Shown here in pieces: positions 1 through 64,000 of a stretch of DNA of 64,000 nucleotides (its first letter is position 1; every line of letters begins with the position of its first letter). Below the pieces are notes generated by a model that did no database searches, was not told where the DNA came from, and saw only the letters and a list, made by a program, of their open reading frames with translations. The stretch is from Candidatus Bipolaricaulota bacterium (lineage in GTDB: Bacteria; Bipolaricaulota; Bipolaricaulia; Bipolaricaulales; Bipolaricaulaceae), in assembly GCA_938084715.1 (NCBI GenBank), contig CALKES010000009.1, positions 62,001-126,000 on the forward strand, read 5' to 3'. Position numbers and translations under genes: made by a program.

Positions 1-644
1 CGGCCGGCAAGGACGATGAGGTCGGAGCGCCGGAGCCCTGAGGTCAGGGCGTCGAACTCGGCGAACCCCGTGGACAGGGCCCCCACGGGCCGGCGGTGGG
101 GGTCCTTGTGAATCTCCATCAGGGTGTCTAGGTGGTCCTCGAGGAAGTCCCCCACGGCGTGGAAGCTCGGGGCGGAGCGGCGCTCGGCGATGGAGAACAC
201 CGCCTCCTCGGCCTGGTCCATCACCCGGTCCAGGGGGAGGTCCTCCTGATGGGCGAGCTCGGTCACCTTGCCGCCCACCGCGGCCAGCCACCTCCGGAGG
301 GCCTTCTCCTCCACGATCGCGGCGTAGTGCTCCACCGCGGCGGTGGTGGTGACCCCGCCCACGAGGTCGGCCAGGTAGCTCCGGCCCCCGACCTTGGGGA
401 GCTGCCCCCGCTCCTCGAGGCGGTTCGCCACCGCCACCGGGTCGGGGTGAACCCCCTCCTCAAACAGGTCGAGGATCGTCCGGAAGATGAGCTGGTGGGC
501 CCGGGAGTAGAAGTGATCCGGGGTCAGGCGCTCAGCCACCAGGGGGACGACCTCCTCGGGCTCGAGCATCGCCGCCCCCAGGACGAGCTGCTCGGCCTCC
601 GGGTTGCGCGGGACGCGGAGAACCCCTTCCTCGCGATCGGCCAC
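1..644 (-). CDS. dnaB: Replicative DNA helicase DnaB, N-terminal part (cut by window edge)
   Basis: This is the replicative helicase that unwinds DNA ahead of the fork and binds primase through its N-terminal domain. About 214 codons are visible. The N-terminal domain begins with the family motif RNPEAEQLVLGAAML at about residues 12-26. It is followed by the linker and the start of the RecA-like domain (STGFAEFDALTSGLRRSDLIVLAG), and the sequence leaves the window just before the Walker A motif. A GTG start at 644 fits the family's usual N-terminus. There is no Shine-Dalgarno sequence, but a TAAGAT box lies 6 nt upstream, suggesting leaderless translation. It is divergent from rpsB. The identification is firm; the rest of the gene lies outside the window. 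Confidence 0.93.
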   Translation of the reverse strand, partial: MADREEGVLRVPRNPEAEQLVLGAAMLEPEEVVPLVAERLTPDHFYSRAHQLIFRTILDLFEEGVHPDPVAVANRLEERGQLPKVGGRSYLADLVGGVTTTAAVEHYAAIVEEKALRRWLAAVGGKVTELAHQEDLPLDRVMDQAEEAVFSIAERRSAPSFHAVGDFLEDHLDTLMEIHKDPHRRPVGALSTGFAEFDALTSGLRRSDLIVLAG

Positions 645-650
645 GGGACG

Positions 651-656
651 ATCTTA
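651..656 (-). promoter_or_regulatory. Leaderless-type -10 box of dnaB
   Basis: TAAGAT on the minus strand ends 6 nt before the GTG start of dnaB, with no ribosome-binding site between them. The expected transcription start falls at or next to the start codon. No convincing -35 hexamer is seen 17 bp upstream. Inferred from position and from the same arrangement at other genes in this window. Confidence 0.5.
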
Positions 657-687
657 CCGCCCGGCCGAAGGCCCGCACCAGGGCCCG

Positions 688-716
688 TTGTCCTCCAGCG
701 CGAGGGGGGCTATACT
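688..716 (+). promoter_or_regulatory. Sigma-70 type promoter of rpsB-tsf-pyrH
   Basis: TTGTCC at 688-693 and TATACT at 711-716 are separated by 17 bp. The predicted start is near 723, giving a leader of about 38 nt that contains a strong AAGGAGGAGG ribosome-binding site at 747-756. Confidence 0.75.
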
Positions 717-760
717 TCGCCCACATCCTTGCCCCACGCGGCACAAAAGGAGGAGGTAGG

Positions 761-1573
761 TTGGCGCTTCTGTCCATGAAGGACCTCTTGGAGGCGGGGG
801 TCCACTTCGGGCACCGGACCCGGAAGTGGAACCCCAAAATGGCCCGCTTCATCTACACCGAGCGGAAGGGCATCCACATCATCGACCTCGGGAAGACCCT
901 GGAGCTCTTCGAGCGGGCGTACGATTTTGTGCGGTCCCAGTCCGCCAAGGGCAAGCCGATCCTGTTCGTGGGGACCAAACGCCAGGTCCAGCCCACGATC
1001 GAGGAGGAGGCCAAGCGCTGCGGCTGCCCGTACGTGAACCAGCGCTGGATCGGGGGAACCCTCACCAACTTCGAGGTCATCCGGCGGCGGATCCTCCACA
1101 TGCTGGAGCTGGAGCGGAACTTTGCCGAAGGGAAGTACGAGCGGCTCCCCTTGAAGGAGCGGATGAAGCTCGAGAAGGAGCTGAGCTACCTCCGGCGGAA
1201 CCTCGATGGGCTGCGGAGCCTGGACCGACTCCCCGGTGCGGTGTACGTGATCGACCCCACGGTGGAGGTCCACGCCGTCCGGGAGGCCAACCTCCTCCAC
1301 ATCCCCGTGGTGGCGATGTGCGACACCGACTCCGATCCCGACCTCGTCGACTACCCCATCCCGGGAAACGACGACGCGATCAAGTCCACCCGCCTCATCA
1401 CCGCCCGGATCGCCGACGCGGTGATCGAGGGCCGGGAGGGGCTCCAGGGGGAGGTGCCCGCCGAGCCGGCCGCGCCCGAGGTCATGCCCAAGCCGGAACT
1501 CATCGAGATCGAAACGGACAGCCACCTCATGGAGATGTGGGAGGAGCTGGCGGGCGAGGAAGGGAAGGACTGA
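761..1573 (+). CDS. rpsB: 30S ribosomal protein S2
   Basis: This is a structural protein of the small ribosomal subunit. The product is 270 aa, against about 240 in E. coli. It shows the S2 signatures LLEAGVHFGHRTRKWNPKM near the N-terminus, VGTKRQVQ, NQRWIGGTLTNF and the VPVVAMCDTDSDPDLVDYPIPGNDDA block. The last 40 or so residues are an acidic, proline-rich tail beyond the conserved core. The TTG start at 761 follows a very strong ribosome-binding site and gives the expected N-terminus; ATG at 776 would remove only five residues. It is the first gene of an rpsB-tsf-pyrH operon in the common bacterial order, and its stop codon overlaps the tsf start. Confidence 0.97.
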   Translation: MALLSMKDLLEAGVHFGHRTRKWNPKMARFIYTERKGIHIIDLGKTLELFERAYDFVRSQSAKGKPILFVGTKRQVQPTIEEEAKRCGCPYVNQRWIGGTLTNFEVIRRRILHMLELERNFAEGKYERLPLKERMKLEKELSYLRRNLDGLRSLDRLPGAVYVIDPTVEVHAVREANLLHIPVVAMCDTDSDPDLVDYPIPGNDDAIKSTRLITARIADAVIEGREGLQGEVPAEPAAPEVMPKPELIEIETDSHLMEMWEELAGEEGKD

Positions 1574-2169
1574 TGCCGGAAGTAACCCTGGAGCTCATCA
1601 AGCGCCTCCGCGAGGAGACGGGGATTGGGATCGTGGACTGCAAGGAGGCCCTCCTCAAGGCCAAGGGGAACCTGGAGGAGGCCAAGAAGATCCTCCGGAT
1701 GGAGGGGAAGGAGTTCCTAGCCGGCCAGACCCGGGCCGCCAACGAGGGCCGGGTGGAGGCCTACGTCCACCACTCGGGCAAGGTGGGGGTGCTGCTGGAG
1801 GTGAACACCTCCACCGACTTTGCGGCCAACTCCGAGGCGTTCCGGGAGTTCATCCGAAACCTCGCGATGCAGATCGCGGCCGCCAAGCCCCGGTGGGTGA
1901 AGCCCGAGGACGTCCCCCCCGAGGTCCTGGCCGAGGAGCGGGAGGTCCAGCGCAAGCAGGCGGAGAAGGAGGGGAAGCCCCCCCACATCATCGAGAAGAT
2001 CGTCGAGGGGCGAATCGGGAAGTTCTACGAGGAGAACTGCCTTCTCCGGCAGCCCTACGTCCGGGACCCCTCCCTCCGGGTGGAGGACCTCCTTGCGGAC
2101 CTGGGGGCCAAGCTGGGGGAGCCGGTGGTGATCCGACGGTTCGTCCGGTTCGAGGTGGGCAAAGGTTGA
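1573..2169 (+). CDS. tsf: Translation elongation factor Ts (short form)
   Basis: EF-Ts is the guanine-nucleotide exchange factor that recycles EF-Tu-GDP. The protein is 198 aa, with an N-terminal UBA-like domain (ELIKRLREETGIGIVDCKEAL) and the EF-Tu contact motif TDFAANSEAF. E. coli EF-Ts has about 283 aa. The short form matches the Thermus-type factor, which has a single core subdomain and acts as a dimer. The ATG at 1573 overlaps the rpsB stop (TGATG), so translation is probably coupled. Nothing is missing relative to other short EF-Ts proteins. Confidence 0.95.
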   Translation: MPEVTLELIKRLREETGIGIVDCKEALLKAKGNLEEAKKILRMEGKEFLAGQTRAANEGRVEAYVHHSGKVGVLLEVNTSTDFAANSEAFREFIRNLAMQIAAAKPRWVKPEDVPPEVLAEEREVQRKQAEKEGKPPHIIEKIVEGRIGKFYEENCLLRQPYVRDPSLRVEDLLADLGAKLGEPVVIRRFVRFEVGKG

Positions 2170-2864
2170 CCCTCCGCTTCCGCCGGGTGGCGGTCAAACT
2201 CTCCGGCGAGATCTTGGCCGGTGGTGAAGGCCCCCTGGGAGAGAGGGGCCTTCAGTTGTATGCCGAGGAGCTCCGGGCGGCCCGGGAGGCCGGGGCGGAG
2301 GTCGCCGTCGTCGTGGGGGGAGGGAACATCGCCCGGGGGGCAGCCCTCGCCCACCTCTCCCCCGTGGCCGGCCACACGATCGGGATGCTGGCCACGGTCC
2401 TCAACGCCCTCGCCCTGCGGGAGGCCCTGGCCCAGCGGGGGGTTCCCTCCCTCGTCCAGTCGGCCCTCCCGATCCCCGGGGTTGCCGACCCGGTCGACCC
2501 CTGGGTGGCCCGGGCGGCCCTCGACCAGGGCGAGGTCGTCCTGTTCGCCGCCGGGACGGGGAACCCGTTTGTGACCACGGACACCGCGGCCGTGGTCCGC
2601 GCCCTGTCCGTGGGGGCCCAGGCCGTGCTCAAGGGGTCCAAGGTGGACGGGGTGTACGACGCCGATCCGGTCCAGAGCCCCCGTGCTCAGCTCCTCCCCC
2701 GCCTCACCCCGCGGGACTACCTCGCCCGGGGGCTGCGGGTCCTCGACCCAGCAGCGGTGGCCCTCGCCGGAGAACATGGGCTCCCCATCGTCGTGTTCGC
2801 CGCCACCCGCAAGGGCGCCCTCCTCGCCGCCCTGGGGGGGAAGATCGGGTCCACGATCGGCTGA
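2166..2864 (+). CDS. pyrH: Uridylate kinase (UMP kinase)
   Basis: This amino-acid-kinase family enzyme phosphorylates UMP to UDP in pyrimidine nucleotide synthesis. The product is 232 aa, about normal length. Visible motifs are VAVKLSGEILAGG (ATP binding) near residue 8, VVVGGGNIARG, the GMLATVLNALALREAL helix, FAAGTGNPFVTTDTAA and the KGSKVDGVYDADP loop. I chose the TTG at 2166, which overlaps the tsf stop (TTGA) and keeps the full N-terminal strand; GTG at 2187 would cut into it. It is the last gene of the rpsB-tsf-pyrH operon. frr, which often follows, is absent, and the next gene is convergent. Confidence 0.94.
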   Translation: MTLRFRRVAVKLSGEILAGGEGPLGERGLQLYAEELRAAREAGAEVAVVVGGGNIARGAALAHLSPVAGHTIGMLATVLNALALREALAQRGVPSLVQSALPIPGVADPVDPWVARAALDQGEVVLFAAGTGNPFVTTDTAAVVRALSVGAQAVLKGSKVDGVYDADPVQSPRAQLLPRLTPRDYLARGLRVLDPAAVALAGEHGLPIVVFAATRKGALLAALGGKIGSTIG

Positions 2865-2873
2865 GATCAGCCG
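2858..2873. terminator. Inverted repeat spanning both convergent stop codons
   Basis: CGGCTG-AGAT-CAGCCG is a perfect 6-bp stem with a 4-nt loop. It covers the stop codons of both pyrH (plus) and oadB (minus), which are 2 nt apart. It may act as a small bidirectional terminator, but the stem is short and there is no U-tract. Confidence 0.35.
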
Positions 2874-4003
2874 AGGAGGGCGAGGAGGACCCCGGCGGCC
2901 ACCGCGGACCCCAACACCCCGGCGACGTTGGGGCCCATGGCGTGCATGAGGAGGGCGTTGTGGGGATCGGCCTCCAGGCCCACCCGGTTCACGACCCGGG
3001 CCGCCATCGGAACCGCCGACACCCCGGCCGCCCCGATGAGGGGGTTCACCGGAAGCCCCACGGCCCGCATCGCCTTGCCCATGAGCACCCCGGCCGCCGT
3101 CCCCAGGGCAAACGCCACCGCCCCGAGCCCCAGCACCACCAGGGTCTCCCCCCGGAGAAAGAGGTCGGCGGCGAGCCTCGATCCCACCGCCAGGCCCAGG
3201 AACAGGGTCACCACGTTGATGAGCTCGTTCTGGGCCGCGTGGGCCAGCCGCTCCACCACCCCCGTCTCCCGAAGGAGGTTCCCCAGCATGAGCATCCCCA
3301 CCAGGGGGATCGCCGCCGGCAGAAGCAGGCCGCACAGGCCGACCACGACGAGGGGGAAGACGATCCGCTCCCGGCGGGAGACGGGCCGGAGCTGGGCCAT
3401 CGGGACCGCCCGCTCCCGGGGGGTGGTGAGGAGACGCATGATCGGGGGCTGGATCAGAGGGACGAGGGCCATGTAGGCGTAGGCCGAGACCGCCACCGCC
3501 CCGAGAAGCCGCGGGGAGAGCCGGGTGGCCAGGAAGATCGCCGTGGGCCCGTCCGCCCCGCCGATGATCCCGATCGCGGCCGCGTCCTGGAGGGTGAACC
3601 CCAACCCCAACGCCTGCCCCAAGGCCAGGGCCCCAAGGAGGGTGCCGAAGATCCCCACCTGGGCCGCCGCCCCGAGGAGCGCGGTCACCGGCTGGGCGAG
3701 GAGAGGTCCGAAGTCGGTCATCGCCCCCACCCCCACGAACACGAGGAGGGGGAACAGCCCCGTCTCCACCCCCGCCCGATAGAGGAGGCCGAGGATCCCC
3801 TCGGGCCCCCCCACCCCGGCGAGGGGAACATTGGCCAGGATTGCCCCGAACCCGATGGGGAGGAGGAGGTTCGGCTCGTACCGTTTCCCCACGGCCAGGG
3901 CGACGAGGACGAGCCCCACCCCGATCATCCCCGCCTGGCCCCAGGTCATCTGGGCGAGGCCCGTGGCCTCGACCAGCCGCACCAGGCCCCGGAGGAGGTC
4001 CAC
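2867..4003 (-). CDS. oadB: Sodium-ion-translocating decarboxylase, beta subunit
   Basis: The beta subunit is the integral membrane part of biotin-dependent Na+ pumps (OadB/MmdB/GcdB family). It decarboxylates carboxybiotin and couples this to Na+ export. The product is 378 aa with about ten hydrophobic segments. Diagnostic motifs are [18 protein letters not shown] and [20 protein letters not shown], both conserved around the Na+ and carboxybiotin site. The GTG start at 4003 overlaps the oadA stop (TAGTG), so translation is coupled. It is the last gene of birA-oadG-oadA-oadB. The family is certain; the substrate is set by the alpha subunit. Confidence 0.95.
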
Positions 4004-5775
4004 TAGCGGATCCAGGCCACGACCTGGTTCGCGGCCACCGCCTGCCCAGGGGAGACCGCGACCGCCGTCACCACCCCGGAGGCGGGGGCCTTGACCTCGT
4101 GCTCCATCTTCAGGGCCTCGACGACGACCAGGGCCTCCTGGGCCGCGACCCGCTGCCCCGGGGCGACGAGGACCCGGAGGACCCGCCCGGGGAGGGGGGT
4201 CCGGACCGGGGACCCCTCCCCCTGCCCTGGAGCGGAGGGGGCCCGCACGACCTCGTAGGGGTAGGGGACGCCGTCGACCACCGCCTGCCCCCCGTCGAGG
4301 ACCACGGTGTACGTGCGGTCGCCCACGCGGACGACCACGGGCCCCTCGGCGGGGGGGGCCTTCTCCTCCGGGGGCGCCTTCTTCCGGACCCGCACCTCCC
4401 CCCGGCCGCGGAGGAACTGGAGCCCCTTCTCCCCGCAGGTGGCGACGATGAACACGTTCTCATCGGTAGCCGGAAGCTCCGCCTCCTCGAGGACCCTCCG
4501 CGCCGCGGCCACCCCCTTCGTGGGATCGGCGTCGCACAGCTCCAGGGGCGAGGCCGGGGCTAGGGGAAGGCCGAGGTCTTCCTGGGCCCGCCGGACGACC
4601 TCTGGGTCGGGGGGGACCGGGGTCCGGCCAAAGTACCCGAGGACCATCTTCCCGTACCCCTCGGCGATCCGCTTCCAGGGGCCAAAGATCACGTTGTTGT
4701 ACGCCTGCTGGAAGTAGAACTGGGACACCGGGGTCACCGAGGTCCCAAACCCGCCCCGCCGGACCACCTCCCCCATCGCCCGCAGCACCTCCGGAAGCCG
4801 GTCCAGGGTCCCCTCGTCCCGCATCATCTGGGTGTTGGCGGTGAGGGCCCCTCCGGGCATGGGGGAGAACGGGATCAGGGGGTCCACCGCCCGGGCCTCG
4901 GGGGGGACGAAGTAGTCCCGCAGGCAATCCGCCAGGACCCGCTCCACCTCGAGGACCCGCTCCACGTCCAGCCCCAGGTCGTAGTCCGTCCCCCGCAGGG
5001 CGTGCCACAGGGTGAGGACGTCGGGCTGGGACGTCCCCCCCGAAACGGGGGCCAACGAGAGGTCGATCCCATCCACCCCCGCCTCCAGGGCGGCGAGGTA
5101 GCAGGCCACCGCCGCCCCCGCGCTGTCGTGGGTGTGGAACCGGAGGTGGACCTTGGACCCCAGAAGCTTCCGGGCCCCGCGGATCGTCTCCCCCACCACC
5201 GCCGGGGGCGCCGTCCCCGACGCGTCCTTGAAGCACACGGAGTGGAAGGGCACCTCGGCGTCGAGGATCTTCCGCAAGACCCCCAGGTAGAACTCCGGGG
5301 TGTGGGCCCCGCTGCACCCCGGGGGCAGGCCCATCAACGTCACCACCACCTCGTGGCGGAGGCCCGCCTCGACGATGCACCTCCCGCTGAAGGCCAGGTT
5401 GTCCACGTCGTTGAGGGCGTCGAAGTTCCGGATGGTGGTGATCCCGTGGCGGGCGAAGAGCTGGGCGTGGAGGCGGATGATGTCCCGGGGTTGGGCGTCC
5501 AGGGCCACCACGCTGATCCCCCGGGCGAGGGTCTGGAGGTTGGCGTCGGGCCCGGCCGCCCGGCGAAACGCGTCCATCACGTCGAACGCGTTTTCGTTCG
5601 TGTAGAAGAACGCAGACTGGAACGCCGCCCCACCCCCGGCCTCGAAGTGGGTGAACCCCGCCTCCCGGGCCGCCTCCACCGCGGGGAGGTAGTCTCGGGA
5701 GAGGACCCGGCACCCGAACACGGACTGGAGCCCATCCCGGAACGTCGTGACCATCACCGCCACCGGCCGGGGCAC
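4003..5775 (-). CDS. oadA: Biotin-dependent carboxyltransferase, decarboxylase alpha subunit
   Basis: The alpha subunit transfers a carboxyl group from a 2-oxo acid (oxaloacetate in the best-known case) to its own biotin. The product is 590 aa. It has an HMG-CoA-lyase-like barrel whose metal and carbamyl-lysine residues are kept ([21 protein letters not shown]), then the conserved carboxylase domain ([16 protein letters not shown]), a Pro/Ala-rich linker and a C-terminal biotinyl domain. Biotin goes on Lys556 in EALKMEHEV. The N-terminal motif [12 protein letters not shown] replaces the usual GGATFD, so the substrate could differ from oxaloacetate. The GTG at 5775 has a GGAGAGGAGG site and starts one nt after the oadG stop. 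Confidence 0.9.
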
Positions 5776-5776
5776 G

Positions 5777-5968
5777 CTACCTCCTCTCCTTCTCCCGAAG
5801 GGCGACGGCGATCGCCACCGCCACCTCCGCCCCCTCGTCGGCCGGCGTCCCGCCCAGCCACCGCCCGACCCCCGCCACCACGAGGACCAACAGGCCCAAG
5901 AACGCGAACACCACCCCCATCCCAAGGAGGGTGAGGACGAGGCCGGCCCCTAGCACTGGGCCCCCCAT
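5777..5968 (-). CDS. oadG: Sodium pump decarboxylase, gamma subunit (OadG-like)
   Basis: The gamma subunit is a small membrane anchor that holds the alpha and beta subunits together. The product is about 63 aa. It has a single transmembrane helix (LVLTLLGMGVVFAFLGLLVL) followed by a soluble tail ending in AVAIAVALREKERR, the usual OadG shape. The start is uncertain. ATG 5968 overlaps the end of birA by 19 nt and has no clear ribosome-binding site; GTG 5956 and ATG 6004 are alternatives. Its position between birA and oadA supports the call more than sequence conservation, which is low in this family. Confidence 0.8.
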   Translation of the reverse strand: MGGPVLGAGLVLTLLGMGVVFAFLGLLVLVVAGVGRWLGGTPADEGAEVAVAIAVALREKERR

Positions 5969-6600
5969 GGGTTCCAGCCCCGGGCGAACTCCATCCGGGT
6001 CCACGCGGCCGCCCTCACCGGTCCCGGCCCGCGGCCAAGCCAGTTCCAGAACCCCTCGACGAGGGCCTCGGCCACCTCCTGGAGGTCCGCCTCCACGCCC
6101 AACGCCCGAAGGGAGGTGGCGGGCTGGTCGATCCGGGAAAGCTCCTCAGGTCCCATCCCCACGTTCACCCCCACCCCCACCACCGCCCCGTCCACCCCCC
6201 GGGCCCCGGGGACCGTCTCCACCAGGATCCCCGCCACCTTCCTCCCCTCGACCCGGACGTCGTTGGGCCACTTGAGGGAGGAGGGAACCCCGTAGCGGGC
6301 GAGGACGTCCCCCACGGCGAGGGCCATCGCCCAGGGGAGGAACGTGGGGAGGTCGGCGGGGGAACACGGGAGGCCGGGGACGGTGCAGCTGAGGTAGACG
6401 TTTCCGGGGGGGGAGCGCCACGGCCGGCCGCCCCTTCCCCGCCCCGCGGTCTGGGCCCGGGCCCCGACCACCGCCCGGGGGGGAAGACCGGTCCACATCG
6501 CCCGGGCAACCTCCTGGGTTGAACCCACGACGTCGTGCCACAGAATGGTCGGGCAGCGGCTTCGCGTCCGGAACAGCACCGTTCTCCCTCCCGCGCCCAC
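5950..6600 (-). CDS. birA: Biotin--[carboxylase] ligase, single-domain BirA
   Basis: This enzyme activates biotin with ATP and attaches it to the acceptor lysine of biotinyl domains. The product is 216 aa and lacks the N-terminal DNA-binding domain of E. coli BirA, so it is not expected to act as a repressor. Visible motifs are DVVGSTQEVA, the biotinyl-AMP loop AGRGRGGRPW, NVYLSC, LKWPNDV and the GRKVAGILVE strand. The GTG start at 6600 has GAGGGTGGG just upstream. It is directly upstream of oadG and overlaps it, so the ligase is probably made together with its client, the OadA biotinyl domain. Confidence 0.93.
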   Translation of the reverse strand: MGAGGRTVLFRTRSRCPTILWHDVVGSTQEVARAMWTGLPPRAVVGARAQTAGRGRGGRPWRSPPGNVYLSCTVPGLPCSPADLPTFLPWAMALAVGDVLARYGVPSSLKWPNDVRVEGRKVAGILVETVPGARGVDGAVVGVGVNVGMGPEELSRIDQPATSLRALGVEADLQEVAEALVEGFWNWLGRGPGPVRAAAWTRMEFARGWNPWGAQC

Positions 6601-6618
6601 CCCACCCTCAGGTTCCTA

Positions 6619-6691
6619 TGGTCCCAAGGGGATTCGAACCCCTGTCTCCGGGATGAGAGCCCGGTATCCTGGACCCCTAGACGATGGGACC
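6619..6691 (-). tRNA. tRNA-Glu (anticodon CTC)
   Basis: This is a complete cloverleaf of 73 nt. The acceptor stem GGTCCCA pairs with TGGGACC. The anticodon stem is CCGGG/CCCGG around loop CTCTCAT, giving anticodon CTC, which reads GAG. The T arm is AGGGG-TTCGAAT-CCCCT and the discriminator is A. CCA is not encoded, so it must be added after transcription. It lies between birA and an exported-protein gene on the same strand. Confidence 0.95.
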
Positions 6692-6712
6692 GGCGCTCGG
6701 ATTATAGGCCCT

Positions 6713-8869
6713 CTACGGACCCACCTCCACCGCGTCGGGGCTCAGCACGTATGGGAACGGACGCCCCGCCGCATCGAGGAGCTCGCTGATCTCCACGGCG
6801 ATGCTCCCCTTGCCCGTGGCCTTGAACTCCAGGGTGAGGATCGGGCCGGCCTGGGGTTGGCCCCCCGCGGAGAGGCCGAGCCGGAACGCGGCCCGTCGCG
6901 GGGCCACCTCGGAGGCAAGGAGCACATACGGATCCCCGGCCTCCAACCGGACGAGGGAGACAGGCTGCCCCTCTTCCACAGTGAACGCCCCCACGAGCGT
7001 CCCCACGGCGGGGCTATCCGCAACGAGCTGGACCAGGTTCTTGTCCCGAACCGGGGTCAAGGTGACCGCGGCCAGGGACACGGTGACCCGGGTCGGGGTG
7101 ACGGTGAACGGGAGCTCGATCCCCGCCCAGTCGACGAGCTGCACGTTGCGGAGCTCGAGGGAAAGCTCGACCTTGGGGTCCGTGACCCGGCCCACGACCA
7201 CCTGGACCGTGACGAGCTTGCCGGCCCGGATCTGGGCCCGGGGGGCCTCCACCTTGAACGTGAGCTCCCCCTTCTCCCGGTCGAGCTTCTCCTCGACGAT
7301 CCGGTAGGGGGCCTCCGCCACGAGCCTGAGGGACACCTCCTCGAGCTTGAGGGGCGGGGTGGGGGTGTACTTGAGGACCCCCTGGAACGTGGCCACGGTC
7401 TCCCCGTCAGTGGAGATCTCCACCCGGGAGCCGTCGACCTTGAGGGTGATCTTGGGCTGGCCGAAGAAGATCGCCTTGGGGGGGACAACCTCTTGAACCC
7501 CCGAGAACTGGGTCAGGGCCCCGGGGCGGGCCAGGTAGTCGGGCGGAAGCTTCTCCTCCACCTTCACCCGGTGGGCGAGGAGGAGGCTCCCTCCGAGGGG
7601 CATCTTCCCCCCCAAGGAGAGGGTGGTGGTGAGGGCGAACGTCCGGTCGTCCTCCACGAGGATCGGCTTCCCGTCCGGGGCAACGAGGTCGAACTTCCCC
7701 AAGCCCGGGCCGATCCCGAGGAAGTTCCCCCGGGTGTCCGCGAGCTCCACCCCCGTGACCTGGGTCGAGACCGTCCCCCGAGCCACGAGCTCGAGGCTCT
7801 CGACCCGGAGGGGAGTCGTGTTCCGGTCGGAGTCGGTGAGGGTCAGGGTCGAGTAGCGGAGGGTGCTGGGGACGGTGGTGAACACCCGACCCGCGTCGGG
7901 GACGGCCACGGCCACGGTCTCAAACCCCGCCGCCACCACCCGGTCGGGGAGGGGGTCGGTGAAGGTGAACGACTTCTCCTGGGGGCCTGTCCGGCCTTCC
8001 CGGACGGTGATCGTGAGGGTGGGGGCCACGGTCACTGGGTCCCGGGGGAGGAACGTGGGGGGAACGGTGACGAACAGCTTGACCGACCCGGGGCGGATCT
8101 CGTCGAAGGTGTCGTAGGCCACGAACGCCGGCTCGGGGAGGGTGAACTCGACCCCGGCCGGGACCTCGATCCGGGTCACTCCGTTGTTGATGTCGACAGT
8201 CCAGATGAGTTCCCGAGGCCCGTCCACGCGAACCTTGACGATGTACAGGGGGTGGGGGTTGACATCGGGGGTGTCCCAGACCTCGGCCTCGGCAACGAGA
8301 AACACGTCCCCGGGGTTGAGGATTCCCCCTTCGGGGCCGGGGAGGCCCCGGGCCTCGAAGCTCCCCTCGACGACGAACCGCTCGGGGGCCCCGTCCGTGA
8401 GCTCGATCTGCCCCCCTTCCCCTCCCTCCGACCACCACAGGCGGATCCGGGGCTGGATCGTCCGGCCGTGGACGATCCGGTCCGTCACCTTGACCCAGAG
8501 CTCGAGCCACATCTCCCCATCGTCGGGGAGCATCCGCTCCTCGGCGGGCCGGCCGAGGAGGACCTCCGCCACCGGGAACCCCGGCCAGCGGCCGAAGACC
8601 CGTTTCTGGCCCGCGACCTCAACCCGCAGCTCCACCCACTCGATCTCCGGGGGGGTGGCCGTCCCGAGGTTATCGATCTGGATCCGAGTGAAGTAGACGG
8701 GATCGGGGTTTCCAGCGTCGTTGTCCCGGAGGAGGGCCCGCATCACAAGGCCCGTGTCCGTCGGGTTGAACGGGACGTTCCCGTACCCGAGGTCCCGGTA
8801 CTCCTCGATCTGCCCCAGCGCCGTGACGGCAAACAGAAAGGCACACGCCCACAGAAGAAGCTTCCGCAT
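6713..8869 (-). CDS. Exported multidomain protein with cohesin-like C-terminus
   Basis: I do not recognise a named family for the whole 718-aa protein. It starts with a signal peptide (MRKLLLWACAFLFAVTALGQ). It then consists almost entirely of beta-strand-rich, Ig-like segments with few Cys, typical of an extracellular or surface protein. The last 120 or so residues, from VTLTPVRDKNLV through PILTLEFKATGKGSIAVEI to LDAAGRPFPYVLSP, resemble a cohesin-type beta-sandwich, including the closing 'L.D..G' turn. The ATG at 8869 has a perfect AAAGGAGGCG site. It is on the same strand as tRNA-Glu and birA downstream. Function unknown; an adhesion or surface-scaffold role is inference. Confidence 0.8.
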   Translation of the reverse strand: MRKLLLWACAFLFAVTALGQIEEYRDLGYGNVPFNPTDTGLVMRALLRDNDAGNPDPVYFTRIQIDNLGTATPPEIEWVELRVEVAGQKRVFGRWPGFPVAEVLLGRPAEERMLPDDGEMWLELWVKVTDRIVHGRTIQPRIRLWWSEGGEGGQIELTDGAPERFVVEGSFEARGLPGPEGGILNPGDVFLVAEAEVWDTPDVNPHPLYIVKVRVDGPRELIWTVDINNGVTRIEVPAGVEFTLPEPAFVAYDTFDEIRPGSVKLFVTVPPTFLPRDPVTVAPTLTITVREGRTGPQEKSFTFTDPLPDRVVAAGFETVAVAVPDAGRVFTTVPSTLRYSTLTLTDSDRNTTPLRVESLELVARGTVSTQVTGVELADTRGNFLGIGPGLGKFDLVAPDGKPILVEDDRTFALTTTLSLGGKMPLGGSLLLAHRVKVEEKLPPDYLARPGALTQFSGVQEVVPPKAIFFGQPKITLKVDGSRVEISTDGETVATFQGVLKYTPTPPLKLEEVSLRLVAEAPYRIVEEKLDREKGELTFKVEAPRAQIRAGKLVTVQVVVGRVTDPKVELSLELRNVQLVDWAGIELPFTVTPTRVTVSLAAVTLTPVRDKNLVQLVADSPAVGTLVGAFTVEEGQPVSLVRLEAGDPYVLLASEVAPRRAAFRLGLSAGGQPQAGPILTLEFKATGKGSIAVEISELLDAAGRPFPYVLSPDAVEVGP

Positions 8870-8922
8870 CGTCGCCTCCTTTGGCCCAGCGGAGAGGATG
8901 ATACCGTGGCGGAGGGCCGCCG

Positions 8923-10200
8923 TCAGAACGGCCAGACGAGGGGGACGACGAGGAGCACCACGCCGTAGGCGAGGAGGGTGAGGAGGCCCCCCACGAGGAC
9001 GTAGTCGGTGAACCGGTACCCGGCGCCGAGGACGAGGGTGTTGGGGGGCGTGGCCACGGGGGTGGCGAAGGCCGCGGCGCAGGTCGTGGCCAGGGCCATG
9101 AGCATGGGGTAGGGGGAAACCCCCATCGTCTGGCTCAAGAACAGGGCGATCGGGGCGAGCATCGCCGTGACCGCGGTGTTGGAGGTCAGCTGGGTGAGGA
9201 CGAGCCCCAGCCCGCTCACGGCGACGAGCACGGTGAAGGGGGACACCGAGGGGCCCAACGCCCCCACGACGAAGTCGGCCAAAAGCTTCCCGCCCCCGCT
9301 CTTGTCCAGCGCCGCCGCGATCCCCATCGACCCCGCCAGAACGAACACCGTGTTCCAGTCCATCCGCCGGTAGGTCTCCTTGTCCGAGATGCACCCGGTG
9401 ACGATCACGAGCACGGCCCCGAGCATCGCCGTGAGGCCGGGGGGGATGGCCTCGCTCGCAAACAGGGCCACGCAGAGGAGCATGATCCCCACCGCCAGAC
9501 CGGCCTTCACGCGGCTCCCCCGGCCCGACCCGCTTCCCCCCCCAGCGCTCCACGCCTCGGGGAGGGCCACCGTCCGGCGCGCCATCAGGCGCTGGGTCAG
9601 GGGATAGCCCACAAGGAGGGAGTAGACGAGAAGGAGGACGACGACCGGGGCCCCTACCCAAGCAAACTCGAAGAACCCAAACGGCCGGAGGCCCGCCCGC
9701 TCCAGGACCCCCTGGACGATCAAGGGGGGAGTGGAGCCGACCAAGGTCAGCATCCCCCCGGCGCTCGCGGCAAACGCCACCGACATGAGGAGGTTCCCCG
9801 GCCGGATCCGGCCCCGGGAGGAGACCGCCATCCCGGCCACCACCGGGATGAACATCGCCGTGACGGAGGTGTTGTTGAGGAACGCGGAGAGAAGGGCAGC
9901 GGCGAAGATCGCCACCACGAGGAGCTTCCGCTCGCTTCCTCCCCCACGCCGGAGGAGGAACTCCCCCAGGACCTGGGACGCCCCCGTCTCGGCCAGGGCC
10001 GCCCCCACAACCACCATCCCCCCCACGAGGAACACCACATCCGAGGCGAACCCGCTGAAGGCCACGGTGAAGGGGACCACCCCGAGGAGGGCCATCGCCA
10101 CGCACGCCCCCACCGCGGTGACCCCAAGGGGGATCCACTCGGTGAAGTACAGGATGAGAACCACCCCCACCACGGCGAGGGAGGTGTGGGCAGGGCTCAT
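8923..10200 (-). CDS. SLC13/DASS-type anion or dicarboxylate transporter
   Basis: This is a 425-aa polytopic inner-membrane protein of the ion transporter superfamily, probably a Na+-coupled symporter for dicarboxylates or a related anion. It contains both substrate-site hairpins of the DASS fold: LNNTSVTAMFIP with GSTPPL in the first repeat, and LTSNTAVTAMLAP with ATPPNTLV in the second. These SNT and TP motifs are the conserved binding elements. GAGGAGACCCGATG gives the start. It lies upstream of the exported protein and the oad operon on the same strand, which would suit import of a C4-dicarboxylate feeding the decarboxylase; that link is inference. An ArsB/NhaD-like substrate cannot be excluded. 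Confidence 0.85.
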   Translation of the reverse strand: MSPAHTSLAVVGVVLILYFTEWIPLGVTAVGACVAMALLGVVPFTVAFSGFASDVVFLVGGMVVVGAALAETGASQVLGEFLLRRGGGSERKLLVVAIFAAALLSAFLNNTSVTAMFIPVVAGMAVSSRGRIRPGNLLMSVAFAASAGGMLTLVGSTPPLIVQGVLERAGLRPFGFFEFAWVGAPVVVLLLVYSLLVGYPLTQRLMARRTVALPEAWSAGGGSGSGRGSRVKAGLAVGIMLLCVALFASEAIPPGLTAMLGAVLVIVTGCISDKETYRRMDWNTVFVLAGSMGIAAALDKSGGGKLLADFVVGALGPSVSPFTVLVAVSGLGLVLTQLTSNTAVTAMLAPIALFLSQTMGVSPYPMLMALATTCAAAFATPVATPPNTLVLGAGYRFTDYVLVGGLLTLLAYGVVLLVVPLVWPF

Positions 10201-10274
10201 CGGGTCTCCTCAGCCCAAGGGATGTCCAGAACTCGATCAGGAGGGGAATGGACCATACCCGTGTGGCCGGAAGC

Positions 10275-10973
10275 TTACGCTCCCCCGTCCGAACCCTCAA
10301 CGCCGCCCATGAGGTGGACGTAGAGTCGCTTGGCCGCCGCCCCTTCGGCCTCCTTCTTCGACCGGCCCCGGCCCACCGCCGCCCACCCCGGAAGGCTTGC
10401 CCGAACCGCGAACACCTTCTTGTGGTCCGGCCCCTCCTCCCCCACAACCTCGTAGCGGGGGAGGGTCCCGAACCGGGCCTGGGCGAGCTCCTGGAGAAGG
10501 GACTTGTAGTCGGGGGAGGCCACCGCGGCCTCCGCCACCGCCTCCCCGAGGAGCGCCTCCACGAGCGGATAGACCCGGGCGTAGCCGTGGTGGAGGAAGA
10601 TCGCCCCCACCACCGCCTCGAGGGCCGAGGCGAGGACCGAGGGACGCCGGCGGGCCCCGCTCTCCTCCGCCCCCTTCCCCACCCGGAGGAGCTCATCCAG
10701 CCGGAGCCCCTCCGCCACCCGGGCCAGGGTCGGTCGGGACACGACTACCGCCCGGAGCTTCGAGAGCTCCCCCTCGTCCCGCTCGGGAAAGCGACGGAAC
10801 ACGAGCTCGGCCACCGCGAGGTCGAGCACCGCGTCTCCAAGGAACTCCAGCCGCTCGTTGCTCTCCCCACCCGCCTCGTGGGCGTAGGAGTCGTGGGTCA
10901 CGGCCTCCCGAAGGGCCTCGTCCGGGAGATCCAGCCCCAGGTTGTGGAGGAGGGCAAGGAGGGGATGGCTCAT
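10275..10973 (-). CDS. rnc: Ribonuclease III
   Basis: RNase III is a double-strand-specific endoribonuclease that processes rRNA and mRNA. The product is 232 aa. The RNase III domain has the signature NERLEFLGDAVLDLAVAE and the second acidic motif ASALEAVVGAIFL. A C-terminal double-stranded-RNA-binding domain follows (DYKSLLQELAQARFG ... GRGRSKKEAEGAAAKRLY). The ATG overlaps the stop of the upstream HAD gene (ATGA), and there is no separate ribosome-binding site, so expression depends on coupling. It is the last gene of the long minus-strand run that starts at rimP. Confidence 0.95.
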   Translation of the reverse strand: MSHPLLALLHNLGLDLPDEALREAVTHDSYAHEAGGESNERLEFLGDAVLDLAVAELVFRRFPERDEGELSKLRAVVVSRPTLARVAEGLRLDELLRVGKGAEESGARRRPSVLASALEAVVGAIFLHHGYARVYPLVEALLGEAVAEAAVASPDYKSLLQELAQARFGTLPRYEVVGEEGPDHKKVFAVRASLPGWAAVGRGRSKKEAEGAAAKRLYVHLMGGVEGSDGGA

Positions 10974-11482
10974 GGGGAGGGGGACGAGAAGCGGAGCCGG
11001 CGGCCCAGGAGCCGCTCCACCTTCCGGTTGAACCGGGTGGGGAGGGACTCTCGGGGCGTCAAGGGGTCCACGAGGACGGTGAGGAGCCCCGCCCTCCGGC
11101 CCCCCAGGACGTCGGTGAGGAGCTGGTCCCCCACCACAGCGGCCTGTCCCGGCGAAACCCCGAGCTGCCCAAGCGCCCGCCGGAACCCCCGCATCAAGGG
11201 CTTGCGGGCCTTGGTCACCACGGGGATCCCCCTCTCGCAAAGCGCCCGGAGGAGGGGGTGGCCCGAGGGGAGGGCAGCGTTGGTGAGGACGGCGAGGCGG
11301 AGGCCCCGCCCCCGGAGGCCCTCGAGTAGGGCCCAGGTGGGGGGATCGAGCTCCCCCGCCCGCCACGGGCAGAGGGTGTTCTCGAGGTCAAAGAGGACGG
11401 CCCGGACGCCCCGGGAGCGGAGGGCCTCGTAGTCCACCTCGTGGACCGACGGGGCCACCAGATTGGGACGGATCCCCCTCAC
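10970..11482 (-). CDS. YqeG-family HAD phosphatase
   Basis: This is a 170-aa HAD-IIIA phosphatase of the YqeG type. The family relates to PGP phosphatases, but the substrate here is not established. Motif I is VLFDLENTL, motif II is VLTNA, motif III is the lysine in KARKPLMRGF, and motif IV is VVGDQLLTDVLGG. The second acidic residue of motif I is Glu (DLEN) where many HAD enzymes have Asp. The GTG start at 11482 overlaps the end of the upstream DUF4911 gene. It is translationally coupled to rnc downstream. Confidence 0.85.
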   Translation of the reverse strand: MRGIRPNLVAPSVHEVDYEALRSRGVRAVLFDLENTLCPWRAGELDPPTWALLEGLRGRGLRLAVLTNAALPSGHPLLRALCERGIPVVTKARKPLMRGFRRALGQLGVSPGQAAVVGDQLLTDVLGGRRAGLLTVLVDPLTPRESLPTRFNRKVERLLGRRLRFSSPSP

Positions 11483-11751
11483 GGCTCCAAGCGGACCTCG
11501 CCGATTCGGACGTAGCGGCCGGCCCGGCGGAGGGTCCGGAGGGCCTCCTCCTCTCCCCCCGGGGCGATGTAGAGCTTGAAGAGCCTCCGTCCCCCCTCCT
11601 CCCGGTACTCCCGCCGGACGTTGGCCAGGCCCTCACCAGTGGCGAAGATCGCGTCGAGGAAGTGGATCGCCTCGGGGTCCGTGTCCACCCAAGCCTCCCG
11701 GGCGTCCGCCGGCGGGGTGAGGGCCCGCAACGGGGCAAACCGATCAGCCAT
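11479..11751 (-). CDS. Small DUF4911-like protein
   Basis: This is a 90-aa protein of unknown function. The central part (DPEAIHFLDAIFATGEGLANVRRE) followed by a strand and a C-terminal helix resembles the DUF4911 family, whose members keep a similar 'IhyL..i.e..eGla.v' pattern. There is no signal peptide or transmembrane segment. ATG at 11751 overlaps the end of mazG by 8 nt, and its own stop overlaps the start of the HAD gene. Its conserved embedding in an RNA- and nucleotide-housekeeping operon is the only clue to function. Confidence 0.6.
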   Translation of the reverse strand: MADRFAPLRALTPPADAREAWVDTDPEAIHFLDAIFATGEGLANVRREYREEGGRRLFKLYIAPGGEEEALRTLRRAGRYVRIGEVRLEP

Positions 11752-12370
11752 GCTCCCGCCGAAGATAGCGCTGGAGGGCGAGCTCGGGGTCGCACCCGAG
11801 CCTCCGGGCGAGGGCCACGACCTCGAGGAGGGCCTCCACGACGAACCGCTGGGGGTCGGGGACGGTCCGCGGGGGTCGGAGGTGGACGCCCACAGGGACC
11901 GGGTTTCCCGAGGCCTCTCGGATCTCGACGTACTTGGCCGCGGCCACGAGGGCCGGCCGGACCGGAGCCCGGGCCGCCCGGCCCTCCTCCCCCTTGAGCT
12001 CCTCCCACTGGACCCGGACCTCCTCCGCCGTCCCCGCCTGGGCCTCCCCGAACACGTGGGGATGCCGTCGGACGAGCTTCTCCCGGAGGGAAGCGGCGAC
12101 TTCCCCAAGCCCAAACCGGCCCGCCTCGACCTCGATTTGGGCGTGGAGGAGGACCTGGAGGAGGACGTCCCCCAGCTCGTCCCGCATCTCCTCCGGAGAG
12201 CCGTCGGACAGGGCCGCCGCCGCCTCGTAGGCCTCCTCAAGGAGGTAGGGGACGAGGCTCTGGTGGGTCTGGGCCCGGTCCCAAGGGCACCCCCCCGGGG
12301 CCCGAAGGCGGGCCACCACCCCCAGGAGCTCCGCCAGGGCGGGGAGGGGATCCCGGAGGGAAGCGCTCAT
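11744..12370 (-). CDS. mazG: Nucleoside triphosphate pyrophosphohydrolase MazG
   Basis: MazG hydrolyses NTPs and dNTPs to monophosphates plus PPi, and so helps clear aberrant nucleotides. The product is 208 aa, shorter than the 263-aa two-domain E. coli enzyme. The first all-alpha MazG domain is intact: LRAPGGCPWDRAQTHQSL, then the Mg-binding EEAYE ... DELGDVLLQVLLH, and RRHPHVFG. The second domain is reduced to a Val/Ala-rich helical tail. The ATG at 12370 overlaps the stop of the upstream SurA/TPR gene (ATGA). Confidence 0.92.
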   Translation of the reverse strand: MSASLRDPLPALAELLGVVARLRAPGGCPWDRAQTHQSLVPYLLEEAYEAAAALSDGSPEEMRDELGDVLLQVLLHAQIEVEAGRFGLGEVAASLREKLVRRHPHVFGEAQAGTAEEVRVQWEELKGEEGRAARAPVRPALVAAAKYVEIREASGNPVPVGVHLRPPRTVPDPQRFVVEALLEVVALARRLGCDPELALQRYLRREHG

Positions 12371-14856
12371 TGCGGCTGGGGCAGGGTCAGGCGCCCAAGA
12401 AGCGCCCGCACCTCCTCCTTCCGGAACGTGGGGTCGGTCTCCTCGATCCGCTCGAGGTCGTCCACCGCCTCCTGGTACCGCCCTAGCTCGGCCAGGATCT
12501 GGGCCCTCTGCCACAGGAACTCCAATCCCACGGGGCCCAGGGGCTTCCCCGACCCAGCCCGGCCCTCCTCCACCTTGACCATCTGATCGAGGATCGAGAG
12601 CTTCTGCTGCGGGGTCGCGGCTTTCTCGAGCGCCTGGCGGTAGTAGTCCAAGGCCCGATCGTACTGGACCTTGGCCAGGTAGGAGTCCCCGAGGCCGATC
12701 AGGGCGTCGAGGGTCTCCGGGGCGAGGGCGAGGATCGCCTCGTACTGGGCGATGGCCCCATCGTACTTGTACTGCTCCCGGAAGTAGCCCGCGAGGAGGT
12801 AGCGGGTGCGGAGGTCCTGGGGATCGAGGTCCACGATCTTCCGGGCGACCCTCTCCTTGAGGGCCACCGCGCTGGCCCGGGTCAAGGCCTGACGGTAGGA
12901 GGCGAGGGCCCGCTCCCGCTCCCCAAGCCGAAGGAGGACGTCCCCCAGGCCGAGGTGCCCCTCGGCCCGGTACGGAAAGACCCTCGTGGCGTCTTCATAC
13001 CGCCTCCGGGCGTCGTCGAGGCGCCCCGCGGCGAGGTAGGCGCCGGCGAGCTTGAGGAGGGCATCCGCCGTCGGGCTCCGGCGGTAGGCGGCATCGTAGC
13101 GGGCGATCGCCCCCGCCGCGTCGCCTTGGGCGAGGAGGAGGTCCCCCTGGAGGATGAGAGCGGTCGCGTTGTTCGGCTCGCGGGCCAGCACGTCCTGAAG
13201 GATCGGCCCGGCCTCGGCGAGCTGGTCGTCCCGCACCAGCGCCGTGGCGAGCTTGAGGAGGACGGAGACGCTTCCCGGCTGAAGCTCGAGGGCCTTGCGG
13301 TAGGCCTCCGCCGCGCTCCGGTAGAGCTCCAAGGCCATCAGGGCGTCCCCCCGGCCGACGTGGGCAGCGACGAAGGTGGGGCGGAGCTCGATCGCCTGGC
13401 GGTACTCCCCCTCGGCGGCGAGCCAGTTCCCCACCTGTCGGTGCGCCTCGGCCCGGGCGTAGCGGGCCTCGGCGCTCCCCGGGGCAAGGCCGATGAGGCG
13501 GGTGTAGAAGGCGTCGTCCCCCGCCCCCGACTCCACGAACGCGAGGTACGCCGCCACGGCCTGCTCCTTCCGCGCCGCCTCCTCGGCCTTGAGCCGGCCG
13601 AACTCCGCCTCCTCCTCCGGAGTCCGGCTCGCCTTCCCCTCGAGCTCGACCCGTCGCGCGGCCGCAGCGGCGAGGAGCTCCTCGTGGAGGCGGCCGATGT
13701 AGTAGAGGAGGTAGGGATCGTCGGAGGTGCCCGCGGCCCGGGCCGCCTCGAGCTGAGCCAGCGCCTTGGCCTTGTCTGTCCCATAGGCCATCGCCGCGGC
13801 GAGGACTGGGTCGAGGGCGGAGACCTTGGCCCGCGCCCGGCGGGCGCTGTACCACACGTCCCAACGCTTCCCCTCCTCGTCCCGGATGTAGTCCGCCTTC
13901 ACCGTCTCCCGGACCTCGGCCAGGGGGGGAACCACGGCGGCCTTCCGCTCCAGGACCTTCACGAGGTGGAACCCCTCCTCGTCGTCCACGAGCTTGACCT
14001 CCCCCACCCCCGCGGGCCAGATCGCCTCGGTGACCTTCGCCGAGAACGGGCTCCCGGACTGGGCAAACCAGTCCGTCTCCCCACCCTTCTCGAGGGTCTT
14101 CTCGTCCAGGGAGTGAGCCCGGGCCAAGGCCGCGAAGTCCGCCCCCGCGGCGATCCGCCCCAGAAGCTCGTCGGCAAGCCGCGCCTCCTTCACGAGGATG
14201 TGGGCGACCCGGATCTTCTCCGGCTCGGTCTGGTACCGCTCCTGGTTCGCCCTGTAGTAGGCTAGGAGGTCGGCCTCGGTGGGCTCCACCGGCCCCACCA
14301 CCGCCTTGCGGACCGCCTCCTCCCGCAGCCGGGCCTCCTGGGCCTGGGCGAGCTCCTGCTTGAACGCGTCCAGGGTTCGTCCTTGCGCCCGCAGGACTTC
14401 GGCAAGCTGGGCCTCGGTCAATCCGTACTGGCGGAGGAGGTCCTGGTACTGTGCCGCCACCGCCTTGGCCACCTCGGCCTTGGCCACCGCCACCCGCAGC
14501 TCCCGGGCCGCCGCCTGGAGGAGGGCCGAGCGGACGATCTCCTCCGCGGCCTGGGCCCGGTAGGCGAGGGCCCGGTAGGCCCCGTCGGTCCCCTGGAGGA
14601 GGGCGTCGAAGTCAAGGCCGTACAGGGCGTAGAGCTGCCGGTAGCTATCGAGGAGGTTCCGGTAGGCCTGTTCGAACTCCTGCCGGGTGACCTGGCGGCC
14701 GTCCACGGTGAGGACCACTTCGTCGGGGCTACCCCGCGGGGGAGCGGTGCGGGAACGGAAGTACAGCCCGACTCCGCCTCCCACGGCGATCGAGGCCACA
14801 AACCCAACCACGAGAAGCCAGATGATCTTCTTTTGGTGTCGCCGGAATAAGCTCAT
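12367..14856 (-). CDS. Membrane-anchored parvulin-type prolyl isomerase with TPR array
   Basis: This is an 829-aa envelope chaperone-like protein. It has an uncleaved N-terminal anchor (about residues 11-33), a SurA/PpiD-like N-domain (VDGRQVTRQEFEQAY), and a parvulin rotamase domain (about 213-305; RVAHILVKEA, AHSLDEKTLEKGGETDWF, GFHLVKVLERK). A long run of tetratricopeptide repeats follows from about 450 to the end (for example YRSAAEAYRKALELQPGS). It probably assists folding or assembly of exported proteins, with the TPRs as a docking surface. A fusion of rotamase with this many TPRs is larger than classical PpiD or PrsA. GGGAG lies about 10 nt before ATG 14856. It is followed by mazG with a 4-nt overlap. 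Confidence 0.88.
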   Translation of the reverse strand: MSLFRRHQKKIIWLLVVGFVASIAVGGGVGLYFRSRTAPPRGSPDEVVLTVDGRQVTRQEFEQAYRNLLDSYRQLYALYGLDFDALLQGTDGAYRALAYRAQAAEEIVRSALLQAAARELRVAVAKAEVAKAVAAQYQDLLRQYGLTEAQLAEVLRAQGRTLDAFKQELAQAQEARLREEAVRKAVVGPVEPTEADLLAYYRANQERYQTEPEKIRVAHILVKEARLADELLGRIAAGADFAALARAHSLDEKTLEKGGETDWFAQSGSPFSAKVTEAIWPAGVGEVKLVDDEEGFHLVKVLERKAAVVPPLAEVRETVKADYIRDEEGKRWDVWYSARRARAKVSALDPVLAAAMAYGTDKAKALAQLEAARAAGTSDDPYLLYYIGRLHEELLAAAAARRVELEGKASRTPEEEAEFGRLKAEEAARKEQAVAAYLAFVESGAGDDAFYTRLIGLAPGSAEARYARAEAHRQVGNWLAAEGEYRQAIELRPTFVAAHVGRGDALMALELYRSAAEAYRKALELQPGSVSVLLKLATALVRDDQLAEAGPILQDVLAREPNNATALILQGDLLLAQGDAAGAIARYDAAYRRSPTADALLKLAGAYLAAGRLDDARRRYEDATRVFPYRAEGHLGLGDVLLRLGERERALASYRQALTRASAVALKERVARKIVDLDPQDLRTRYLLAGYFREQYKYDGAIAQYEAILALAPETLDALIGLGDSYLAKVQYDRALDYYRQALEKAATPQQKLSILDQMVKVEEGRAGSGKPLGPVGLEFLWQRAQILAELGRYQEAVDDLERIEETDPTFRKEEVRALLGRLTLPQPQ

Positions 14857-14862
14857 GGGTTC

Positions 14863-15072
14863 TTATCTCCCTGGTCGCTTGTTTCGGATATCCCCCATCA
14901 CGTGCCGGCCCGCGGCAAGAATGCCTCCCGCCAGGCCAAGGAACAGGCCCGCGATCCGCCCGCCCCGCCCCCCACCCAGGGCATCCACCCCGTAGCCCAG
15001 CCCGAATCCCGCCAGGGCTCCCCCGGCCACGAGGAGCCCGAGCTGGCCCACCCGGGCCAGGTGGGGGAGCAC
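14863..15072 (-). CDS. AtpZ/AtpI-like small membrane protein
   Basis: This is a product of about 69 aa with two transmembrane helices separated by a GYGVDALGGGRGG loop and ending in MGDIRNKR. This hairpin matches the AtpZ/AtpI family (ATP synthase gene 1), which assists c-ring assembly or Mg2+ handling. No ATP synthase genes are nearby. The start is uncertain: GTG 15072 is the first in-frame start after the spoVS stop, and GTG 15051 is also possible. It lies between spoVS and the SurA/TPR gene. Confidence 0.65.
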   Translation of the reverse strand: MLPHLARVGQLGLLVAGGALAGFGLGYGVDALGGGRGGRIAGLFLGLAGGILAAGRHVMGDIRNKRPGR

Positions 15073-15085
15073 CTCCCGGTAGGGG

Positions 15086-15436
15086 TCAAAGGTCCTGCCA
15101 CTCCTTCTCGGGGGGGACACGGGGCTCGGGGCTCGGGGGGGCGTCCCGGCGCCGGGGGCGCAGGAGGGGGACCGGGGTCCGCGACCGGACGGTGAACCGA
15201 ATCCCGGTCCGCGTCTCGTCCTGAAGCTCCACGTCCACGAACGAGGGGACAAAGTACAGGTCCACCCCGCTCGAGGCGAGGTACCCCCGGGCAATGGCGA
15301 TCGTCTTCACCGCCTGGTTCACCGCCTTGGGCCCGATGGCCTGGAGCTCCGCCACCCCCTCCTCGCGGAAGGCGTTGGCCAGCGCCCCGGCGGCGAGGCC
15401 GGCGTTGGAGCGTGCGGCGATCCTTAGGACGTTCAT
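15086..15436 (-). CDS. spoVS: Stage V sporulation protein S (SpoVS), C-terminally extended
   Basis: SpoVS is a small Alba-like protein first known from Bacillus sporulation but present in many non-sporulating bacteria. The conserved core spans residues 1-86, beginning NVLRIAARSNAGLAAGALA and including IGPKAVNQAVKTIAIARGYL. The usual length is about 86 aa; here it is 116, with a basic, proline-rich tail of about 30 residues (RSRTPVPLLRPRRRD...). AAGGAGGGAG precedes ATG 15436. It follows rny by 10 nt, a pairing also seen in Thermus-like bacteria. No sporulation genes are in the window, so a nucleic-acid-binding regulatory role is more likely. Confidence 0.92.
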   Translation of the reverse strand: MNVLRIAARSNAGLAAGALANAFREEGVAELQAIGPKAVNQAVKTIAIARGYLASSGVDLYFVPSFVDVELQDETRTGIRFTVRSRTPVPLLRPRRRDAPPSPEPRVPPEKEWQDL

Positions 15437-15446
15437 CTCTCCCTCC

Positions 15447-17066
15447 TTAGCGGGCCGTGTCCACAAACTGCGCCTGGCGGATCACGGTTACCTTGATCTC
15501 CCCAGGGTACTGGACCTGCTCCTCGATCCGGCGGGCGATATCATAGGCGAGTTTCGCGGCCATGTCATCCGTCGTCTTCTCCGGGCGGACGATCACCCGG
15601 ACCTCCCGGCCGGCCTGGATCGCGTAGGCCTCCTTCACGAGGGGGTAGGCGGTGGCGATCTTCTCCAGCTCCTCCAGCCGCTGGCAGTACCGCTCGTAGG
15701 TCTCCTGGCGGGCGCCGGGGCGGGCCGCGGAGAGGGTGTCCGCGGCCTGGACGAGGACCGCGGTCACGGTGGCCGGCTCGGCCTGGCCGTGGTGGGCGGC
15801 GATGGCGTTCACGATGGGCCAAGCCTCCCCCGCCCTCCGGGCAAGGTCGGCCCCGATCAGGGCGTGGGGACCCTCCACGTCGTGGTCCACCGCCTTCCCG
15901 ATGTCGTGGAGGAGCCCGGCCCGCTTGGCGGCCTTGGGGTCAATCCCGATCTCCTCGGCCAGGAGCCGGGCGAGGAAGCTCACCTCGAGGGCGTGCTGGA
16001 GCTGATTTTGGCCGTAGCTCGTCCGGAAGTGGAGCCGCCCCAGAAGCTGGATCAAGTCGTCGGGGAGATCGAGGCCCACCTCAAACGCCGCCTTCTGCCC
16101 CGCTTCGAGGATCGCCTCCTCGACGCGGTCCTTGGCCTTGCGGACCATCTCCTCGATCCGGGCGGGGTGGATCCGCCCATCCTCGAGGAGCTTCTCCAGG
16201 GCCACCCGGGCGATCTCCCGCCGCACCGGGTGGAACGAGGACAGGACCACCGCCTCCGGGGTGTCGTCCACGAGGACCTCGATTCCGGTCAGGGCCTCGA
16301 ACGTCCGGATGTTGCGGCCATCGCGGCCGATGATCCGCCCCTTGTACTCGTCGCTCGGGAGGGGGACGGTGGTCACCGTGGCCTCCTCCGCGTAGTCTAG
16401 GGCGTAGCGTTGGACGGCGTTGGCGAGGATCCGGCGGGCCCTCCGCTCGGCCTCTTGGGTCGTCCGTCGCTCGACCTCGCTGATCTTGCGGGCGAAGTAC
16501 CGCTCGGATTCCGCCTCCACGAGCTTGAGGAGGTACTCCTTGGCCTCCTCGGCCGTCAGCCCCGAGATCCGCTCAAGAAGGGCCCGCTCCTCCTCCAGCA
16601 GCGCCCGTCCGATCTCGAGGAGGTGGGCCACCTCGGCCTCGTCCTGGCGGAGGGCGGCCTCGAGGGCCTCCAGGTGCTGGGACTTCTTCTCCAGCCGCTC
16701 CTCCCGCTGACGGAGGCGCTCCTCAAGCTGGGCGAGCTCCGCCTCCTTCTTCCGGAGGCGCTCCTCCTCCCGGGCCCGCAGCTCCTCCACCTCGTGCTGG
16801 GTAAGAAGGAGCCGCTCCCGATGGAGCCGTTCCGCCTCCCCCCGGGCCGCGCTGAGGATGGCCTCCGCCCGCCGGTTCACGGTGCGGTGACGGAGCCGGG
16901 CGAGGAGGACTCCGATCCCGGTTCCCAACGCGAGACCAAGCCCAATCCACACGAGGGAGAGCCAAGGGAACCCAGGACCTCCCGCACCCGGGGGAGGCCC
17001 CGCTTGGGCCTGTCCCCAGGCCTGGACTGCCCAGGCTACGCTCCCCATCCACGCGGCCTTGCGCAT
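15447..17066 (-). CDS. rny: Ribonuclease Y
   Basis: RNase Y is a membrane-anchored endoribonuclease that starts mRNA decay. The product is 539 aa. It has a transmembrane helix at about 34-55, a long coiled coil at about 65-210, a KH domain around GRIIGRDGRNIR (243-254) and an HD domain with GLLHDIGKA (His387-Asp388). The N-terminus is unusual. Before the anchor there are about 30 extra residues (AWAVQAWGQAQAGPPPGAGG) that look like a signal peptide and spacer, whereas the family normally begins with the anchor itself. ATG 17066 has a weak GAGGA upstream. It precedes spoVS in the rimP-rnc run. Confidence 0.95.
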   Translation of the reverse strand: MRKAAWMGSVAWAVQAWGQAQAGPPPGAGGPGFPWLSLVWIGLGLALGTGIGVLLARLRHRTVNRRAEAILSAARGEAERLHRERLLLTQHEVEELRAREEERLRKKEAELAQLEERLRQREERLEKKSQHLEALEAALRQDEAEVAHLLEIGRALLEEERALLERISGLTAEEAKEYLLKLVEAESERYFARKISEVERRTTQEAERRARRILANAVQRYALDYAEEATVTTVPLPSDEYKGRIIGRDGRNIRTFEALTGIEVLVDDTPEAVVLSSFHPVRREIARVALEKLLEDGRIHPARIEEMVRKAKDRVEEAILEAGQKAAFEVGLDLPDDLIQLLGRLHFRTSYGQNQLQHALEVSFLARLLAEEIGIDPKAAKRAGLLHDIGKAVDHDVEGPHALIGADLARRAGEAWPIVNAIAAHHGQAEPATVTAVLVQAADTLSAARPGARQETYERYCQRLEELEKIATAYPLVKEAYAIQAGREVRVIVRPEKTTDDMAAKLAYDIARRIEEQVQYPGEIKVTVIRQAQFVDTAR

Positions 17067-17091
17067 TGGACTCTGTCCTCAAGCGAGGACT

Positions 17092-19908
17092 TTATTCTCT
17101 GGGCTTCCGTTTCTCAACCACCGTGGCCACGGCCGCGGGGAGGAAGGTGAGGCTCCAGAGAAGGGTGAACCCCAAGCCGAGGAGGGCCGAGGCCCCGAGC
17201 AGCCGCAGCCCCGGCGTGTGGGCCGCCAGGAGGGCCCCGAACGAGGCCATCGTGGTCAAGGAGCTCACGACGATGGGGATCGCGCTGGCGGCCGCCCCCC
17301 GCACCGTGGCCTCCCCGCCCTTGGCCCGCTCCTCCTCCACCCGATGGAGGAGGTGGACCGCGCTGTCGACCCCGATCCCGATGAGGAGCGGGGAGATCAC
17401 GATGTTGGTGAAGTTGAACGCGATCCCCAGGAGGTTCATCCCCGCCAGCATCCACACGTAGCCCATCCCCAACGGGGCCAGGGCGAGGGCGGCCTCCCAT
17501 GGGCGAGGGAAGTCCCGCCACACGAGGACGAAGATGATGGCGAGCGCCAACGCGCTGGAGAGGAGGAAGTCGTTCCTCATGTAGGTCTCAAGCTGCGCCG
17601 TCACCTCGGGGAGCCCAAACCGGTCCACCCCAAGGCCGTCGGCAAACTCCAGGAACCGCCGGAGGTTGTCGCCCTCGTAGAGGGTCGGAAGCAGGCGGGC
17701 CTCGACGATGTACCGAGGGGGGGTGCCCTTCGTGGCGTACCGCGCCCGGATCTCGAGGGGAAGCAGCGTGAGGATCTGGTCCAGGAGGGCTGCCTCAGCC
17801 GGCAGGCCTTGGATCTTCGCAACCAAGGTCTCGATTGTGGACAGGTCGCCCTCCAGGGCGACCAGGCCCGCCCGCTTGCCCTCCACATCCACCCCTTCCA
17901 GCTCCTGGAGAAGCTCCCAGAGGTCCTCAAACCCGCGGGAGAGGGCCTCGGCAAGGGGGGCGTTGCCCATCACCAAGGAGGCGAGTTCCGCCTGGGGAAG
18001 GCGGACCAGGAGCTCGGTGAGCTCGGCCAAACCGTCCCCCCACCGCCCGAGGAGACCGATCAAGGCATGGACCCCCTCTTGGGCCTCGTCCAACGGGAGG
18101 TGGAGGATCGAGCGCTCCCGCCCCAGGAGCTCCTGGGGGAGGAGCTCGCGCACCGAGGCGACGGAGTGGACGAGGGGGGACTGGAGGAGCTTCTCCTCCA
18201 GGGGCCGGATGTCCTCGGGGCGGTCCACGAAGAACCGGAAGTAGTAGCTGAGCCACACGTCTCCCCCGAACTCCCGGATGACCGTGTTGAGCGTCGTCAT
18301 CGCCGGGGTCGGCGGGGCCAGGTCATCGGAGACGAACCGAAACTCGACCCGGCTCGCCTGGTAGGCGAGGGCAGCGGTGAGGAGGAGCCCCACCGCCACC
18401 ACCCCCGGCCGGAGGCGGAGGAAGCGCCGGTAGGCCGGCTGCACCGCCCCCGCAGACACGATCGGGCGCCACCGCACCGATCGGCGGTCCCGGACGACGA
18501 GGGCGACCAGGGCCGGGGTGAGGAGGACCGTTGTCGCCAGCGAGAGGAGGATCCCCACCCCACTGATCACCCCCATCTCGTACAGGGCCCGGGAGTGGGA
18601 GAGGAGGAGGCAGGCGAACACGGCCGCCGTGGTCAGGGCCGCGGTGAGGCAGGCCGTACCCTTCGTCCGCACCGCGGTGACGAGGGCCTCCCGCACCCGT
18701 TCCCCCCTCGCCCGCTCCTCCACGTACCGGGAGAGGATGTGGACCGAGTAGTCGATCCCCAAGCCCAGGATGAGGGCGGGGAGGAACACGGTGAGGAGGT
18801 TGAACCCGCCGACGGCGAACTTGGCCCAGGCCATGGTGAACAGGGCCGAGACGAGCACCGGGGTCAGGGCGCACAGGCAGAGGGGCAAGCTCGCAAAGGC
18901 CAGGAACACGAGCCCAAACACGATGCCCGACGACACGGCCGTCACGAGGGCCATGTCCCGCCGGATGGCCGCATCGGCCTCCACGGTGGTGACGTACGTT
19001 CCCGTGATCTCGGCCGACACCCCCAGCCTCTGAAGCTCCCCTTGAGCCCTCCCCAGGGCCTCCCGCACGTGCTGGGTCACCTTCTGGTTGAAGGGAAGGG
19101 ACTCCACGGGGCGCCGCGTGGGCCAGACCTGGAGCACAAGCCGACTGCCGTCCCGGGAGAGGATCGGCTCGCCCGTGGTCGGTGGGGGCGAGCGGGCGAG
19201 AACGGCCTTCACGATCCTGGCCGCTTCGGCGACCAGCTCCCGCTGGGCGAGGACCCCGTCGAGGGCCCGCAAGGCCGCCCGGGCGCCCACCACGAGCTCC
19301 GCCACCGCCCGGTCGACCGCGGCGGGGTCGGTCCAGGAGAGGTCCCCCACCGGAGGTCCCCCGTGCCACGGCCCGAGGTCGGGGCGAGGGGGAAGCCTCC
19401 GCCCCAGCTCCTCCGCGATCGCCCGAAGCCGGTCGAGTTCGGATGGGGAGAGGGTTCGGAAGATGACGAGCTCGGAAGGGACCTGGACCCCCTCCCCAAC
19501 CCGGTACGAGGCCGCCTCGAGCTCCGGGGTCTCGTCAACCCGGAGCTCCCCGAGCACCCGCTCGGCCGCCTGGGTGAGGCGACCCTCGGCCTCCCTCCGG
19601 TCGGGCGCGGGCGAGGTGAGGGTGAACAGGATCGCCACCACGTCCGTGCTCGCCGTCTCCTCCTGCATCGCCTCGAACTTCTGGACGAGGGGGTCCCCCT
19701 TGGGGAGGAGCTCGAGGTACGCGGTGCGGATGGGGAAGTCCCGGATGTAGAGGTAGGCGAGGAGAGAGAGGAGGGCAAAGAGCCCCACGACAAGGGCGGG
19801 GAAGCGGGTGGAGAGCCGGGCCAGTTGTTCAAGCAGCCGTTCCCGCCGGGGGCGGGGGCTACCGGGCTTGGGCGCGTTCCCCGGACGGGGTGCGGATGGT
19901 GATGGCAT
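17092..19908 (-). CDS. MMPL/RND-superfamily exporter (HAE3-like)
   Basis: This is a 938-aa inner-membrane transporter with the RND layout: one N-terminal helix, a large periplasmic loop, a block of five or six helices, a second periplasmic loop and a second helix block. Each half carries the MMPL/SSD hallmark GLGIDYSVHILSRY (first half) or GIGVDSAVHLLHRVEEE (second half), with the proton-relay aspartates. HpnN-like hopanoid exporters and other lipid or hydrophobe exporters are the nearest types. ATG 19908 gives a 50-nt overlap with nusA. Later starts are possible because the first 20 residues are only Pro/Arg-rich. Confidence 0.88.
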   Translation of the reverse strand: MPSPSAPRPGNAPKPGSPRPRRERLLEQLARLSTRFPALVVGLFALLSLLAYLYIRDFPIRTAYLELLPKGDPLVQKFEAMQEETASTDVVAILFTLTSPAPDRREAEGRLTQAAERVLGELRVDETPELEAASYRVGEGVQVPSELVIFRTLSPSELDRLRAIAEELGRRLPPRPDLGPWHGGPPVGDLSWTDPAAVDRAVAELVVGARAALRALDGVLAQRELVAEAARIVKAVLARSPPPTTGEPILSRDGSRLVLQVWPTRRPVESLPFNQKVTQHVREALGRAQGELQRLGVSAEITGTYVTTVEADAAIRRDMALVTAVSSGIVFGLVFLAFASLPLCLCALTPVLVSALFTMAWAKFAVGGFNLLTVFLPALILGLGIDYSVHILSRYVEERARGERVREALVTAVRTKGTACLTAALTTAAVFACLLLSHSRALYEMGVISGVGILLSLATTVLLTPALVALVVRDRRSVRWRPIVSAGAVQPAYRRFLRLRPGVVAVGLLLTAALAYQASRVEFRFVSDDLAPPTPAMTTLNTVIREFGGDVWLSYYFRFFVDRPEDIRPLEEKLLQSPLVHSVASVRELLPQELLGRERSILHLPLDEAQEGVHALIGLLGRWGDGLAELTELLVRLPQAELASLVMGNAPLAEALSRGFEDLWELLQELEGVDVEGKRAGLVALEGDLSTIETLVAKIQGLPAEAALLDQILTLLPLEIRARYATKGTPPRYIVEARLLPTLYEGDNLRRFLEFADGLGVDRFGLPEVTAQLETYMRNDFLLSSALALAIIFVLVWRDFPRPWEAALALAPLGMGYVWMLAGMNLLGIAFNFTNIVISPLLIGIGVDSAVHLLHRVEEERAKGGEATVRGAAASAIPIVVSSLTTMASFGALLAAHTPGLRLLGASALLGLGFTLLWSLTFLPAAVATVVEKRKPRE

Positions 19909-20806
19909 ACCCGGTGAGCTTGGCCGCGAGCTCCACGTTGTGGCCGTCGCGGCCGATGGCGAGGGAGATGTCGCTTCCCGGCACCGTGACCAGGGCCGTG
20001 CGGGCCGGCTCGTCGAGCTCCACCTCGAGGGTGCTCGCCGGAGCGAGGGCCCCCCGGATCACCTGCCGCACGTCCTCGTTCCAGCGGACGATATCGATCT
20101 TCTCCCCCGACAGCTCCCGGCTCACGGCCCGGATCCGGCTCCCCCCCGGGCCGATGCAGCTCCCCACCGGGTCGATCCGCGGGTCCACCCCTCGGACGAG
20201 GACCTTCGACTTCACCCCGGCCAGGCGGGCTACCTTCACGACCTCGATCATCCCCCCCTCGAGCTCAGGGACCTCCAGGGCGAGGAGCTTGGCCACGAAG
20301 TCCGGGTGGGCCCGAGACACGTAGATCCGAGGGTCGCCCTGGGTCCGCTCCACTTTGTAGAGGTACGTCCGGAGCCTCCGGCCGGGGACGTAGCGCTCCG
20401 TGGGCATCCGCTCCTCCCCGGGGAGGATCGCCTCCACCTCCCCGAGGTTGATCCACACGTCCCGGCCCTCGAACCGGTGGACGAACCCGTTTAGGATCTC
20501 GCCAACCCGGGAGGCGTACATCTCGTAGAGGCCTTCCCGGCGGTGGCGGAGGATCTCCCGCCGGAAGAACTCCTCGGCGCGGCGGGACTCGATCCGCCCG
20601 AGCTCCTTGACGAGGTCGAACGGCTTTCCGTCCACGAAGATGTCCCCGGACCGGCGGTCGATCTCCACCCGCGGGGGGGCTTCCCCCCCGAACTTGGCCT
20701 GGTGGGCAGCGGCAATGGCCTTCTCCATGACCGAGAACGCCACCTCCCGGTCGATCCCCCGCGCGCGGGCCATCTCCTCGATGGCCTCGAGGAACTCGAT
20801 GTTCAT
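19859..20806 (-). CDS. nusA: Transcription termination/antitermination protein NusA (short)
   Basis: NusA binds RNA polymerase and nascent RNA and modulates pausing, termination and antitermination. The product is 315 aa with an N-terminal polymerase-binding domain (IEFLEAIEEMARARGIDREVAF), an S1 domain (about 130-195), and two KH domains (SCIGPGGSRIRAVSRELSGEKIDI and SLAIGRDGHNVELAAKLTGY). It ends right after KH2 and is shorter than B. subtilis NusA. AAGGAG precedes ATG 20806, which also overlaps the rimP stop (ATGA). The rimP-nusA order is universal; rimP-nusA is normally followed by infB and rbfA, but here by a transporter. Confidence 0.96.
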   Translation of the reverse strand: MNIEFLEAIEEMARARGIDREVAFSVMEKAIAAAHQAKFGGEAPPRVEIDRRSGDIFVDGKPFDLVKELGRIESRRAEEFFRREILRHRREGLYEMYASRVGEILNGFVHRFEGRDVWINLGEVEAILPGEERMPTERYVPGRRLRTYLYKVERTQGDPRIYVSRAHPDFVAKLLALEVPELEGGMIEVVKVARLAGVKSKVLVRGVDPRIDPVGSCIGPGGSRIRAVSRELSGEKIDIVRWNEDVRQVIRGALAPASTLEVELDEPARTALVTVPGSDISLAIGRDGHNVELAAKLTGYAITIRTPSGERAQAR

Positions 20807-21255
20807 CGGGCTCCTTGCTCGTAGACGACCCGGGCGAGGGCGATCTCGGCGAGCGGAACCGCCTGAGGCCCCCCCTCCACCTCGAGGACCACCGCGTCCC
20901 CTTCGAGCCCAAGGAGGCGCCCCTGGTGGGAGCTCCCGGACTTGATCCGGATGCGCACGGTCTTCCCCACCGCCTGGGCGTAGTGCCGGGGCTCCCACAG
21001 CCGCCGCTCGACCCCCGGGGAGGACACCTCGAGGAGGTACGGGCCCGGGACGGGGTCGTGGGCTTCGAGCAAGGCGTCGATGGCCCGGCTGGCCCGGACG
21101 CAGTCGTCGAGGGTGACCCCACCGGGGCGGTCGACCTCGACCACCAGGCGGGCCCTCCTCCCCAAGCGGTGGAGCTCCCAGTGGTAGACCTCCACCTCGG
21201 CCCTCGCGGCCCCCTGACGCAGCAGGGCATCGAGCCCATCGCTAGCCCGTTCCAT
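20803..21255 (-). CDS. rimP: Ribosome maturation factor RimP
   Basis: RimP assists 30S subunit maturation. The product is 150 aa. Visible family features are VVEVDRPGGVTLDDCVRASRAID in the N-terminal domain and YLLEVSSPGVERRL, the most conserved RimP motif, then a C-terminal SH3-like barrel. ATG 21255 has no ribosome-binding site, but TATAAT ends 7 nt upstream, so the mRNA is probably leaderless. It is the first gene of the long minus-strand run down to rnc and overlaps nusA by 4 nt. Confidence 0.93.
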   Translation of the reverse strand: MERASDGLDALLRQGAARAEVEVYHWELHRLGRRARLVVEVDRPGGVTLDDCVRASRAIDALLEAHDPVPGPYLLEVSSPGVERRLWEPRHYAQAVGKTVRIRIKSGSSHQGRLLGLEGDAVVLEVEGGPQAVPLAEIALARVVYEQGAR

Positions 21256-21262
21256 GCGGGGG

Positions 21263-21291
21263 ATTATACTTGGCACCGGTGACGGCCACAA
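21263..21291. promoter_or_regulatory. Overlapping divergent promoters of rimP and rluD
   Basis: One ATTATACT segment serves both directions. On the minus strand TATAAT (21263-21268) with TTGTGG 17 bp upstream (21286-21291) points to rimP, 7 nt from its ATG. On the plus strand TATACT (21265-21270) lies 8 nt before GTG 21279 of rluD. The two -10 boxes overlap by four bases. Both genes lack a ribosome-binding site. Confidence 0.6.
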
Positions 21292-22184
21292 CGAACGGAA
21301 CGCGCCTGGAGCGCATTGTGGTGGAGGCCGACGAGGGGGGCGAGCGGGTGGACCGCCTCCTCGCCCGGCGCCTGGGGATCCCCCGGTCCCTCGCCCAGGC
21401 CCTCCTCGCGGGGGGATCCGTGCGCGTGGGGGAGGAGCTCCCGTCCCGGTCCCGCCGGGTCCAGCCGGGGGAGGAGATCGTCGTGGGGTGGTCCGGACCT
21501 GGGATCGTTCCGACCCCGGTTCCGATCCCGATCCTCTACGAGGACGAGGACCTGGTGGTGGTGAACAAGCCCCGGGGGCTCAAGGTCCACCCCGTGGGCG
21601 CAAGATCCGAGGTCACGGTGGTCTCCGCGCTCCTGGCCCGTGGGCCCCTCGCGCCAGGGGAGCCGGGCCGGCCCGGGGTCGTCCACCGGCTCGACGCGGC
21701 CACCACCGGGGCCCTCGTCCTCGCCAAGACCCCCCGGGCCCTCGAGTCCCTCCTCGAGCAATTCCGCCGCCGGGAGGTGAAGAAGGAGTACCTCGCCCTC
21801 GTCCGGGGGGAGCTGGACGTCGCCGAGGGGGCGGTCGAGGGGAGCCTGGGGCGGGACCGCCGCCACCCGTGGCGGATCGCAGTCGGGGGAGGGAAGGACG
21901 CCCAGACCGAGTTCACCGTGCTTGCCCGGCGTGAGGGGAGGAGCCTCCTCCTCGTCCGGCCCCAGACCGGGCGGACCCACCAGATCCGGGTCCACCTGGC
22001 GGCGATCGGGCACCCGGTGGTCGGGGACCCCCTGTACGGAGGAGGTGCAGGGCCCCTCCACCTCCACGCCTGGCGACTCGGGCTTCGGCACCCCGCTAGT
22101 GGGGTGTGGGCCGAGTGGGAGGCCGGGCCCCCACTGGAGTTCGCCCCCTGGCTTGGCGAACGAGGTAGTACAGGGCCGCGCTGA
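21279..22184 (+). CDS. RluD-family pseudouridine synthase
   Basis: This enzyme isomerises uridine to pseudouridine, most likely in 23S rRNA. The product is 301 aa. It has an N-terminal S4 RNA-binding domain (residues 15-75) and a catalytic domain with VVNKPRGLKVHPVG, the catalytic-aspartate motif HRLDAATTGALVLAK, KKEYLALV, and RPQTGRTHQIRVHLAAIGHPVVGDPLYGG. I chose GTG 21279 over TTG 21270 because it lies 8 nt after a TATACT box. Which uridines are targeted cannot be told. Its last 89 nt overlap pgsA on the opposite strand. Confidence 0.9.
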   Translation: MTATTNGTRLERIVVEADEGGERVDRLLARRLGIPRSLAQALLAGGSVRVGEELPSRSRRVQPGEEIVVGWSGPGIVPTPVPIPILYEDEDLVVVNKPRGLKVHPVGARSEVTVVSALLARGPLAPGEPGRPGVVHRLDAATTGALVLAKTPRALESLLEQFRRREVKKEYLALVRGELDVAEGAVEGSLGRDRRHPWRIAVGGGKDAQTEFTVLARREGRSLLLVRPQTGRTHQIRVHLAAIGHPVVGDPLYGGGAGPLHLHAWRLGLRHPASGVWAEWEAGPPLEFAPWLGERGSTGPR

Positions 22185-22632
22185 ACTGGGCCGCCACGGC
22201 GGCCCACAGAAGCCAACCCCACCCCGGGGAGAGGAGGATGACCCCCGCCGCGAAGGCGGTCACCCCGGCCGCCGCCTTCCCCGGCCCCTCGGCGACAAAC
22301 TCCCCCCGCCGCCGCCACAGGACGAGGGTCCCCACCCCCAACCCCAGCTGGGGGAGGAGGAACAGACCGAGGGCCCACGGGGAGACCCGGCCCGCGGCGG
22401 CGAGGGCCGAGAAGAGCCCCACGTAGAAGAGCTTGTCCACAACCGGATCGAGGAGCTGGCCGGCGAGGGTCACCCGCCCCGTCCGCCGGGCCACCCAGCC
22501 GTCGAGGACGTCCGTGGCCAGGGCCCCAAGGAAAAGGCCCAGGGCGGCGGTCCAGCGCTCCCCGAGCACCGCGGCCACGGTGGGCCCGAGAAGCGCCCCT
22601 CGGACCAAGGTGAGGACGGTGGCCAGGGTCAT
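22096..22632 (-). CDS. pgsA: CDP-alcohol phosphatidyltransferase (PgsA-like)
   Basis: This is a membrane enzyme that replaces CMP of CDP-diacylglycerol with an alcohol phosphate, probably glycerol 3-phosphate on the way to phosphatidylglycerol. The product is 178 aa with about five or six helices and the full active-site signature DVLDGWVARRTGRVTLAGQ plus LLDPVVDK (three catalytic aspartates). The alcohol substrate is not certain from sequence. ATG 22632 has no ribosome-binding site but TATCAT ends 6 nt upstream. The last 29 or so codons overlap the end of rluD tail to tail. Confidence 0.87.
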   Translation of the reverse strand: MTLATVLTLVRGALLGPTVAAVLGERWTAALGLFLGALATDVLDGWVARRTGRVTLAGQLLDPVVDKLFYVGLFSALAAAGRVSPWALGLFLLPQLGLGVGTLVLWRRRGEFVAEGPGKAAAGVTAFAAGVILLSPGWGWLLWAAVAAQFSAALYYLVRQARGRTPVGARPPTRPTPH

Positions 22633-22638
22633 CCCCGA

Positions 22639-22644
22639 ATGATA
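22639..22644 (-). promoter_or_regulatory. Leaderless-type -10 box of pgsA
   Basis: TATCAT on the minus strand is 6 nt upstream of the pgsA ATG, with no ribosome-binding site. The -35 region (CTGGCC) is weak. The arrangement is the same as at dnaB, tlpA and rimP. Confidence 0.5.
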
Positions 22645-22682
22645 CCCAAGACGGGGGGAGAGGCCAGCAGAAGGGGCTCGGG

Positions 22683-22708
22683 TATAATCCGCCCTACCGT
22701 TAGGGGGA
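22683..22708 (+). promoter_or_regulatory. Promoter -10 and 5' hairpin before the CpgS-like gene
   Basis: A consensus TATAAT lies at 22683-22688 without a clear -35. Around the expected start, CCCTA (22692-22696) can pair with TAGGG (22701-22705), which is part of the TAGGGGGA ribosome-binding site at 22701-22708. This may sequester the site or be an operator. Confidence 0.45.
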
Positions 22709-22712
22709 ATCT

Positions 22713-24020
22713 ATGGACAAAATCAAGGTCGTCATCCTGGGGGCCGCAGGCCGGGACTTCCACAACTTCAACGTGCTCTTCCGGGACCGGGAGGAGTACG
22801 AGGTGGTGGCGTTCACGGCAACCCAGATCCCGGGGATCGAGGGCCGACGGTACCCGCCGGAGCTTGCCGGCCCCCTCTACCCTCGTGGGATCCCCATCGA
22901 ACCGGAGGCGAAGCTCCCCGAGCTCCTCCGGGCCCACGGGGTGGACCGGGCCGTTTTTGCCTACTCCGACGTCTCCCACGGGTACGTCATGGAGCGGGCG
23001 GCGATCGCCGCCGCGGCCGGGGCCGACTTCTGGCTCGTCTCCCCCCGGGCAACCCAGCTCCAGGCTCGGGTCCCCGTGGTCGCCGTGTGCGCGGTCCGCA
23101 CGGGGTCGGGGAAGTCCCAGACCACCCGCAGGGTGGCGCGGATCCTCAAGGAGCGCGGGAGGCGCGTCGTCGTCGTCCGCCACCCCATGCCCTACGGGGA
23201 CCTCGTCCGCCAGCGGGTCCAGCGGTTCGCGACCCTCGACGACCTCGATCGGTTCGAGTGCACGATCGAGGAGCGGGAGGAGTTCGAGCCCCACCTCCAG
23301 GGGGGGTTCGTGGTCTACGCCGGGGTCGACTACGGGGAGATCCTCCGCCAGGCCGAGGCGGAGGCCGACGTGATCCTGTGGGACGGAGGGAACAACGACC
23401 TCCCCTTCTTCCGCCCCGATGTCCTCATCGTCGTCGCCGACCCCCTCCGGGCAGGCCACGAGATGACCTACTGGCCCGGCTCGGTGGCGGTCCGCCAGGC
23501 GGACATCGTCGTCATCAACAAGGTGGACACCGCGGGGCTGGGGCCCGTGGAGCGGCTGCGGGCCTCGCTCGCCACCCTCAACCCCCGGGCGCGGGTCGTC
23601 GAGGCCGCCTCCCCAATCATGGTGGAGGACCCGGGTCTCATCGCGGGCCGGGACGTCCTGGTGATCGAGGACGGCCCCACGGTGACCCACGGGGAGATGC
23701 CCTACGGGGCCGGAGCGGTGGCGGCCCGGAAGCTCGGGGCTCGGCCCGTGGACCCCCGCCCCTACGCCCAAGGGTCCCTCGCCGAGGTCTACCGCGCCTA
23801 CCCCCACCTCGGGCCCGTTCTCCCCGCCATGGGGTACGGGAAAGCCCAAATCGCCGAGCTTGCGGCGACGATCGCCCGGGTTCCTTGTCAGGCGGTGGTC
23901 ATCGCCACCCCGGTGGACCTGCGGCGGGTGGTTCAACTGAACAAGCCCTCGACCCGGGTCCGGTACGAGCTCCAGGAGATCGGCCAGCCCACCCTCGCCA
24001 ACCTCCTTCCTCCCCTCTGA
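22713..24020 (+). CDS. CpgS-like predicted GTPase (cyclic 2,3-diphosphoglycerate synthetase family)
   Basis: This 435-aa protein belongs to the family that includes archaeal cyclic 2,3-diphosphoglycerate synthetase and bacterial homologues annotated as predicted GTPases. It has an N-terminal Rossmann-like domain (KVVILGAAGRDFHNFN), then a P-loop VRTGSGKSQTTRRVA at about residues 129-143, the switch/Walker B region VILWDGGNNDLPFF, and DIVVINKVD, the NKxD guanine-binding motif. TAGGGGGA lies 5 nt before ATG. It is monocistronic and divergent from pgsA. A role in making cDPG, a thermoprotectant in hyperthermophilic archaea, is possible but unproven for bacteria. Confidence 0.8.
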   Translation: MDKIKVVILGAAGRDFHNFNVLFRDREEYEVVAFTATQIPGIEGRRYPPELAGPLYPRGIPIEPEAKLPELLRAHGVDRAVFAYSDVSHGYVMERAAIAAAAGADFWLVSPRATQLQARVPVVAVCAVRTGSGKSQTTRRVARILKERGRRVVVVRHPMPYGDLVRQRVQRFATLDDLDRFECTIEEREEFEPHLQGGFVVYAGVDYGEILRQAEAEADVILWDGGNNDLPFFRPDVLIVVADPLRAGHEMTYWPGSVAVRQADIVVINKVDTAGLGPVERLRASLATLNPRARVVEAASPIMVEDPGLIAGRDVLVIEDGPTVTHGEMPYGAGAVAARKLGARPVDPRPYAQGSLAEVYRAYPHLGPVLPAMGYGKAQIAELAATIARVPCQAVVIATPVDLRRVVQLNKPSTRVRYELQEIGQPTLANLLPPL

Positions 24021-24125
24021 GACAGGGGTCCGAAGGGATCCGGACAAAGGGGGCCCCTCCCACCGGCACGGGGGCTCGGTCCGCAATCGATCCCGCCCTA
24101 CGCTTCCCCTCCGAGGTGGTGTCCG

Positions 24126-25055
24126 ATGATGAGGCGGATCGTGGGTGTGCTCGGGTTGGTCCTCCTGGGGGGAGCGCTTGCCGCGGCCCAGACGGGGCCG
24201 GTGGGGACGCTGGGGGTTGCAGTAACCTTCACCTCCTCCACACCGCCCTCCCTCACGTCCGAGGTCACCCTTGGACTCTCCTTTGGCCGGGCCGAGTTCG
24301 GTAGCCGGACCGAGCTTTCCCTCCTCCCCGGGGTGAGCTTCGTCGCCGAGCACCTTGCGGTGGGGGTCAACCTCGACGGGATCGGCCTGCGGACCGGAAT
24401 GAGGTTCAACCCCTGCTTTTCCCGGTACTGGTTCGAGGTCCGAGGGGGCTGCTGCCCCCTCGAGCTCGGGGGCCTGTTCCTCGTCGAGAACTTGGCGCTC
24501 GCCTGTCAGACCCCGAACTACACGATCGGGATCGTCCTCGACCTCGGCGTGGCGTGGCGGCCGGGGTTCTTCGCCCGCTCCCTCATTGGGTTTGGGGTCA
24601 CGAACCTCTACGGGCTGATCGATCCCTATCCGGCGACGTGGCTCATCGCCGTCCCGGGGGTGTGGTTCGAGGAGGCGCTCCTCCAGGCGGGGTACACGAG
24701 CTGCTGCTTCCGGGGCGACGGCCTGGTCCTGTTTGACCCCTGGGGCCTGGCGTGGTTTGAGCTGGGGGCCTCCTACCTCTACCCGAACCCCGAGGCCGAA
24801 CTGGGGGCCCGGGTCCGCATCGCGAGGACCTCGCTTCTCCCCCTGAACTACACCCTCGATTGGGCGCGGCTGTTCCTCGGGGTCCGGGTGCCCCCGGTGG
24901 GGGTGCGCCTCATGACGGAGTTCGACCTAGGGGGGTTCGTAGCCCAGGAGGTCGAGGTCGAGGTGTTCTTCTCCTGGGTTCGGATCTACTCCCGGACGCG
25001 GTTTGACTTCGGCGGGTTCCTCCAGGCCACCGTGGGGATCGAGGTTCGGTTCTAG
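24126..25055 (+). CDS. Exported, cysteine-containing protein, possibly outer-membrane barrel
   Basis: I do not recognise this family. The 309-aa protein has a signal peptide (RIVGVLGLVLLGGALAAAQ), then alternating hydrophobic/polar strands rich in Tyr, Phe and Leu, and ends in ATVGIEVRF. A terminal Phe after an amphipathic strand is typical of outer-membrane beta-barrels. Seven or so Cys fall in small clusters (NPC, GGCC, LAC, SCC), which is unusual for such barrels. GAGGTGGTG precedes tandem ATGs at 24126 and 24129. It stands alone between the CpgS-like gene and the nitroreductase pair. Barrel topology is inference. Confidence 0.7.
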   Translation: MMRRIVGVLGLVLLGGALAAAQTGPVGTLGVAVTFTSSTPPSLTSEVTLGLSFGRAEFGSRTELSLLPGVSFVAEHLAVGVNLDGIGLRTGMRFNPCFSRYWFEVRGGCCPLELGGLFLVENLALACQTPNYTIGIVLDLGVAWRPGFFARSLIGFGVTNLYGLIDPYPATWLIAVPGVWFEEALLQAGYTSCCFRGDGLVLFDPWGLAWFELGASYLYPNPEAELGARVRIARTSLLPLNYTLDWARLFLGVRVPPVGVRLMTEFDLGGFVAQEVEVEVFFSWVRIYSRTRFDFGGFLQATVGIEVRF

Positions 25056-25071
25056 AGTCCCGCCGTAGCGC

Positions 25072-25099
25072 TTGCCCGGCGGGGCCTCGGGGCTATCAT
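25072..25099 (+). promoter_or_regulatory. Promoter of the nitroreductase pair
   Basis: TTGCCC (25072-25077) and TATCAT (25094-25099) are 16 bp apart. The leader is about 15 nt and contains GAGGAGG, ending 4 nt before ATG 25120. Confidence 0.6.
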
Positions 25100-25119
25100 C
25101 CCTCCCCTGAGGAGGTCCC

Positions 25120-26106
25120 ATGATCCGTGCGGGAATAGCCCCTAGCTTCACGCTGGAATCCCCCTCCGGGACCGCGGTGTCCCTGCGGGATTTCGTTGGC
25201 TTGTACGTCGTTCTTGCGGTCGTCCCGCTGGCGCGGAGCCCCCAAGCCCGGGACGCGGTGGCCCACCTCCGGGGGCTGGCGGAGTCCCTCTCCCCGCTCG
25301 AAGCCCGGGCGGTGGCCCTTCTCCCCCAGGCGTCCCAGGGGCTCAGCCGGGTCGCATCCCCTTCGGTGATCCTCCTTTCCGACCCCGCGGGGGTGGTGGC
25401 CGCGGCCTACGGGGTGGTGGACGAGCCCGCCGTGTTCCTCCTCGACCGGTCCGGGGCGGTGCGGCGAACGTGGACAGGCCTTGAGCACAGCGAGGAGGTC
25501 CTCGAGGCCGTTCGGGAAATCCGGGCGGCGGACGACGCGGTGAACTCCCTCATCCAAGCCCGGCGGGCGTGGCGGGCCCTCTCTCCCGAACCCGTCCCCC
25601 GGGAGGCCCTCGAGCGGTTGGTGGAGGCCGCCCACCTCGCCCCCTCCTGCTTCAACAACCAGCCGTGGCGGTTCGTGATCGCCCAGGGCGAGGCCCTCGC
25701 GAAGGTGAAGGCCGCCCTCCCCGGGGGGAACTACTGGGCGAAAACCGCCCCCGCGATCGTCGCCCTGGCCTCCCACCGCGACCTCGACTGCAAGCTCTCC
25801 GACAACCGGGACTACTTCCTGTTCGGCTGCGGGATGGCCACAGGGTTCCTCATGCTCCAGGCAACCCAGATGGGGCTTGTGGCCCACCCCATCGCCGGCT
25901 ACGACCCGATCGCCGTCAAGGAGGCCTTGGGCATCCCCCCCGACTACGTCCTCATCACCCTCATCGTGGTGGGAAGGCGAGGGGACCCGAGCACGCTGAG
26001 CGACAAGCACCGGGCCCTGGAACTGGGGCCCCGGGACCGCAAGCCCTTGCCCACGGTCCTCATGTGGGATAGGTTCACCCCACCTGAAGGGACGGAGGAA
26101 CGATGA
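25120..26106 (+). CDS. Fusion of cysteine-less redoxin domain and nitroreductase
   Basis: The 328-aa product has two domains. Residues 1 to about 130 follow a peroxiredoxin/AhpC fold (APSFTLESPSGTAVSLRDFVG, then VVLAVVPLARSPQARDAV, DPAGVVAAAYGV, AVFLLDRSGAVRRTW). The position of the peroxidatic Cys in the usual PxxxTxxC motif is occupied by PLARSPQA, and the domain has no Cys at all. From about 140 it is an FMN-dependent nitroreductase (LIQARRAWRALSPEPV, LAPSCFNNQPWRFVI). The reductase half probably works on a quinone, flavin or nitro-type acceptor; the redoxin half may be structural. It overlaps the next nitroreductase gene by 4 nt. Confidence 0.85.
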   Translation: MIRAGIAPSFTLESPSGTAVSLRDFVGLYVVLAVVPLARSPQARDAVAHLRGLAESLSPLEARAVALLPQASQGLSRVASPSVILLSDPAGVVAAAYGVVDEPAVFLLDRSGAVRRTWTGLEHSEEVLEAVREIRAADDAVNSLIQARRAWRALSPEPVPREALERLVEAAHLAPSCFNNQPWRFVIAQGEALAKVKAALPGGNYWAKTAPAIVALASHRDLDCKLSDNRDYFLFGCGMATGFLMLQATQMGLVAHPIAGYDPIAVKEALGIPPDYVLITLIVVGRRGDPSTLSDKHRALELGPRDRKPLPTVLMWDRFTPPEGTEER

Positions 26107-26654
26107 TCACCAACGAGGTACTCAACGCGATCCGTGGCCGGAGGAGCATCCTCCGATTTGAGCCCACACCGGTGAGCGAGGAACAGCTGGAGGCGATCCT
26201 CGAGGCGGGACGGTGGGCCCCGTCCTTTGCCAACTCCCAGCCCTGGACGTTTGTTGTGGTGCGGGAGGAGAAGATTCGGCGGGAGCTTGGGGCCCTGGTG
26301 GAGCGGATCGCGTTTGCCCACCGCGGGCAGTTCGCGGTCTCGGGGAAGGGGATCGGGGACGCCCCCGTGGTGATCGCCGTGGTGGTGGACCCGGTGAAGG
26401 ATCCCCAGCACTGGGTCGAGGCCGGGGCCGTGGCGACCCAAAACATGGCCCTGATGGCCCACAGCCTGGGGCTCGCCTCCTACTGGGCGGGGATGGGGGG
26501 GAAGTCCGAGGCCGAGGCGCGGCGGATCCTCGGAATCCCGAAAGGGATGCGGATTGCCGCCCTTCTCCCCATCGGTCGGCCGGCGTACGCCCCCAAGCCG
26601 GGGGAGCGGGCGCCCCTTTCCCAGCTCGTCCGCTACGACCGATTCGAGGGTTAG
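26103..26654 (+). CDS. Nitroreductase family protein
   Basis: This 183-aa flavoprotein has the nitroreductase fold. It shows the FMN-phosphate motif AIRGRRSILRFEPTPV, the WAPSFANSQPWTFVVV segment, and the GAVATQNMALMAHSLGLASYWAG helix. The ATG overlaps the stop of the redoxin-nitroreductase fusion (ATGA), so the two are translated together and may form a heterodimer, since members of this family are obligate dimers. The natural substrate is unknown. Confidence 0.9.
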   Translation: MITNEVLNAIRGRRSILRFEPTPVSEEQLEAILEAGRWAPSFANSQPWTFVVVREEKIRRELGALVERIAFAHRGQFAVSGKGIGDAPVVIAVVVDPVKDPQHWVEAGAVATQNMALMAHSLGLASYWAGMGGKSEAEARRILGIPKGMRIAALLPIGRPAYAPKPGERAPLSQLVRYDRFEG

Positions 26655-26701
26655 CCGTCCGTGGCGTCGGTTCGGGCAGGAGCCCGGGGGGCCTCGGGCC
26701 G

Positions 26702-27814
26702 CTAGCCGGCCTTGAGGCCCGTTCCCGTGAGGAGGACCACAATCGCTTCCCCGGGCCGAACCCTTCCCCGGGCGAGGAGGAGGGGAAGGGCCGCCGCCGC
26801 CAGGGCCGCGGTGGGCTCGACGTAGAGTCCTTCGTCCCGAGCGAGGCGCTTCCGCGCCTCCAGGATCTCCCCCTCCCCCACCGCCACGGCGGAGCCCCCC
26901 ACCTCGGCCAGCGCCCGCAGGACCTCCCCTCCCCGCTCGGGGTTCGGGATCCGCGCCCCCTCGGCGGCCGTCTCCCCCGGCTCCACCGGGACGGGCTCCC
27001 CCAAGCCCTCCTCGTGGGCCTGGACGAGGGGGGCGCAGGCCGCAGGCTGGACCGCGTGGACCTGGGGAAGTCGCTCGACCCACCCCAAGTCCCTGAGGTT
27101 CTGGAACCCCGCTACGATTCCGAGGGACAGGCCCCCGCCCCCCACGGGGACGACCACGTGCTCGGGGACCGCTCCCAGGTCCTCCACGAGCTCGTAGGCC
27201 ACGGTCTTCAACCCCTCGACGAAGAAGGGGGAGACGTTGTGGGAGGCGTAGACGAGCCTGGGGTCTTCCCGGCAAGCGGCGAGGACGGCCCGGGCCGCCT
27301 CGGGCCGGGGGCCGGGGACCCGGACGAGCTCGGCCCCGTAGGCCTCGATCTGCCGGAGCTTGGGCCCCGAGGCGGAAGCGGGGACGTAGAGCCGCGCCCG
27401 AAGCCCGGCCTGGGCACAGTACGCCGCCAAGGCCGCCCCCGCGTTCCCCGAGGAATCGTCCGCGAGGGCCCGCGCCCCGAGGGCCCGTAGGCATGCCACC
27501 ATGACCGCGGCCCCCCGGTCCTTGAACGACCCCGTGGGGTTCCCCCCCTCGTACTTGAAGCGGAGATCCACCCCGAGCTCCGGCCCCAGGCGACAGGAGG
27601 GGACCAGGGGCGTCCCCCCCTCGCCCAGGGAGAGGGGCGGGACGTCGGGAAGAAGGGGGGCGTACCGCCAAAGCCCCCGCCCCCGGAGGTCCCCCGGACG
27701 GACGGACGGGAGGGGCCGCCGGTACCGGAGGGGAGCCCGGCAGGACGGGCAGTGGAGCGCCACCCCCAGGGCTTGCCGCCTCCCGCAGCGGGGGCAACGG
27801 AGCTCTCCCGTCAT
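26702..27814 (-). CDS. thrC: Threonine synthase (PLP-dependent)
   Basis: This enzyme converts O-phosphohomoserine to threonine. The product is 370 aa. An N-terminal zinc-ribbon-like segment (CPRCGRR ... CPSCRAPL) is followed by the fold-type II PLP domain: GGTPLV, the PLP-lysine motif NPTGSFKDRG, DDSSGNAGAALAAY, the phosphate loop VPVGGGGLSLG, and GLYVEPTAALAAA. Related cysteate synthases share the zinc ribbon, so substrate identity is likely but not certain. ATG 27814 overlaps the DUF72 stop by 4 nt. It is last in rsmD-surE-DUF72-thrC. Confidence 0.88.
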   Translation of the reverse strand: MTGELRCPRCGRRQALGVALHCPSCRAPLRYRRPLPSVRPGDLRGRGLWRYAPLLPDVPPLSLGEGGTPLVPSCRLGPELGVDLRFKYEGGNPTGSFKDRGAAVMVACLRALGARALADDSSGNAGAALAAYCAQAGLRARLYVPASASGPKLRQIEAYGAELVRVPGPRPEAARAVLAACREDPRLVYASHNVSPFFVEGLKTVAYELVEDLGAVPEHVVVPVGGGGLSLGIVAGFQNLRDLGWVERLPQVHAVQPAACAPLVQAHEEGLGEPVPVEPGETAAEGARIPNPERGGEVLRALAEVGGSAVAVGEGEILEARKRLARDEGLYVEPTAALAAAALPLLLARGRVRPGEAIVVLLTGTGLKAG

Positions 27815-28545
27815 CTCCCCTCCACGAGAGCTCGGAACCGGAGCGCGTCGCCCCCCATGCTCAGGTTGTTGAAGAGGACGTATGCCTCACCCGAAAGGGA
27901 GCCCACGGTGGTGAGGAGCCAGCGGAGATCGGCGTCCGTGTAGGTGTAGGCGTACATCCGCTCCCCGGGCGGGCAGCCGTGGAGCCGGAGGTAGACGAGC
28001 GAGCCCGACGTGGCGGGGAGGGAGGCGAACGGGTCCGTCCCGTGGACGAGCCCGAGCTCCCCGCACAGGAGGCGGATCCGCTCGGGATGGGCTAGCCACT
28101 CCCCCCGCGGCTCCCAGACGAGGACGACCCCCTCCCGGTCGGCGTCCCCGAGGAACCGCCGGAGGGCCCCCTCGTTCTCGGGGGTGGGCCCCCACGAGGG
28201 GGGGCACTGGAGGAGGAGGATCCGCGCCCGGAGGGCCCGGGCCACGGCCAGCGACCGGGCGTAGGCGGCCCGGGACTGCTCCCCCCGGAACCGGTCAGCG
28301 TGGGTCACCTCCCGGTGGACCTTGACGGTGAACTCGAACTCCGGGTTCACCTCGTCGGCGAGCTCCCGCCACCGCTCCGGGGTCCCCGGCCGGGGGTGGC
28401 GGTAGAAGGTGGAGTTGACCTCCACGATGGGGAAGTGGGCGGCGTAGAGCTGGAGCCGGTGGGCGTACCTCGCCCGCCCGCTTTCCTCCCCCACGTCCTC
28501 GGGCCGAACGCCCGTCCAGCCGCAGCACCCGATCCGGAGGGCCAT
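27811..28545 (-). CDS. DUF72 (YecE-like) protein
   Basis: This 244-aa protein belongs to the DUF72 family, a TIM-barrel fold of unknown function. Recognisable parts are the start RIGCCGWTG, the FPIVEVNSTFYRHP motif, FTVKVHREVTH, the LLLQCPPSW strand, YLRLHG and the C-terminal YVLFNNLSMGGDA (usually 'yvyFNN...g.a'). There is no signal peptide. It starts 3 nt after the surE stop and overlaps thrC. The family assignment is firm; the reaction is not known. Confidence 0.9.
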   Translation of the reverse strand: MALRIGCCGWTGVRPEDVGEESGRARYAHRLQLYAAHFPIVEVNSTFYRHPRPGTPERWRELADEVNPEFEFTVKVHREVTHADRFRGEQSRAAYARSLAVARALRARILLLQCPPSWGPTPENEGALRRFLGDADREGVVLVWEPRGEWLAHPERIRLLCGELGLVHGTDPFASLPATSGSLVYLRLHGCPPGERMYAYTYTDADLRWLLTTVGSLSGEAYVLFNNLSMGGDALRFRALVEGR

Positions 28546-28548
28546 CCC

Positions 28549-29337
28549 CTAGAGCTTGTCCCCCTCCCAGGAGCGGAGAGTGGGAAGAAGCCCGTAGGCG
28601 GTGAGGTCGAGGTGGAGGGGAGTGATGGAGACATAGCCGGAGAGGACCGCCCACACGTCGGTGTCCTCCTCCCCAGGAGGGGGAGTGGTGAGCATCTCCC
28701 CGGAGAGCCAGTAGTAGGAGCGCCCTCGGGGGTCCTGGCCCCGGACGAGGTCGTCAGCCCAGATCTTCCCCCCGAGCCTCGTGACCCGGATCCCCTTCGG
28801 CGTCCCCCGGGGGACGTTGATGTTGAGGAGGGTCTGGGTGAGGAGGTCCCGTTCCGCCAGTGCCCGCCGGGCAACCCGGGCCGCCAGGGCCCCCGCCGTC
28901 TCAAAGTCCGGGTTCCCCTCTCCCCCCTCCTCCGAGCCGAGGTCGAGGGAGACGGCGATCGCCGGGATCCCCGCCGAGGCCCCCTCCATCGCCGCAGCCA
29001 CCGTCCCCGAGTAGGTCACGTCGTGGCCGAGGTTCGCCCCGAGGTTAATCCCCGCCACGACGAGGTCCGGCCGCCGCGGCGCCAGGCCCAGGAGGGCCAG
29101 GAGGACGCAGTCCGACGGCGATCCGTTCGTGACGTGGACCTCGGTCCCGTCGGACAGGCGGGCCGTGGAGACCCGCAGGGGCTTGTGGAACACTCTCGTT
29201 CGCGAGGCGGCGGACCAGTTCCGGTCCGGGGCCATCACCCACGGCTCCCCCACCTCCTCCAAGGCCCGTCGCAGGGCGAGGATCCCCGGGGAGAGGTACC
29301 CGTCGTCGTTCGTGACCAGGATGAACGGCTTCGTCAT
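28549..29337 (-). CDS. surE: 5'/3'-nucleotidase SurE
   Basis: SurE is a metal-dependent nucleoside-monophosphate phosphatase. The product is 262 aa, the normal length. The metal site is FILVTNDDGYLSPGI. Other motifs are APDRNWSAAS, NGSPSDCVLLAL, and VVAGINLGANLGHDVTYSGTVAAAMEG. ATG 29337 was chosen because the ND motif lies at residues 9-11, as usual. It sits 14 nt after the rsmD stop and 3 nt before the DUF72 start. Confidence 0.95.
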   Translation of the reverse strand: MTKPFILVTNDDGYLSPGILALRRALEEVGEPWVMAPDRNWSAASRTRVFHKPLRVSTARLSDGTEVHVTNGSPSDCVLLALLGLAPRRPDLVVAGINLGANLGHDVTYSGTVAAAMEGASAGIPAIAVSLDLGSEEGGEGNPDFETAGALAARVARRALAERDLLTQTLLNINVPRGTPKGIRVTRLGGKIWADDLVRGQDPRGRSYYWLSGEMLTTPPPGEEDTDVWAVLSGYVSITPLHLDLTAYGLLPTLRSWEGDKL

Positions 29338-29351
29338 CCGTGGCCCCCAGT

Positions 29352-29921
29352 CTAGCCCCCACCCTCGGGGGGGACAAACCGGTACAGGGAGAGGACCGTC
29401 TCCCCGTACCGCCGCCGGAGCTCGAGGACGAGGGGGCCGTACCGGTCCGCAACCGGCTCCTTGTGGAACGACTCGACAACGACCACCGCCCCGGGGGCGA
29501 GGGGCTGAAGCTCCCCCAGCGCGTCCGCCGCCTGGGACGCGAGCCCGCTTCCGTACGGGGCCCCGACGAACACGAGGTCGAACTGCCGCCCCGCCCGGGC
29601 GAGGGCCCGGAGGGTCGAAAACACGTCCCCTTCGACAACCTCCGCCCGGTCCGCGCACCCCAAGCGGTGGACGTTCTCCCGGATGACCCGAGCCGCCTCC
29701 CGGGAGGCGTCGACGAGGACGGCGTAGGCGGCCCCCCGGGACAGGGCCTCGAGGCCCACCGCCCCGGTTCCCGCAAAGAGGTCGAGGAACCGCGCCCCGG
29801 GGACGAGGTCGCGGACGAGGTCAAACAGGGCGAGCCGAACCCGATCGCGCAAGGGGCGGATCCCCGACCCCCGCGGGCCGGCGAGGCGCTGTCCCCGGTA
29901 CTCCCCCGCCCCGATGCGCAC
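29352..29921 (-). CDS. rsmD: 16S rRNA m2G966 methyltransferase, RsmD family (variant active site)
   Basis: RsmD methylates a guanine in 16S rRNA using S-adenosylmethionine. The product is 189 aa: RIGAGEYRGQRLAGPRGSGIRPLRDRVRLALFD at the start, then SAM motif I FLDLFAGTGAVGLEALSRG and VEGDVF. The catalytic motif IV, normally (N/D)PP(Y/F), reads VGAPYG here, so both the acidic/amide residue and the first proline are changed. It may have altered activity or specificity. GTG 29921 is preceded by GGAGGAGAGGAGGG. It heads the rsmD-surE-DUF72-thrC operon. Confidence 0.85.
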   Translation of the reverse strand: MRIGAGEYRGQRLAGPRGSGIRPLRDRVRLALFDLVRDLVPGARFLDLFAGTGAVGLEALSRGAAYAVLVDASREAARVIRENVHRLGCADRAEVVEGDVFSTLRALARAGRQFDLVFVGAPYGSGLASQAADALGELQPLAPGAVVVVESFHKEPVADRYGPLVLELRRRYGETVLSLYRFVPPEGGG

Positions 29922-29991
29922 CTTGCGCCCTCCTCTCCTCCGGCTACGATCCGCCGGTCTTTGTAGGATACCCAAGGAGGAAGGAGCGCGC

Positions 29992-31323
29992 GTGGGGTAC
30001 GACGTGGTGGTGGTTGGGGCCGGGCCGGCGGGGCTGTTTGCCGCCCTGGAACTCGCCCAGTCGGGCTTGAGGACGCTCGTGGCGGACAAGGGCCTCGCCC
30101 CACGGGAGCGGACAAGCAACACCTGCGGGGTGGGGGGGGCCGGGGCGTACTCGGACGGGAAGCTCAACCTCACCCCTCGGATCGGCGGGGACCCCGAGGC
30201 CATCGGCTGCTCCCTCGGGGAGCTGGAGGCCCTCATCGCCCACGTGGACGAGGTGTTCACCCGCTACGGGGCCCCGGCCCGGTACTCGGGGGAGGACCCC
30301 AAGGCCCTGGCCGAGCTCCGCCAGAGGGCGGCCCAGGCCGGGGTCGAGTTCATCGCCGGCCGCCAGCGCCACATCGGGACCGGGAAGATCCGCGAGGTCA
30401 TCGACGCCATGTACCGCGACCTCCTCGCCCGCGGGGTCCACTTCGAGCTCGGCTCCCCTGCCACCGCCATCGGCCACCGCGACGGCGAGTTCACGGTGGC
30501 CGTCGGCTCCAAGGAGATCCGGGCGCGGAACGTGGTCGCCGCCCCGGGGAGGGTGGGGGCGTACTGGCTCCGGGAGGTGGCCCGGTCCCTCGGGGTCGGG
30601 CCGTCCTTCGGGCCCCTCGACGTCGGGGTCCGGGTCGAGTTCCCCGCCGAGCTCTACGACCCCATCGAGCGGGTCATGTACGACGCCAAGTTCCGGGTTC
30701 GGACCCCCACCTACGACGACATGGTCCGGACGTTCTGCACGAACCCCCGGGGGTTCGTGGTCCAGGAGGACCACGGGGAGTTCGTCCTCGTCAACGGCCA
30801 CGCCGAGGCCGACCGGAAAAGCGGGAACACGAACTTCGCGCTCCTCGTCCACATCGAGCTCACCGACCCCGTGGAGGACACGACGGAGTACGGCCGGGCG
30901 ATCGCAAAGCTCGCGACGACGATCGGGGGCGGGAAGCCCATTGGCCAGCGGCTGAAGGACCTCGCTCAGGGGCGGCGATCGACCCTCGACCGGATCCGCC
31001 GGGCCGCCGTGCATCCCACCTTGGAGGAGTTCACCCCGGGGGACGTGTCCATGGCCCTCCCCCACCGGGTCGTCGTCGACCTCGTGGAGGCCGTGGAGGT
31101 CCTCGATCGGCTCATCCCCGGCCTGTCCTCGGATGGGACCCTCCTTTGGGCACCGGAGATCAAGTTCTACGACACGCGGTACGCGGTCGGGCCGGGGATG
31201 GAGACCGCCCTCCCCGGGTTCTTCGTGGCGGGGGACGCCTCGGGCCACTCCCGGGGGATCGTGTTCGCCGCCGTGACCGGGATCCTCGCCGCCCGGCGGA
31301 TCCGGGAGAGGGCGGGGCGATGA
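29992..31323 (+). CDS. FAD-dependent dehydrogenase (COG2509 type)
   Basis: This is a 443-aa flavoprotein. The FAD-binding dinucleotide fold is at the N-terminus (VVVVGAGPAGLFAALELAQ), with a second FAD contact at the end (FFVAGDASGHSRGIVFAAVTG). In between are TCGVGGAGAYSDGKLNLTPR and GPLDVGVRVE, typical of this uncharacterised family. The natural electron donor and acceptor are unknown. GTG 29992 follows AAGGAGGAAGGAG. It overlaps pfkA by 4 nt and is divergent from rsmD. Confidence 0.85.
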   Translation: MGYDVVVVGAGPAGLFAALELAQSGLRTLVADKGLAPRERTSNTCGVGGAGAYSDGKLNLTPRIGGDPEAIGCSLGELEALIAHVDEVFTRYGAPARYSGEDPKALAELRQRAAQAGVEFIAGRQRHIGTGKIREVIDAMYRDLLARGVHFELGSPATAIGHRDGEFTVAVGSKEIRARNVVAAPGRVGAYWLREVARSLGVGPSFGPLDVGVRVEFPAELYDPIERVMYDAKFRVRTPTYDDMVRTFCTNPRGFVVQEDHGEFVLVNGHAEADRKSGNTNFALLVHIELTDPVEDTTEYGRAIAKLATTIGGGKPIGQRLKDLAQGRRSTLDRIRRAAVHPTLEEFTPGDVSMALPHRVVVDLVEAVEVLDRLIPGLSSDGTLLWAPEIKFYDTRYAVGPGMETALPGFFVAGDASGHSRGIVFAAVTGILAARRIRERAGR

Positions 31324-32291
31324 GGCGGATCGCCGTCCTCACCAGCGGCGGTGACGCCCCGGGGATGAACGCAGCGCTCCGGGCTGTGGTTCGAACCGCG
31401 ATCGCTCGGGGCTGGGAGGTCCTCGGGGTTCGCCGGGGCTACGCCGGCCTCCTGGCCGGGGAGATGCGCCCCCTGTCCGCCCGGGACGTGGGGGGGATCC
31501 TTCAGCTGGGGGGGACGGTCCTGGGGAGCGCCCGCTGTCCCGAGTTCCAGACGGAAGGGGGCCGCCGCCGGGCCCTCGCGTCCCTTTCCGCCCACGGGGC
31601 CGAGGCCCTCGTCGTCATCGGGGGGAACGGGTCCCAAACCGGGGCCTACGAGCTATCCCGCATGGGGTTCCCCGTGGTCGGGGTCGCCTCCACAATCGAC
31701 AACGACCTGGTGGGGTCCGACGTGACGATCGGGTTCGACACCGCCCTCAACGTGGCCCTGGAGGCGATCGACCGCCTGAAGACCACCGCCTCCTCCCACG
31801 GGCGGGCGTTCCTGGTGGAGGTCATGGGCCGGGACTGCGGGCACCTGGCGCTTCTGGCGGGGATCGCCGGGGGGGCGGAGGCGGTGGTGCTCCCCGAGGT
31901 CGAGACCGATCCCGAGGCGCTGGCCCGGGAGCTCCACGCCGCCTACCAGCGGGGAAAGAGCCATGCCCTTGTCGTCGTCGCCGAGGGGGCGGCCTACAAC
32001 GCCGCCCATCTTGCCCAGTACTTCCGCGCCAACGAACGGCGCTTGGGATTTGAGCTCCGGGTGACGATCCTCGGCCACGTCCAGCGGGGGGGAGCCCCCG
32101 GGGCCGCGGACCGGCTCCTCGCCACTCGCCTGGGGGCCGCGGCAGTGGACGCCCTGGCCCGGGGGGAGGCGGGGGTCCTCGTGGGCTGGGTCCGGGGCGC
32201 GGTGGCGACCACCCCGTTGGAAGAGGTTGCCGGACGGCTCAAGCCCCTGGATCCCGTTCTCCTGGAGCTCGCCGGGGTCCTCGCTCGCTAG
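31320..32291 (+). CDS. pfkA: 6-phosphofructokinase
   Basis: This enzyme phosphorylates fructose 6-phosphate in glycolysis. The product is 323 aa, usual for the bacterial enzyme. The family motifs are LTSGGDAPGMNAALRA, the catalytic TIDNDLVGSD, GFDTALNVALEAIDRL, EVMGRDCGHLAL and LGHVQRGG. The residue after GG in the donor loop (GGNGSQTGA) is Asn, where E. coli has Asp103. Gly follows at position 104, which points to ATP rather than PPi. The residue before TIDND is Ser, not the Lys of PPi enzymes. ATG overlaps the FAD gene stop. It converges on tlpA with a 4-nt overlap. Confidence 0.92.
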   Translation: MRRIAVLTSGGDAPGMNAALRAVVRTAIARGWEVLGVRRGYAGLLAGEMRPLSARDVGGILQLGGTVLGSARCPEFQTEGGRRRALASLSAHGAEALVVIGGNGSQTGAYELSRMGFPVVGVASTIDNDLVGSDVTIGFDTALNVALEAIDRLKTTASSHGRAFLVEVMGRDCGHLALLAGIAGGAEAVVLPEVETDPEALARELHAAYQRGKSHALVVVAEGAAYNAAHLAQYFRANERRLGFELRVTILGHVQRGGAPGAADRLLATRLGAAAVDALARGEAGVLVGWVRGAVATTPLEEVAGRLKPLDPVLLELAGVLAR

Positions 32292-32824
32292 AGCCAGGGG
32301 AGCAGCCGGGCCTCGTTCAGCTCGTCCGGGTGGCCAATGAAGCGGATGATCCCCTGCCGATCGAGGAACACCGCGCGGGGAATCGCGTCAATCCCAAACA
32401 GGCGGGCCACGGCCCGAGCCTCGGCAAAGGGGGCCCACAGGTGGACAAATCCCCACAGCCCATGGGCCTCGATGAACCGGATGGCGTCTTCCTTCCGGTA
32501 GTCCAAGCTCACCGCCACGACCTTGAGGCCCCAGGAGGCGTGCTTCTGCCGGATTGCCTCGATCTTGGGGGCCGAGGCATGGCACGACTTGCACCAGCTC
32601 GCCCAAAAGTCGAGGAGCACGGGACAGCCGACGAACGACGCCAGGGAGACCTTGTTCCCAGCAAGATCGGGCAGGACAAAGTCTGGGGCCCGCTGCCCCA
32701 CCCCTCCGCCCACGGGGACATTGGCCCCCTCGGGGGGGGAGGGACAGGGGGATGGCGTCCCTCCGGCCAACGCCACAAGAAGAAGCACGGCTACCGTGGC
32801 AAGCCCTGACCTCAGGCGCTGCAT
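32288..32824 (-). CDS. Exported TlpA/ResA-like thiol-disulfide protein
   Basis: This 178-aa protein has a signal peptide (about residues 1-22), then a thioredoxin-like domain of the TlpA/ResA type. Features are RAPDFVLPDLAGNKVSLASF, VLLDFWASWCKSCHASAPKI with the redox pair CKSC, VVAVSLDYRKEDAI, and DAIPRAVFLDRQGIIRF with the cis-proline. It probably reduces or transfers disulfides outside the membrane, for example in cytochrome or metalloprotein maturation, but no partner gene is adjacent. The start has no ribosome-binding site. TAGCTT ends 6 nt before ATG 32824, suggesting a leaderless mRNA. Confidence 0.9.
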   Translation of the reverse strand: MQRLRSGLATVAVLLLVALAGGTPSPCPSPPEGANVPVGGGVGQRAPDFVLPDLAGNKVSLASFVGCPVLLDFWASWCKSCHASAPKIEAIRQKHASWGLKVVAVSLDYRKEDAIRFIEAHGLWGFVHLWAPFAEARAVARLFGIDAIPRAVFLDRQGIIRFIGHPDELNEARLLPWL

Positions 32825-32830
32825 GGGGTG

Positions 32831-32836
32831 AAGCTA
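32831..32836 (-). promoter_or_regulatory. Leaderless-type -10 box of tlpA-like gene
   Basis: TAGCTT on the minus strand lies 6 nt before the ATG at 32824. TGGGAT lies 17 bp further upstream. No ribosome-binding site is present. Confidence 0.4.
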
Positions 32837-32899
32837 CCCGAGGGCGAATGGAAATCCCAGGGAGGGGAAGCGCAGGCTTGGTGGACACCGGGGGATCCG

Positions 32900-32928
32900 T
32901 TGCGGAACAGATCGGTTCTTGCCAGAAT
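32900..32928 (+). promoter_or_regulatory. Promoter of tRNA-Ser
   Basis: TTGCGG (32900-32905) and CAGAAT (32923-32928) are 17 bp apart. The -10 ends 9 nt before the mature tRNA 5' end, leaving only about 3 nt of leader to remove. Confidence 0.5.
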
Positions 32929-32937
32929 TGAGGGCCC

Positions 32938-33020
32938 GGAGGGATGGGTGAGCGGCCGAAACCGCCGGTCTTGAAAACCGGTGAGCGCAAGCTCCGGGGG
33001 TTCAAATCCCCCTCCCTCCG
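32938..33020 (+). tRNA. tRNA-Ser (anticodon TGA)
   Basis: This is an 83-nt class II tRNA. The acceptor stem GGAGGGA pairs with TCCCTCC. The anticodon stem CCGGT/ACCGG surrounds loop CTTGAAA with anticodon TGA, reading UCA-type serine codons. The long variable arm is TGAGCGCAAGCTCC and the T arm is GGGGG-TTCAAAT-CCCCC. The discriminator is G, as expected for serine. CCA is not encoded. Confidence 0.95.
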
Positions 33021-33026
33021 CCCCCC

Positions 33027-33629
33027 GTGCCCATCCGCGCCGCCCTCGTCGACCTCGACGGGACGATCTGGGAGAACCCGGTCCGGTTCTCCGCCGTGCG
33101 GGAGGCCCTCGGCCTCCCCTTGGACGGCCGGCCGATCCTCGCCGGGATCGCCGAGCTCCCCCCCCCGGAGCGGGAGCGGGCCCTGGCTGTCTTGGCCTCC
33201 CACGAGCGGTACGGGGTCGAACGGGGCCGCCTCCGCCCCGGGGCCGAGGAGCTCCTCCTCAGCCTGCGGGCCCAGGGCGTAAAGACGGCGCTGGTGACGA
33301 ACAACTCCCGGGAAAGTGCCGAGGCCGTCCTCGCCCGTCACCCGCTCCCCTTCGACCTCGTCCTGACCCGGGACGATGGGCCCGTGAAGCCGGACCCCGA
33401 GGCGTTCCTCCGCCCGCTGGGGCAGTGGGGGATCGGGCCCGGGGACGCCCTCGTCCTTGGGGACTCCCACCTCGACCTCCAGGCGGCCCACGGAGCCGGG
33501 ATCTCCCGCGTCATCCTCGTCCGGCCCCCGGAGTGGACCCGGGCCTACTTCCCCGAGGGGGCGTCCTTCCGCGAAGTAGCCAGCCTGCCTGAGGCCTTCG
33601 TGCTCCTCCGGGCCCTCCTCAACCCGTAG
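33027..33629 (+). CDS. HAD-superfamily hydrolase
   Basis: This 200-aa phosphatase-like protein has all four HAD motifs: I VDLDGTIWE, II VTNNS, III KPDPEAF and IV VLGDSHLDLQAA. The cap is a short alpha-helical C1 insertion (residues 18-70), as in phosphoglycolate-phosphatase-like enzymes. The substrate is not determined. GTG 33027 begins only 6 nt after the tRNA-Ser 3' end and has no ribosome-binding site, so it is probably transcribed with the tRNA. It converges on the nucleotidyltransferase gene with an 11-nt overlap. Confidence 0.85.
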   Translation: MPIRAALVDLDGTIWENPVRFSAVREALGLPLDGRPILAGIAELPPPERERALAVLASHERYGVERGRLRPGAEELLLSLRAQGVKTALVTNNSRESAEAVLARHPLPFDLVLTRDDGPVKPDPEAFLRPLGQWGIGPGDALVLGDSHLDLQAAHGAGISRVILVRPPEWTRAYFPEGASFREVASLPEAFVLLRALLNP

Positions 33630-34140
33630 GCCCCGTCCCTCCCCGCCGCCACAGGCAGACCGGGGCCGTCCACACGGAGCGAACCACCGCTCCATACCCG
33701 CGGCGAAGCTCGACGTCCTCGTCGTCCACGAGGTGGATGTCGAACAGACGGCGGAGCGACCCGTACCCCGTGAGCTTCCGGTACCCCCGAGCGAGGAGGG
33801 CGTCGAGCCGAACGAGGAGGCTCTCGACCGTCCCCGACTTCCGGGTCACCCAGACGATCACGTCCACGTCCGAACCGGGCCGGGACCGCCCCTCGACCGC
33901 ACTTCCATAGACGTAGACGGCGCGGAACGTCGTTCCCAGGCTGGCTGCGAAGGAACAGAACTCCTGGGCCAGGGCGTACCGGAACGCCGAGTGGGCCCCC
34001 GGATCCCCAGCGCGGAGATCGGCCAGGAACCCCTGGGCATCGCAGCCTCCCCGGGCCGCTGCGGTCCCCAGGGCCCGCGCGAGGAACCCGGCGGGGCGAA
34101 CCCCCGGACCGAGGAGGAGGCTTGGGGTGCTCCCGATCAC
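33619..34140 (-). CDS. Nucleotidyltransferase-fold protein
   Basis: This 173-aa protein contains a minimal polymerase-beta-like nucleotidyltransferase site, VYVYGSAVEGRSRPGSDVDVIVWV (Gly-Ser followed by DxD). A helical N-terminal part (LLLGPGVRPAGFLARALGTAA ... FCSFAASLG) precedes the site. It could be a stand-alone MNT-type nucleotidyltransferase, but no HEPN partner gene is next to it, so a toxin-antitoxin role is not supported. GTG 34140 overlaps the gdhA1 stop (GTGA), so it is translated after glutamate dehydrogenase. Confidence 0.7.
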   Translation of the reverse strand: MIGSTPSLLLGPGVRPAGFLARALGTAAARGGCDAQGFLADLRAGDPGAHSAFRYALAQEFCSFAASLGTTFRAVYVYGSAVEGRSRPGSDVDVIVWVTRKSGTVESLLVRLDALLARGYRKLTGYGSLRRLFDIHLVDDEDVELRRGYGAVVRSVWTAPVCLWRRGGTGPTG

Positions 34141-35450
34141 GGGAAGATCCCCCGCAGCCGGATCGCCTCGACGATCCGCTCCAACCCCAGCATGAACGCC
34201 GAGGTGCGGAGGGACACACCGTGCTTCTGGGCGTGGTCCCACACCCCCCGGAACGCCCGGCGGAGGAGGCTGGCAAGGCGCTCGTGGGTTTCCTCCTCGT
34301 CCCAGTAGAAGTTCTGGAGGTTTTGGACCCATTCAAAGTAGGAGACGATGACCCCGCCGGCGTTGGCGAGGATATCCGGCGCCACCACCCGGCCCCGGGC
34401 CTCGAGGATGAGGTCGGCCTCCGGAGTCGTGGGCCCGTTGGCCCCCTCGACGATGACCTGAGCTTGGATCCGGCTGGCGTTGTCGGCGGTGATCTGCCCC
34501 TCGAGGGCCGCCGGCACCAGGACCTCCACATCGAGGGTCAGGACTTCGGGCCCGGGAAGGGCCTCCACCCCCGGGGCGGTGTAGCCGGCGATCCACCGCT
34601 GGGGAGAACGGGCCACGTGGGCAACGAGGGCAGGGATATCCAGCCCTTCCGGGTGGTACAGGGCCCCCGAGACGTCGGACACGCCCACCACCTTCGCCCC
34701 CTTCTCGTGGAGGAGCTGGGCGGCCACCGAACCCACGTTCCCGAACCCCTGCACGGCGACCCTGGTCCCGGCGATCCTCTTCCCCAGTTGGGCCAGGAGC
34801 TCCTCCATCACGATCACCACACCCCGACCGGTCGCCTCCCGACGGCCCCGCGCCCCCCCCACCGCCAGGTCTTTCCCGGTGACGACGCCGTACATCGGCT
34901 CGCCCCGGAGGGCTGTCGCTGTGTCCATCACCCAGTTCATGATCCGGGAGTTGGTGTTCACATCGGGGGCAGGGATGTCGTGCTGGGGGCCAATGACGGG
35001 CAGGATCATCGCCGTGTAGCGACGGGTCAGCCGCTCCAGTTCTCCCTCGGACATTCTCGTCGGGTCGCACACGATCCCGCCCTTGCCCCCACCCAACGGG
35101 ATGTCGACCACGGCGCACTTCCAGGCCATCCAGCCCGCCAGGGCCTTCACCTCGTCCAACGTCACGGACGGGTGGTAGCGGATTCCGCCCTTGTACGGCC
35201 CCCGGGCCGAGGAATGCTGAACCCGGTACCCGGTGAACACCTCGATCCGCCCATCGTCCATCCGCACCGGAATCGAAACCTCGACCACCCGCTCCGGGCG
35301 TTTGACCAGCTCGAGGATGTCCGCAGGGTACCCCAGCTTCTGCCCCGCCAGGTCCACCTGAGCCCGGAACATCTCGTACGGGTTGACCTCGGCCCCTCCC
35401 AGAGCCCGCTCTACCGTGGCCTGCGCTTGCCTTGCTTGTTCAGGCGTCAT
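34137..35450 (-). CDS. gdhA: Glutamate dehydrogenase, paralogue 1
   Basis: This enzyme interconverts glutamate with 2-oxoglutarate plus ammonia using NAD(P). The product is 437 aa. The substrate domain has RGPYKGGIRYHP and [17 protein letters not shown] with the catalytic lysines, and PAPDVNTNSRIMNWVMD. The dinucleotide fold has [28 protein letters not shown] and NAGGVIVSYFEWVQN complete the site. ATG 35450 follows AAGGAGGT. A second, divergent copy lies 1.8 kb away. In Thermus, paired GdhA/GdhB proteins form a hetero-oligomer with catalytic and regulatory subunits; the same may apply here, although both copies keep the active-site lysines. Confidence 0.93.
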   Translation of the reverse strand: MTPEQARQAQATVERALGGAEVNPYEMFRAQVDLAGQKLGYPADILELVKRPERVVEVSIPVRMDDGRIEVFTGYRVQHSSARGPYKGGIRYHPSVTLDEVKALAGWMAWKCAVVDIPLGGGKGGIVCDPTRMSEGELERLTRRYTAMILPVIGPQHDIPAPDVNTNSRIMNWVMDTATALRGEPMYGVVTGKDLAVGGARGRREATGRGVVIVMEELLAQLGKRIAGTRVAVQGFGNVGSVAAQLLHEKGAKVVGVSDVSGALYHPEGLDIPALVAHVARSPQRWIAGYTAPGVEALPGPEVLTLDVEVLVPAALEGQITADNASRIQAQVIVEGANGPTTPEADLILEARGRVVAPDILANAGGVIVSYFEWVQNLQNFYWDEEETHERLASLLRRAFRGVWDHAQKHGVSLRTSAFMLGLERIVEAIRLRGIFP

Positions 35451-35610
35451 CGGTCGACCTCCTTGGCGCGAGCCTAGGAGGCCCCACTCGCCGCCACATT
35501 GCCATAGACGAGGGATGAGCTGTTCCCTTTGACGGCCCAAGCACGCATGGCGGAGCCCGGGAACCATGTCGCTGGCCCATGCCGGGAGGCCCAACTTCAC
35601 GAAAAGGAAA

Positions 35611-35625
35611 GCTGTCATTTGCCAG
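35611..35625. promoter_or_regulatory. gdh-associated element, copy 1
   Basis: GCTGTCATTTGCCAG is identical to copy 2 upstream of gdhA2 except for the two central bases. Read on the gdh strand it is CTGGCA-AA-TGACAG, an imperfect inverted repeat (five of six arm bases pair). It lies 161-175 nt upstream of the gdhA1 ATG. A binding site for one of the neighbouring Crp/Fnr proteins is inference. Confidence 0.45.
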
Positions 35626-35688
35626 ATCCAATAGCGGGCGGGGAGCGGTGAAGAGATGTCCACAACCCCCCGTAGCATCTGTCAAAAC

Positions 35689-35703
35689 CAAGAACTGTTC
35701 TTG
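35689..35703. promoter_or_regulatory. 15-nt palindrome upstream of Crp/Fnr gene
   Basis: CAAGAAC-T-GTTCTTG is a perfect 7-1-7 inverted repeat, 47 nt before the ATG at 35751. It is long enough to be unlikely by chance in a 300-nt spacer and is placed to act as an operator, possibly for autoregulation. Confidence 0.45.
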
Positions 35704-35750
35704 TCAGGGTGGGTTTCCAGCGTCCAAGCCAGAGACCATCGTTGGGAGAG

Positions 35751-36416
35751 ATGAGCCAGACCCATCGCACGTGGCAGCGCCTGAAGGCGGAAGTCGCGTC
35801 CCTACCGGAGTCCCTAACCGTAGTCCACCGGGCGGGGGACCTCGTGTTCCAAGAGGGGGCCTTTGCCCCCGGGGTCAGCCTCGTCACCGAAGGTCTGGTG
35901 CTCCTAGGTGGGCAGAGCTCTGAAGCTCCGCGGCCCGTGACGCTGGCCCGGCCTGGCGACCTGCTGGGCCTGGAGGCGTGGGGGGACGACCAGCCGCCCC
36001 GCTACCGGGGATTCGCCCGGGCCCTCACGGGCACCACGCTTCTCTTCGCCCCTACCCACGCCTGGACCAGGGCCCTAGAACGACCGACGTTTCGTTCCCT
36101 GGTTCTGGCCATCTTGGCCGACCTCGTCCTCTCCGAACAGGCACGGACCCTCCACCGCGATCGACCTGAACGTGCGGTTGCGTGGGCACTCCTCCGCTGG
36201 GGGCTGGCGGACGAGAAGGACAAAGACCGCCTCCACCTGCCCGTGCCCACTGCCACCCTGGGCCAAGTCCTCGGCCTGACCCGAACGACGTTGCGCCAGG
36301 CGGTGGCCCAACTGGCAGACCTCGGCGTGGTCGAGGCAGTCAATGGACACCTCGTGGGCAGCGCCCCCCGGCTGCGGGAGATCTTGGGGGAACCCGTCAC
36401 AGCGTCTGCTCGATGA
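35751..36416 (+). CDS. Crp/Fnr-family transcriptional regulator 1
   Basis: This 221-aa regulator has an N-terminal cyclic-nucleotide-binding-like beta-roll (GDLVFQEGAFAPGVSLVTEGLVLLG, LARPGDLLGLEAW), a dimerisation helix (about 115-140), and a C-terminal winged helix with recognition segment TLGQVLGLTRTTLRQAVAQLADLGVV. There is no FNR-type cysteine set, so it does not look like an Fe-S oxygen sensor. The effector is unknown. GGGAGAG precedes ATG 35751. It is divergent from gdhA1 and tail-to-tail (20-nt overlap) with a second Crp/Fnr gene. Confidence 0.87.
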   Translation: MSQTHRTWQRLKAEVASLPESLTVVHRAGDLVFQEGAFAPGVSLVTEGLVLLGGQSSEAPRPVTLARPGDLLGLEAWGDDQPPRYRGFARALTGTTLLFAPTHAWTRALERPTFRSLVLAILADLVLSEQARTLHRDRPERAVAWALLRWGLADEKDKDRLHLPVPTATLGQVLGLTRTTLRQAVAQLADLGVVEAVNGHLVGSAPRLREILGEPVTASAR

Positions 36417-37188
36417 TCGTCCGGTAGAGCTCCGGGGTTCGGGCCATCTCCTCAAGCCGGACGCGGGATAGGATCCGGAACCCCCAGCGGTGGGACTCGA
36501 TGAGGCCACGCTCCCGAAACCGGCGCAGCATGCGCATGAGGGTCTCCAGGGAAACCCCGAGGAGCTCGGCCATCATCTGCCGAGTGATCGGGAGCTCCAG
36601 GCGGACCCGACCGTCTCCTTCCTGGTGCCCATACTTGTTGGCCAGAGCGACGAGCAGGAGAGCCAAGTTCCGGTCCGCGGACTCCGTGGCCTCCCGGGTC
36701 AGCTTGAACTCAAGCATGCTCACCTCCCGGGCAAACCACCGGCAGAGATCCGCCAACCCCATGGGGCGACGCTCCAAGAACGACCGGAACCGGGCAGTCT
36801 CGAAGAAAAGGAGCGTCGATTCCACGATCGTCCGCGCGTACTGGAGGTTGACCGGCGGCCCCCGGAGGAAGAACGGTTCTAGACCGTACCACTCGCCGGG
36901 GGCTAGGAAGCGCAGCACCCGCTTCTCGTGGCTCTGTGGGGCATACTTTCCAATCGCCACCAACCCATCGCATACCAGGTACACACCGGAAGCGTAGGAG
37001 TTCTCCTGGGCAATGAGCTCATCGCCGTCATACCTCAGGACAAGGGCCAGATCCTGAAGCGCCTTCCGGTCTGATTCGGGCAGACCAGGGAAAGCTTTGG
37101 CCACACAGCCGGCTGGGGTGTCCTTCGCGAGGATCTTGGGCATCCTTAGGTCTGCCCTAGTGTAGGCGGTGGCAAGTGAGTTCTCCAT
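36397..37188 (-). CDS. Crp/Fnr-family transcriptional regulator 2
   Basis: This is a 263-aa regulator, somewhat long for the family. The effector domain shows DGDELIAQENSYASGVYLVCDGLVAIGK and FLAPGEWYGLEPFF. The C-terminal HTH is ITRQMMAELLGVSLETLMRMLRRFRERGLIE. Cysteines (near residues 28, 73 and 146) do not follow the FNR [4Fe-4S] spacing. The start is uncertain: ATG 37188 or ATG 37143, neither with a good ribosome-binding site. It lies 50 nt downstream of gdhA2 on the same strand, past a strong hairpin. Likely targets are the nearby gdh and nuoEF-like genes, by context only. Confidence 0.85.
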   Translation of the reverse strand: MENSLATAYTRADLRMPKILAKDTPAGCVAKAFPGLPESDRKALQDLALVLRYDGDELIAQENSYASGVYLVCDGLVAIGKYAPQSHEKRVLRFLAPGEWYGLEPFFLRGPPVNLQYARTIVESTLLFFETARFRSFLERRPMGLADLCRWFAREVSMLEFKLTREATESADRNLALLLVALANKYGHQEGDGRVRLELPITRQMMAELLGVSLETLMRMLRRFRERGLIESHRWGFRILSRVRLEEMARTPELYRTIIEQTL

Positions 37189-37196
37189 GACAGAGG

Positions 37197-37221
37197 GAGG
37201 GGGCGCCTGGGGCGCCCCCTC
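37197..37221 (-). terminator. GC-rich hairpin after gdhA2
   Basis: An 11-bp perfect stem (GAGGGGGCGCC / GGCGCCCCCTC) with a 3-nt loop lies 17 nt past the gdhA2 stop and before the second Crp/Fnr gene. The trailing minus-strand sequence (CCTCTGTC) has few U residues, so it could be an attenuator rather than a full stop. Confidence 0.6.
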
Positions 37222-37238
37222 GCCCCATCCTCCTCCAG

Positions 37239-38495
37239 CTATGCCCAGCCCCGCAGTCGCACTGCCTCGGCCACCCGCTGGACCGACACGAGGTATGCCC
37301 CAACCCGGTTGTGGACCTTGTGCTCCTGAGCCATCGTGTGGACGGCGTGGAACGCAGTGGTCATCTTCCGATCGAGCCGCTCGTGAACCTCGGCCACATC
37401 CCAGTAGTAATTGTACGCGTTCTGGACCTGCTCGAAGTAGGATACGGTGACCCCGCCGGCGTTGCACAGGAAGTCAGGGATCACATACACCTTGTTTTTG
37501 AACAGGACCGCATCCGCCTCCGGCGTCGTCGGGCCGTTGGCGAGCTCGGCGACGATCCTCGCCTTGATCCGGCCGGCGTTGGCCGCGGTGATCTGGTTCT
37601 CCAACGCAGCGGGGAACAAGACGACCACGTCGAGCTCGAGGAGTTCCTCGTTCGTGATCGCCTTCGCCCCGGGGAACCCCTTGACCGAGCCCGTCTTCTC
37701 CTTGTGGGCCATGACCTCCTTGGCAGAAAGCCCGTTGGGGTTGTAGATCCCCCCCTGGGAATCGGACACGGCGACGACCTTGAGCCCGAGGAGCTCTTCC
37801 CCCAGGGTATGGGCGAACTGGCCGGCGTTCCCGTACCCCTGGATCGCGGCGGTCGCCCCCTTGAGGTCGATCCCCAGGACTTTCCCCGCCTCGCGGACAC
37901 AGTACATCCCGCCCCGGGCCGTGGCGTCCCCGCGCCCCGCGGATCCCCCCAGGGGCAGGGGTTTGCCGGTGATCACCCCAGGAGCGCTCCGGCCCACCAT
38001 CCGCTCGTACTCATCGAGCATCCACGCCATCACCTGGGGGTTCGTGTACACGTCCGGGGCCGGGACGTCCACATCCGGGCCAAGGTAGTGGCCAAGGGCG
38101 CGGATGTACCCCCGGGAGACCCGCTCCAGCTCCCGAGCCGACAGCTCCTTGGGATTACAGACAACCCCTCCCTTCCCACCGCCCAGCGGGAGGTCCACGA
38201 CCGCCGTCTTCCACGTCATCCACGCCGCCAGAGCCCGCACCGTGTCCACGGTCTCCTCGGGATGGAACCGGATCCCGCCCTTGCACGGGCCCCGGGCCCA
38301 GTTGTACTGGACCCGGTACCCGGGGAAGACCTTGACCGAGCCGTCGTCCATCCGGACCGGGATCCGGACGTGGAACTCCCGCATCGGCCACCGCAGAAGC
38401 TCGTGAACCCCTGGGTCGAGGTCTAGTCGCTTCGCTGCCTCATCCAGCTGGCGCTGGGCGATCTCGAACGGGTTGAGGCTCATCTGCACCGACAT
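37239..38495 (-). CDS. gdhB: Glutamate dehydrogenase, paralogue 2
   Basis: This is a second NAD(P)-dependent glutamate dehydrogenase, 418 aa. It has [33 protein letters not shown], the cofactor loop [29 protein letters not shown] and [15 protein letters not shown]. Tyr of the usual PYKGG is Cys here (PCKGG), and the dinucleotide motif is GYGNAG rather than GFGNVG, so it is clearly diverged from copy 1. ATG 38495 follows AAAGGAGGAA. Both catalytic lysines are present. The gene symbol is provisional and follows the Thermus-type pairing. Confidence 0.92.
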
Positions 38496-38544
38496 TCCAG
38501 GTTCCTCCTTTGGGCGCGGCGGACTCGCTGTCCGCCCGGTCCGA

Positions 38545-38574
38545 ATGGTAGAGGAAGGCGCTGTCAACTGCCAG
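38545..38574 (-). promoter_or_regulatory. gdhA2 promoter region with gdh-associated element, copy 2
   Basis: GCTGTCAACTGCCAG at 38560-38574 matches the element upstream of gdhA1 at 13 of 15 positions. On the gdh strand it reads CTGGCA-GT-TGACAG. A TACCAT box (plus 38545-38550) lies 17 bp from TGGCAG, so the element would cover the -35 region. The element starts 65 nt upstream of the ATG. Confidence 0.45.
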
Positions 38575-38648
38575 CCTCCCGCGGCAGAACCGGGGGTCTG
38601 GCCCCTGTCGGATGACATCCCGGGGAGCCCGGCAGAGGCGGGGTGAGG

Positions 38649-38677
38649 TTGCGGGATCTGACGGGTCTGGCTAACCT
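38649..38677 (+). promoter_or_regulatory. Promoter of the nuoEF-like operon
   Basis: TTGCGG (38649-38654) and TAACCT (38672-38677) are 17 bp apart. The predicted start is near 38684, giving a leader of about 95 nt. Confidence 0.5.
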
Positions 38678-38704
38678 TGGTGCCCGAAGGGAGACCCGAA
38701 CGTC

Positions 38705-38718
38705 ATGACACCGGTCAT
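38705..38718. promoter_or_regulatory. Operator-like inverted repeat in the nuoEF leader
   Basis: ATGAC-ACCG-GTCAT is a perfect 5-4-5 repeat, the same arm and spacer geometry as an FNR box (TTGAT-N4-ATCAA). It lies about 20 nt downstream of the predicted transcription start, a repressor-like position. Two Crp/Fnr genes are within 3 kb. Confidence 0.35.
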
Positions 38719-38778
38719 CAGCGTCGCCCACGTGATTCCCCACCCAGCTCGGCTCGAGCCGGCGGCCCCCCTCCCCCG

Positions 38779-39273
38779 ATGAGACCTGCCCACCCCACGG
38801 CCGACGACCGGACCGCCCTGGCTACGATCCTCGCCAAGTACCGGGATGGGCGGGGGATTGCGATCCCCCTGCTTGCGGACATCCAGCGCCAGTTCGGCTA
38901 CCTCCCCCCGTGGGCGGTGGACGAGGCAGCGCGGGCGCTCGACCTGCCGGCAGCGGAGCTCTTCGGCGTGGCCACGTTCTACTCGATGTTCCGCCTGAAG
39001 CCGTTGGGGAAGCACGTGATCCGCCTCTGCCGGGGGACGGCGTGCCACGTCGGAGGGTCCCTGCGGATCGCTGAGGAACTCCAGCGGCGCCTTGGGGTGG
39101 CCGAAGGGGACACGACGGAGGACGGCCTGTTCACCCTCCAGTTCGTGGCCTGCCTGGGCTGCTGCAGCCTGGCCCCGGTGATGATGGTGGACGGGGATGT
39201 CCACGGGCGCCTCTCCCCGGACAAGGCAGTCCAGGTCCTCGAGGGCTACCGCGCCCGGAAGGGGGAGGCCTGA
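38779..39273 (+). CDS. NuoE-like [2Fe-2S] subunit
   Basis: This 164-aa thioredoxin-fold ferredoxin is related to NuoE, HoxE and HndA/HydC. It has an N-terminal helical bundle (LATILAKYRDGRGIAIPLLADIQRQFGYLP), the ATFYSMFRLKPLGKH motif, and four cluster cysteines: Cys84-x4-Cys89 (LCRGTACHVGG) and Cys125-x3-Cys129 (VACLGCCSLAP). It passes electrons to or from the NuoF-like partner encoded next. ATG 38779 has no evident ribosome-binding site. Complex I genes for membrane subunits are absent, so a soluble complex is more likely. Confidence 0.92.
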   Translation: MRPAHPTADDRTALATILAKYRDGRGIAIPLLADIQRQFGYLPPWAVDEAARALDLPAAELFGVATFYSMFRLKPLGKHVIRLCRGTACHVGGSLRIAEELQRRLGVAEGDTTEDGLFTLQFVACLGCCSLAPVMMVDGDVHGRLSPDKAVQVLEGYRARKGEA

Positions 39274-39274
39274 T

Positions 39275-41050
39275 ATGGCCCAGGAGACCGTGTTCCGGGT
39301 CGGGCTCGCCAGCTGCGGGATCGCCAGTGGCTCCGCCCCGGTGTTCGAGCGCCTGAACTCCCTCCTCGCCGGGATCCCCGGGGCCCGCCTTCAGCGGGCC
39401 GGGTGCGTGGGGCTGTGCTTCCACGAACCCCTGGTGGAGGTCGAGCGGGACGGGGCCCGCTACCTGTACGGGGAGGTCTCCCCCGAGGTCGCGGAGCGGA
39501 TCGTCGCCTTCCACCTCCGGGGGGAAGGGAGGGTGGAGGATCACCTCGTGGCGAGCACGGTCCAGGACGCGCCCGAGAACGGGATGCTCGCCCGCCAGGT
39601 CCGGATCGTCCTCCGCAACTGCGGCCAGATCGACCCGGAGCGGATCGAGGACTACCTGGACCGCGGGGGGTACACGGCCCTCCGCAAGGCCTTGGGAATG
39701 AAGCCCGAGGAGGTGATCGCCGAAGTGGAGCGGAGCGGGCTCCGAGGACGGGGCGGGGCCGGGTTCCCCACCGGGCTCAAGTGGAAGTTCACCCGGGCCG
39801 CCCCGGGGGACGAGAAGTACGTGGTGTGCAACGCCGACGAGGGGGACCCCGGGGCGTTCATGGACCGCTCCGTCCTCGAGGGGGACCCCCACTCCGTCCT
39901 CGAGGGGATGGCGATCGCCGCCTGGGCCGTCGGGGCAGGCGAGGGGGTGATCTACTGCCGGGCCGAGTACCCGTTGGCCGTCCGGCGCCTCCAGATCGCC
40001 ATCGCCCAGGCCCGGGAGGCGGGGTACCTCGGGAAAGACATCCTCGGGACCGGCTTCTCGTTCGACGTCCACGTGAAGGAGGGGGCGGGGGCGTTTGTGT
40101 GCGGGGAGGAGACGGCCCTCCTTGCCTCGATCGAGGGCCGGCGGGGGATGCCCCGGCCCCGGCCCCCCTTCCCGGCCCAGAAGGGCCTCTGGGGAAAGCC
40201 CACGGTGATCAACAACGTGGAGACGTTCGCCAACGTCCCGTGGATCCTCATCCACGGGGCCGAGGCCTTCGCCCAGCACGGGATCGGAAGGAGCCGGGGG
40301 ACGAAGGTGTTTGCCCTGGCCGGAAAGGTGCGGAAAGGGGGACTGGTCGAGGTCCCCATGGGGATGCCACTGCGGGAGCTCATCCTTGGGATCGGGGGTG
40401 GGGTCGGCGAAGGCCGCACCCTCAAGGCGGTCCAGATGGGCGGACCCTCGGGGGGGTGCATCCCCGAGCCCCTCCTCGATACCCCGGTGGACTACGAGTC
40501 GATCACCGCCACCGGGGCGATCATGGGCTCGGGGGGGATGGTCGTCCTCGATGACACGAGCTGCATGGTGGACGTGGCCCGGTTCTTCCTCCACTTCACC
40601 CAAGGGGAGTCCTGCGGCAAGTGCCCGTTCTGCCGGATCGGGACGAAGCGGATGCTGGAGATCCTGGAGCGGATCACCCGCGGGGAGGGGGAGATGGAGG
40701 ACCTCGACCGCCTGGCGGAGCTCGCGGTTCAGGTGAAGGACGGTTCCCTGTGCGGCCTGGGGCAGACGGCCCCGAACCCCGTCCTCACCACTCTGCGCTA
40801 CTTCCGGGACGAGTACGAGGCCCACATCCGGGACAAGCGCTGCCCGGCCAAGGTCTGCTCCGCCCTCGTCCACTACCGAATCGACCCCGAGACCTGCATC
40901 GGCTGCACCCTGTGCGCCCGGACGTGCCCCGTCGGGGCGATCTCGGGCGAGCGGCGGAAGACCCACGTGATCGATGACGGGAAGTGCGTCCGCTGCGGCC
41001 AGTGCGCCCCGGTCTGCCCGGTGAAGGCGATCTCCGTGGAGTCGCCATGA
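39275..41050 (+). CDS. NuoF-like FMN/NADH subunit with extra ferredoxin domain
   Basis: This 591-aa flavoprotein oxidises or reduces NAD(H). It has an N-terminal thioredoxin-like domain with three remaining cysteines (14, 44, 48). The NuoF core is GLRGRGGAGFPTGLKWKF (FMN/NADH), CNADEGDPGAFMDRS, and the [4Fe-4S] site SCGKCPFCRIGT (Cys447, 450, 453) plus Cys493. A C-terminal 2[4Fe-4S] ferredoxin follows (CIGCTLCARTCPVGA at 541-551; CVRCGQCAPVCPVKA at 571-581). The same layout is found in HydB/HndC of bifurcating hydrogenases, NAD-dependent formate dehydrogenases and related soluble enzymes. It overlaps the next gene by 4 nt. Confidence 0.93.
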   Translation: MAQETVFRVGLASCGIASGSAPVFERLNSLLAGIPGARLQRAGCVGLCFHEPLVEVERDGARYLYGEVSPEVAERIVAFHLRGEGRVEDHLVASTVQDAPENGMLARQVRIVLRNCGQIDPERIEDYLDRGGYTALRKALGMKPEEVIAEVERSGLRGRGGAGFPTGLKWKFTRAAPGDEKYVVCNADEGDPGAFMDRSVLEGDPHSVLEGMAIAAWAVGAGEGVIYCRAEYPLAVRRLQIAIAQAREAGYLGKDILGTGFSFDVHVKEGAGAFVCGEETALLASIEGRRGMPRPRPPFPAQKGLWGKPTVINNVETFANVPWILIHGAEAFAQHGIGRSRGTKVFALAGKVRKGGLVEVPMGMPLRELILGIGGGVGEGRTLKAVQMGGPSGGCIPEPLLDTPVDYESITATGAIMGSGGMVVLDDTSCMVDVARFFLHFTQGESCGKCPFCRIGTKRMLEILERITRGEGEMEDLDRLAELAVQVKDGSLCGLGQTAPNPVLTTLRYFRDEYEAHIRDKRCPAKVCSALVHYRIDPETCIGCTLCARTCPVGAISGERRKTHVIDDGKCVRCGQCAPVCPVKAISVESP

Positions 41051-44000
41051 AGCGGACAATCCGCGTTGTCCTGAACGGCCAGGAGGCCTACGGCTACCCC
41101 GGGCAGACGATCCTCGGGCTGTGCCGGGAGGCGGGGATCGAGGTCCCCACCCTGTGCCACGACCCCCACCTCTCCGTCCACGGGGGCTGCTCCCTGTGTC
41201 TGGTCGAGGTGGAGGGGGCGCGGACCTTGGTCCGCGCCTGTGCCACCGAGATCGCCCCCGGGATGGAGATCCGGACGGACACGGAGCGGGTGCGGCTCGC
41301 CCGGAAAGCGGACCTTGAGCTCCTCCTCTCCGACCACGTCGGGGACTGCCGGCCGCCGTGCACGCTCGCCTGCCCGGCCCGGGGGGACGTCCAGGGGTAC
41401 GTGAACCTTGCCGCCCAGGGACGGTACGCCGAGGCCGTCGCCGCCCTCCACGAGAACGTGACCCTCCCCGCCTCGATCGGCCGGGTGTGCCCGGCCCCGT
41501 GCGAGGAGGTCTGCCGGCGGAACCTCGTGGACGAAGAGCCCGTGTCGATCCGGGAGATCAAGCGCTTCGTCGGGGACTGGGCCCTGGCCCGGGGGGACCT
41601 CGGGCCGATCCCGAACGTCGAGGAAAACGGCAAGAGCGTGGCGATCGTGGGAGGCGGGCCGGCCGGGCTGTCGGCGGCCTACTACCTCCGCCGCCTCGGC
41701 TATCGGGTGACGATCTACGAAAAGGAGGAGCAGCTTGGGGGGATGATGCGGTACGGGATCCCCGACTACCGGTTGCCCCCCGCGGTGCTCCAGGCGGAGA
41801 TCGACTGGATCCTCGCCCACGGGGTCGAAGCCCAGACCGGGAAGGCCCTCGGGCGGGACGTCTCCTTGGACGAGCTCCGGGAGGGGTACGACGCGGTCCT
41901 CCTCGCCCTCGGCTGCTGGCGGTCGTCGCCGCTCCGGGTCCCGGGAGAGGACCTCCCCGGGGTCCTCCCCGGGATCGGGTTCCTGTACGGGGTGAACACC
42001 GGTCGGCCGCCGGGGGTCGGCCGCCGGGTGGCGGTGATCGGGGGCGGGAACACGGCGATGGACGCCGCCCGGTGCGCCCGGCGCCTCGGGGCGGAGACGG
42101 TCACCGTCGTCTACCGCCGCACCCGGGCCGAGATGCCGGCCCAGGCCGGGGAGGTTGCGGAGGCCCTGGAGGAGGGGATCGAGTTCCTGTTCCTCGCCGC
42201 CCCGAAGGCGATCGCCGGGGCGGGGAAGGTGGAGCGGATCGTCCTCGAGAAGATGGCCCTCGGGGAGCCCGATGCCTCGGGCCGCCGGGCTCCCGTCCCC
42301 ACCGGGGAGACGTTCGAGCTCCCCGTGGACACGGTGATCGCCGCCGTGGGCCAGGCGGTGGACCTCTCCCCTCTCCCCAGGGAGCTTCACGACGGCCGGT
42401 GGCTCAAGGTGGACGAGCACTACGCCACGCCCCTCCCCGGGGTGTTCGCCTGCGGCGACGTCCGGACCGGCCCCGACATCGCGATCGCCGCAATCGGGGA
42501 GGGCCACTGGGCCGCCCTCTCGATCCACCGCTACCTGGCTTCCGGGACCCCCCGCCGGCCCTACGAGTGCGACGTGGTCAGAAGGGACCTTGGGCCGGAG
42601 GACTTCGCCGACCGGCCGCGGATCCCCCGGGAGCACCCCGCGGTGGCCCCGGCCGCGGAACGCCTGGCCCAACCCTGGGGCGAGTTCAACCCCGGCCTCA
42701 GCGAGGCCCAGACCCTCCGCGACGCATCCCGGTGCATGGAGTGCGGCTGCCCCGACCTCCACGAGTGCCAGCTCCGGCGCTACAGCATCGAGTACGAGGC
42801 CTCCCCGGACCGCTTCCCGGGGGAGCACGTCGCCCGCCTGGAGGAGGCAAACCCGTTCTACGTCCGGAACATGGACAAGTGCATCCTGTGCGGCCGCTGC
42901 GTCCGGGCGTGCGACGAGATCGCCGGGTTCCACGCCATCGACTTCGTCCGCCGGGGGTTTGGGGGGACGATCGGGGCCGAGTACCTCCGCCCCGTCGAGA
43001 CCTCGGAGTGCACGGGTTGTGGAACCTGCGTCCAGCTTTGCCCGGTGGGGGCCCTGGTCGAGAAACGCCTCCCCCGGCGGGTCCACAGCGCCCGCCTCCG
43101 GGCCGTCCCCACCCACTGCGGGGAGTGCCCGGTGGGGTGCGACCTCCTCCTCGAGGTGGAGCCCCTCTCGGGGCGGGTCGTCCGGGCGGGCACGGACCTC
43201 GACCTCCCCCGGGGGGTGAGCTTCGGGAACGCCTGCGCCCGGGGGCGGCTGGCCCCCCTCAGCCTGGGGGAGAACCGGCTACTTCAGCCCCAGCTCCGCC
43301 TGAGCGGGGGGGCGAAGGACGTCCGTTGGAACGAGTTTCTTGACCACGTCGCCTCCCTCCTCGCCAACGGTGGGCTCGCCGTCGTCGCCGGACCCGGCTT
43401 GACGAACGAGGACTACCGGGCGCTCGAGGACTTGGCGCGGGCCGTCCCGGGGGCTCTCCTTGGGGTCGCTGAGGTGGACGAGTTCCGGTCCCTCCTGGAG
43501 GCCCTGGGCCGGCGGTGGAACGTGACGGGGGCGACGGCGTCCTTCGGTGAGCTCCGGGAGGCCGACCTCGTCCTCATCCTGGACGGTCGGCTCGAGGAGG
43601 AGCAGCCGGTCCTCGCATCCTGGATCCGCCTCGGGATGAGAAAGTCCGGGACCCGGGTCCTCGCTGTGGGCGGGGAGCTGGGCCGGCTTGCCAAGGGGGA
43701 GGCCCTCTGGCTCCAGCCAGGACCAGAGCAGTACGGGGAAGTCCTTGGGGCCCTCCGGGACGGCCTTCAGGGGAAAGCCCCCGCCGATCCCAACCTCCGC
43801 CGGGCCGTGGAGCTCCTGAGGGCTTCCAAACGCCCTGTGGCTCTCGTCGGCCGAGGGTTCGCGGGAGACGAAACCACCGCCTCCGCCCTCCTGGACCTCC
43901 TCGAGGCCCTCGGGCACCGGAAGCTCCTCCCCCTCTACCGGGGGGCGAACGTGGCGGGGGCCCTGGGGATAGACGGCGCCGGCTTCTCCCGGGCCCTGGG

Positions 44001-44301
44001 GGGGGTGCGGGGAGGGGAAGCCCAGATCCTCCTGGCCGCTGGTCTGGATCCCTTGGACCACCTCCCGGCGGCGGACCTCCGCCGGGTGAAGACGGTCCTC
44101 CTCCACACGGCGAGGAGCCCCTCGGTGGACCTCGCCCATGCCGCCGCCCCAATCCCGTCCTGGCCCGAACGGGACGGGACCGGGGTGAACCTCGCCGGGA
44201 CCGAGCTCCGCTTCCGCCCAGGCGTGCCCCCCCTCGGGAACGCCCGCCCCATCCCATGGATCGTGGCGGGCCTCCACCGCCGCCTGGCCGCCCAGAGGTA
44301 G
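41047..44301 (+). CDS. Giant fusion: 2Fe-2S ferredoxin + GltD-type FAD/NADPH oxidoreductase + NuoG-like domain
   Basis: This 1084-aa protein has five parts. Residues 1-80 are a [2Fe-2S] ferredoxin (Cys37, 48, 51, 65). Residues 100-190 are the GltD-type Fe-S helical domain. Residues 195-500 are a flavin/NADPH oxidoreductase (VGGGPAG 201-207; IGGGNTA 331-337; FACGDVRTG). Residues 605-670 are a 2[4Fe-4S] ferredoxin (Cys612-622 and 655-665). Residues 688-1084 are a molybdopterin-oxidoreductase-like domain with its N-terminal cluster (Cys691, 694, 698, 730) but no recognisable metal-ligand Cys/Sec. It thus resembles NuoG more than a catalytic formate dehydrogenase. With the NuoE and NuoF partners it could link NADH, NADPH and ferredoxin pools, perhaps by flavin-based bifurcation; this is inference. 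Confidence 0.88.
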   Translation: MKRTIRVVLNGQEAYGYPGQTILGLCREAGIEVPTLCHDPHLSVHGGCSLCLVEVEGARTLVRACATEIAPGMEIRTDTERVRLARKADLELLLSDHVGDCRPPCTLACPARGDVQGYVNLAAQGRYAEAVAALHENVTLPASIGRVCPAPCEEVCRRNLVDEEPVSIREIKRFVGDWALARGDLGPIPNVEENGKSVAIVGGGPAGLSAAYYLRRLGYRVTIYEKEEQLGGMMRYGIPDYRLPPAVLQAEIDWILAHGVEAQTGKALGRDVSLDELREGYDAVLLALGCWRSSPLRVPGEDLPGVLPGIGFLYGVNTGRPPGVGRRVAVIGGGNTAMDAARCARRLGAETVTVVYRRTRAEMPAQAGEVAEALEEGIEFLFLAAPKAIAGAGKVERIVLEKMALGEPDASGRRAPVPTGETFELPVDTVIAAVGQAVDLSPLPRELHDGRWLKVDEHYATPLPGVFACGDVRTGPDIAIAAIGEGHWAALSIHRYLASGTPRRPYECDVVRRDLGPEDFADRPRIPREHPAVAPAAERLAQPWGEFNPGLSEAQTLRDASRCMECGCPDLHECQLRRYSIEYEASPDRFPGEHVARLEEANPFYVRNMDKCILCGRCVRACDEIAGFHAIDFVRRGFGGTIGAEYLRPVETSECTGCGTCVQLCPVGALVEKRLPRRVHSARLRAVPTHCGECPVGCDLLLEVEPLSGRVVRAGTDLDLPRGVSFGNACARGRLAPLSLGENRLLQPQLRLSGGAKDVRWNEFLDHVASLLANGGLAVVAGPGLTNEDYRALEDLARAVPGALLGVAEVDEFRSLLEALGRRWNVTGATASFGELREADLVLILDGRLEEEQPVLASWIRLGMRKSGTRVLAVGGELGRLAKGEALWLQPGPEQYGEVLGALRDGLQGKAPADPNLRRAVELLRASKRPVALVGRGFAGDETTASALLDLLEALGHRKLLPLYRGANVAGALGIDGAGFSRALGGVRGGEAQILLAAGLDPLDHLPAADLRRVKTVLLHTARSPSVDLAHAAAPIPSWPERDGTGVNLAGTELRFRPGVPPLGNARPIPWIVAGLHRRLAAQR

Positions 44302-44377
44302 CCCGCCCTGGACCCGCGGGTCACTTGGGATCGCGAACTCCGTTCATAAGCCCCAAGGGGTCATGGTTTTCCCCCTC

Positions 44378-44406
44378 TTCACAGCGGGGCCGGTTCGTGG
44401 TATAGT
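44378..44406 (+). promoter_or_regulatory. Promoter of rpoD
   Basis: TTCACA (44378-44383) and TATAGT (44401-44406) have 17-bp spacing, close to the sigma-70 consensus. The start is predicted near 44413. The leader is about 78 nt. Confidence 0.7.
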
Positions 44407-44413
44407 CGGGCGC

Positions 44414-44431
44414 GGGATGTGAGGACATCCC
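44414..44431 (+). other. 5'-terminal hairpin in the rpoD leader
   Basis: GGGATGT-GAGG-ACATCCC is a perfect 7-bp stem with a 4-nt loop that would begin at the first nucleotides of the rpoD transcript. Such 5' hairpins can stabilise mRNA against decay. The function here is inferred from position only. Confidence 0.45.
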
Positions 44432-44490
44432 TCCGGTGCTTTCCTCTCCCTCGAGACGTTTTCTCGGACTGGAGGCCCAAGGAGCGATTC

Positions 44491-45432
44491 ATGGAAGTAC
44501 TGCGGTTCAGCAACGAAGTGCACGAAGAACAGGACACCGACGAGGAGGTCCTGTGGTGGGATAACGAACGGGAGACCCGGCGCAGCCCGGAGAACCCGAT
44601 CCGGACCTACTTTGACGAGATCTCCCGCGTCCCCCTCCTCACCAAGGAGGAGGAGGTCACCCTCGCCCAGCGCGTCGAGGCGGGGGACGAGGAGGCAAAG
44701 AAGAAGCTCGCCGAGGCCAACCTGCGCCTGGTGGTCTCCATCGCCAAGAAGTACCGGGGCTGCGGTCTTCCCTTCCTCGACCTCATCCAGGAGGGGAACC
44801 TCGGGCTCATGAAGGCCGTCGAGAAGTTCGACTGGCGCAAAGGCTACAAGTTCTCGACCTACGCCACCTGGTGGATCCGCCAGGCGATCCTCCGGGCGAT
44901 CACGAACCGCTCCCGGACGATCCGCGTCCCGACCCACATCAACGAGCTCATCCGCAAGATCCACCAGGCGGAGCGGGAGCACCTCAAGGAGCACGGGACC
45001 GGACCAAGCCTGGAGGAACTGGCCGGGGAGCTCGACACCACGGTGGACAACATCGTCAAGGCCAAGAAGACCTCCCAGTACACGGCGTCCCTCGATACCC
45101 CCATCGGGTACGAGGACGAGGGGGCGGTGCTCGGGGACTTCATCGAGGACGAGGCCGCGGTCTCCCCCCCTCGGGAGACGTTCAAGGAGCTCCTCCAGCA
45201 GGAGCTCCAGAAGGCCCTGAAGGAGAAGCTAACCCCCCGGGAGCGGCGGGTGATCGAGCTCCGGTACGGCCTGGACGGGGGCCAGCCCCGGACCCTGGAC
45301 GACGTGGGGGACATCTTCGGGATCTCCCGGGAGCGGGTCCGGCAGATCCAGAAGGAGGGCCTGGAGAAGCTCCGGGACTCGGCGATGCTCCGGAAACTGG
45401 AGCAGTTCCGGCAGATCCTCGAAGAGGGTTAG
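44491..45432 (+). CDS. rpoD: Primary RNA polymerase sigma factor (RpoD/SigA), short
   Basis: This 313-aa group 1-like sigma factor recognises -35 and -10 promoter elements. Region 1.2 ([22 protein letters not shown]), region 2 ([38 protein letters not shown], then [14 protein letters not shown]), region 3 and region 4 ([21 protein letters not shown]) are present. The usual acidic region 1.1 is reduced to about 40 residues, and the non-conserved insert is absent. ATG 44491 follows AAGGAG. The TTGnnn/TAnnnT promoters across the window fit this factor. It converges on topA with a 4-nt overlap. Confidence 0.92.
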
Positions 45433-47690
45433 TCCCGCTTCTTCTTGCGCCCCGTGCCCCGCCGTGCGACCGCGGCGGGGCGCTTCTCTTCCCGGGTAGG
45501 GCAGGCGGGGTTGGAGCAGGTGGGACCCCGGCGGGGGTCCTCGTAGACCACCCCTTCCCCGCAGACCGGGCAGGCCTCGAGGGGTCGCCCCCCGGCCCGG
45601 AACGTGCACTCCGGGTACCGGGAGCAGGAGTAGAACGTCCGCCCCTTCCAGCTCCGCTCCACGAGCTCCCCCTCCTGGCACTGGGGGCAGCGGACGCCGG
45701 ACCGGACTGGACCCGTGGTCCCGCAGCTTGGGCAGGCGAGGTAGCGGCCGTAGCGGCCGTAGCGGAGGGCCATCGGGGTCCCACACTGCGGGCAGGGGGC
45801 CGCGGGGGCCTGCTCGAGGGCGGCGAGGGCCTCCCCGAGTTCCACCCGGTCCGGACGGTACCGGTACGGCACCCCGGGGGGGAGGTTGTGCGTCGTCCGG
45901 CACTCGGGGTACCGGGAGCACCCGAGGTACAGGCTCCCCCGCCAGACCCGGACCTCCATCGGCGCCCCGCAGGTGGGGCACGAGACATCCGTGAGGGCTT
46001 GGAAAGCTTTCCCGCCTTGGGCCAGGGCCTCCTCCACGGTCTGGAGTTTGGGGGAGAACCAGCGGTAGAAGTTTCGGAGGAGCTCCCCCCGCTCGAGCTG
46101 CCCCTCCTGGATCCGGTCGAGGTCCTCCTCCATCCGGGCGGTGAACCCCTCTTCCACGGTCTCCGGGAAGTAGCGGCGGAGGAGATCCGTCACGAGGTGC
46201 CCGAGGAGGGTCGGGCGGAGGGAGCCCCTCTCCCGGACCACGTACCCCCGCTCCTGGATCACGGACACGATCTGGGCGTAGGTGGAGGGGCGGCCGATCC
46301 CCTCTTGCTCGAGCTTCTTCACCAAGCCTGCCTCGGTGTAGCGCTTGGGGGGCTCGGTCCACTTCTCCTCTACCACGATCTCGGGGACCGGGAGGACGGA
46401 ACCGGGGACGAGGTCCTCGGGGAGGGGGGCCCCCTCGTCCTCGAGGGGGTCGGCGGGGAGGACCCGGGTGAACCCCGGGGAGGCCACGGCCGAGGTGGAG
46501 GCCCGGAAGGTCCAGTCTCCCGCCCGGAGGGTCACCTTGCGGCGAGTCCAGATCCCGTCCGCCATCTGGGTCGCGACGAACCGCCGCCAGATGAGGTCGT
46601 AGAGCTTCCGCTGGTCGGGGGAGAGGAACGGGGCCACCTCGTCGGGGGTCCGTCGGACGTCGGTGGGTCGGATCGCCTCGTGGGCGTCTTGGGCGCGGCG
46701 CCTGTTCCGGAACTGCCGGGACCGGGGGGAAAGCGCTTCCGCCCCGAACGCCTTCTTCACGAACGCCCGAGCCGAGGCGACCGCCGAGTCGGCCACTCGG
46801 ACGGAGTCGGTCCGCATGTAGGTGATGAGGCCCACGGGCTCCCCGCCGATCGCCACCCCCTCGTAGAGCTCCTGGGCCACCTGCATCGTCCGCTTGGGGG
46901 AGAACCCCAGTTCCGTCGAGGCCACCTGCTGGAGGGTCGAGGTGATGAACGGGGGGGAGGGCCGCCGCACCACCTCCTCGGTGACGACCTCCTCCACCAC
47001 AAACCGCGCTTGGGGAAGGGACGCCTGGAGTCCCTCGACCTCGGCTCGGGAGGTGAGCTTGCCCTCCAGGCGCGCCGTGAAAGGGGGTGTAGTCGGAAAG
47101 CGGGCCTCCACCTCCCAGTACGGCTCGGGGACGAAGTTCTGGATCTCCAGTTCCCGGTCGCAGATGAACCGCAGGGCCACGGACTGGACGCGGCCCGCCG
47201 AAAGGCCCTCGAACCGCCGGCCGGCCAGGACGCGAGACAGGAGGGGGCTGATCTGGTAACCCACGAGCCGGTCGAGGATCCGCCGCGCCCGCTGGGCCTC
47301 GACCTTGGCCAGGTCGATCGAGCCCGGGTGGGCGAGGGCCTCCCGCACGCTCTCCGGGGTGATCTCGTGGAGGAGGACCCGGGCGTAGCGGTCCCCGTCC
47401 CCCAGGAGCTCCATGAGGTCGTAGGCGATGGCCTCGCCCTCCCGGTCGGGGTCGGTGGCGAGGTAGATCCGCCGGGCATCGGCCGTCCTCTTCCGGAGCT
47501 CGGAGAGGAGCTTCCGGTCCCGGACCACCCATTTCGGGGTGAAGTCCCGATCGATGTCCACCCCGAGCTCCCTTTCAGGGAGGTCCCGGACGTGGCCCTT
47601 GGAGGAGAGGACGACGAACCCCCGGCCGAGGTAGGAGGCGAGGGTCCGGGCCTTCGTGGGGGACTCTACGATGACGACGTCGTGGGGCAT
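45429..47690 (-). CDS. topA: DNA topoisomerase I (type IA)
   Basis: This enzyme relaxes negatively supercoiled DNA by single-strand passage. The product is 753 aa. The TOPRIM domain starts [18 protein letters not shown] and contains [17 protein letters not shown]. The catalytic tyrosine is in [29 protein letters not shown] lies in domain I/III. The C-terminus has four zinc-finger modules (CPTCGAP ... CSRYPEC; CPQCGTP ... CPSCG; CPQCQEG ... CSRYPEC; CPVCGEG ... CSNPAC) and a basic tail. ATG 47690 is only about 7 nt from the predicted transcription start, with no ribosome-binding site. Confidence 0.96.
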
Positions 47691-47704
47691 GGCTTCGGGC
47701 GCGC

Positions 47705-47733
47705 ATTATCGAGGGGGAGGAGAGGAAGCGCAA
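47705..47733 (-). promoter_or_regulatory. Promoter of topA
   Basis: On the minus strand, TTGCGC (plus 47728-47733) and GATAAT (plus 47705-47710) are 17 bp apart. The -10 ends 14 nt before the ATG, giving a leader of only about 7 nt. Confidence 0.5.
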
Positions 47734-47738
47734 GAGAA

Positions 47739-47765
47739 GAGCCCCGGCCGGGAAGGCCGGGGCTC
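47739..47765 (-). terminator. Intrinsic terminator after groEL
   Basis: An 11-bp perfect stem (GAGCCCCGGCC / GGCCGGGGCTC) with a GGGAA/TTCCC loop lies 20 nt past the groEL stop. On the minus strand it is followed by a T-rich run, TTCTCTTGC. Confidence 0.8.
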
Positions 47766-47785
47766 GGAACCGGTCGTTTGCAGCC

Positions 47786-49688
<1,903 letters not shown>

Positions 49689-49709
49689 GGACACCTCCTT
49701 GGCATGGGT

Positions 49710-49736
49710 TTAGCACTCAGGGGTAAAGCCTGCTAA
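49710..49736. promoter_or_regulatory. CIRCE-like operator (HrcA site) for groES-groEL
   Basis: TTAGCACTC - 9 nt - GCCTGCTAA. The CIRCE consensus is TTAGCACTC-N9-GAGTGCTAA, so the left arm is perfect and the right arm has two mismatches. It sits at the predicted transcription start, between the promoter and the ribosome-binding site, the classic position. HrcA would act as the repressor; its gene is not in the window. Confidence 0.8.
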
Positions 49737-49745
49737 GCTGCGCCG

Positions 49746-49773
49746 ATTGTACCGCCTCCGCCCGTGGGGTCAA
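49746..49773 (-). promoter_or_regulatory. Promoter of groES-groEL
   Basis: On the minus strand TTGACC (plus 49768-49773) and TACAAT (plus 49746-49751) are 16 bp apart. The start is predicted near 49738, immediately before the CIRCE-like element. Confidence 0.7.
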
Positions 49774-49775
49774 GG

Positions 49776-49804
49776 TTGGAACCGCTTCATGGTAGGGGTA
49801 GAGT
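49776..49804 (+). promoter_or_regulatory. Candidate promoter of the DUF2227 gene
   Basis: TTGGAA (49776-49781) and TAGAGT (49799-49804) are 17 bp apart. The -10 ends 5 nt before GTG 49810. The -35 lies back to back with that of groES. No ribosome-binding site is evident at normal spacing. Confidence 0.4.
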
Positions 49805-49809
49805 CCGGT

Positions 49810-50265
49810 GTGCCCGGGGGAAACGTGCACCTCGCCTTCGAGATGGGGACCCTTCCCGCGTGGGTGTTGGCGGGGGGGGCCCTCGGGGCGGGGCGGGAAA
49901 GCCTCGTGTGGTTCGCGGGGGCGTACGTGGGTGCAAGCCTTTTTCTCTCCCCTGACCTCGATTTGGCCACGAGCCGGGCCGCCCGGCGGTGGGGAGGCGC
50001 GCGGGCCCTCTGGCGCCCCTACGCCGCCCTGTTCCGTCACCGGGGGATCTCCCACTCGCCCCTGCTGGGGCCCCTCACCCGGCTCGTCTACCTCGGCCTC
50101 CTCGGGGGGATCGGCTGGGGACTTCTCCACGCGGTGGCGGGGGTGCCCTTCCCCCGGTCCTTTCCCACGGAATCCCTCCTTCCCGTCCTGGCTGGACTCT
50201 ACTTGCCCCAGCTCCTGCACGTCGCCTTGGATCGGGGGGTGACCGCGGCCAAGCGCGGCCGGTAG
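49810..50265 (+). CDS. DUF2227-family membrane protein
   Basis: This 151-aa protein is related to the DUF2227 family of putative metal-dependent membrane hydrolases. It starts VPGGNVHLAFEMG, has DLDLATSRAARRWGG, and the conserved LWRPYAALFRHRGISHSPLLGPLTRLVYL, whose His and Asp residues are candidate metal ligands. Hydrophobic segments flank these motifs. GTG 49810 gives the family's usual N-terminus ('MPSGkvH'); earlier in-frame starts would add unrelated residues. Function is unknown. It is divergent from groES. Confidence 0.75.
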   Translation: MPGGNVHLAFEMGTLPAWVLAGGALGAGRESLVWFAGAYVGASLFLSPDLDLATSRAARRWGGARALWRPYAALFRHRGISHSPLLGPLTRLVYLGLLGGIGWGLLHAVAGVPFPRSFPTESLLPVLAGLYLPQLLHVALDRGVTAAKRGR

Positions 50266-50278
50266 GCCTCCCCGGCGG

Positions 50279-50307
50279 TTGTCGGGCCCGGGGAAGGCGG
50301 GTATAAC
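50279..50307 (+). promoter_or_regulatory. Promoter of the efp operon
   Basis: TTGTCG (50279-50284) and TATAAC (50302-50307) are 17 bp apart. The leader is about 17 nt and contains GAGGAGGAG. Confidence 0.65.
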
Positions 50308-50329
50308 AGGCGAACCGAGGAGGAGCGGA

Positions 50330-50893
50330 ATGGGCATTTCGATTGGCGAGATCACCCGGGGGATGACCCTCATCTTCGACGGAGAGCTGTACGAGGTCAC
50401 GGAGTTCGAGCACGTAAAGCTCGGACGGGGCGGGGCGTTCGTCCGGGCCAAGGTGCGGGACCTCCGGACGGGCCGCGTGGTCTCCAAAACGCTCAAGGAC
50501 TCCGACAACCTCGAGGTGGCCTACTTGGAAACCCGGATCCTCCAGTACCTCTACCAGGCCGGGGGCAAGTACGCGTTCATGGACAAGGAGACGTTCGAGG
50601 AGCACGAGCTCTCGGCGGAGGTGGTGGAGCCGTTCAAGGGCTACCTCCTCGAGGGCCTGGAGTTCAGCGGGCTGTTCCACGGGGACCGACTGGTCAAGGT
50701 GGTCCCCCCAAACTTCGTGGACCTCCGGGTCGTCGACACCCCCCCGGGGATCCGGGGCGACACGGCCACGGGGGGGGAGAAGCCGGCCACCCTGGAGACG
50801 GGGCTCGTGGTCAAGGTCCCCCTGTTCGTGGGGGTGGGCGAGGTGATCCGGGTCGATACCCGGACAGGGGCGTACGTCGAGCGGGTGGGCTAG
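50330..50893 (+). CDS. efp: Translation elongation factor P
   Basis: EF-P rescues ribosomes stalled at polyproline. The product is 187 aa, three beta-barrels: SIGEITRGMTLIFDGELYEVTEFEHVK, then VSKTLKDSDNLE and the C-terminal barrel VEVP-like segment VKVPLFVGVGEVIRVDTRTGAYVERV. The loop that carries the modified residue reads KLGRGGAFVR, with Arg where E. coli has the beta-lysylated Lys34. Thermus-type EF-P also has Arg at this site. GAGGAGGAG precedes ATG 50330. It heads an operon with two Asp23 genes, amaP, nusB and a PHP gene. Confidence 0.95.
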   Translation: MGISIGEITRGMTLIFDGELYEVTEFEHVKLGRGGAFVRAKVRDLRTGRVVSKTLKDSDNLEVAYLETRILQYLYQAGGKYAFMDKETFEEHELSAEVVEPFKGYLLEGLEFSGLFHGDRLVKVVPPNFVDLRVVDTPPGIRGDTATGGEKPATLETGLVVKVPLFVGVGEVIRVDTRTGAYVERVG

Positions 50894-50894
50894 C

Positions 50895-51284
50895 TTGGCC
50901 GAGCAGCACTGGCGGGTTCCGCAGCCCTTGGGGACGGTGGTCGTCCGACAGGAGGTCCTGTCGGCCATCGCCTCCCGGGCCGTGGAGGGGGTGGAGGGGG
51001 TGCGGCCCCTGCGGAGCGGGGGGATCCTCGGCGTGTTCTCCGGCGGAGAAGAAGGGGTGCAGGTTTCCGTTCGGGAGGCAACGGCCGACGTGGACCTCCG
51101 GATCGCGGTGGTCCTTGGGTACTCCGTCCACCGGGTCGCCCAGGCCGTCCAGCAGCGGGTCCGGGAGGACCTGGAGAAGCTCGCCGGGATCCGGGTGGGG
51201 AAGGTGGACGTCCACGTCCGGCAGGTGGTCCCGCCGGAGGAGGTCCTGATGCTCGAGGAGCGGGGGGACGATGGCGAGGGATGA
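50895..51284 (+). CDS. Asp23/Gls24 family protein, copy 1
   Basis: This 129-aa envelope-stress-type protein contains the Asp23 fold: GTVVVRQEVLSAIASRAVEGVEGVRPL, VRIAVVLGYSVHRVAQAVQQRVREDLEKLAGI and a closing strand VDVHVRQVV. Homologues sit upstream of nusB in Firmicutes (YqhY). TTG 50895 starts one nt after the efp stop. Function in this group is not known in detail; in staphylococci Asp23 coats the inner membrane via AmaP, whose homologue is encoded two genes downstream. Confidence 0.85.
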   Translation: MAEQHWRVPQPLGTVVVRQEVLSAIASRAVEGVEGVRPLRSGGILGVFSGGEEGVQVSVREATADVDLRIAVVLGYSVHRVAQAVQQRVREDLEKLAGIRVGKVDVHVRQVVPPEEVLMLEERGDDGEG

Positions 51285-51645
51285 GGAGACCCTGGAGACC
51301 CCTGAGGAGGGGCAGATCTCCATCTCCCGGGACGTCATCGCCACGATTGCCGGGCTCGCGGCCGGGGACGTGGAGGGGGTGGCCCCGCCCAAGGGGGGGA
51401 CCATGCCCCGGGGGGAGGCGGTGCGGAGGCTCGTCGACGTAGACCTCGCCGAGGGCCGGGTGAGGCTGACCCTCCGGGTGGGGGTCCTCTACGGGCACCC
51501 GGTCCAGGAGGTGTCCCAGCGGCTCCAAAGCCGGGTGAAGGCGGAGGTGGAGAAGATGACGGCTCTTCCGGTGGACGAGGTGAACGTGGAGGTCGTGCGG
51601 CTGGTGTTACCCGAGGAGGGGCGACGCAAAGGGAGGCCCTCGTGA
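51271..51645 (+). CDS. Asp23/Gls24 family protein, copy 2
   Basis: This 124-aa paralogue of the preceding gene has GQISISRDVIATIAGLAAGDVEGVAPP, LRVGVLYGHPVQEVSQRLQSRVKAEVEKMTALPVDEVNVEVVRLVL and a basic tail. It overlaps copy 1 by 14 nt. Tandem Asp23 copies could form hetero-oligomers tethered by the AmaP-like protein that follows. Confidence 0.85.
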   Translation: MARDEETLETPEEGQISISRDVIATIAGLAAGDVEGVAPPKGGTMPRGEAVRRLVDVDLAEGRVRLTLRVGVLYGHPVQEVSQRLQSRVKAEVEKMTALPVDEVNVEVVRLVLPEEGRRKGRPS

Positions 51646-52169
51646 TGGGTTTCCTATTCGGGATCGGTGCCGCCTCGCTTCTCCTCGCTGGGGCAGCGAT
51701 GGCGGCGGCGGTCGCCGCCCTCGCCTCGGGGGCCCTGGAGCTCTCCCTTCCCGGGGGAACCCCCCTTGCCTCCACCGCGGTCCAGGCCGTCCTCGGCCTG
51801 TGGGCGGTCACCTGTCTCGGAGCGGCGGGGGTGTTCGCCCGCCTCGCCCGCCAGCAGCTCGCCGTCCGCCGGGCGCTCCGCAAGCCCGGACCCAAGGGGA
51901 TGATCCTCATCACCCAGGACACGATCCGGGAGATGGCGGGGGTCCTCCTCCGGGAGGAGCTCGGGCTCCACAAGTTCCGGGTCGACCTCCGGCCGATGGG
52001 CGGGGGGTTGGCCCTCCAGGTCCTCCTCCGCCTCCCCCCTGGGGAGGAGCTCCCGGCCCTCGCCGAGCGCCTCCAGAACCTCCTCGCCCAGGAGATCTCC
52101 GCCAAGACAGGGCTTGAGGTCCCCGAGGTCCGGATGATCGTGGAGGGGACGGCCCGTCCCGGCCGCTGA
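51645..52169 (+). CDS. AmaP-like Asp23 membrane anchor
   Basis: This 174-aa protein has two N-terminal transmembrane helices (about residues 5-28 and 43-65), then a basic stretch and a cytoplasmic alpha/beta domain (MILITQDTIREMAGVLLREELGLHKFRVDLRP ... LPALAERLQNLLAQEISAKTGLEVPEVRMIVEG) that repeats the Asp23-like strand-helix pattern. This is the AmaP layout. ATG 51645 has GGGAGG 7 nt upstream; GTG 51642 is an alternative. It lies directly after the two Asp23 genes, which supports the assignment. Confidence 0.75.
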   Translation: MGFLFGIGAASLLLAGAAMAAAVAALASGALELSLPGGTPLASTAVQAVLGLWAVTCLGAAGVFARLARQQLAVRRALRKPGPKGMILITQDTIREMAGVLLREELGLHKFRVDLRPMGGGLALQVLLRLPPGEELPALAERLQNLLAQEISAKTGLEVPEVRMIVEGTARPGR

Positions 52170-52172
52170 GCC

Positions 52173-52571
52173 GTGCGCCGCCAGGCCCGGGAAGCGGTCC
52201 TCCGGTCCCTCTACCGGCAGGAGTACCTCCCCCCCTCCCCCGACGACCTCCTCGACGAACGGCTTCCCCCGGAGGACGCGGCCTTCGCCCAACGGCTCCT
52301 CTCCGGGATCCACGACCACCGGGAAGTCATTGACCCGATCATCGACCGGAGGGCCAAGGGGTGGGGACTCGACCGGCTCCCCCTCGTGGATCGGAACATC
52401 CTGCGGCTGGCCCTGTACGAGCTCCTCTTCACGGACACCCCGCCGGAGGTCGTGATCGACGAGGCGGTGGAGCTCGCCAAGGCGTACGGGACCGAGCACG
52501 CCCCGGCGGTGGTCAACGGGATCCTCGACCGGGTGTGGAAGGAGGGCGATGGCCGCCGCGCGGTGGGCTGA
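52173..52571 (+). CDS. nusB: Transcription antitermination factor NusB
   Basis: NusB with NusE binds boxA RNA and promotes rRNA antitermination. The product is 132 aa, all-helical: RRQAREAVLRSLYRQEY, then VDRNILRLALYELLFTDTPPEVVIDEAVELAKAYGTEHAPAVVNGILDRV, which contains the family signature. The usual 'yGtd.S..FvNGVLd' motif appears as YGTEHAPAVVNGILD. GTG 52173 starts 3 nt after the amaP stop. It overlaps the PHP gene by 23 nt. Confidence 0.94.
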   Translation: MRRQAREAVLRSLYRQEYLPPSPDDLLDERLPPEDAAFAQRLLSGIHDHREVIDPIIDRRAKGWGLDRLPLVDRNILRLALYELLFTDTPPEVVIDEAVELAKAYGTEHAPAVVNGILDRVWKEGDGRRAVG

Positions 52572-53403
52572 CCTCCACCTCCACACCCGGTGGTCGGACG
52601 GGACCCTGGATCTCGCGGGGGTGGTGGAGCGGGCTCGAGCGAGGGGACTCTCGGCCATCGCCGTCACCGACCACGACACGATCGGCCCCGAGCTCCACGC
52701 CCCCGTGGCCGTCCACGGCGGGATCGAGGTGGTCTGCGGGGTCGAGGTGAAGGCCGAGGTGGCCGGGGAGCGGGGGGAGATCCTGGGCTACTTCCTCACC
52801 CCCGGGCACCCGGCCCTGGAGGAGCTCTTCCGCTGGATGGCCGCGGAGCGGCGGAAGCGGATGGAGGCGATGGTCGCCCGTTGCCAGGAGGTCCTGGGGA
52901 CGGAGATCGAGCTCGCGGAGGTGGCGGAGGCGGCCGCGGGTTCGGTTGGGCGACCCCACCTCGCCGCGTACCTTGTCCGGAAGGGGCTAGCCCAAAGCTT
53001 CGAGGACGCGTTCAGCCGCCTGCTGGCCCGCGGGGCGCCCTGCTACGTCCCTCTCCCCCGCCCCCCGAGTCGAACAGTCATCGGCGCGATCCGGGCCTCC
53101 GGGGGGGTCGCCGCCCTCGCCCACCCCTGCTTCCTCTCCATCCCCAATTGGGAAGAGGTCCTGGCCGGGCTAGCTCAGGAGGGCCTGGCGGCGGTGGAGG
53201 TGGTCTACCCCTACGAGCTCTCCCGCCAGCCCCGGCCCACGGACCCCAGGGAGATCGCCCGGCTTGTGGAGAAGCTCGGCCTGGTCCCCACCGGGGGATC
53301 GGACGACCACGGCCCGGGCTCGGTCAAGGACGCCCTGGGGGCAGCCCGGGTCCCCTACGCGGTGGTGGAGGAGCTCCGGGCGCTGGCCGGGTCAGTCACG
53401 TAG
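52549..53403 (+). CDS. PHP-domain phosphoesterase (TrpH/YciV type)
   Basis: This 284-aa metal-dependent phosphoesterase probably hydrolyses 3',5'-nucleoside bisphosphates or short RNA ends. The metal motifs are DLHLHTRWSDGTL, AVTDHDTIG, GVEVKAE, AALAHPCF and TGGSDDHGPG, the five PHP motifs in order. The C-terminal end overlaps the DUF1385 gene on the other strand by 49 nt. It is the last gene of the efp operon. Confidence 0.9.
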   Translation: MAAARWADLHLHTRWSDGTLDLAGVVERARARGLSAIAVTDHDTIGPELHAPVAVHGGIEVVCGVEVKAEVAGERGEILGYFLTPGHPALEELFRWMAAERRKRMEAMVARCQEVLGTEIELAEVAEAAAGSVGRPHLAAYLVRKGLAQSFEDAFSRLLARGAPCYVPLPRPPSRTVIGAIRASGGVAALAHPCFLSIPNWEEVLAGLAQEGLAAVEVVYPYELSRQPRPTDPREIARLVEKLGLVPTGGSDDHGPGSVKDALGAARVPYAVVEELRALAGSVT

Positions 53404-54218
53404 CGCAGCGCGGCCAGGGCCACCTCGAGCTGGTCGTCGGTGGGCTCCCGGGTCGTCAGGCGCTGGAGGAGGAGGCCGGGGAGAACGAGGGGCCGGAGCC
53501 ACCACGCCCGCGGCCACCGCGCGGCCAGGCGCAGGACCTCGTAGGTGATCCCCGCCACGACCGGAAGGAGAAGAACCCGCGCCCCAAGTCTCACCCACAG
53601 GTTCGGGGTCGGGACAAGGGAGAAGACGAGGATCGCCACGAGGACGAACAGGAGGAGGAAGCTCGTCCCGCAGCGGGGATGGACGGGGCTCCGCTTCCGC
53701 GCCCGCTCAAGGGACGCCTCCCCTTCCTCGTAGGCGTGGACCACCTTGTGCTCCGCCCCGTGGTACTGGAACACGCGCCGGACGTCGGGAAGGAGGGAGA
53801 TCGCCCCGAGGTACCCCAGGAACAGGAGGACCCGGATCCCCCCCTCGGCGAGGTTGAAGAGCACCCGGTTCTCAATACCGAGGAACCCAGCGAGGTAGGC
53901 GGGGAGCAGCATGAACCCGCCCACGACGAAGAGGACGGCGAGGAGGAGGACCGCGATCCCCCCCCCTCGCGAGCCGGAGGCCTCGTCCGGGAACGCAAGC
54001 TCGGCCGACCGCTGGAGGGCCGCCCAGCCCAGGGAGAGCATCTGGACCAACCGGACCGACCCCCGAACGAACGGGAGCCGCTCCAGCCGCGGGGAGGAGA
54101 ACCTCGTCGGGAGAGGTTCCACCGCGACCTCTCCGGTGGGAGTGCGGACGGCCAGCACAACCCGCTCCCCGTCCTGGAGCATCACCCCCTCAAGGACGGC
54201 CTGACCCCCGATGGGCAT
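53355..54218 (-). CDS. DUF1385 (YqhQ-like) membrane protein
   Basis: This 287-aa integral membrane protein of unknown function has the characteristic start IGGQAVLEGVMLQ, RLERLPFVRGSVRLVQMLSLGWAAL, then HGAEHKVVHAYE and HPRCGTSFLLLFVLVAI. Four or five transmembrane segments are evident. The His/Glu and Cys residues of the last two motifs are invariant in the family and could bind metal. It follows rpmE with a 1-nt stop/start overlap; a rpmE-DUF1385 linkage is also common in Firmicutes. Confidence 0.9.
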   Translation of the reverse strand: MPIGGQAVLEGVMLQDGERVVLAVRTPTGEVAVEPLPTRFSSPRLERLPFVRGSVRLVQMLSLGWAALQRSAELAFPDEASGSRGGGIAVLLLAVLFVVGGFMLLPAYLAGFLGIENRVLFNLAEGGIRVLLFLGYLGAISLLPDVRRVFQYHGAEHKVVHAYEEGEASLERARKRSPVHPRCGTSFLLLFVLVAILVFSLVPTPNLWVRLGARVLLLPVVAGITYEVLRLAARWPRAWWLRPLVLPGLLLQRLTTREPTDDQLEVALAALRYVTDPASARSSSTTA

Positions 54219-54478
54219 CAGCGCTTCTTGGTCGCCTTGCGGGCCGGCTTCTTCGCCTCCGGGGGCTTCTTCGCCTCCTGCCAGTTCCCGTACTTCCGGG
54301 CGAACCGCTCGACCCGTCCCTCGGCGTCCACGAGCCGGGTCTCGCCGGTGAAAAACGGGTGGCAGCGGGAACAGACGTCCACGTGGAGCTCCTTCTTCGT
54401 GGACAGGGTCTCGAACTCCGCCCCACAGCTGCAGCGGATGACGGCGGGATAAAGCTGCGGATGGATTCCCTGTTTCAT
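54218..54478 (-). CDS. rpmE: 50S ribosomal protein L31 (zinc form)
   Basis: This is an 86-aa large-subunit protein. The N-terminal [19 protein letters not shown] and [32 protein letters not shown] are typical. Cysteines in CSCG and CSRC identify the zinc-containing L31. A Lys/Ala/Pro-rich tail of about 18 residues extends the usual 70-aa form. It lies between rpsI and DUF1385. Confidence 0.95.
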
Positions 54479-54482
54479 CGCC

Positions 54483-54926
54483 TCACCGCTTGGAGTACTG
54501 TTCCTTCTTCCGGGCCTTGCGGTGGCCGTACTTCTTCCGCTCCACCGCCCGGGCGTCGCGGGTGAGGAGCCCGGCGTCCTTGAGGGGCTTCTTGAACTCG
54601 GGGGTCATCTCGACGAGGGCCCGGGCGATCCCCAGGCGGAGGGCCTCGAGTTGCCCGGTGGGGCCCCCTCCCTCGACCCGGGCCCGCACCGCGTACCGGC
54701 CCATCGTCCCCGTGGCGTAGAACGGGGACAGGAGGTGGCGGTTGAGGTGATCGGGCCCGAACGAGAAGGCGGAAAAGTAGGCCTCAGCCGGCCGGCCGTT
54801 CACGAGAATCCGGCCGTCACCCTCGGTGAGCCACACCCGGGCCACGGCCTCCTTTCGCCGACCCACGCCGTGGAAGGCCATCCCAGCGCCCGCAGCCCGG
54901 CGGGTCGTCTCCGCTACTTGCTCCAA
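54483..54926 (-). CDS. rpsI: 30S ribosomal protein S9
   Basis: S9 contacts the P-site tRNA through its basic C-terminal tail. The conserved part runs from [25 protein letters not shown] to the end [19 protein letters not shown] chose TTG 54926 (147 aa) because AAGGAGGAG is spaced correctly for it, which implies a 15-residue N-terminal extension ([15 protein letters not shown]). ATG 54881 would give the standard length of 132 aa but has no ribosome-binding site. rplM, the usual partner upstream, is missing; scpB lies upstream instead. Confidence 0.93.
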
Positions 54927-54967
54927 CGGGATCTCCTCCTTGGGTTGGTCAATGGACTTCGGGCCCA

Positions 54968-54995
54968 ATCCTACCCCCGATCGCGACCCTGTCAA
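54968..54995 (-). promoter_or_regulatory. Promoter of rpsI-rpmE-DUF1385
   Basis: On the minus strand a consensus TTGACA (plus 54990-54995) and TAGGAT (plus 54968-54973) are 16 bp apart. The TGA of the scpB stop codon is part of the -35 hexamer, so the rpsI operon has its own promoter inside the end of smc-scpAB. Confidence 0.7.
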
Positions 54996-55477
54996 CCGGA
55001 CCCGAGCCGGGCCCGGAGCTCCTCCAGGGACGAGACCCCCAGGTAGGCGAGGAGCGCGGGGGTCACGGTGAGGACCTTCGTGGGACCCTGGGCCTCGGCG
55101 GCGACGAACCCCCGGGCCACAAGCTCCGCGATGTGGCCGTAGGCCCGCTGGCCCCGGACCTTCACCACCTCGGACTGGAGCACCGGGGCCCGGTGGACGA
55201 TCACGGCGAGGGTCCGCAGGGTCTGCTCGGGGATGTCCCCGTGGGGGGCCAGCGGCCGCACCGCATCGGCCACCTCACCCTTCACCCGCAGGATGTACCC
55301 TCCCCCTTCTTGGGCGAGCTCCACCCCCCGGTCGGGGGAAGCGCACTCATCCGCCAGGGCCTGAAGGAGGCGGGCCACTGCCTCCTCCCCCAGCCCAAGG
55401 GCCTGGGCGAGGCGGGCCACGGACAGAGGCCGGTCGGCCACGAACAGGGCCGCCTCAACGAGGGCCTTCGGCTCCAT
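54992..55477 (-). CDS. scpB: Segregation and condensation protein B
   Basis: ScpB is the winged-helix (kite) partner of ScpA in the SMC complex. The product is 161 aa with two winged-helix domains: [27 protein letters not shown] and [42 protein letters not shown]. It is the third gene of smc-scpA-scpB and overlaps scpA by 23 nt. Confidence 0.93.
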
Positions 55478-56153
55478 CCCCGACTTCGATCAGGACCTCC
55501 CCGAGGAACGCCTCCTGCCGGAGCCGGACCTCGCCCCGGGCGTCGAGGTGGAGGAGCTCCATCAGGCGGGCCACGACCTCCCGGGGATCTTCCCCGGCCA
55601 CCGCCCGGAGGGGGATCACCCGCTCCCCGTTCACCAGCGACCGGAGCTTCCGGAGGAGCCGGAGGGCCCGGGAGCTGAACGGCTCCTCGTCCACATCGAA
55701 CCCGAGGTCCTCCGGGGAGAAGTCGGGCTCCCGGGCCTGGCGCCGCCGCTCGGCGGCCAGGGCCGCGCGGAGCGCCCGGCTGAGGTCCCCCACCGTGAGC
55801 CGGCCCCGGGGGACCCGGCGCAGGGGGAGCCGAAGCTCGGGGGCGATGTACACCGCCTCCTCGTGGGCCGCAACCTCGGAGGCCACCTCTTCCGCCACTT
55901 CCTCCACCGTCGGCAGCGCCCCTCCCCCCTTGACCCAGTCCGACTTCATCCGGAGGAGAACGGAAGACGCCAAGACCATCCGCCCCGGGACGGCAAACGC
56001 CACCTCCCGCTCGGCGACGTAGGCCCGGAACCGGCCAATGAGGGCCACGAGGTCCACTCCCCATGGATCGAGGTCCGCGGTGAGCTCCCGGAACAGGTTC
56101 TCCCAGTCGGCCTTGGTCAGCGCCTGGGGCTCCAGAAGTTCAAGCTCGGGCAT
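55455..56153 (-). CDS. scpA: Segregation and condensation protein A (kleisin)
   Basis: ScpA is the kleisin that bridges the SMC heads and binds ScpB. The product is 232 aa, normal length. The N-terminal helix bundle contains WENLFRELTADLDPWGVDLVALIGRFRAYV. Then comes AVPGRMVLASSVLLRMKSDWV, an acidic middle, and a C-terminal winged helix (EDPREVVARLMELLHLDARGEVRLRQEAFLGEVLIEV). The family motif 'd.yldL.v' is shortened. It overlaps smc by 14 nt and scpB by 23 nt. Confidence 0.9.
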   Translation of the reverse strand: MPELELLEPQALTKADWENLFRELTADLDPWGVDLVALIGRFRAYVAEREVAFAVPGRMVLASSVLLRMKSDWVKGGGALPTVEEVAEEVASEVAAHEEAVYIAPELRLPLRRVPRGRLTVGDLSRALRAALAAERRRQAREPDFSPEDLGFDVDEEPFSSRALRLLRKLRSLVNGERVIPLRAVAGEDPREVVARLMELLHLDARGEVRLRQEAFLGEVLIEVGDGAEGPR

Positions 56154-58608
56154 GCTCGAGTTCCACCCCCAACACCTCGGAGGCCCCGTCCCGGAGGAGG
56201 ACCCCGTACACCCGGTCCGCGTGCCGGACCACCTCTTCGTTGTGGGAGATCATGATCACCTGTCCCTCCCGGGCGAACTCCCGCAGCAGCCGGGCCAGGC
56301 GCTCGGAGTTGGCCTGGTCGAGGGCGGCGTCCACCTCGTCCAGGAAGTAGAACGGGGCCGGTCTGCCCGCCGCGAGCGCAAGCACAAACGCAATCGCAAC
56401 TAGGGTCTTCTCCCCCCCTGAAAGCGCATCGAGAAGCCGCGCCTCCTTCCCCGGGGGGCGGGCCTCGATGAGGAGGCCGGAGGCGATGTCCCCCGGCTCG
56501 GCCAGGGCCAGCCGCGCCTCTCCCCCCCCGAACAGAACCTCAAACAGCCGGTCCAGCTCGGAGGACACGGCCTCCATCGTCGCCAGGAACTTCTCCTTCT
56601 TCTTCGCCTCGATCTCGCCGATGAACCGCTCGATCTCGTGCTTCTCCGCCTCGAGGGTCGCCACCCGCTCCTTGAGGTCTTGGAACTCGGCGAGGAACGC
56701 GTCGTACTCCTCGATCGCCCGGAGGTTGACCGCCCCCAGCTCCCCCTGGCGCCGCTCGGCCTGGCGGAGCCGGGCCTGGAGGACCTCGAGGGACCCCGGT
56801 TCGCCCCCGCCCGGGGGCTCGGGAACGTCCCCCATCGCCGCCAGTTCCCCCTCGAGCTCCGCCGCCTCCCGCTCGGCCCTCGCGAGGCTTGCCCGGAGCC
56901 GCTCGAGCTCCCGGTACGCCTCCCGCCGCCGCTCCCGCCGGGAGGCGAGGTCCCTCTCCTCGCTCTCCTCGGCCGCCCGGGCCTGGGCCAGGGCGCGGGA
57001 CCGCTCGGCCAGGGCCGCCTCGGCGGCGGAGAGCTCCCCGGAGAGGCGTTCGATCTCCCCCCGGAGCCGCCTCAAGGCCTCCTCCCGAGCCCGGAGCTGG
57101 GCCTGGCGGGGGGCGAGGTCGACCCCAGCCCGCCGGGCCGGGGATCCGCCGACGATCGCCCCACCCCGCTCGAGGAGGTCCCCGTCGGCGGTCACCACCC
57201 GCACCCCGAGGACGTCCCGCACCGCCTCCAGGGAGTCGGCAAGGAGGGTGTCCCCGAGGACGTATTGGAGGGCCGGCCGAACGTCCGGGGGGCAGTCGAG
57301 GAAGTCGGTGAGGAACCCCTGGACCCCGGGGAGGCGGAGGGCGGCGCGGGCCTTCGGGGAAACCGGGGGCACGGCCAGCCGGTCCAGGGGAAGGAACCGG
57401 GCCCGCCCCAGCTTCTCCTCCTTGAGGTGGGCCACGGCCCGGAGGGCGAGGTCGCGGGTCTCGACGACGAGGTCGTGGAGGTGCCCCCCGGCCGCGGTCG
57501 CCCACGCCACCTCTGCCCCGGGCTTGGGGGCCACGAGCGCCCCCAGCGTCCCCTTCAGCCCCGGCCAGCGCAGGGAGAGAACCGCCTCCACCGCCGCCGG
57601 CGGCCGCTCGCCCTGGGTCAGGAGGTCCCGCATGTCCTGGATCGTCTCCTTGAGGGAGGCGATCTCCCGCTCCGTGACCCGGGCCTCGGCCTCCTTGGTG
57701 GCGAGCTCCCCCCGCAGCCGCTCCACCGACCGGACGAGGTCGGCCAGGCCCCCGTCCGCCGGGCGGGCGGAGCCCCGCCGGCGCTCCCGGGCCTCGATCT
57801 CCCGGTCGAGGCGGTCCACCTCGGCGGAGAGGCCGGCCACCTCCTCCCGCAGCCGTTCGACCTGGACTCGAACCTTGTCCAGGGCCGCCTTCCGGCTCTG
57901 AAACTTCCGCCAGAGGAGGGTCCGCCCGACCCGCTCCCGCTCCTGGGCCAGGGCCTGGTACTCCAGGGCCGCCTCCCGCTCCCGGTAGAGGGCCGCCAGC
58001 CGCTGCCGCCGCTCGGCGAGGAGGATCCGGCTCGTGTTGAGGCGCTCCTTCACCTCCCCCAGCTCCTCGATCGCCTTCGCCTTCCGCTCCTCGTAGGCGG
58101 AGATCCCCGCCACCTCGTCGAGGATCTCCCGCCGCTCGCGGGGGGAACGCTCCAGGACGTCGATCACCATCCCCTGCTCTACGATGTGATAGCCGTCGCG
58201 GTCGATGCCAGCGAGGGCGAGGAGGGCCTCCACGTCCCGGGCCGCGGCGGGGCGGCCCTGGATCCGGTAGGAGGAGGAGGTCCGGGTGATCCGCCGGGAG
58301 AGGTGGACCTCGTCCCCGGCGTCGGGGAGGAGCTCGGCGAACGTCCCAGCGCGGTTGTCCAGGGTGAGGACGACCTCGGCCTCCTCGACGGGCTCTCCCT
58401 TGGGAGGGGTGTGGAGAAGGTCCTCGATCCGTTCAGCCCGCAGCGACCGGGATCGGCGACCCAGGGCGAACATCACCGCGTCCAGGAGGTTGGACTTCCC
58501 GGTCCCGTTTTCCCCGATGAGGGCGGTGAACCCCGGGTAGAAGTCCAGGGCCACCCGGCGCCGGAACGACTTGAACCCCTGGACGGTGAGGCGGCGGATC
58601 GCCGTCAT
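56140..58608 (-). CDS. smc: Chromosome partition protein SMC (short-arm form)
   Basis: SMC is the ATPase of the bacterial condensin that folds and segregates the chromosome. The product is 822 aa, against about 1150-1190 for typical bacterial SMC. Head parts are intact: Walker A GENGTGKSN (32-40), the signature motif LSGGEKTL (729-736) and Walker B FYFLDEVDAALD (753-764). A hinge domain spans about 340-497 (GTLGALVAPKPGAEVAWATAA ... ADGDLLERGGAIVGGS). The two coiled-coil arms are only about 170 residues each, roughly half the usual length. ATG 58608 fits the family N-terminus. The operon is smc-scpA-scpB. Confidence 0.93.
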   Translation of the reverse strand: MTAIRRLTVQGFKSFRRRVALDFYPGFTALIGENGTGKSNLLDAVMFALGRRSRSLRAERIEDLLHTPPKGEPVEEAEVVLTLDNRAGTFAELLPDAGDEVHLSRRITRTSSSYRIQGRPAAARDVEALLALAGIDRDGYHIVEQGMVIDVLERSPRERREILDEVAGISAYEERKAKAIEELGEVKERLNTSRILLAERRQRLAALYREREAALEYQALAQERERVGRTLLWRKFQSRKAALDKVRVQVERLREEVAGLSAEVDRLDREIEARERRRGSARPADGGLADLVRSVERLRGELATKEAEARVTEREIASLKETIQDMRDLLTQGERPPAAVEAVLSLRWPGLKGTLGALVAPKPGAEVAWATAAGGHLHDLVVETRDLALRAVAHLKEEKLGRARFLPLDRLAVPPVSPKARAALRLPGVQGFLTDFLDCPPDVRPALQYVLGDTLLADSLEAVRDVLGVRVVTADGDLLERGGAIVGGSPARRAGVDLAPRQAQLRAREEALRRLRGEIERLSGELSAAEAALAERSRALAQARAAEESEERDLASRRERRREAYRELERLRASLARAEREAAELEGELAAMGDVPEPPGGGEPGSLEVLQARLRQAERRQGELGAVNLRAIEEYDAFLAEFQDLKERVATLEAEKHEIERFIGEIEAKKKEKFLATMEAVSSELDRLFEVLFGGGEARLALAEPGDIASGLLIEARPPGKEARLLDALSGGEKTLVAIAFVLALAAGRPAPFYFLDEVDAALDQANSERLARLLREFAREGQVIMISHNEEVVRHADRVYGVLLRDGASEVLGVELEHARA

Positions 58609-58716
58609 CGCCCTTGCCCCACCCCACCGGCGGCGCGGGGTTGCCCGTCGCCACCCAAGTTCTTCGGCTTCAAAACTCCCTTGTCCCGTCCCATTCCGCC
58701 TCCCCGGCGTGGGGCT

Positions 58717-58745
58717 AGTGTAACGTTCGTTACGCCCACGGGCAA
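58717..58745 (-). promoter_or_regulatory. Promoter of smc-scpA-scpB with overlapping palindrome
   Basis: On the minus strand TTGCCC (plus 58740-58745) and TACACT (plus 58717-58722) are 17 bp apart. A perfect inverted repeat GTAACG-TT-CGTTAC (58720-58733) covers the end of the -10 and the spacer. The leader is about 100 nt. Confidence 0.55.
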
Positions 58746-58750
58746 AGAAA

Positions 58751-58780
58751 GGAGGGCGCGGCCCCACCCCCGCGCCCTCC
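58751..58780 (-). terminator. Intrinsic terminator after coiled-coil protein 1
   Basis: An 11-bp perfect stem (GGAGGGCGCGG / CCGCGCCCTCC) with an 8-nt loop is followed on the minus strand by TTTCTTTGCC. It lies 8 nt past the stop of the gene at 58788-59807 and just upstream of the smc promoter. Confidence 0.75.
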
Positions 58781-58787
58781 CTCCCCA

Positions 58788-59807
58788 CTAGCCGCCCAGA
58801 AGCCCAAGGACCAGGCCCGCCAACCCCACGAGGAGGGCCACGATCGCGAGCCCCTGGGCCAGCGCCAGCCCGTCCTTGAGGGCCTGAACGTCGGCCTGAA
58901 GGGTCGTCACCGCCCCTTCGGCCGTCCCCAGGCGGGCCTCGTGGTCGTCCACCTTGGTCTGGATGGCGCCGATCGTCGTCTTGAGGTCGGCGGTGAACCC
59001 ACCGATGGCCTTCTCAAGGTAGGCGATCTTCTCCCGGTTGTTCTCGATCTTGATGTTCAGGGCTTGGACCGCCTGCTCCAGGGCGAGGATCCGCCGCTGG
59101 AGGGAGCCGATGTCCTGGGCCTCGAGGGCCGCGATCCGCCCCGCGTGGTCGGAGAGCTGCCGGTTGATGTCAGCAATCGATGCCTGAAGGGTGAGGACCT
59201 GTTGGTTGAGTTTCCCCCCCAGGCCCTCGATCTCCGCCTTGAGGGACGCCTCGCAGGCCTCGATCTGGGACTTCAAGGCCAGGACCGCGCCTTCAAGGGC
59301 CGTGATCCGGTTGCCGTGGGCCGTCCCCTGTTTGGCGAGGTCGGAGACCTTCTCCCCCAGGGTGGCGATGGCCGAGGCGAGCTCCTGCCGGGTCCGCTCG
59401 AGGTTTTGGGCCAGGGTGGCCAGCCCAGCGGCCAGGTCCTGATCTGTCTTCTTCAGGCCCTCGGCCACCGCCCGGAGGTCGGCAACTTGGGCGCCCACCT
59501 CCGCGAGTTTACCGGCCAGGACCGGGACCTCCGCCTGAAGATCCCGGATCTTGCCCTCGGCCTCCCGGAGCCCGGCGGCCACGGTCCGGTACCGGGAGGC
59601 CAAATCCGCGTCCACCGCGTTGAGGGCGGCGATGGCCCCCTTGAGCTCGGTGATGAACCCGGCGAAGAACCGGCTCACCTGACTAAACGCGCTCTCCAGG
59701 GCGGCGATCTCCTCCTCCGCTGGGGGAAGGTGGACCCCGCCCTGGGCCAGCGCAACCCCCCCGAGGAGCACCGCTCCCGCCACCAGACCTCCAAGAACCC
59801 TCTTCAT
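58788..59807 (-). CDS. Exported coiled-coil protein 1 with C-terminal anchor
   Basis: This 339-aa protein is not assigned to a named family. It has a signal peptide (KRVLGGLVAGAVLLGGVALAQ), about 270 residues of heptad-rich helix (for example LASAIATLGEKVSDLAKQ, ALEQAVQALNIKIENNREKIAYLEKAIG), and one C-terminal transmembrane helix (LAIVALLVGLAGLVLGLLGG). AAGGAGGTC precedes ATG 59807. It shares its layout and several motifs with the next gene (ALE.AF..V..FF..FI.E.KG; slqRRI.AL..A..AL), so the two are paralogues. A rod-like envelope spacer such as Omp-alpha of Thermotogota is the closest concept; that is inference. Confidence 0.75.
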   Translation of the reverse strand: MKRVLGGLVAGAVLLGGVALAQGGVHLPPAEEEIAALESAFSQVSRFFAGFITELKGAIAALNAVDADLASRYRTVAAGLREAEGKIRDLQAEVPVLAGKLAEVGAQVADLRAVAEGLKKTDQDLAAGLATLAQNLERTRQELASAIATLGEKVSDLAKQGTAHGNRITALEGAVLALKSQIEACEASLKAEIEGLGGKLNQQVLTLQASIADINRQLSDHAGRIAALEAQDIGSLQRRILALEQAVQALNIKIENNREKIAYLEKAIGGFTADLKTTIGAIQTKVDDHEARLGTAEGAVTTLQADVQALKDGLALAQGLAIVALLVGLAGLVLGLLGG

Positions 59808-59940
59808 CGCAGACCTCCTTGTCGTGTCACGCATCCTGGCCCCAGGCTAGCCGGGGCCGCCGGACCCGCTAAGCGCCCCTGGGTAGCCCCGGAGGGGGAT
59901 TTGTCATCCCCGCTACAGACAGCTGTCCCAGCAAGACGAA

Positions 59941-59967
59941 GGGCGACGGGGCGTACCCCCGTCGCCC
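59941..59967 (-). terminator. Intrinsic terminator after coiled-coil protein 2
   Basis: An 11-bp perfect stem (GGGCGACGGGG / CCCCGTCGCCC) with a 5-nt loop is followed on the minus strand by TTCGTCTTGC. It lies 31 nt past the stop of the gene at 59999-60661. Confidence 0.65.
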
Positions 59968-59998
59968 AGGGAACTCCCCGGCACGCGTGTCCGCGGCC

Positions 59999-60661
59999 CT
60001 ATCGGGAGGAGAGGAGCAAGAACAGAAGGCCTCCCACCGCCAGGGGCACGAGGAAGATCGCGGTCCACATCGCCTGGTGATCCGCCGCGCACCGGGCCTT
60101 GGCCGCGTCCAGGTCCTCCCGGAGCACCGTCAGATCCCCTCGGACCTCGTCGAGCATGGCGGGGAGGTCGTCCACCGCGGTGCGGATTCCAGCAAGGGCT
60201 ACCTCCAGTCCCTCGATCTTGGATCGGTTGTTGTCAACCCGAACCGCCAGGGCCTCAAGGGCCGCGGCAAGGGCGGCGATCCTCCGCTCGAGGGACGGGT
60301 AGTCGTACTTCTCCAGGGCGGTGACGCGCCCTTCGAGGGCCATGATCGCCGGTACCACCGCCCCTTCGAGTTTCGTCAACCGACCCCGCAGATCCTCTAG
60401 CCCCACCCGCGTCTGGGCCGCGAGCTCCTCCAGGCCGAGCCTGAGGACGATGGAGGTCCGTTCGAGGGACTTCACCCGCTCATCGAGCATGGTGAACGAG
60501 CCCTTGACCTCGAGGATGAAGTCCCGGAAGAACCCCACGACGTGGGCAAACGCCCCCTCGAGGGCCGCCACTTCGGCGGGAGGAGGGGGTGCCTCCTGGG
60601 CTAGCCCAAGCGGCGCGGCTACCGCCACCGCGACCAGTAATCCGCTGACGAACTCTTTCAT
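59999..60661 (-). CDS. Exported coiled-coil protein 2 with C-terminal anchor
   Basis: This 220-aa protein has a signal peptide (KEFVSGLLVAVAVAAPLGLAQ), a coiled-coil rod (KSLERTSIVLRLGLEEL ... RRIAALAAALEALAVRVDNNRSKIEGLEVALAG) and a C-terminal transmembrane helix (AIFLVPLAVGGLLFLLLSS). It is a shorter paralogue of the neighbouring gene: both keep the N-terminal 'AALE.AF..V..FF.dFI.E.KG' block and the '.N.R.KI..LE.A..G' block before the anchor. AAAGGAGGG precedes ATG 60661. Its own terminator follows, so the pair is probably transcribed separately. Confidence 0.72.
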   Translation of the reverse strand: MKEFVSGLLVAVAVAAPLGLAQEAPPPPAEVAALEGAFAHVVGFFRDFILEVKGSFTMLDERVKSLERTSIVLRLGLEELAAQTRVGLEDLRGRLTKLEGAVVPAIMALEGRVTALEKYDYPSLERRIAALAAALEALAVRVDNNRSKIEGLEVALAGIRTAVDDLPAMLDEVRGDLTVLREDLDAAKARCAADHQAMWTAIFLVPLAVGGLLFLLLSSR

Positions 60662-60809
60662 CACGCGTGCCCTCCTTTGGCGCAACGGAGCGCGATCCGC
60701 GGCCACCCTAGCGCACCCTCCCCATCCGGGCACCGCCCGCTGGCCAGCGGGGACAGGCTGTTCGTCGTCCCCTGGGCGGACAAACGTCTCGCAGGAGGCC
60801 GGAGCCCGC

Positions 60810-60838
60810 TTGAGCGGGGCGCACGCCGTCGGTAGAGT
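60810..60838 (+). promoter_or_regulatory. Promoter of hppA
   Basis: TTGAGC (60810-60815) and TAGAGT (60833-60838) are 17 bp apart. The leader is about 42 nt with AAAAGGAGG at 60875-60883. Confidence 0.6.
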
Positions 60839-60886
60839 TCCGCCCGGTTGCAGTTCCACTTCTCGCTTTAGGGAAAAGGAGGAAGG

Positions 60887-63055
60887 ATGGGTTGGATGCT
60901 GGGGGCTGCGGCCCTCGTGTCGTTGGCGGCGTTGGGGTGGTCGGCCTACGCCACCTATTCGGTGGCCCGGCGGGACGCGGGGTCCCCGCGGATGCGGGAA
61001 ATCCAGGCCTACATCCGCGAGGGGGCGTGGGCGTTCATGATCGCCGAGGCCAAGGTGATGGCGATCACGATGGTCGTGGTGGCAGGGGTCCTGTGGGCGG
61101 TGTTCTACTGGGAGGTGTCTCTGGCGTTCCTGATCGGGTCAGGCCTGGCCATGGCGGCGGGGTTCATCGGGATGAACGCCGCGACCTTGGCCAACGCCCG
61201 GACCACCCACGCCGCCCAGCGGTCCCTCAAGGAGGCCCTCACCGTGGCCTTCTCCGGAGGGTCGGTGATGGGGATGGCCGTGGCTGGGCTTGCGGTGGGG
61301 GGGCTCGCCCTCGTGATCGCCCTCTTCCGCCGGGAGTTCGACCCCGCGGTCCTCTACATTCACACCAAGACGATCTTTGGGATTCCGGGCGCGGACGTGA
61401 ACTTCATCAAGGGAGCTCTCATCATCTCCGCCTACTCCGCTGGGGCCTCCCTCGTGGCCCTGTTTGACCGGGTGGGCGGGGGGATCTACACCAAGGCCGC
61501 GGACATGGCCGCCGACCTCGTGGGCAAGGTGGAGCTCAAGATCCCCGAGGACGACCCCCGGAACCCGGCGACGATCGCCGACAACGTGGGGGACAACGTG
61601 GGGGACGTGGGGGGCCTGGGGGCCGACCTCCTGGAGTCCTTCGTCGGCGCGGTGATCTCGGCCATCGTGATCGCCCTCTACGTCTACGTGGGGCGGTTCA
61701 ACCCCGATATCCAAGATCTGATGGCGAAGTTCGGCCTCGGCGACCGCATCACCGCGGACTTCTGGTGGTTCGCGTTGCTCCCGATCCTGTTCGTGGCTGG
61801 GGGGATCGTGGCCTGCCTGATCGCCATCGCCTACATCCGCTTCTCCCGCCGGGAGAAGGACATGCAGGGGATCCTCATGAACGGGACCCGGCTCGGGGCG
61901 GTCCTCACCGCGGGGTTTGCCGCCCTCACCACGTGGCTGTCCCCGTTCAACTGGATCCCGTTCCTGTCGGCGATCATGGGGATCGCGAGTGGAATTGGGA
62001 TCGGATTCGTCTCGGAGTACTTCACCTCGAGCCGCTACAAGCCGACCCGAGAGCTGGCGAGGGCCTACCAGTCCGGGCCGGCAATCGGCGTGACCGAGGG
62101 GATGGCTGTGGGGATGCTCTCGGCCCTGTGGCCGTGCCTCATCATCGCCGCAGCCACGGTGCTCGCCTACCAGATGGGCGGCCTCCTCGCCGTGGCCTAC
62201 GCCGCGCTGGGGATGCTCTCGTTTGTGGGGATGACGGTGTCCGTGGACTCCTACGGGCCGATCGCCGACAACGCCTCCGGGATCGCCACGATGGCCAAGC
62301 TCGACCCCCAGGTGCGGGAGAAGACGGATCAGTTGGATTCCATTGGCAACACCACCGCCGCGATCGGGAAGGGGTTCGCGATCGGCTCGGCGGCGTTTGC
62401 GGCCCTCGGCCTCATCGCCGCCTACCTCTGGTCGGCGGCTGGACGGGCCGATGAGGTCCACGTCCCCAACATCCCGATCATCAGCCCCGAGGTGGGCGGG
62501 CTCGTGGTGGCGGGGATGATCGTCGGGGCGATGGTCACCTACGTGTTCTCCGCCCTCCTCATCCGGTCTGTGTCCCGCACCGCCGACGTCATGGTCCAGG
62601 AGATCCGCCGCCAGTTCCGGGAAAACCCCAAGATCATGAGCGGAGAGGCGACCCCGGACTACAAGCGGTGCATCACGATCACCGCCCACGGCGGGGTCCG
62701 GCGGATGGTCCTCCCGTCCCTTCTCGCCCTCGGGATGCCCCTGTTCGTGGGGCTGCTCTTTGGGCGGTACACGCTCGCCGGGTTCCTCGTGGGGGCGCTC
62801 CTGTCGGCGATCATGCTCGCCATCTACTGCGGGAACGCGGGGGGGGCGATGGACAACGCCAAGAAGTACGTGGAGGAGGGGCACTTCGGAGGCAAGGGCT
62901 CCCCGGCCCACGCCGCCGGCGTGGTCGCCGACACCGTTGGAGACCCCCTCAAGGACACGGTGGGGCCGAGCCTGGACATCTTGATCAAGCTCATGAGTGT
63001 GATCTCGCTTCTGTTCGCCTCCCTGTTCCCGGTGATCCCGTTCTTCCTGAGGTAG
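60887..63055 (+). CDS. hppA: Membrane ion-translocating pyrophosphatase, K+-dependent type
   Basis: This enzyme couples PPi hydrolysis to H+ or Na+ export. The product is 722 aa with about 16 transmembrane helices. The substrate site has DRVGGGIYTKAADMAADLVGKVE, NPATIADNVGDNVGDVGG (232-243), VSVDSYGPIADNASGIA and the C-terminal GNAGGAMDNAKKYVEEG and DTVGDPLKDTVGPS. The K+-type motif is GNTTAAIGKG (487-496). Ala rather than Lys after GNTTA marks the K+-dependent subfamily. Whether it pumps Na+ or H+ cannot be told from the motifs I can see. AAAAGGAGG precedes ATG 60887. Confidence 0.96.
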   Translation: MGWMLGAAALVSLAALGWSAYATYSVARRDAGSPRMREIQAYIREGAWAFMIAEAKVMAITMVVVAGVLWAVFYWEVSLAFLIGSGLAMAAGFIGMNAATLANARTTHAAQRSLKEALTVAFSGGSVMGMAVAGLAVGGLALVIALFRREFDPAVLYIHTKTIFGIPGADVNFIKGALIISAYSAGASLVALFDRVGGGIYTKAADMAADLVGKVELKIPEDDPRNPATIADNVGDNVGDVGGLGADLLESFVGAVISAIVIALYVYVGRFNPDIQDLMAKFGLGDRITADFWWFALLPILFVAGGIVACLIAIAYIRFSRREKDMQGILMNGTRLGAVLTAGFAALTTWLSPFNWIPFLSAIMGIASGIGIGFVSEYFTSSRYKPTRELARAYQSGPAIGVTEGMAVGMLSALWPCLIIAAATVLAYQMGGLLAVAYAALGMLSFVGMTVSVDSYGPIADNASGIATMAKLDPQVREKTDQLDSIGNTTAAIGKGFAIGSAAFAALGLIAAYLWSAAGRADEVHVPNIPIISPEVGGLVVAGMIVGAMVTYVFSALLIRSVSRTADVMVQEIRRQFRENPKIMSGEATPDYKRCITITAHGGVRRMVLPSLLALGMPLFVGLLFGRYTLAGFLVGALLSAIMLAIYCGNAGGAMDNAKKYVEEGHFGGKGSPAHAAGVVADTVGDPLKDTVGPSLDILIKLMSVISLLFASLFPVIPFFLR

Positions 63056-63060
63056 GGGCG

Positions 63061-63549
63061 TTGACCGAGCTCCACGGCAGCCGGGTGGTCCTCCGTCCCC
63101 TCCGGGCGGGGGACCGCCCGCTCCTCTCCCGGTGGCTCTCCGACCGGGAGCTCCGCCGGTACGTCACCCGGGGCCGGGCCTTCTCCCCCGAGGCACCCGA
63201 CAGCGAGGAGTTCCTCATCCTCCTCGGTTCTCACCCCATCGGGGTCTGCGGGTTGTTTGCCATCGAGGCGAAGGGGGCCGAGGTGGGGATTGTCCTTGGG
63301 GAGAAGGACGCCTGGGGGCACGGGTACGGGCCGGAGGCCCTGGGGCTCCTCCTCCGGTACGCCCACGAGGAGCTGGGCCTTACCGAGCTCTCCCTCTACG
63401 TCCACGCCGCAAACGCCCGGGCGGTCCGGGCCTACGAGAAGGTGGGGTTCAGCGTGGAGCGGCGGCTCGTCCTGGGCCGGTGGCTCCTGGGGCGAGGCCA
63501 GGCACTTCTCGTCATGCGCTGGCGGGCGCCGGGGGAGGGGAGGACGTGA
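63061..63549 (+). CDS. GNAT-family N-acetyltransferase (RimJ/RimL-like)
   Basis: This 162-aa acetyltransferase has the start GSRVVLRPLRAGD, VGIVLGEKDAWGHGYGPEALGLLLRYAHEELG with the acetyl-CoA loop GHGYGPEA, and LYVHAANARAVRAYEKVGFSVE, the RimJ/RimL signature. The acceptor could be a ribosomal protein N-terminus or a small molecule. TTG 63061 follows GAGGTAGGGG. It starts 5 nt after hppA and overlaps the ABC gene by 4 nt. Confidence 0.85.
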   Translation: MTELHGSRVVLRPLRAGDRPLLSRWLSDRELRRYVTRGRAFSPEAPDSEEFLILLGSHPIGVCGLFAIEAKGAEVGIVLGEKDAWGHGYGPEALGLLLRYAHEELGLTELSLYVHAANARAVRAYEKVGFSVERRLVLGRWLLGRGQALLVMRWRAPGEGRT

Positions 63550-64000
63550 TCCGGACCGAGGGCCTCACCCGCCGGTTTGGGGACCGGACCGCGGTCGAAG
63601 ACCTCACCTTGGAGGTCGAAGCGGGGGAGGTCCTCGGGCTTCTGGGACCCAACGGGGCGGGGAAGACGACCACGGTGCGGATGCTCGCCGGCCTCCTCGC
63701 CCCCACCTCCGGCCGGGCGTGGGTCGCCGGCCACGAGGTGGGCCGGGAGCCCGGGGCCATCCGCCCCAAGGTAGGGTTCCTCCCCGAGACCCCGGGGTTC
63801 TACAAGCGTCTCTCGGTAGAGCGCAACCTCCGGTACTTCGCCCAGCTCTACGGGGTCCCCCAACCTCAGGCCGCCGTCCGACGGGTCCTCGAGCGGCTTT
63901 CGCTTTGGGACCGGCGCGGGGAGGCCGTGGCCACCCTCTCCAAGGGGCTCCGTCAGCGCCTGGGCCTCGCCCGGGCCCTCGTCCACGAGCCCCAGGTCCT
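63546..64000 (+). CDS. ABC transporter ATP-binding protein (cut by window edge)
   Basis: This is the N-terminal 151 or so residues of an ABC ATPase. Walker A is LLGPNGAGKTTT (about residues 33-44). The Q-loop position reads VGFLPETPGFYKRLSV, with Glu as in CcmA-like exporters rather than Gln. The signature motif is LSKGLRQRLGLARAL. GTG 63546 overlaps the acetyltransferase stop (GTGA). It is probably an exporter of the drug, Na+ or gliding-type class with a separate permease gene outside the window. Confidence 0.9.
   Translation, partial: MIRTEGLTRRFGDRTAVEDLTLEVEAGEVLGLLGPNGAGKTTTVRMLAGLLAPTSGRAWVAGHEVGREPGAIRPKVGFLPETPGFYKRLSVERNLRYFAQLYGVPQPQAAVRRVLERLSLWDRRGEAVATLSKGLRQRLGLARALVHEPQV

Follow-up and report, generated by a model that had tools for sequence, protein, structure and literature searches.

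Bidirectional promoters, at which RNA polymerase binds in either orientation, account for 19% of E. coli RNAs, with common start distances of 18, 10 and 23 bp (PMC12825309), and have been defined by divergent transcription starts that lie 7-25 bp apart (PMC10268837). Those described by Warman, Grainger and colleagues are common between divergent genes and carry a pseudo-symmetric -10 element on both strands; evidence for them comes from start-site maps and reporters in enterobacteria (PMC12825309, PMC10268837). Leaderless genes, defined by a 5' UTR of 0-5 nt (PMC5784534), have a TANNNT motif about 10 bp before the start codon (PMC3160421, PMC3898074, PMC12340547) and make up about 30% of ORFs in Deinococcus-Thermus (PMC12340547). 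In the relevant parts of these reports they are described as single genes (PMC3160421, PMC3898074, PMC12340547), and a text search found neither the word "divergent" nor the word "bidirectional" in PMC3160421 and PMC12340547. Adjacent and oppositely oriented genes that are both leaderless are found in prpD/Rv1129c of M. tuberculosis (PMC3898074) and cas12k/cvkR of Anabaena (PMC9938897), and the control region of EcoRV-type restriction-modification systems contains overlapping divergent core promoters with mutually exclusive polymerases (PMC5333194). No published case of a single -10 element serving two leaderless genes was found in the open-licence literature.

Here we describe such a candidate in a 64,000-nucleotide stretch of a genome of Candidatus Bipolaricaulota, bacteria that are for the most part uncultured (contig CALKES010000009.1, positions 62,001 to 126,000; hereafter the window), between rimP and a divergent rluD-like gene. 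The 23 bp between the two start codons read GCGGGGG-ATTATACT-TGGCACCG and are flanked by CAT (21253-21255) and GTG (21279-21281). The segment ATTATACT (21263-21270) gives TATAAT when read along the minus strand and TATACT along the plus strand, so that two TANNNT hexamers on opposite strands overlap reciprocally by four bases (ANTATANT). The minus-strand hexamer (21268-21263) is 7 nt from the ATG of rimP (21255) and the plus-strand hexamer (21265-21270) 8 nt from the GTG of the RluD-like gene (21279), and neither of these two intervals contains a Shine-Dalgarno-like run. A preliminary description of this DNA had reported the dual hexamer, both spacings, the 23-bp interval and the absence of ribosome-binding sites, and direct reading of the sequence agreed with it on every one of these points. 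A -10 box immediately upstream together with the lack of a Shine-Dalgarno run is the sequence signature of leaderless genes, and the 7 and 8 nt spacings predict a 5' UTR of 0-2 nt for both genes. The features of the locus are as follows.

19859-20806, minus strand: nusA (domain models); it overlaps the end of rimP, with which it is presumably co-transcribed.
20803-21255, minus strand: rimP, predicted to be leaderless, with ATG at 21255 (Pfam domains RimP_N and C-terminal SH3, both scoring above cut-off).
21255, minus strand: predicted transcription start of rimP, here or within 1 nt upstream (from -10 spacing).
21263-21268, minus strand: -10 hexamer TATAAT of rimP, a gene followed directly by nusA (sequence read; 0 changes in 34 loci).
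21265-21270, plus strand: -10 hexamer TATACT of the RluD-like gene, its TATA core common to the rimP box (sequence read and family comparison).
21279, plus strand: predicted transcription start of the RluD-like gene, here or within 2 nt upstream (from -10 spacing).
21279-22184, plus strand: RluA-family (RluD-like) pseudouridine synthase gene, predicted to be leaderless, with GTG at 21279 (domain models, gene caller, ATG at the same place in one genus member, L016).
21286-21291, minus strand: candidate -35 of rimP, TTGTGG, at 17 bp spacing within codons of the RluD-like gene (TTG at 16-18 bp in 31/34 loci).

RimP and RluD both act in ribosome maturation. For RluD, a role in helix 69 has been described (PMC12641178). 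The plus-strand product scored above the cut-offs of PseudoU_synth_2 and of the RluA subfamily model but not above that of the RluD equivalog, a small correction to the name rluD given to it previously and used below for brevity. Starts 21255 and 21279 were exactly those picked by a gene caller that relies on codon usage and ignores upstream signals. Two upstream starts, TTG 21270 in the rluD frame and TTG 21291 in the rimP frame, were rejected: lying across or ahead of the box, they could not form part of its transcripts. The host genome has 1.38 Mb in 38 contigs, and the 364 kb sampled here had 70% G+C. Farther along the plus strand, positions 22713-24020 are occupied by a long ORF with a P-loop-like stretch, whose best NCBIfam result was a weak MobB-like stretch, with no good match among these models.

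Compared with known leaderless genes, the locus has similar spacing, the same TANNNT form and a similarly high GC content. It differs from bidirectional promoters in that the start codons of rimP and rluD coincide with the inferred start sites, which would make the entire intergenic region promoter core; the predicted 24 bp between transcription starts compares with the 7-25 bp of the start-distance definition (PMC10268837), and optimal spacing would put the starts 21 bp apart. In cas12k/cvkR the starts are 82 nt apart, leaving room for separate promoters (PMC9938897), whereas rimP and rluD have 23 bp and one box. The EcoRV-type region is regulated by a C protein, and the C transcript there is not leaderless (PMC5333194); no regulator is evident at rimP|rluD. 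Bidirectional -10 elements and leaderless genes are each known; what is new here is their combination, which recurs and is conserved, and not the kind of promoter: two known economies, a symmetric -10 and leaderless mRNAs, are joined in a very tight layout.

Leaderless spacing is widespread in this lineage. In the 364 kb sample, 19 of the 342 called starts had a -10 box (at least 5/6 matches) 5-9 nt upstream, compared with about 0.2 expected from their overall density, and the same peak was seen in 420 kb of a second species, G001 (20/374 starts, about 0.3 expected), where it was made up of 17/212 first-of-unit genes and 3/162 inner genes. TANNNT (at least 4/6) occurred at this spacing before 29 of the 169 first-of-unit genes in the genome of the window. 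Shine-Dalgarno 5-mers at 3-10 nt preceded 53/169 first and 61/171 inner genes and the 16S 3' end carries the anti-Shine-Dalgarno sequence CACCTCCTTT, suggesting that both ways of starting translation are probably used in this genome. We found no start-site map for Bipolaricaulota in the open-licence literature. The indication that leaderless expression is common in this phylum matters for the annotation of gene starts there.

Homologs of rimP were found in 12/12 genomes of the genus, 37/40 of the family and 55/100 of the phylum. All 12 genus members had the exact ATTATACT, 7 nt (once 8 nt) from the rimP ATG and 8 nt from the rluD GTG, except that L016 has ATG in place of this GTG. This swap of one start codon for another at the same position, and the genome-wide -10 peak in two species, are both consistent with the leaderless expression that had been proposed. 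Within the family, divergent rluD adjoined rimP in 34 of the 37 rimP loci, and the exact 8-mer was present in 34/34 of these. The rimP ATG was 7-9 nt past the box in 30 of the 34 and 12-13 nt past it in four (L032, L035, L056 and L058), while the likely rluD start, 8 nt past the box in the genus, was mostly at 10-12 nt elsewhere in the family (L038 and L056 being ambiguous). These longer spacings make a leader of a few nt likely for one gene outside the genus.

The spacings bear on the alternative in which the box is the -10 element of both strands and initiation occurs a few nt upstream or is scattered, producing very short leaders rather than strictly leaderless messages. The 10-13 nt spacings outside the genus favor it, as does the optimal -10-to-start distance of 7 bp (PMC12825309), which would put the starts 1-2 nt before the codons here. 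Against it, all 12 genomes of the genus share spacings of 7 (once 8) and 8 nt, which leaves a leader of only 0-2 nt. We consider this alternative rather unlikely, and the reading that we favor is that ATTATACT is very probably a bidirectional core promoter which starts both genes as leaderless messages.

Invariance of the box was assessed by counting parsimony changes on the RimP protein tree for the 34 loci. No change was found in any of the eight box columns, compared with means of 7.4 in the seven spacer columns to the left, 10 in the eight to the right and 7.1 in the coding flanks, where 0/65 columns were unchanged; columns were ungapped, so insertions inflate the counts in distant columns. 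As the alignment was anchored on ATTATA (6 of the 8 box columns; L025, which has no box, was left out), the independent part of the zero-change result is the final C and T, along with the presence of the anchor itself at a near-fixed distance from rimP.

Three family rimP loci lacked an adjacent rluD. One of them (L025) had no box at all. In the other two, L024 (genome G016) and L040 (genome G039), the rimP TATAAT was kept at 7 nt and the box read ATTATACC; the flank examined was 444 nt for L024 and 155 nt for L040, and rluD was found elsewhere in both genomes. Thus, the last T of the box, which is specific to rluD, was T in 34/34 adjacent loci of the family and C in 2/2 loci with a rimP box but no adjacent rluD. 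Relocated rluD of G039 was located behind CTTATACT, 7 nt and ATG, having kept TATACT and lost the rimP-specific A. In G016 it was behind GCTACACT (TACACT), 17 nt and GTG, and the GCAGGA between box and start together with this spacing suggests that the gene probably has a leader. The RimP tree has no resolution at L024 and L040, and their separations may go back to a single event. Outside the family, ATTATACT persists in two loci of family f7 (L064 and L065), some 50 nt from the start of rimP, although about 1 kb around them contained no recognisable rluD; absence of rluD is thus not always accompanied by loss of the last T. With this counter-example, the absence of change in 34 loci and the loss of a gene-specific base after separation point to selection on the hexamers of both strands, as expected of the symmetric -10 element that had been proposed for two divergent leaderless genes. 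The invariant box and the base lost when a gene moves, each directly observed, provide evolutionary evidence that selection on a bidirectional -10 acts on both strands.

The same loci argue against a second alternative, that the box drives rimP only, TATACT being a by-product of the rimP requirement (AGTATAAT) and transcription of rluD beginning at an unrecognised site within rimP. In its favor, the hexamer of rimP is the better match (6/6) and is accompanied by a candidate -35, the f7 loci without rluD still read ATTATACT, and family f4 mostly keeps it at rimP though rluD starts farther away. Against it, the rluD-specific base was T in every adjacent locus and C in both separated loci of the family, where the remaining box bases were kept, and the relocated rluD of G039 has TATACT 7 nt before its ATG; the other leaderless-spaced genes listed do not as a rule have A at the corresponding -14 position. 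This alternative appears quite improbable. That the near-palindromic, invariant 8-mer is the operator of a regulator and not a core promoter is hardly credible, because many genes elsewhere in the genome, unrelated to these two, have TANNNT at the same distance and separated genes each keep their own hexamer, not the palindrome.

On the rimP strand, TTG occurred 16-18 bp before TATAAT in 31/34 family loci (21 at 17 bp) and in none at 14, 15, 19 or 20 bp. The preliminary description was correct on the shared -10 but did not mention this candidate -35 (TTGTGN). It is weak in the window, where TTGTGG matches 3/6 of a TTGACA-like consensus, and a scan of 20500-22100 for sigma-70 promoters with two good hexamers was empty, which indicates that the box has no strong -35; a strong two-hexamer promoter nearby was rejected on this basis. 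The TTG falls within the first few rluD codons, often as the Thr codon ACA. ACA accounts for 171/5043 Thr codons in the sample and for 16/172 among codons 2-11, and being commoner there than on average it makes the argument from a rare codon weaker than it looks. The position of TTG tracks the box and not the codon number: it stays at 16-18 bp when the rluD start shifts from 8 to 10-12 nt. On the rluD side, TTG was present at 16-18 bp in 0/34 loci and no -35 was evident, and we infer from this difference that rimP is the stronger direction.

From this layout we further infer transcription from both strands, the exact start sites and mutual exclusion. In the bidirectional core promoter that we propose, the TATA core with its flanking A and T gives both strands a TANNNT -10, so housekeeping RNA polymerase could bind the box in either orientation. 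In one orientation, helped by the weak -35 TTGTGN within rluD codons, it would start rimP-nusA at or beside ATG 21255; in the other, it would start the RluD-like gene at or beside GTG 21279. Both mRNAs would be leaderless and translated without Shine-Dalgarno sequences, as in a considerable minority of this lineage's genes. The box would hold one polymerase at a time, making the two orientations mutually exclusive, and 30S and 50S maturation factors would thus share one promoter. Such sharing may be selected for the balance of two ribosome-maturation factors or merely for compactness. A bolder and only tentative version is a minimal "zero-UTR" bidirectional promoter, kept family-wide, that sets the balance of 30S and 50S maturation by polymerase orientation. 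If so, eight bp would be the only conserved non-coding information common to two ribosome-maturation genes, the -35 of one gene would be written into codons of the other, and the lineage would use a near-palindromic box similarly for the lipoprotein-modifying pair lgt|lnt.

A chance origin of the shared box was rejected based on the parsimony counts and on genome-wide pattern counts. CAT N6-9 ANTATANT N6-9 RTG occurred once in the 1.38-Mb genome and the reversed control pattern did not occur. In the 12 genus genomes, 18 matches were obtained, all at two loci, versus 3 for the reversed control; 13 represented the 12 rimP|rluD sites (one listed on both strands) and 5 were at lgt|lnt. Among divergent pairs with called starts in this genome (G000), as listed automatically, a box was shared between both starts only at rimP|rluD; this listing undercounts, since the caller misplaced starts, in G000 those of lgt|lnt and in G001 that of rluD. 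When any in-frame start was allowed, the 45 divergent pairs gave 13 places with reciprocal TANNNT hexamers close to one or both starts, and both starts were at 5-12 nt only in rimP|rluD.

Outside the family, 17 rimP loci were obtained from 18 genomes with a rimP match; 45/100 phylum genomes, including all of family f9, had no match at E<=1e-3. Divergent rluD was present in 14 of the 17, with an estimated start-to-start distance of 35-120 nt and no sharing of a box. In L066-L071 (mostly family f4), the rluD start is farther off and several have TACTCT/TACCCT boxes about 9-10 nt before ATG; there are apparently two separate promoters where the family of the window has one.

The lgt|lnt pair, whose genes were identified with Pfam, is also divergent, and its box read ATTATAAT or a close variant in the majority of 30 family loci, including that of the present genome. 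This shared -10 is near-palindromic and often a perfect palindrome (L110, at about 37836 of C5 in G000; L102-L106 and L109-L138). In most genus members some 32-33 bp separate the two start codons; lnt is at leaderless spacing in several members and the lgt leader would be roughly a dozen nt, while in genus g6 lgt itself is 7-8 nt from the box. Other divergent pairs in this genome have leaderless spacing with two separate boxes, such as the pair at 79437/79501 of C5 in the joined stretch (L048), in which two separate TATACT boxes, neither shared by both starts, lie 7 and 8 nt before GTG starts.
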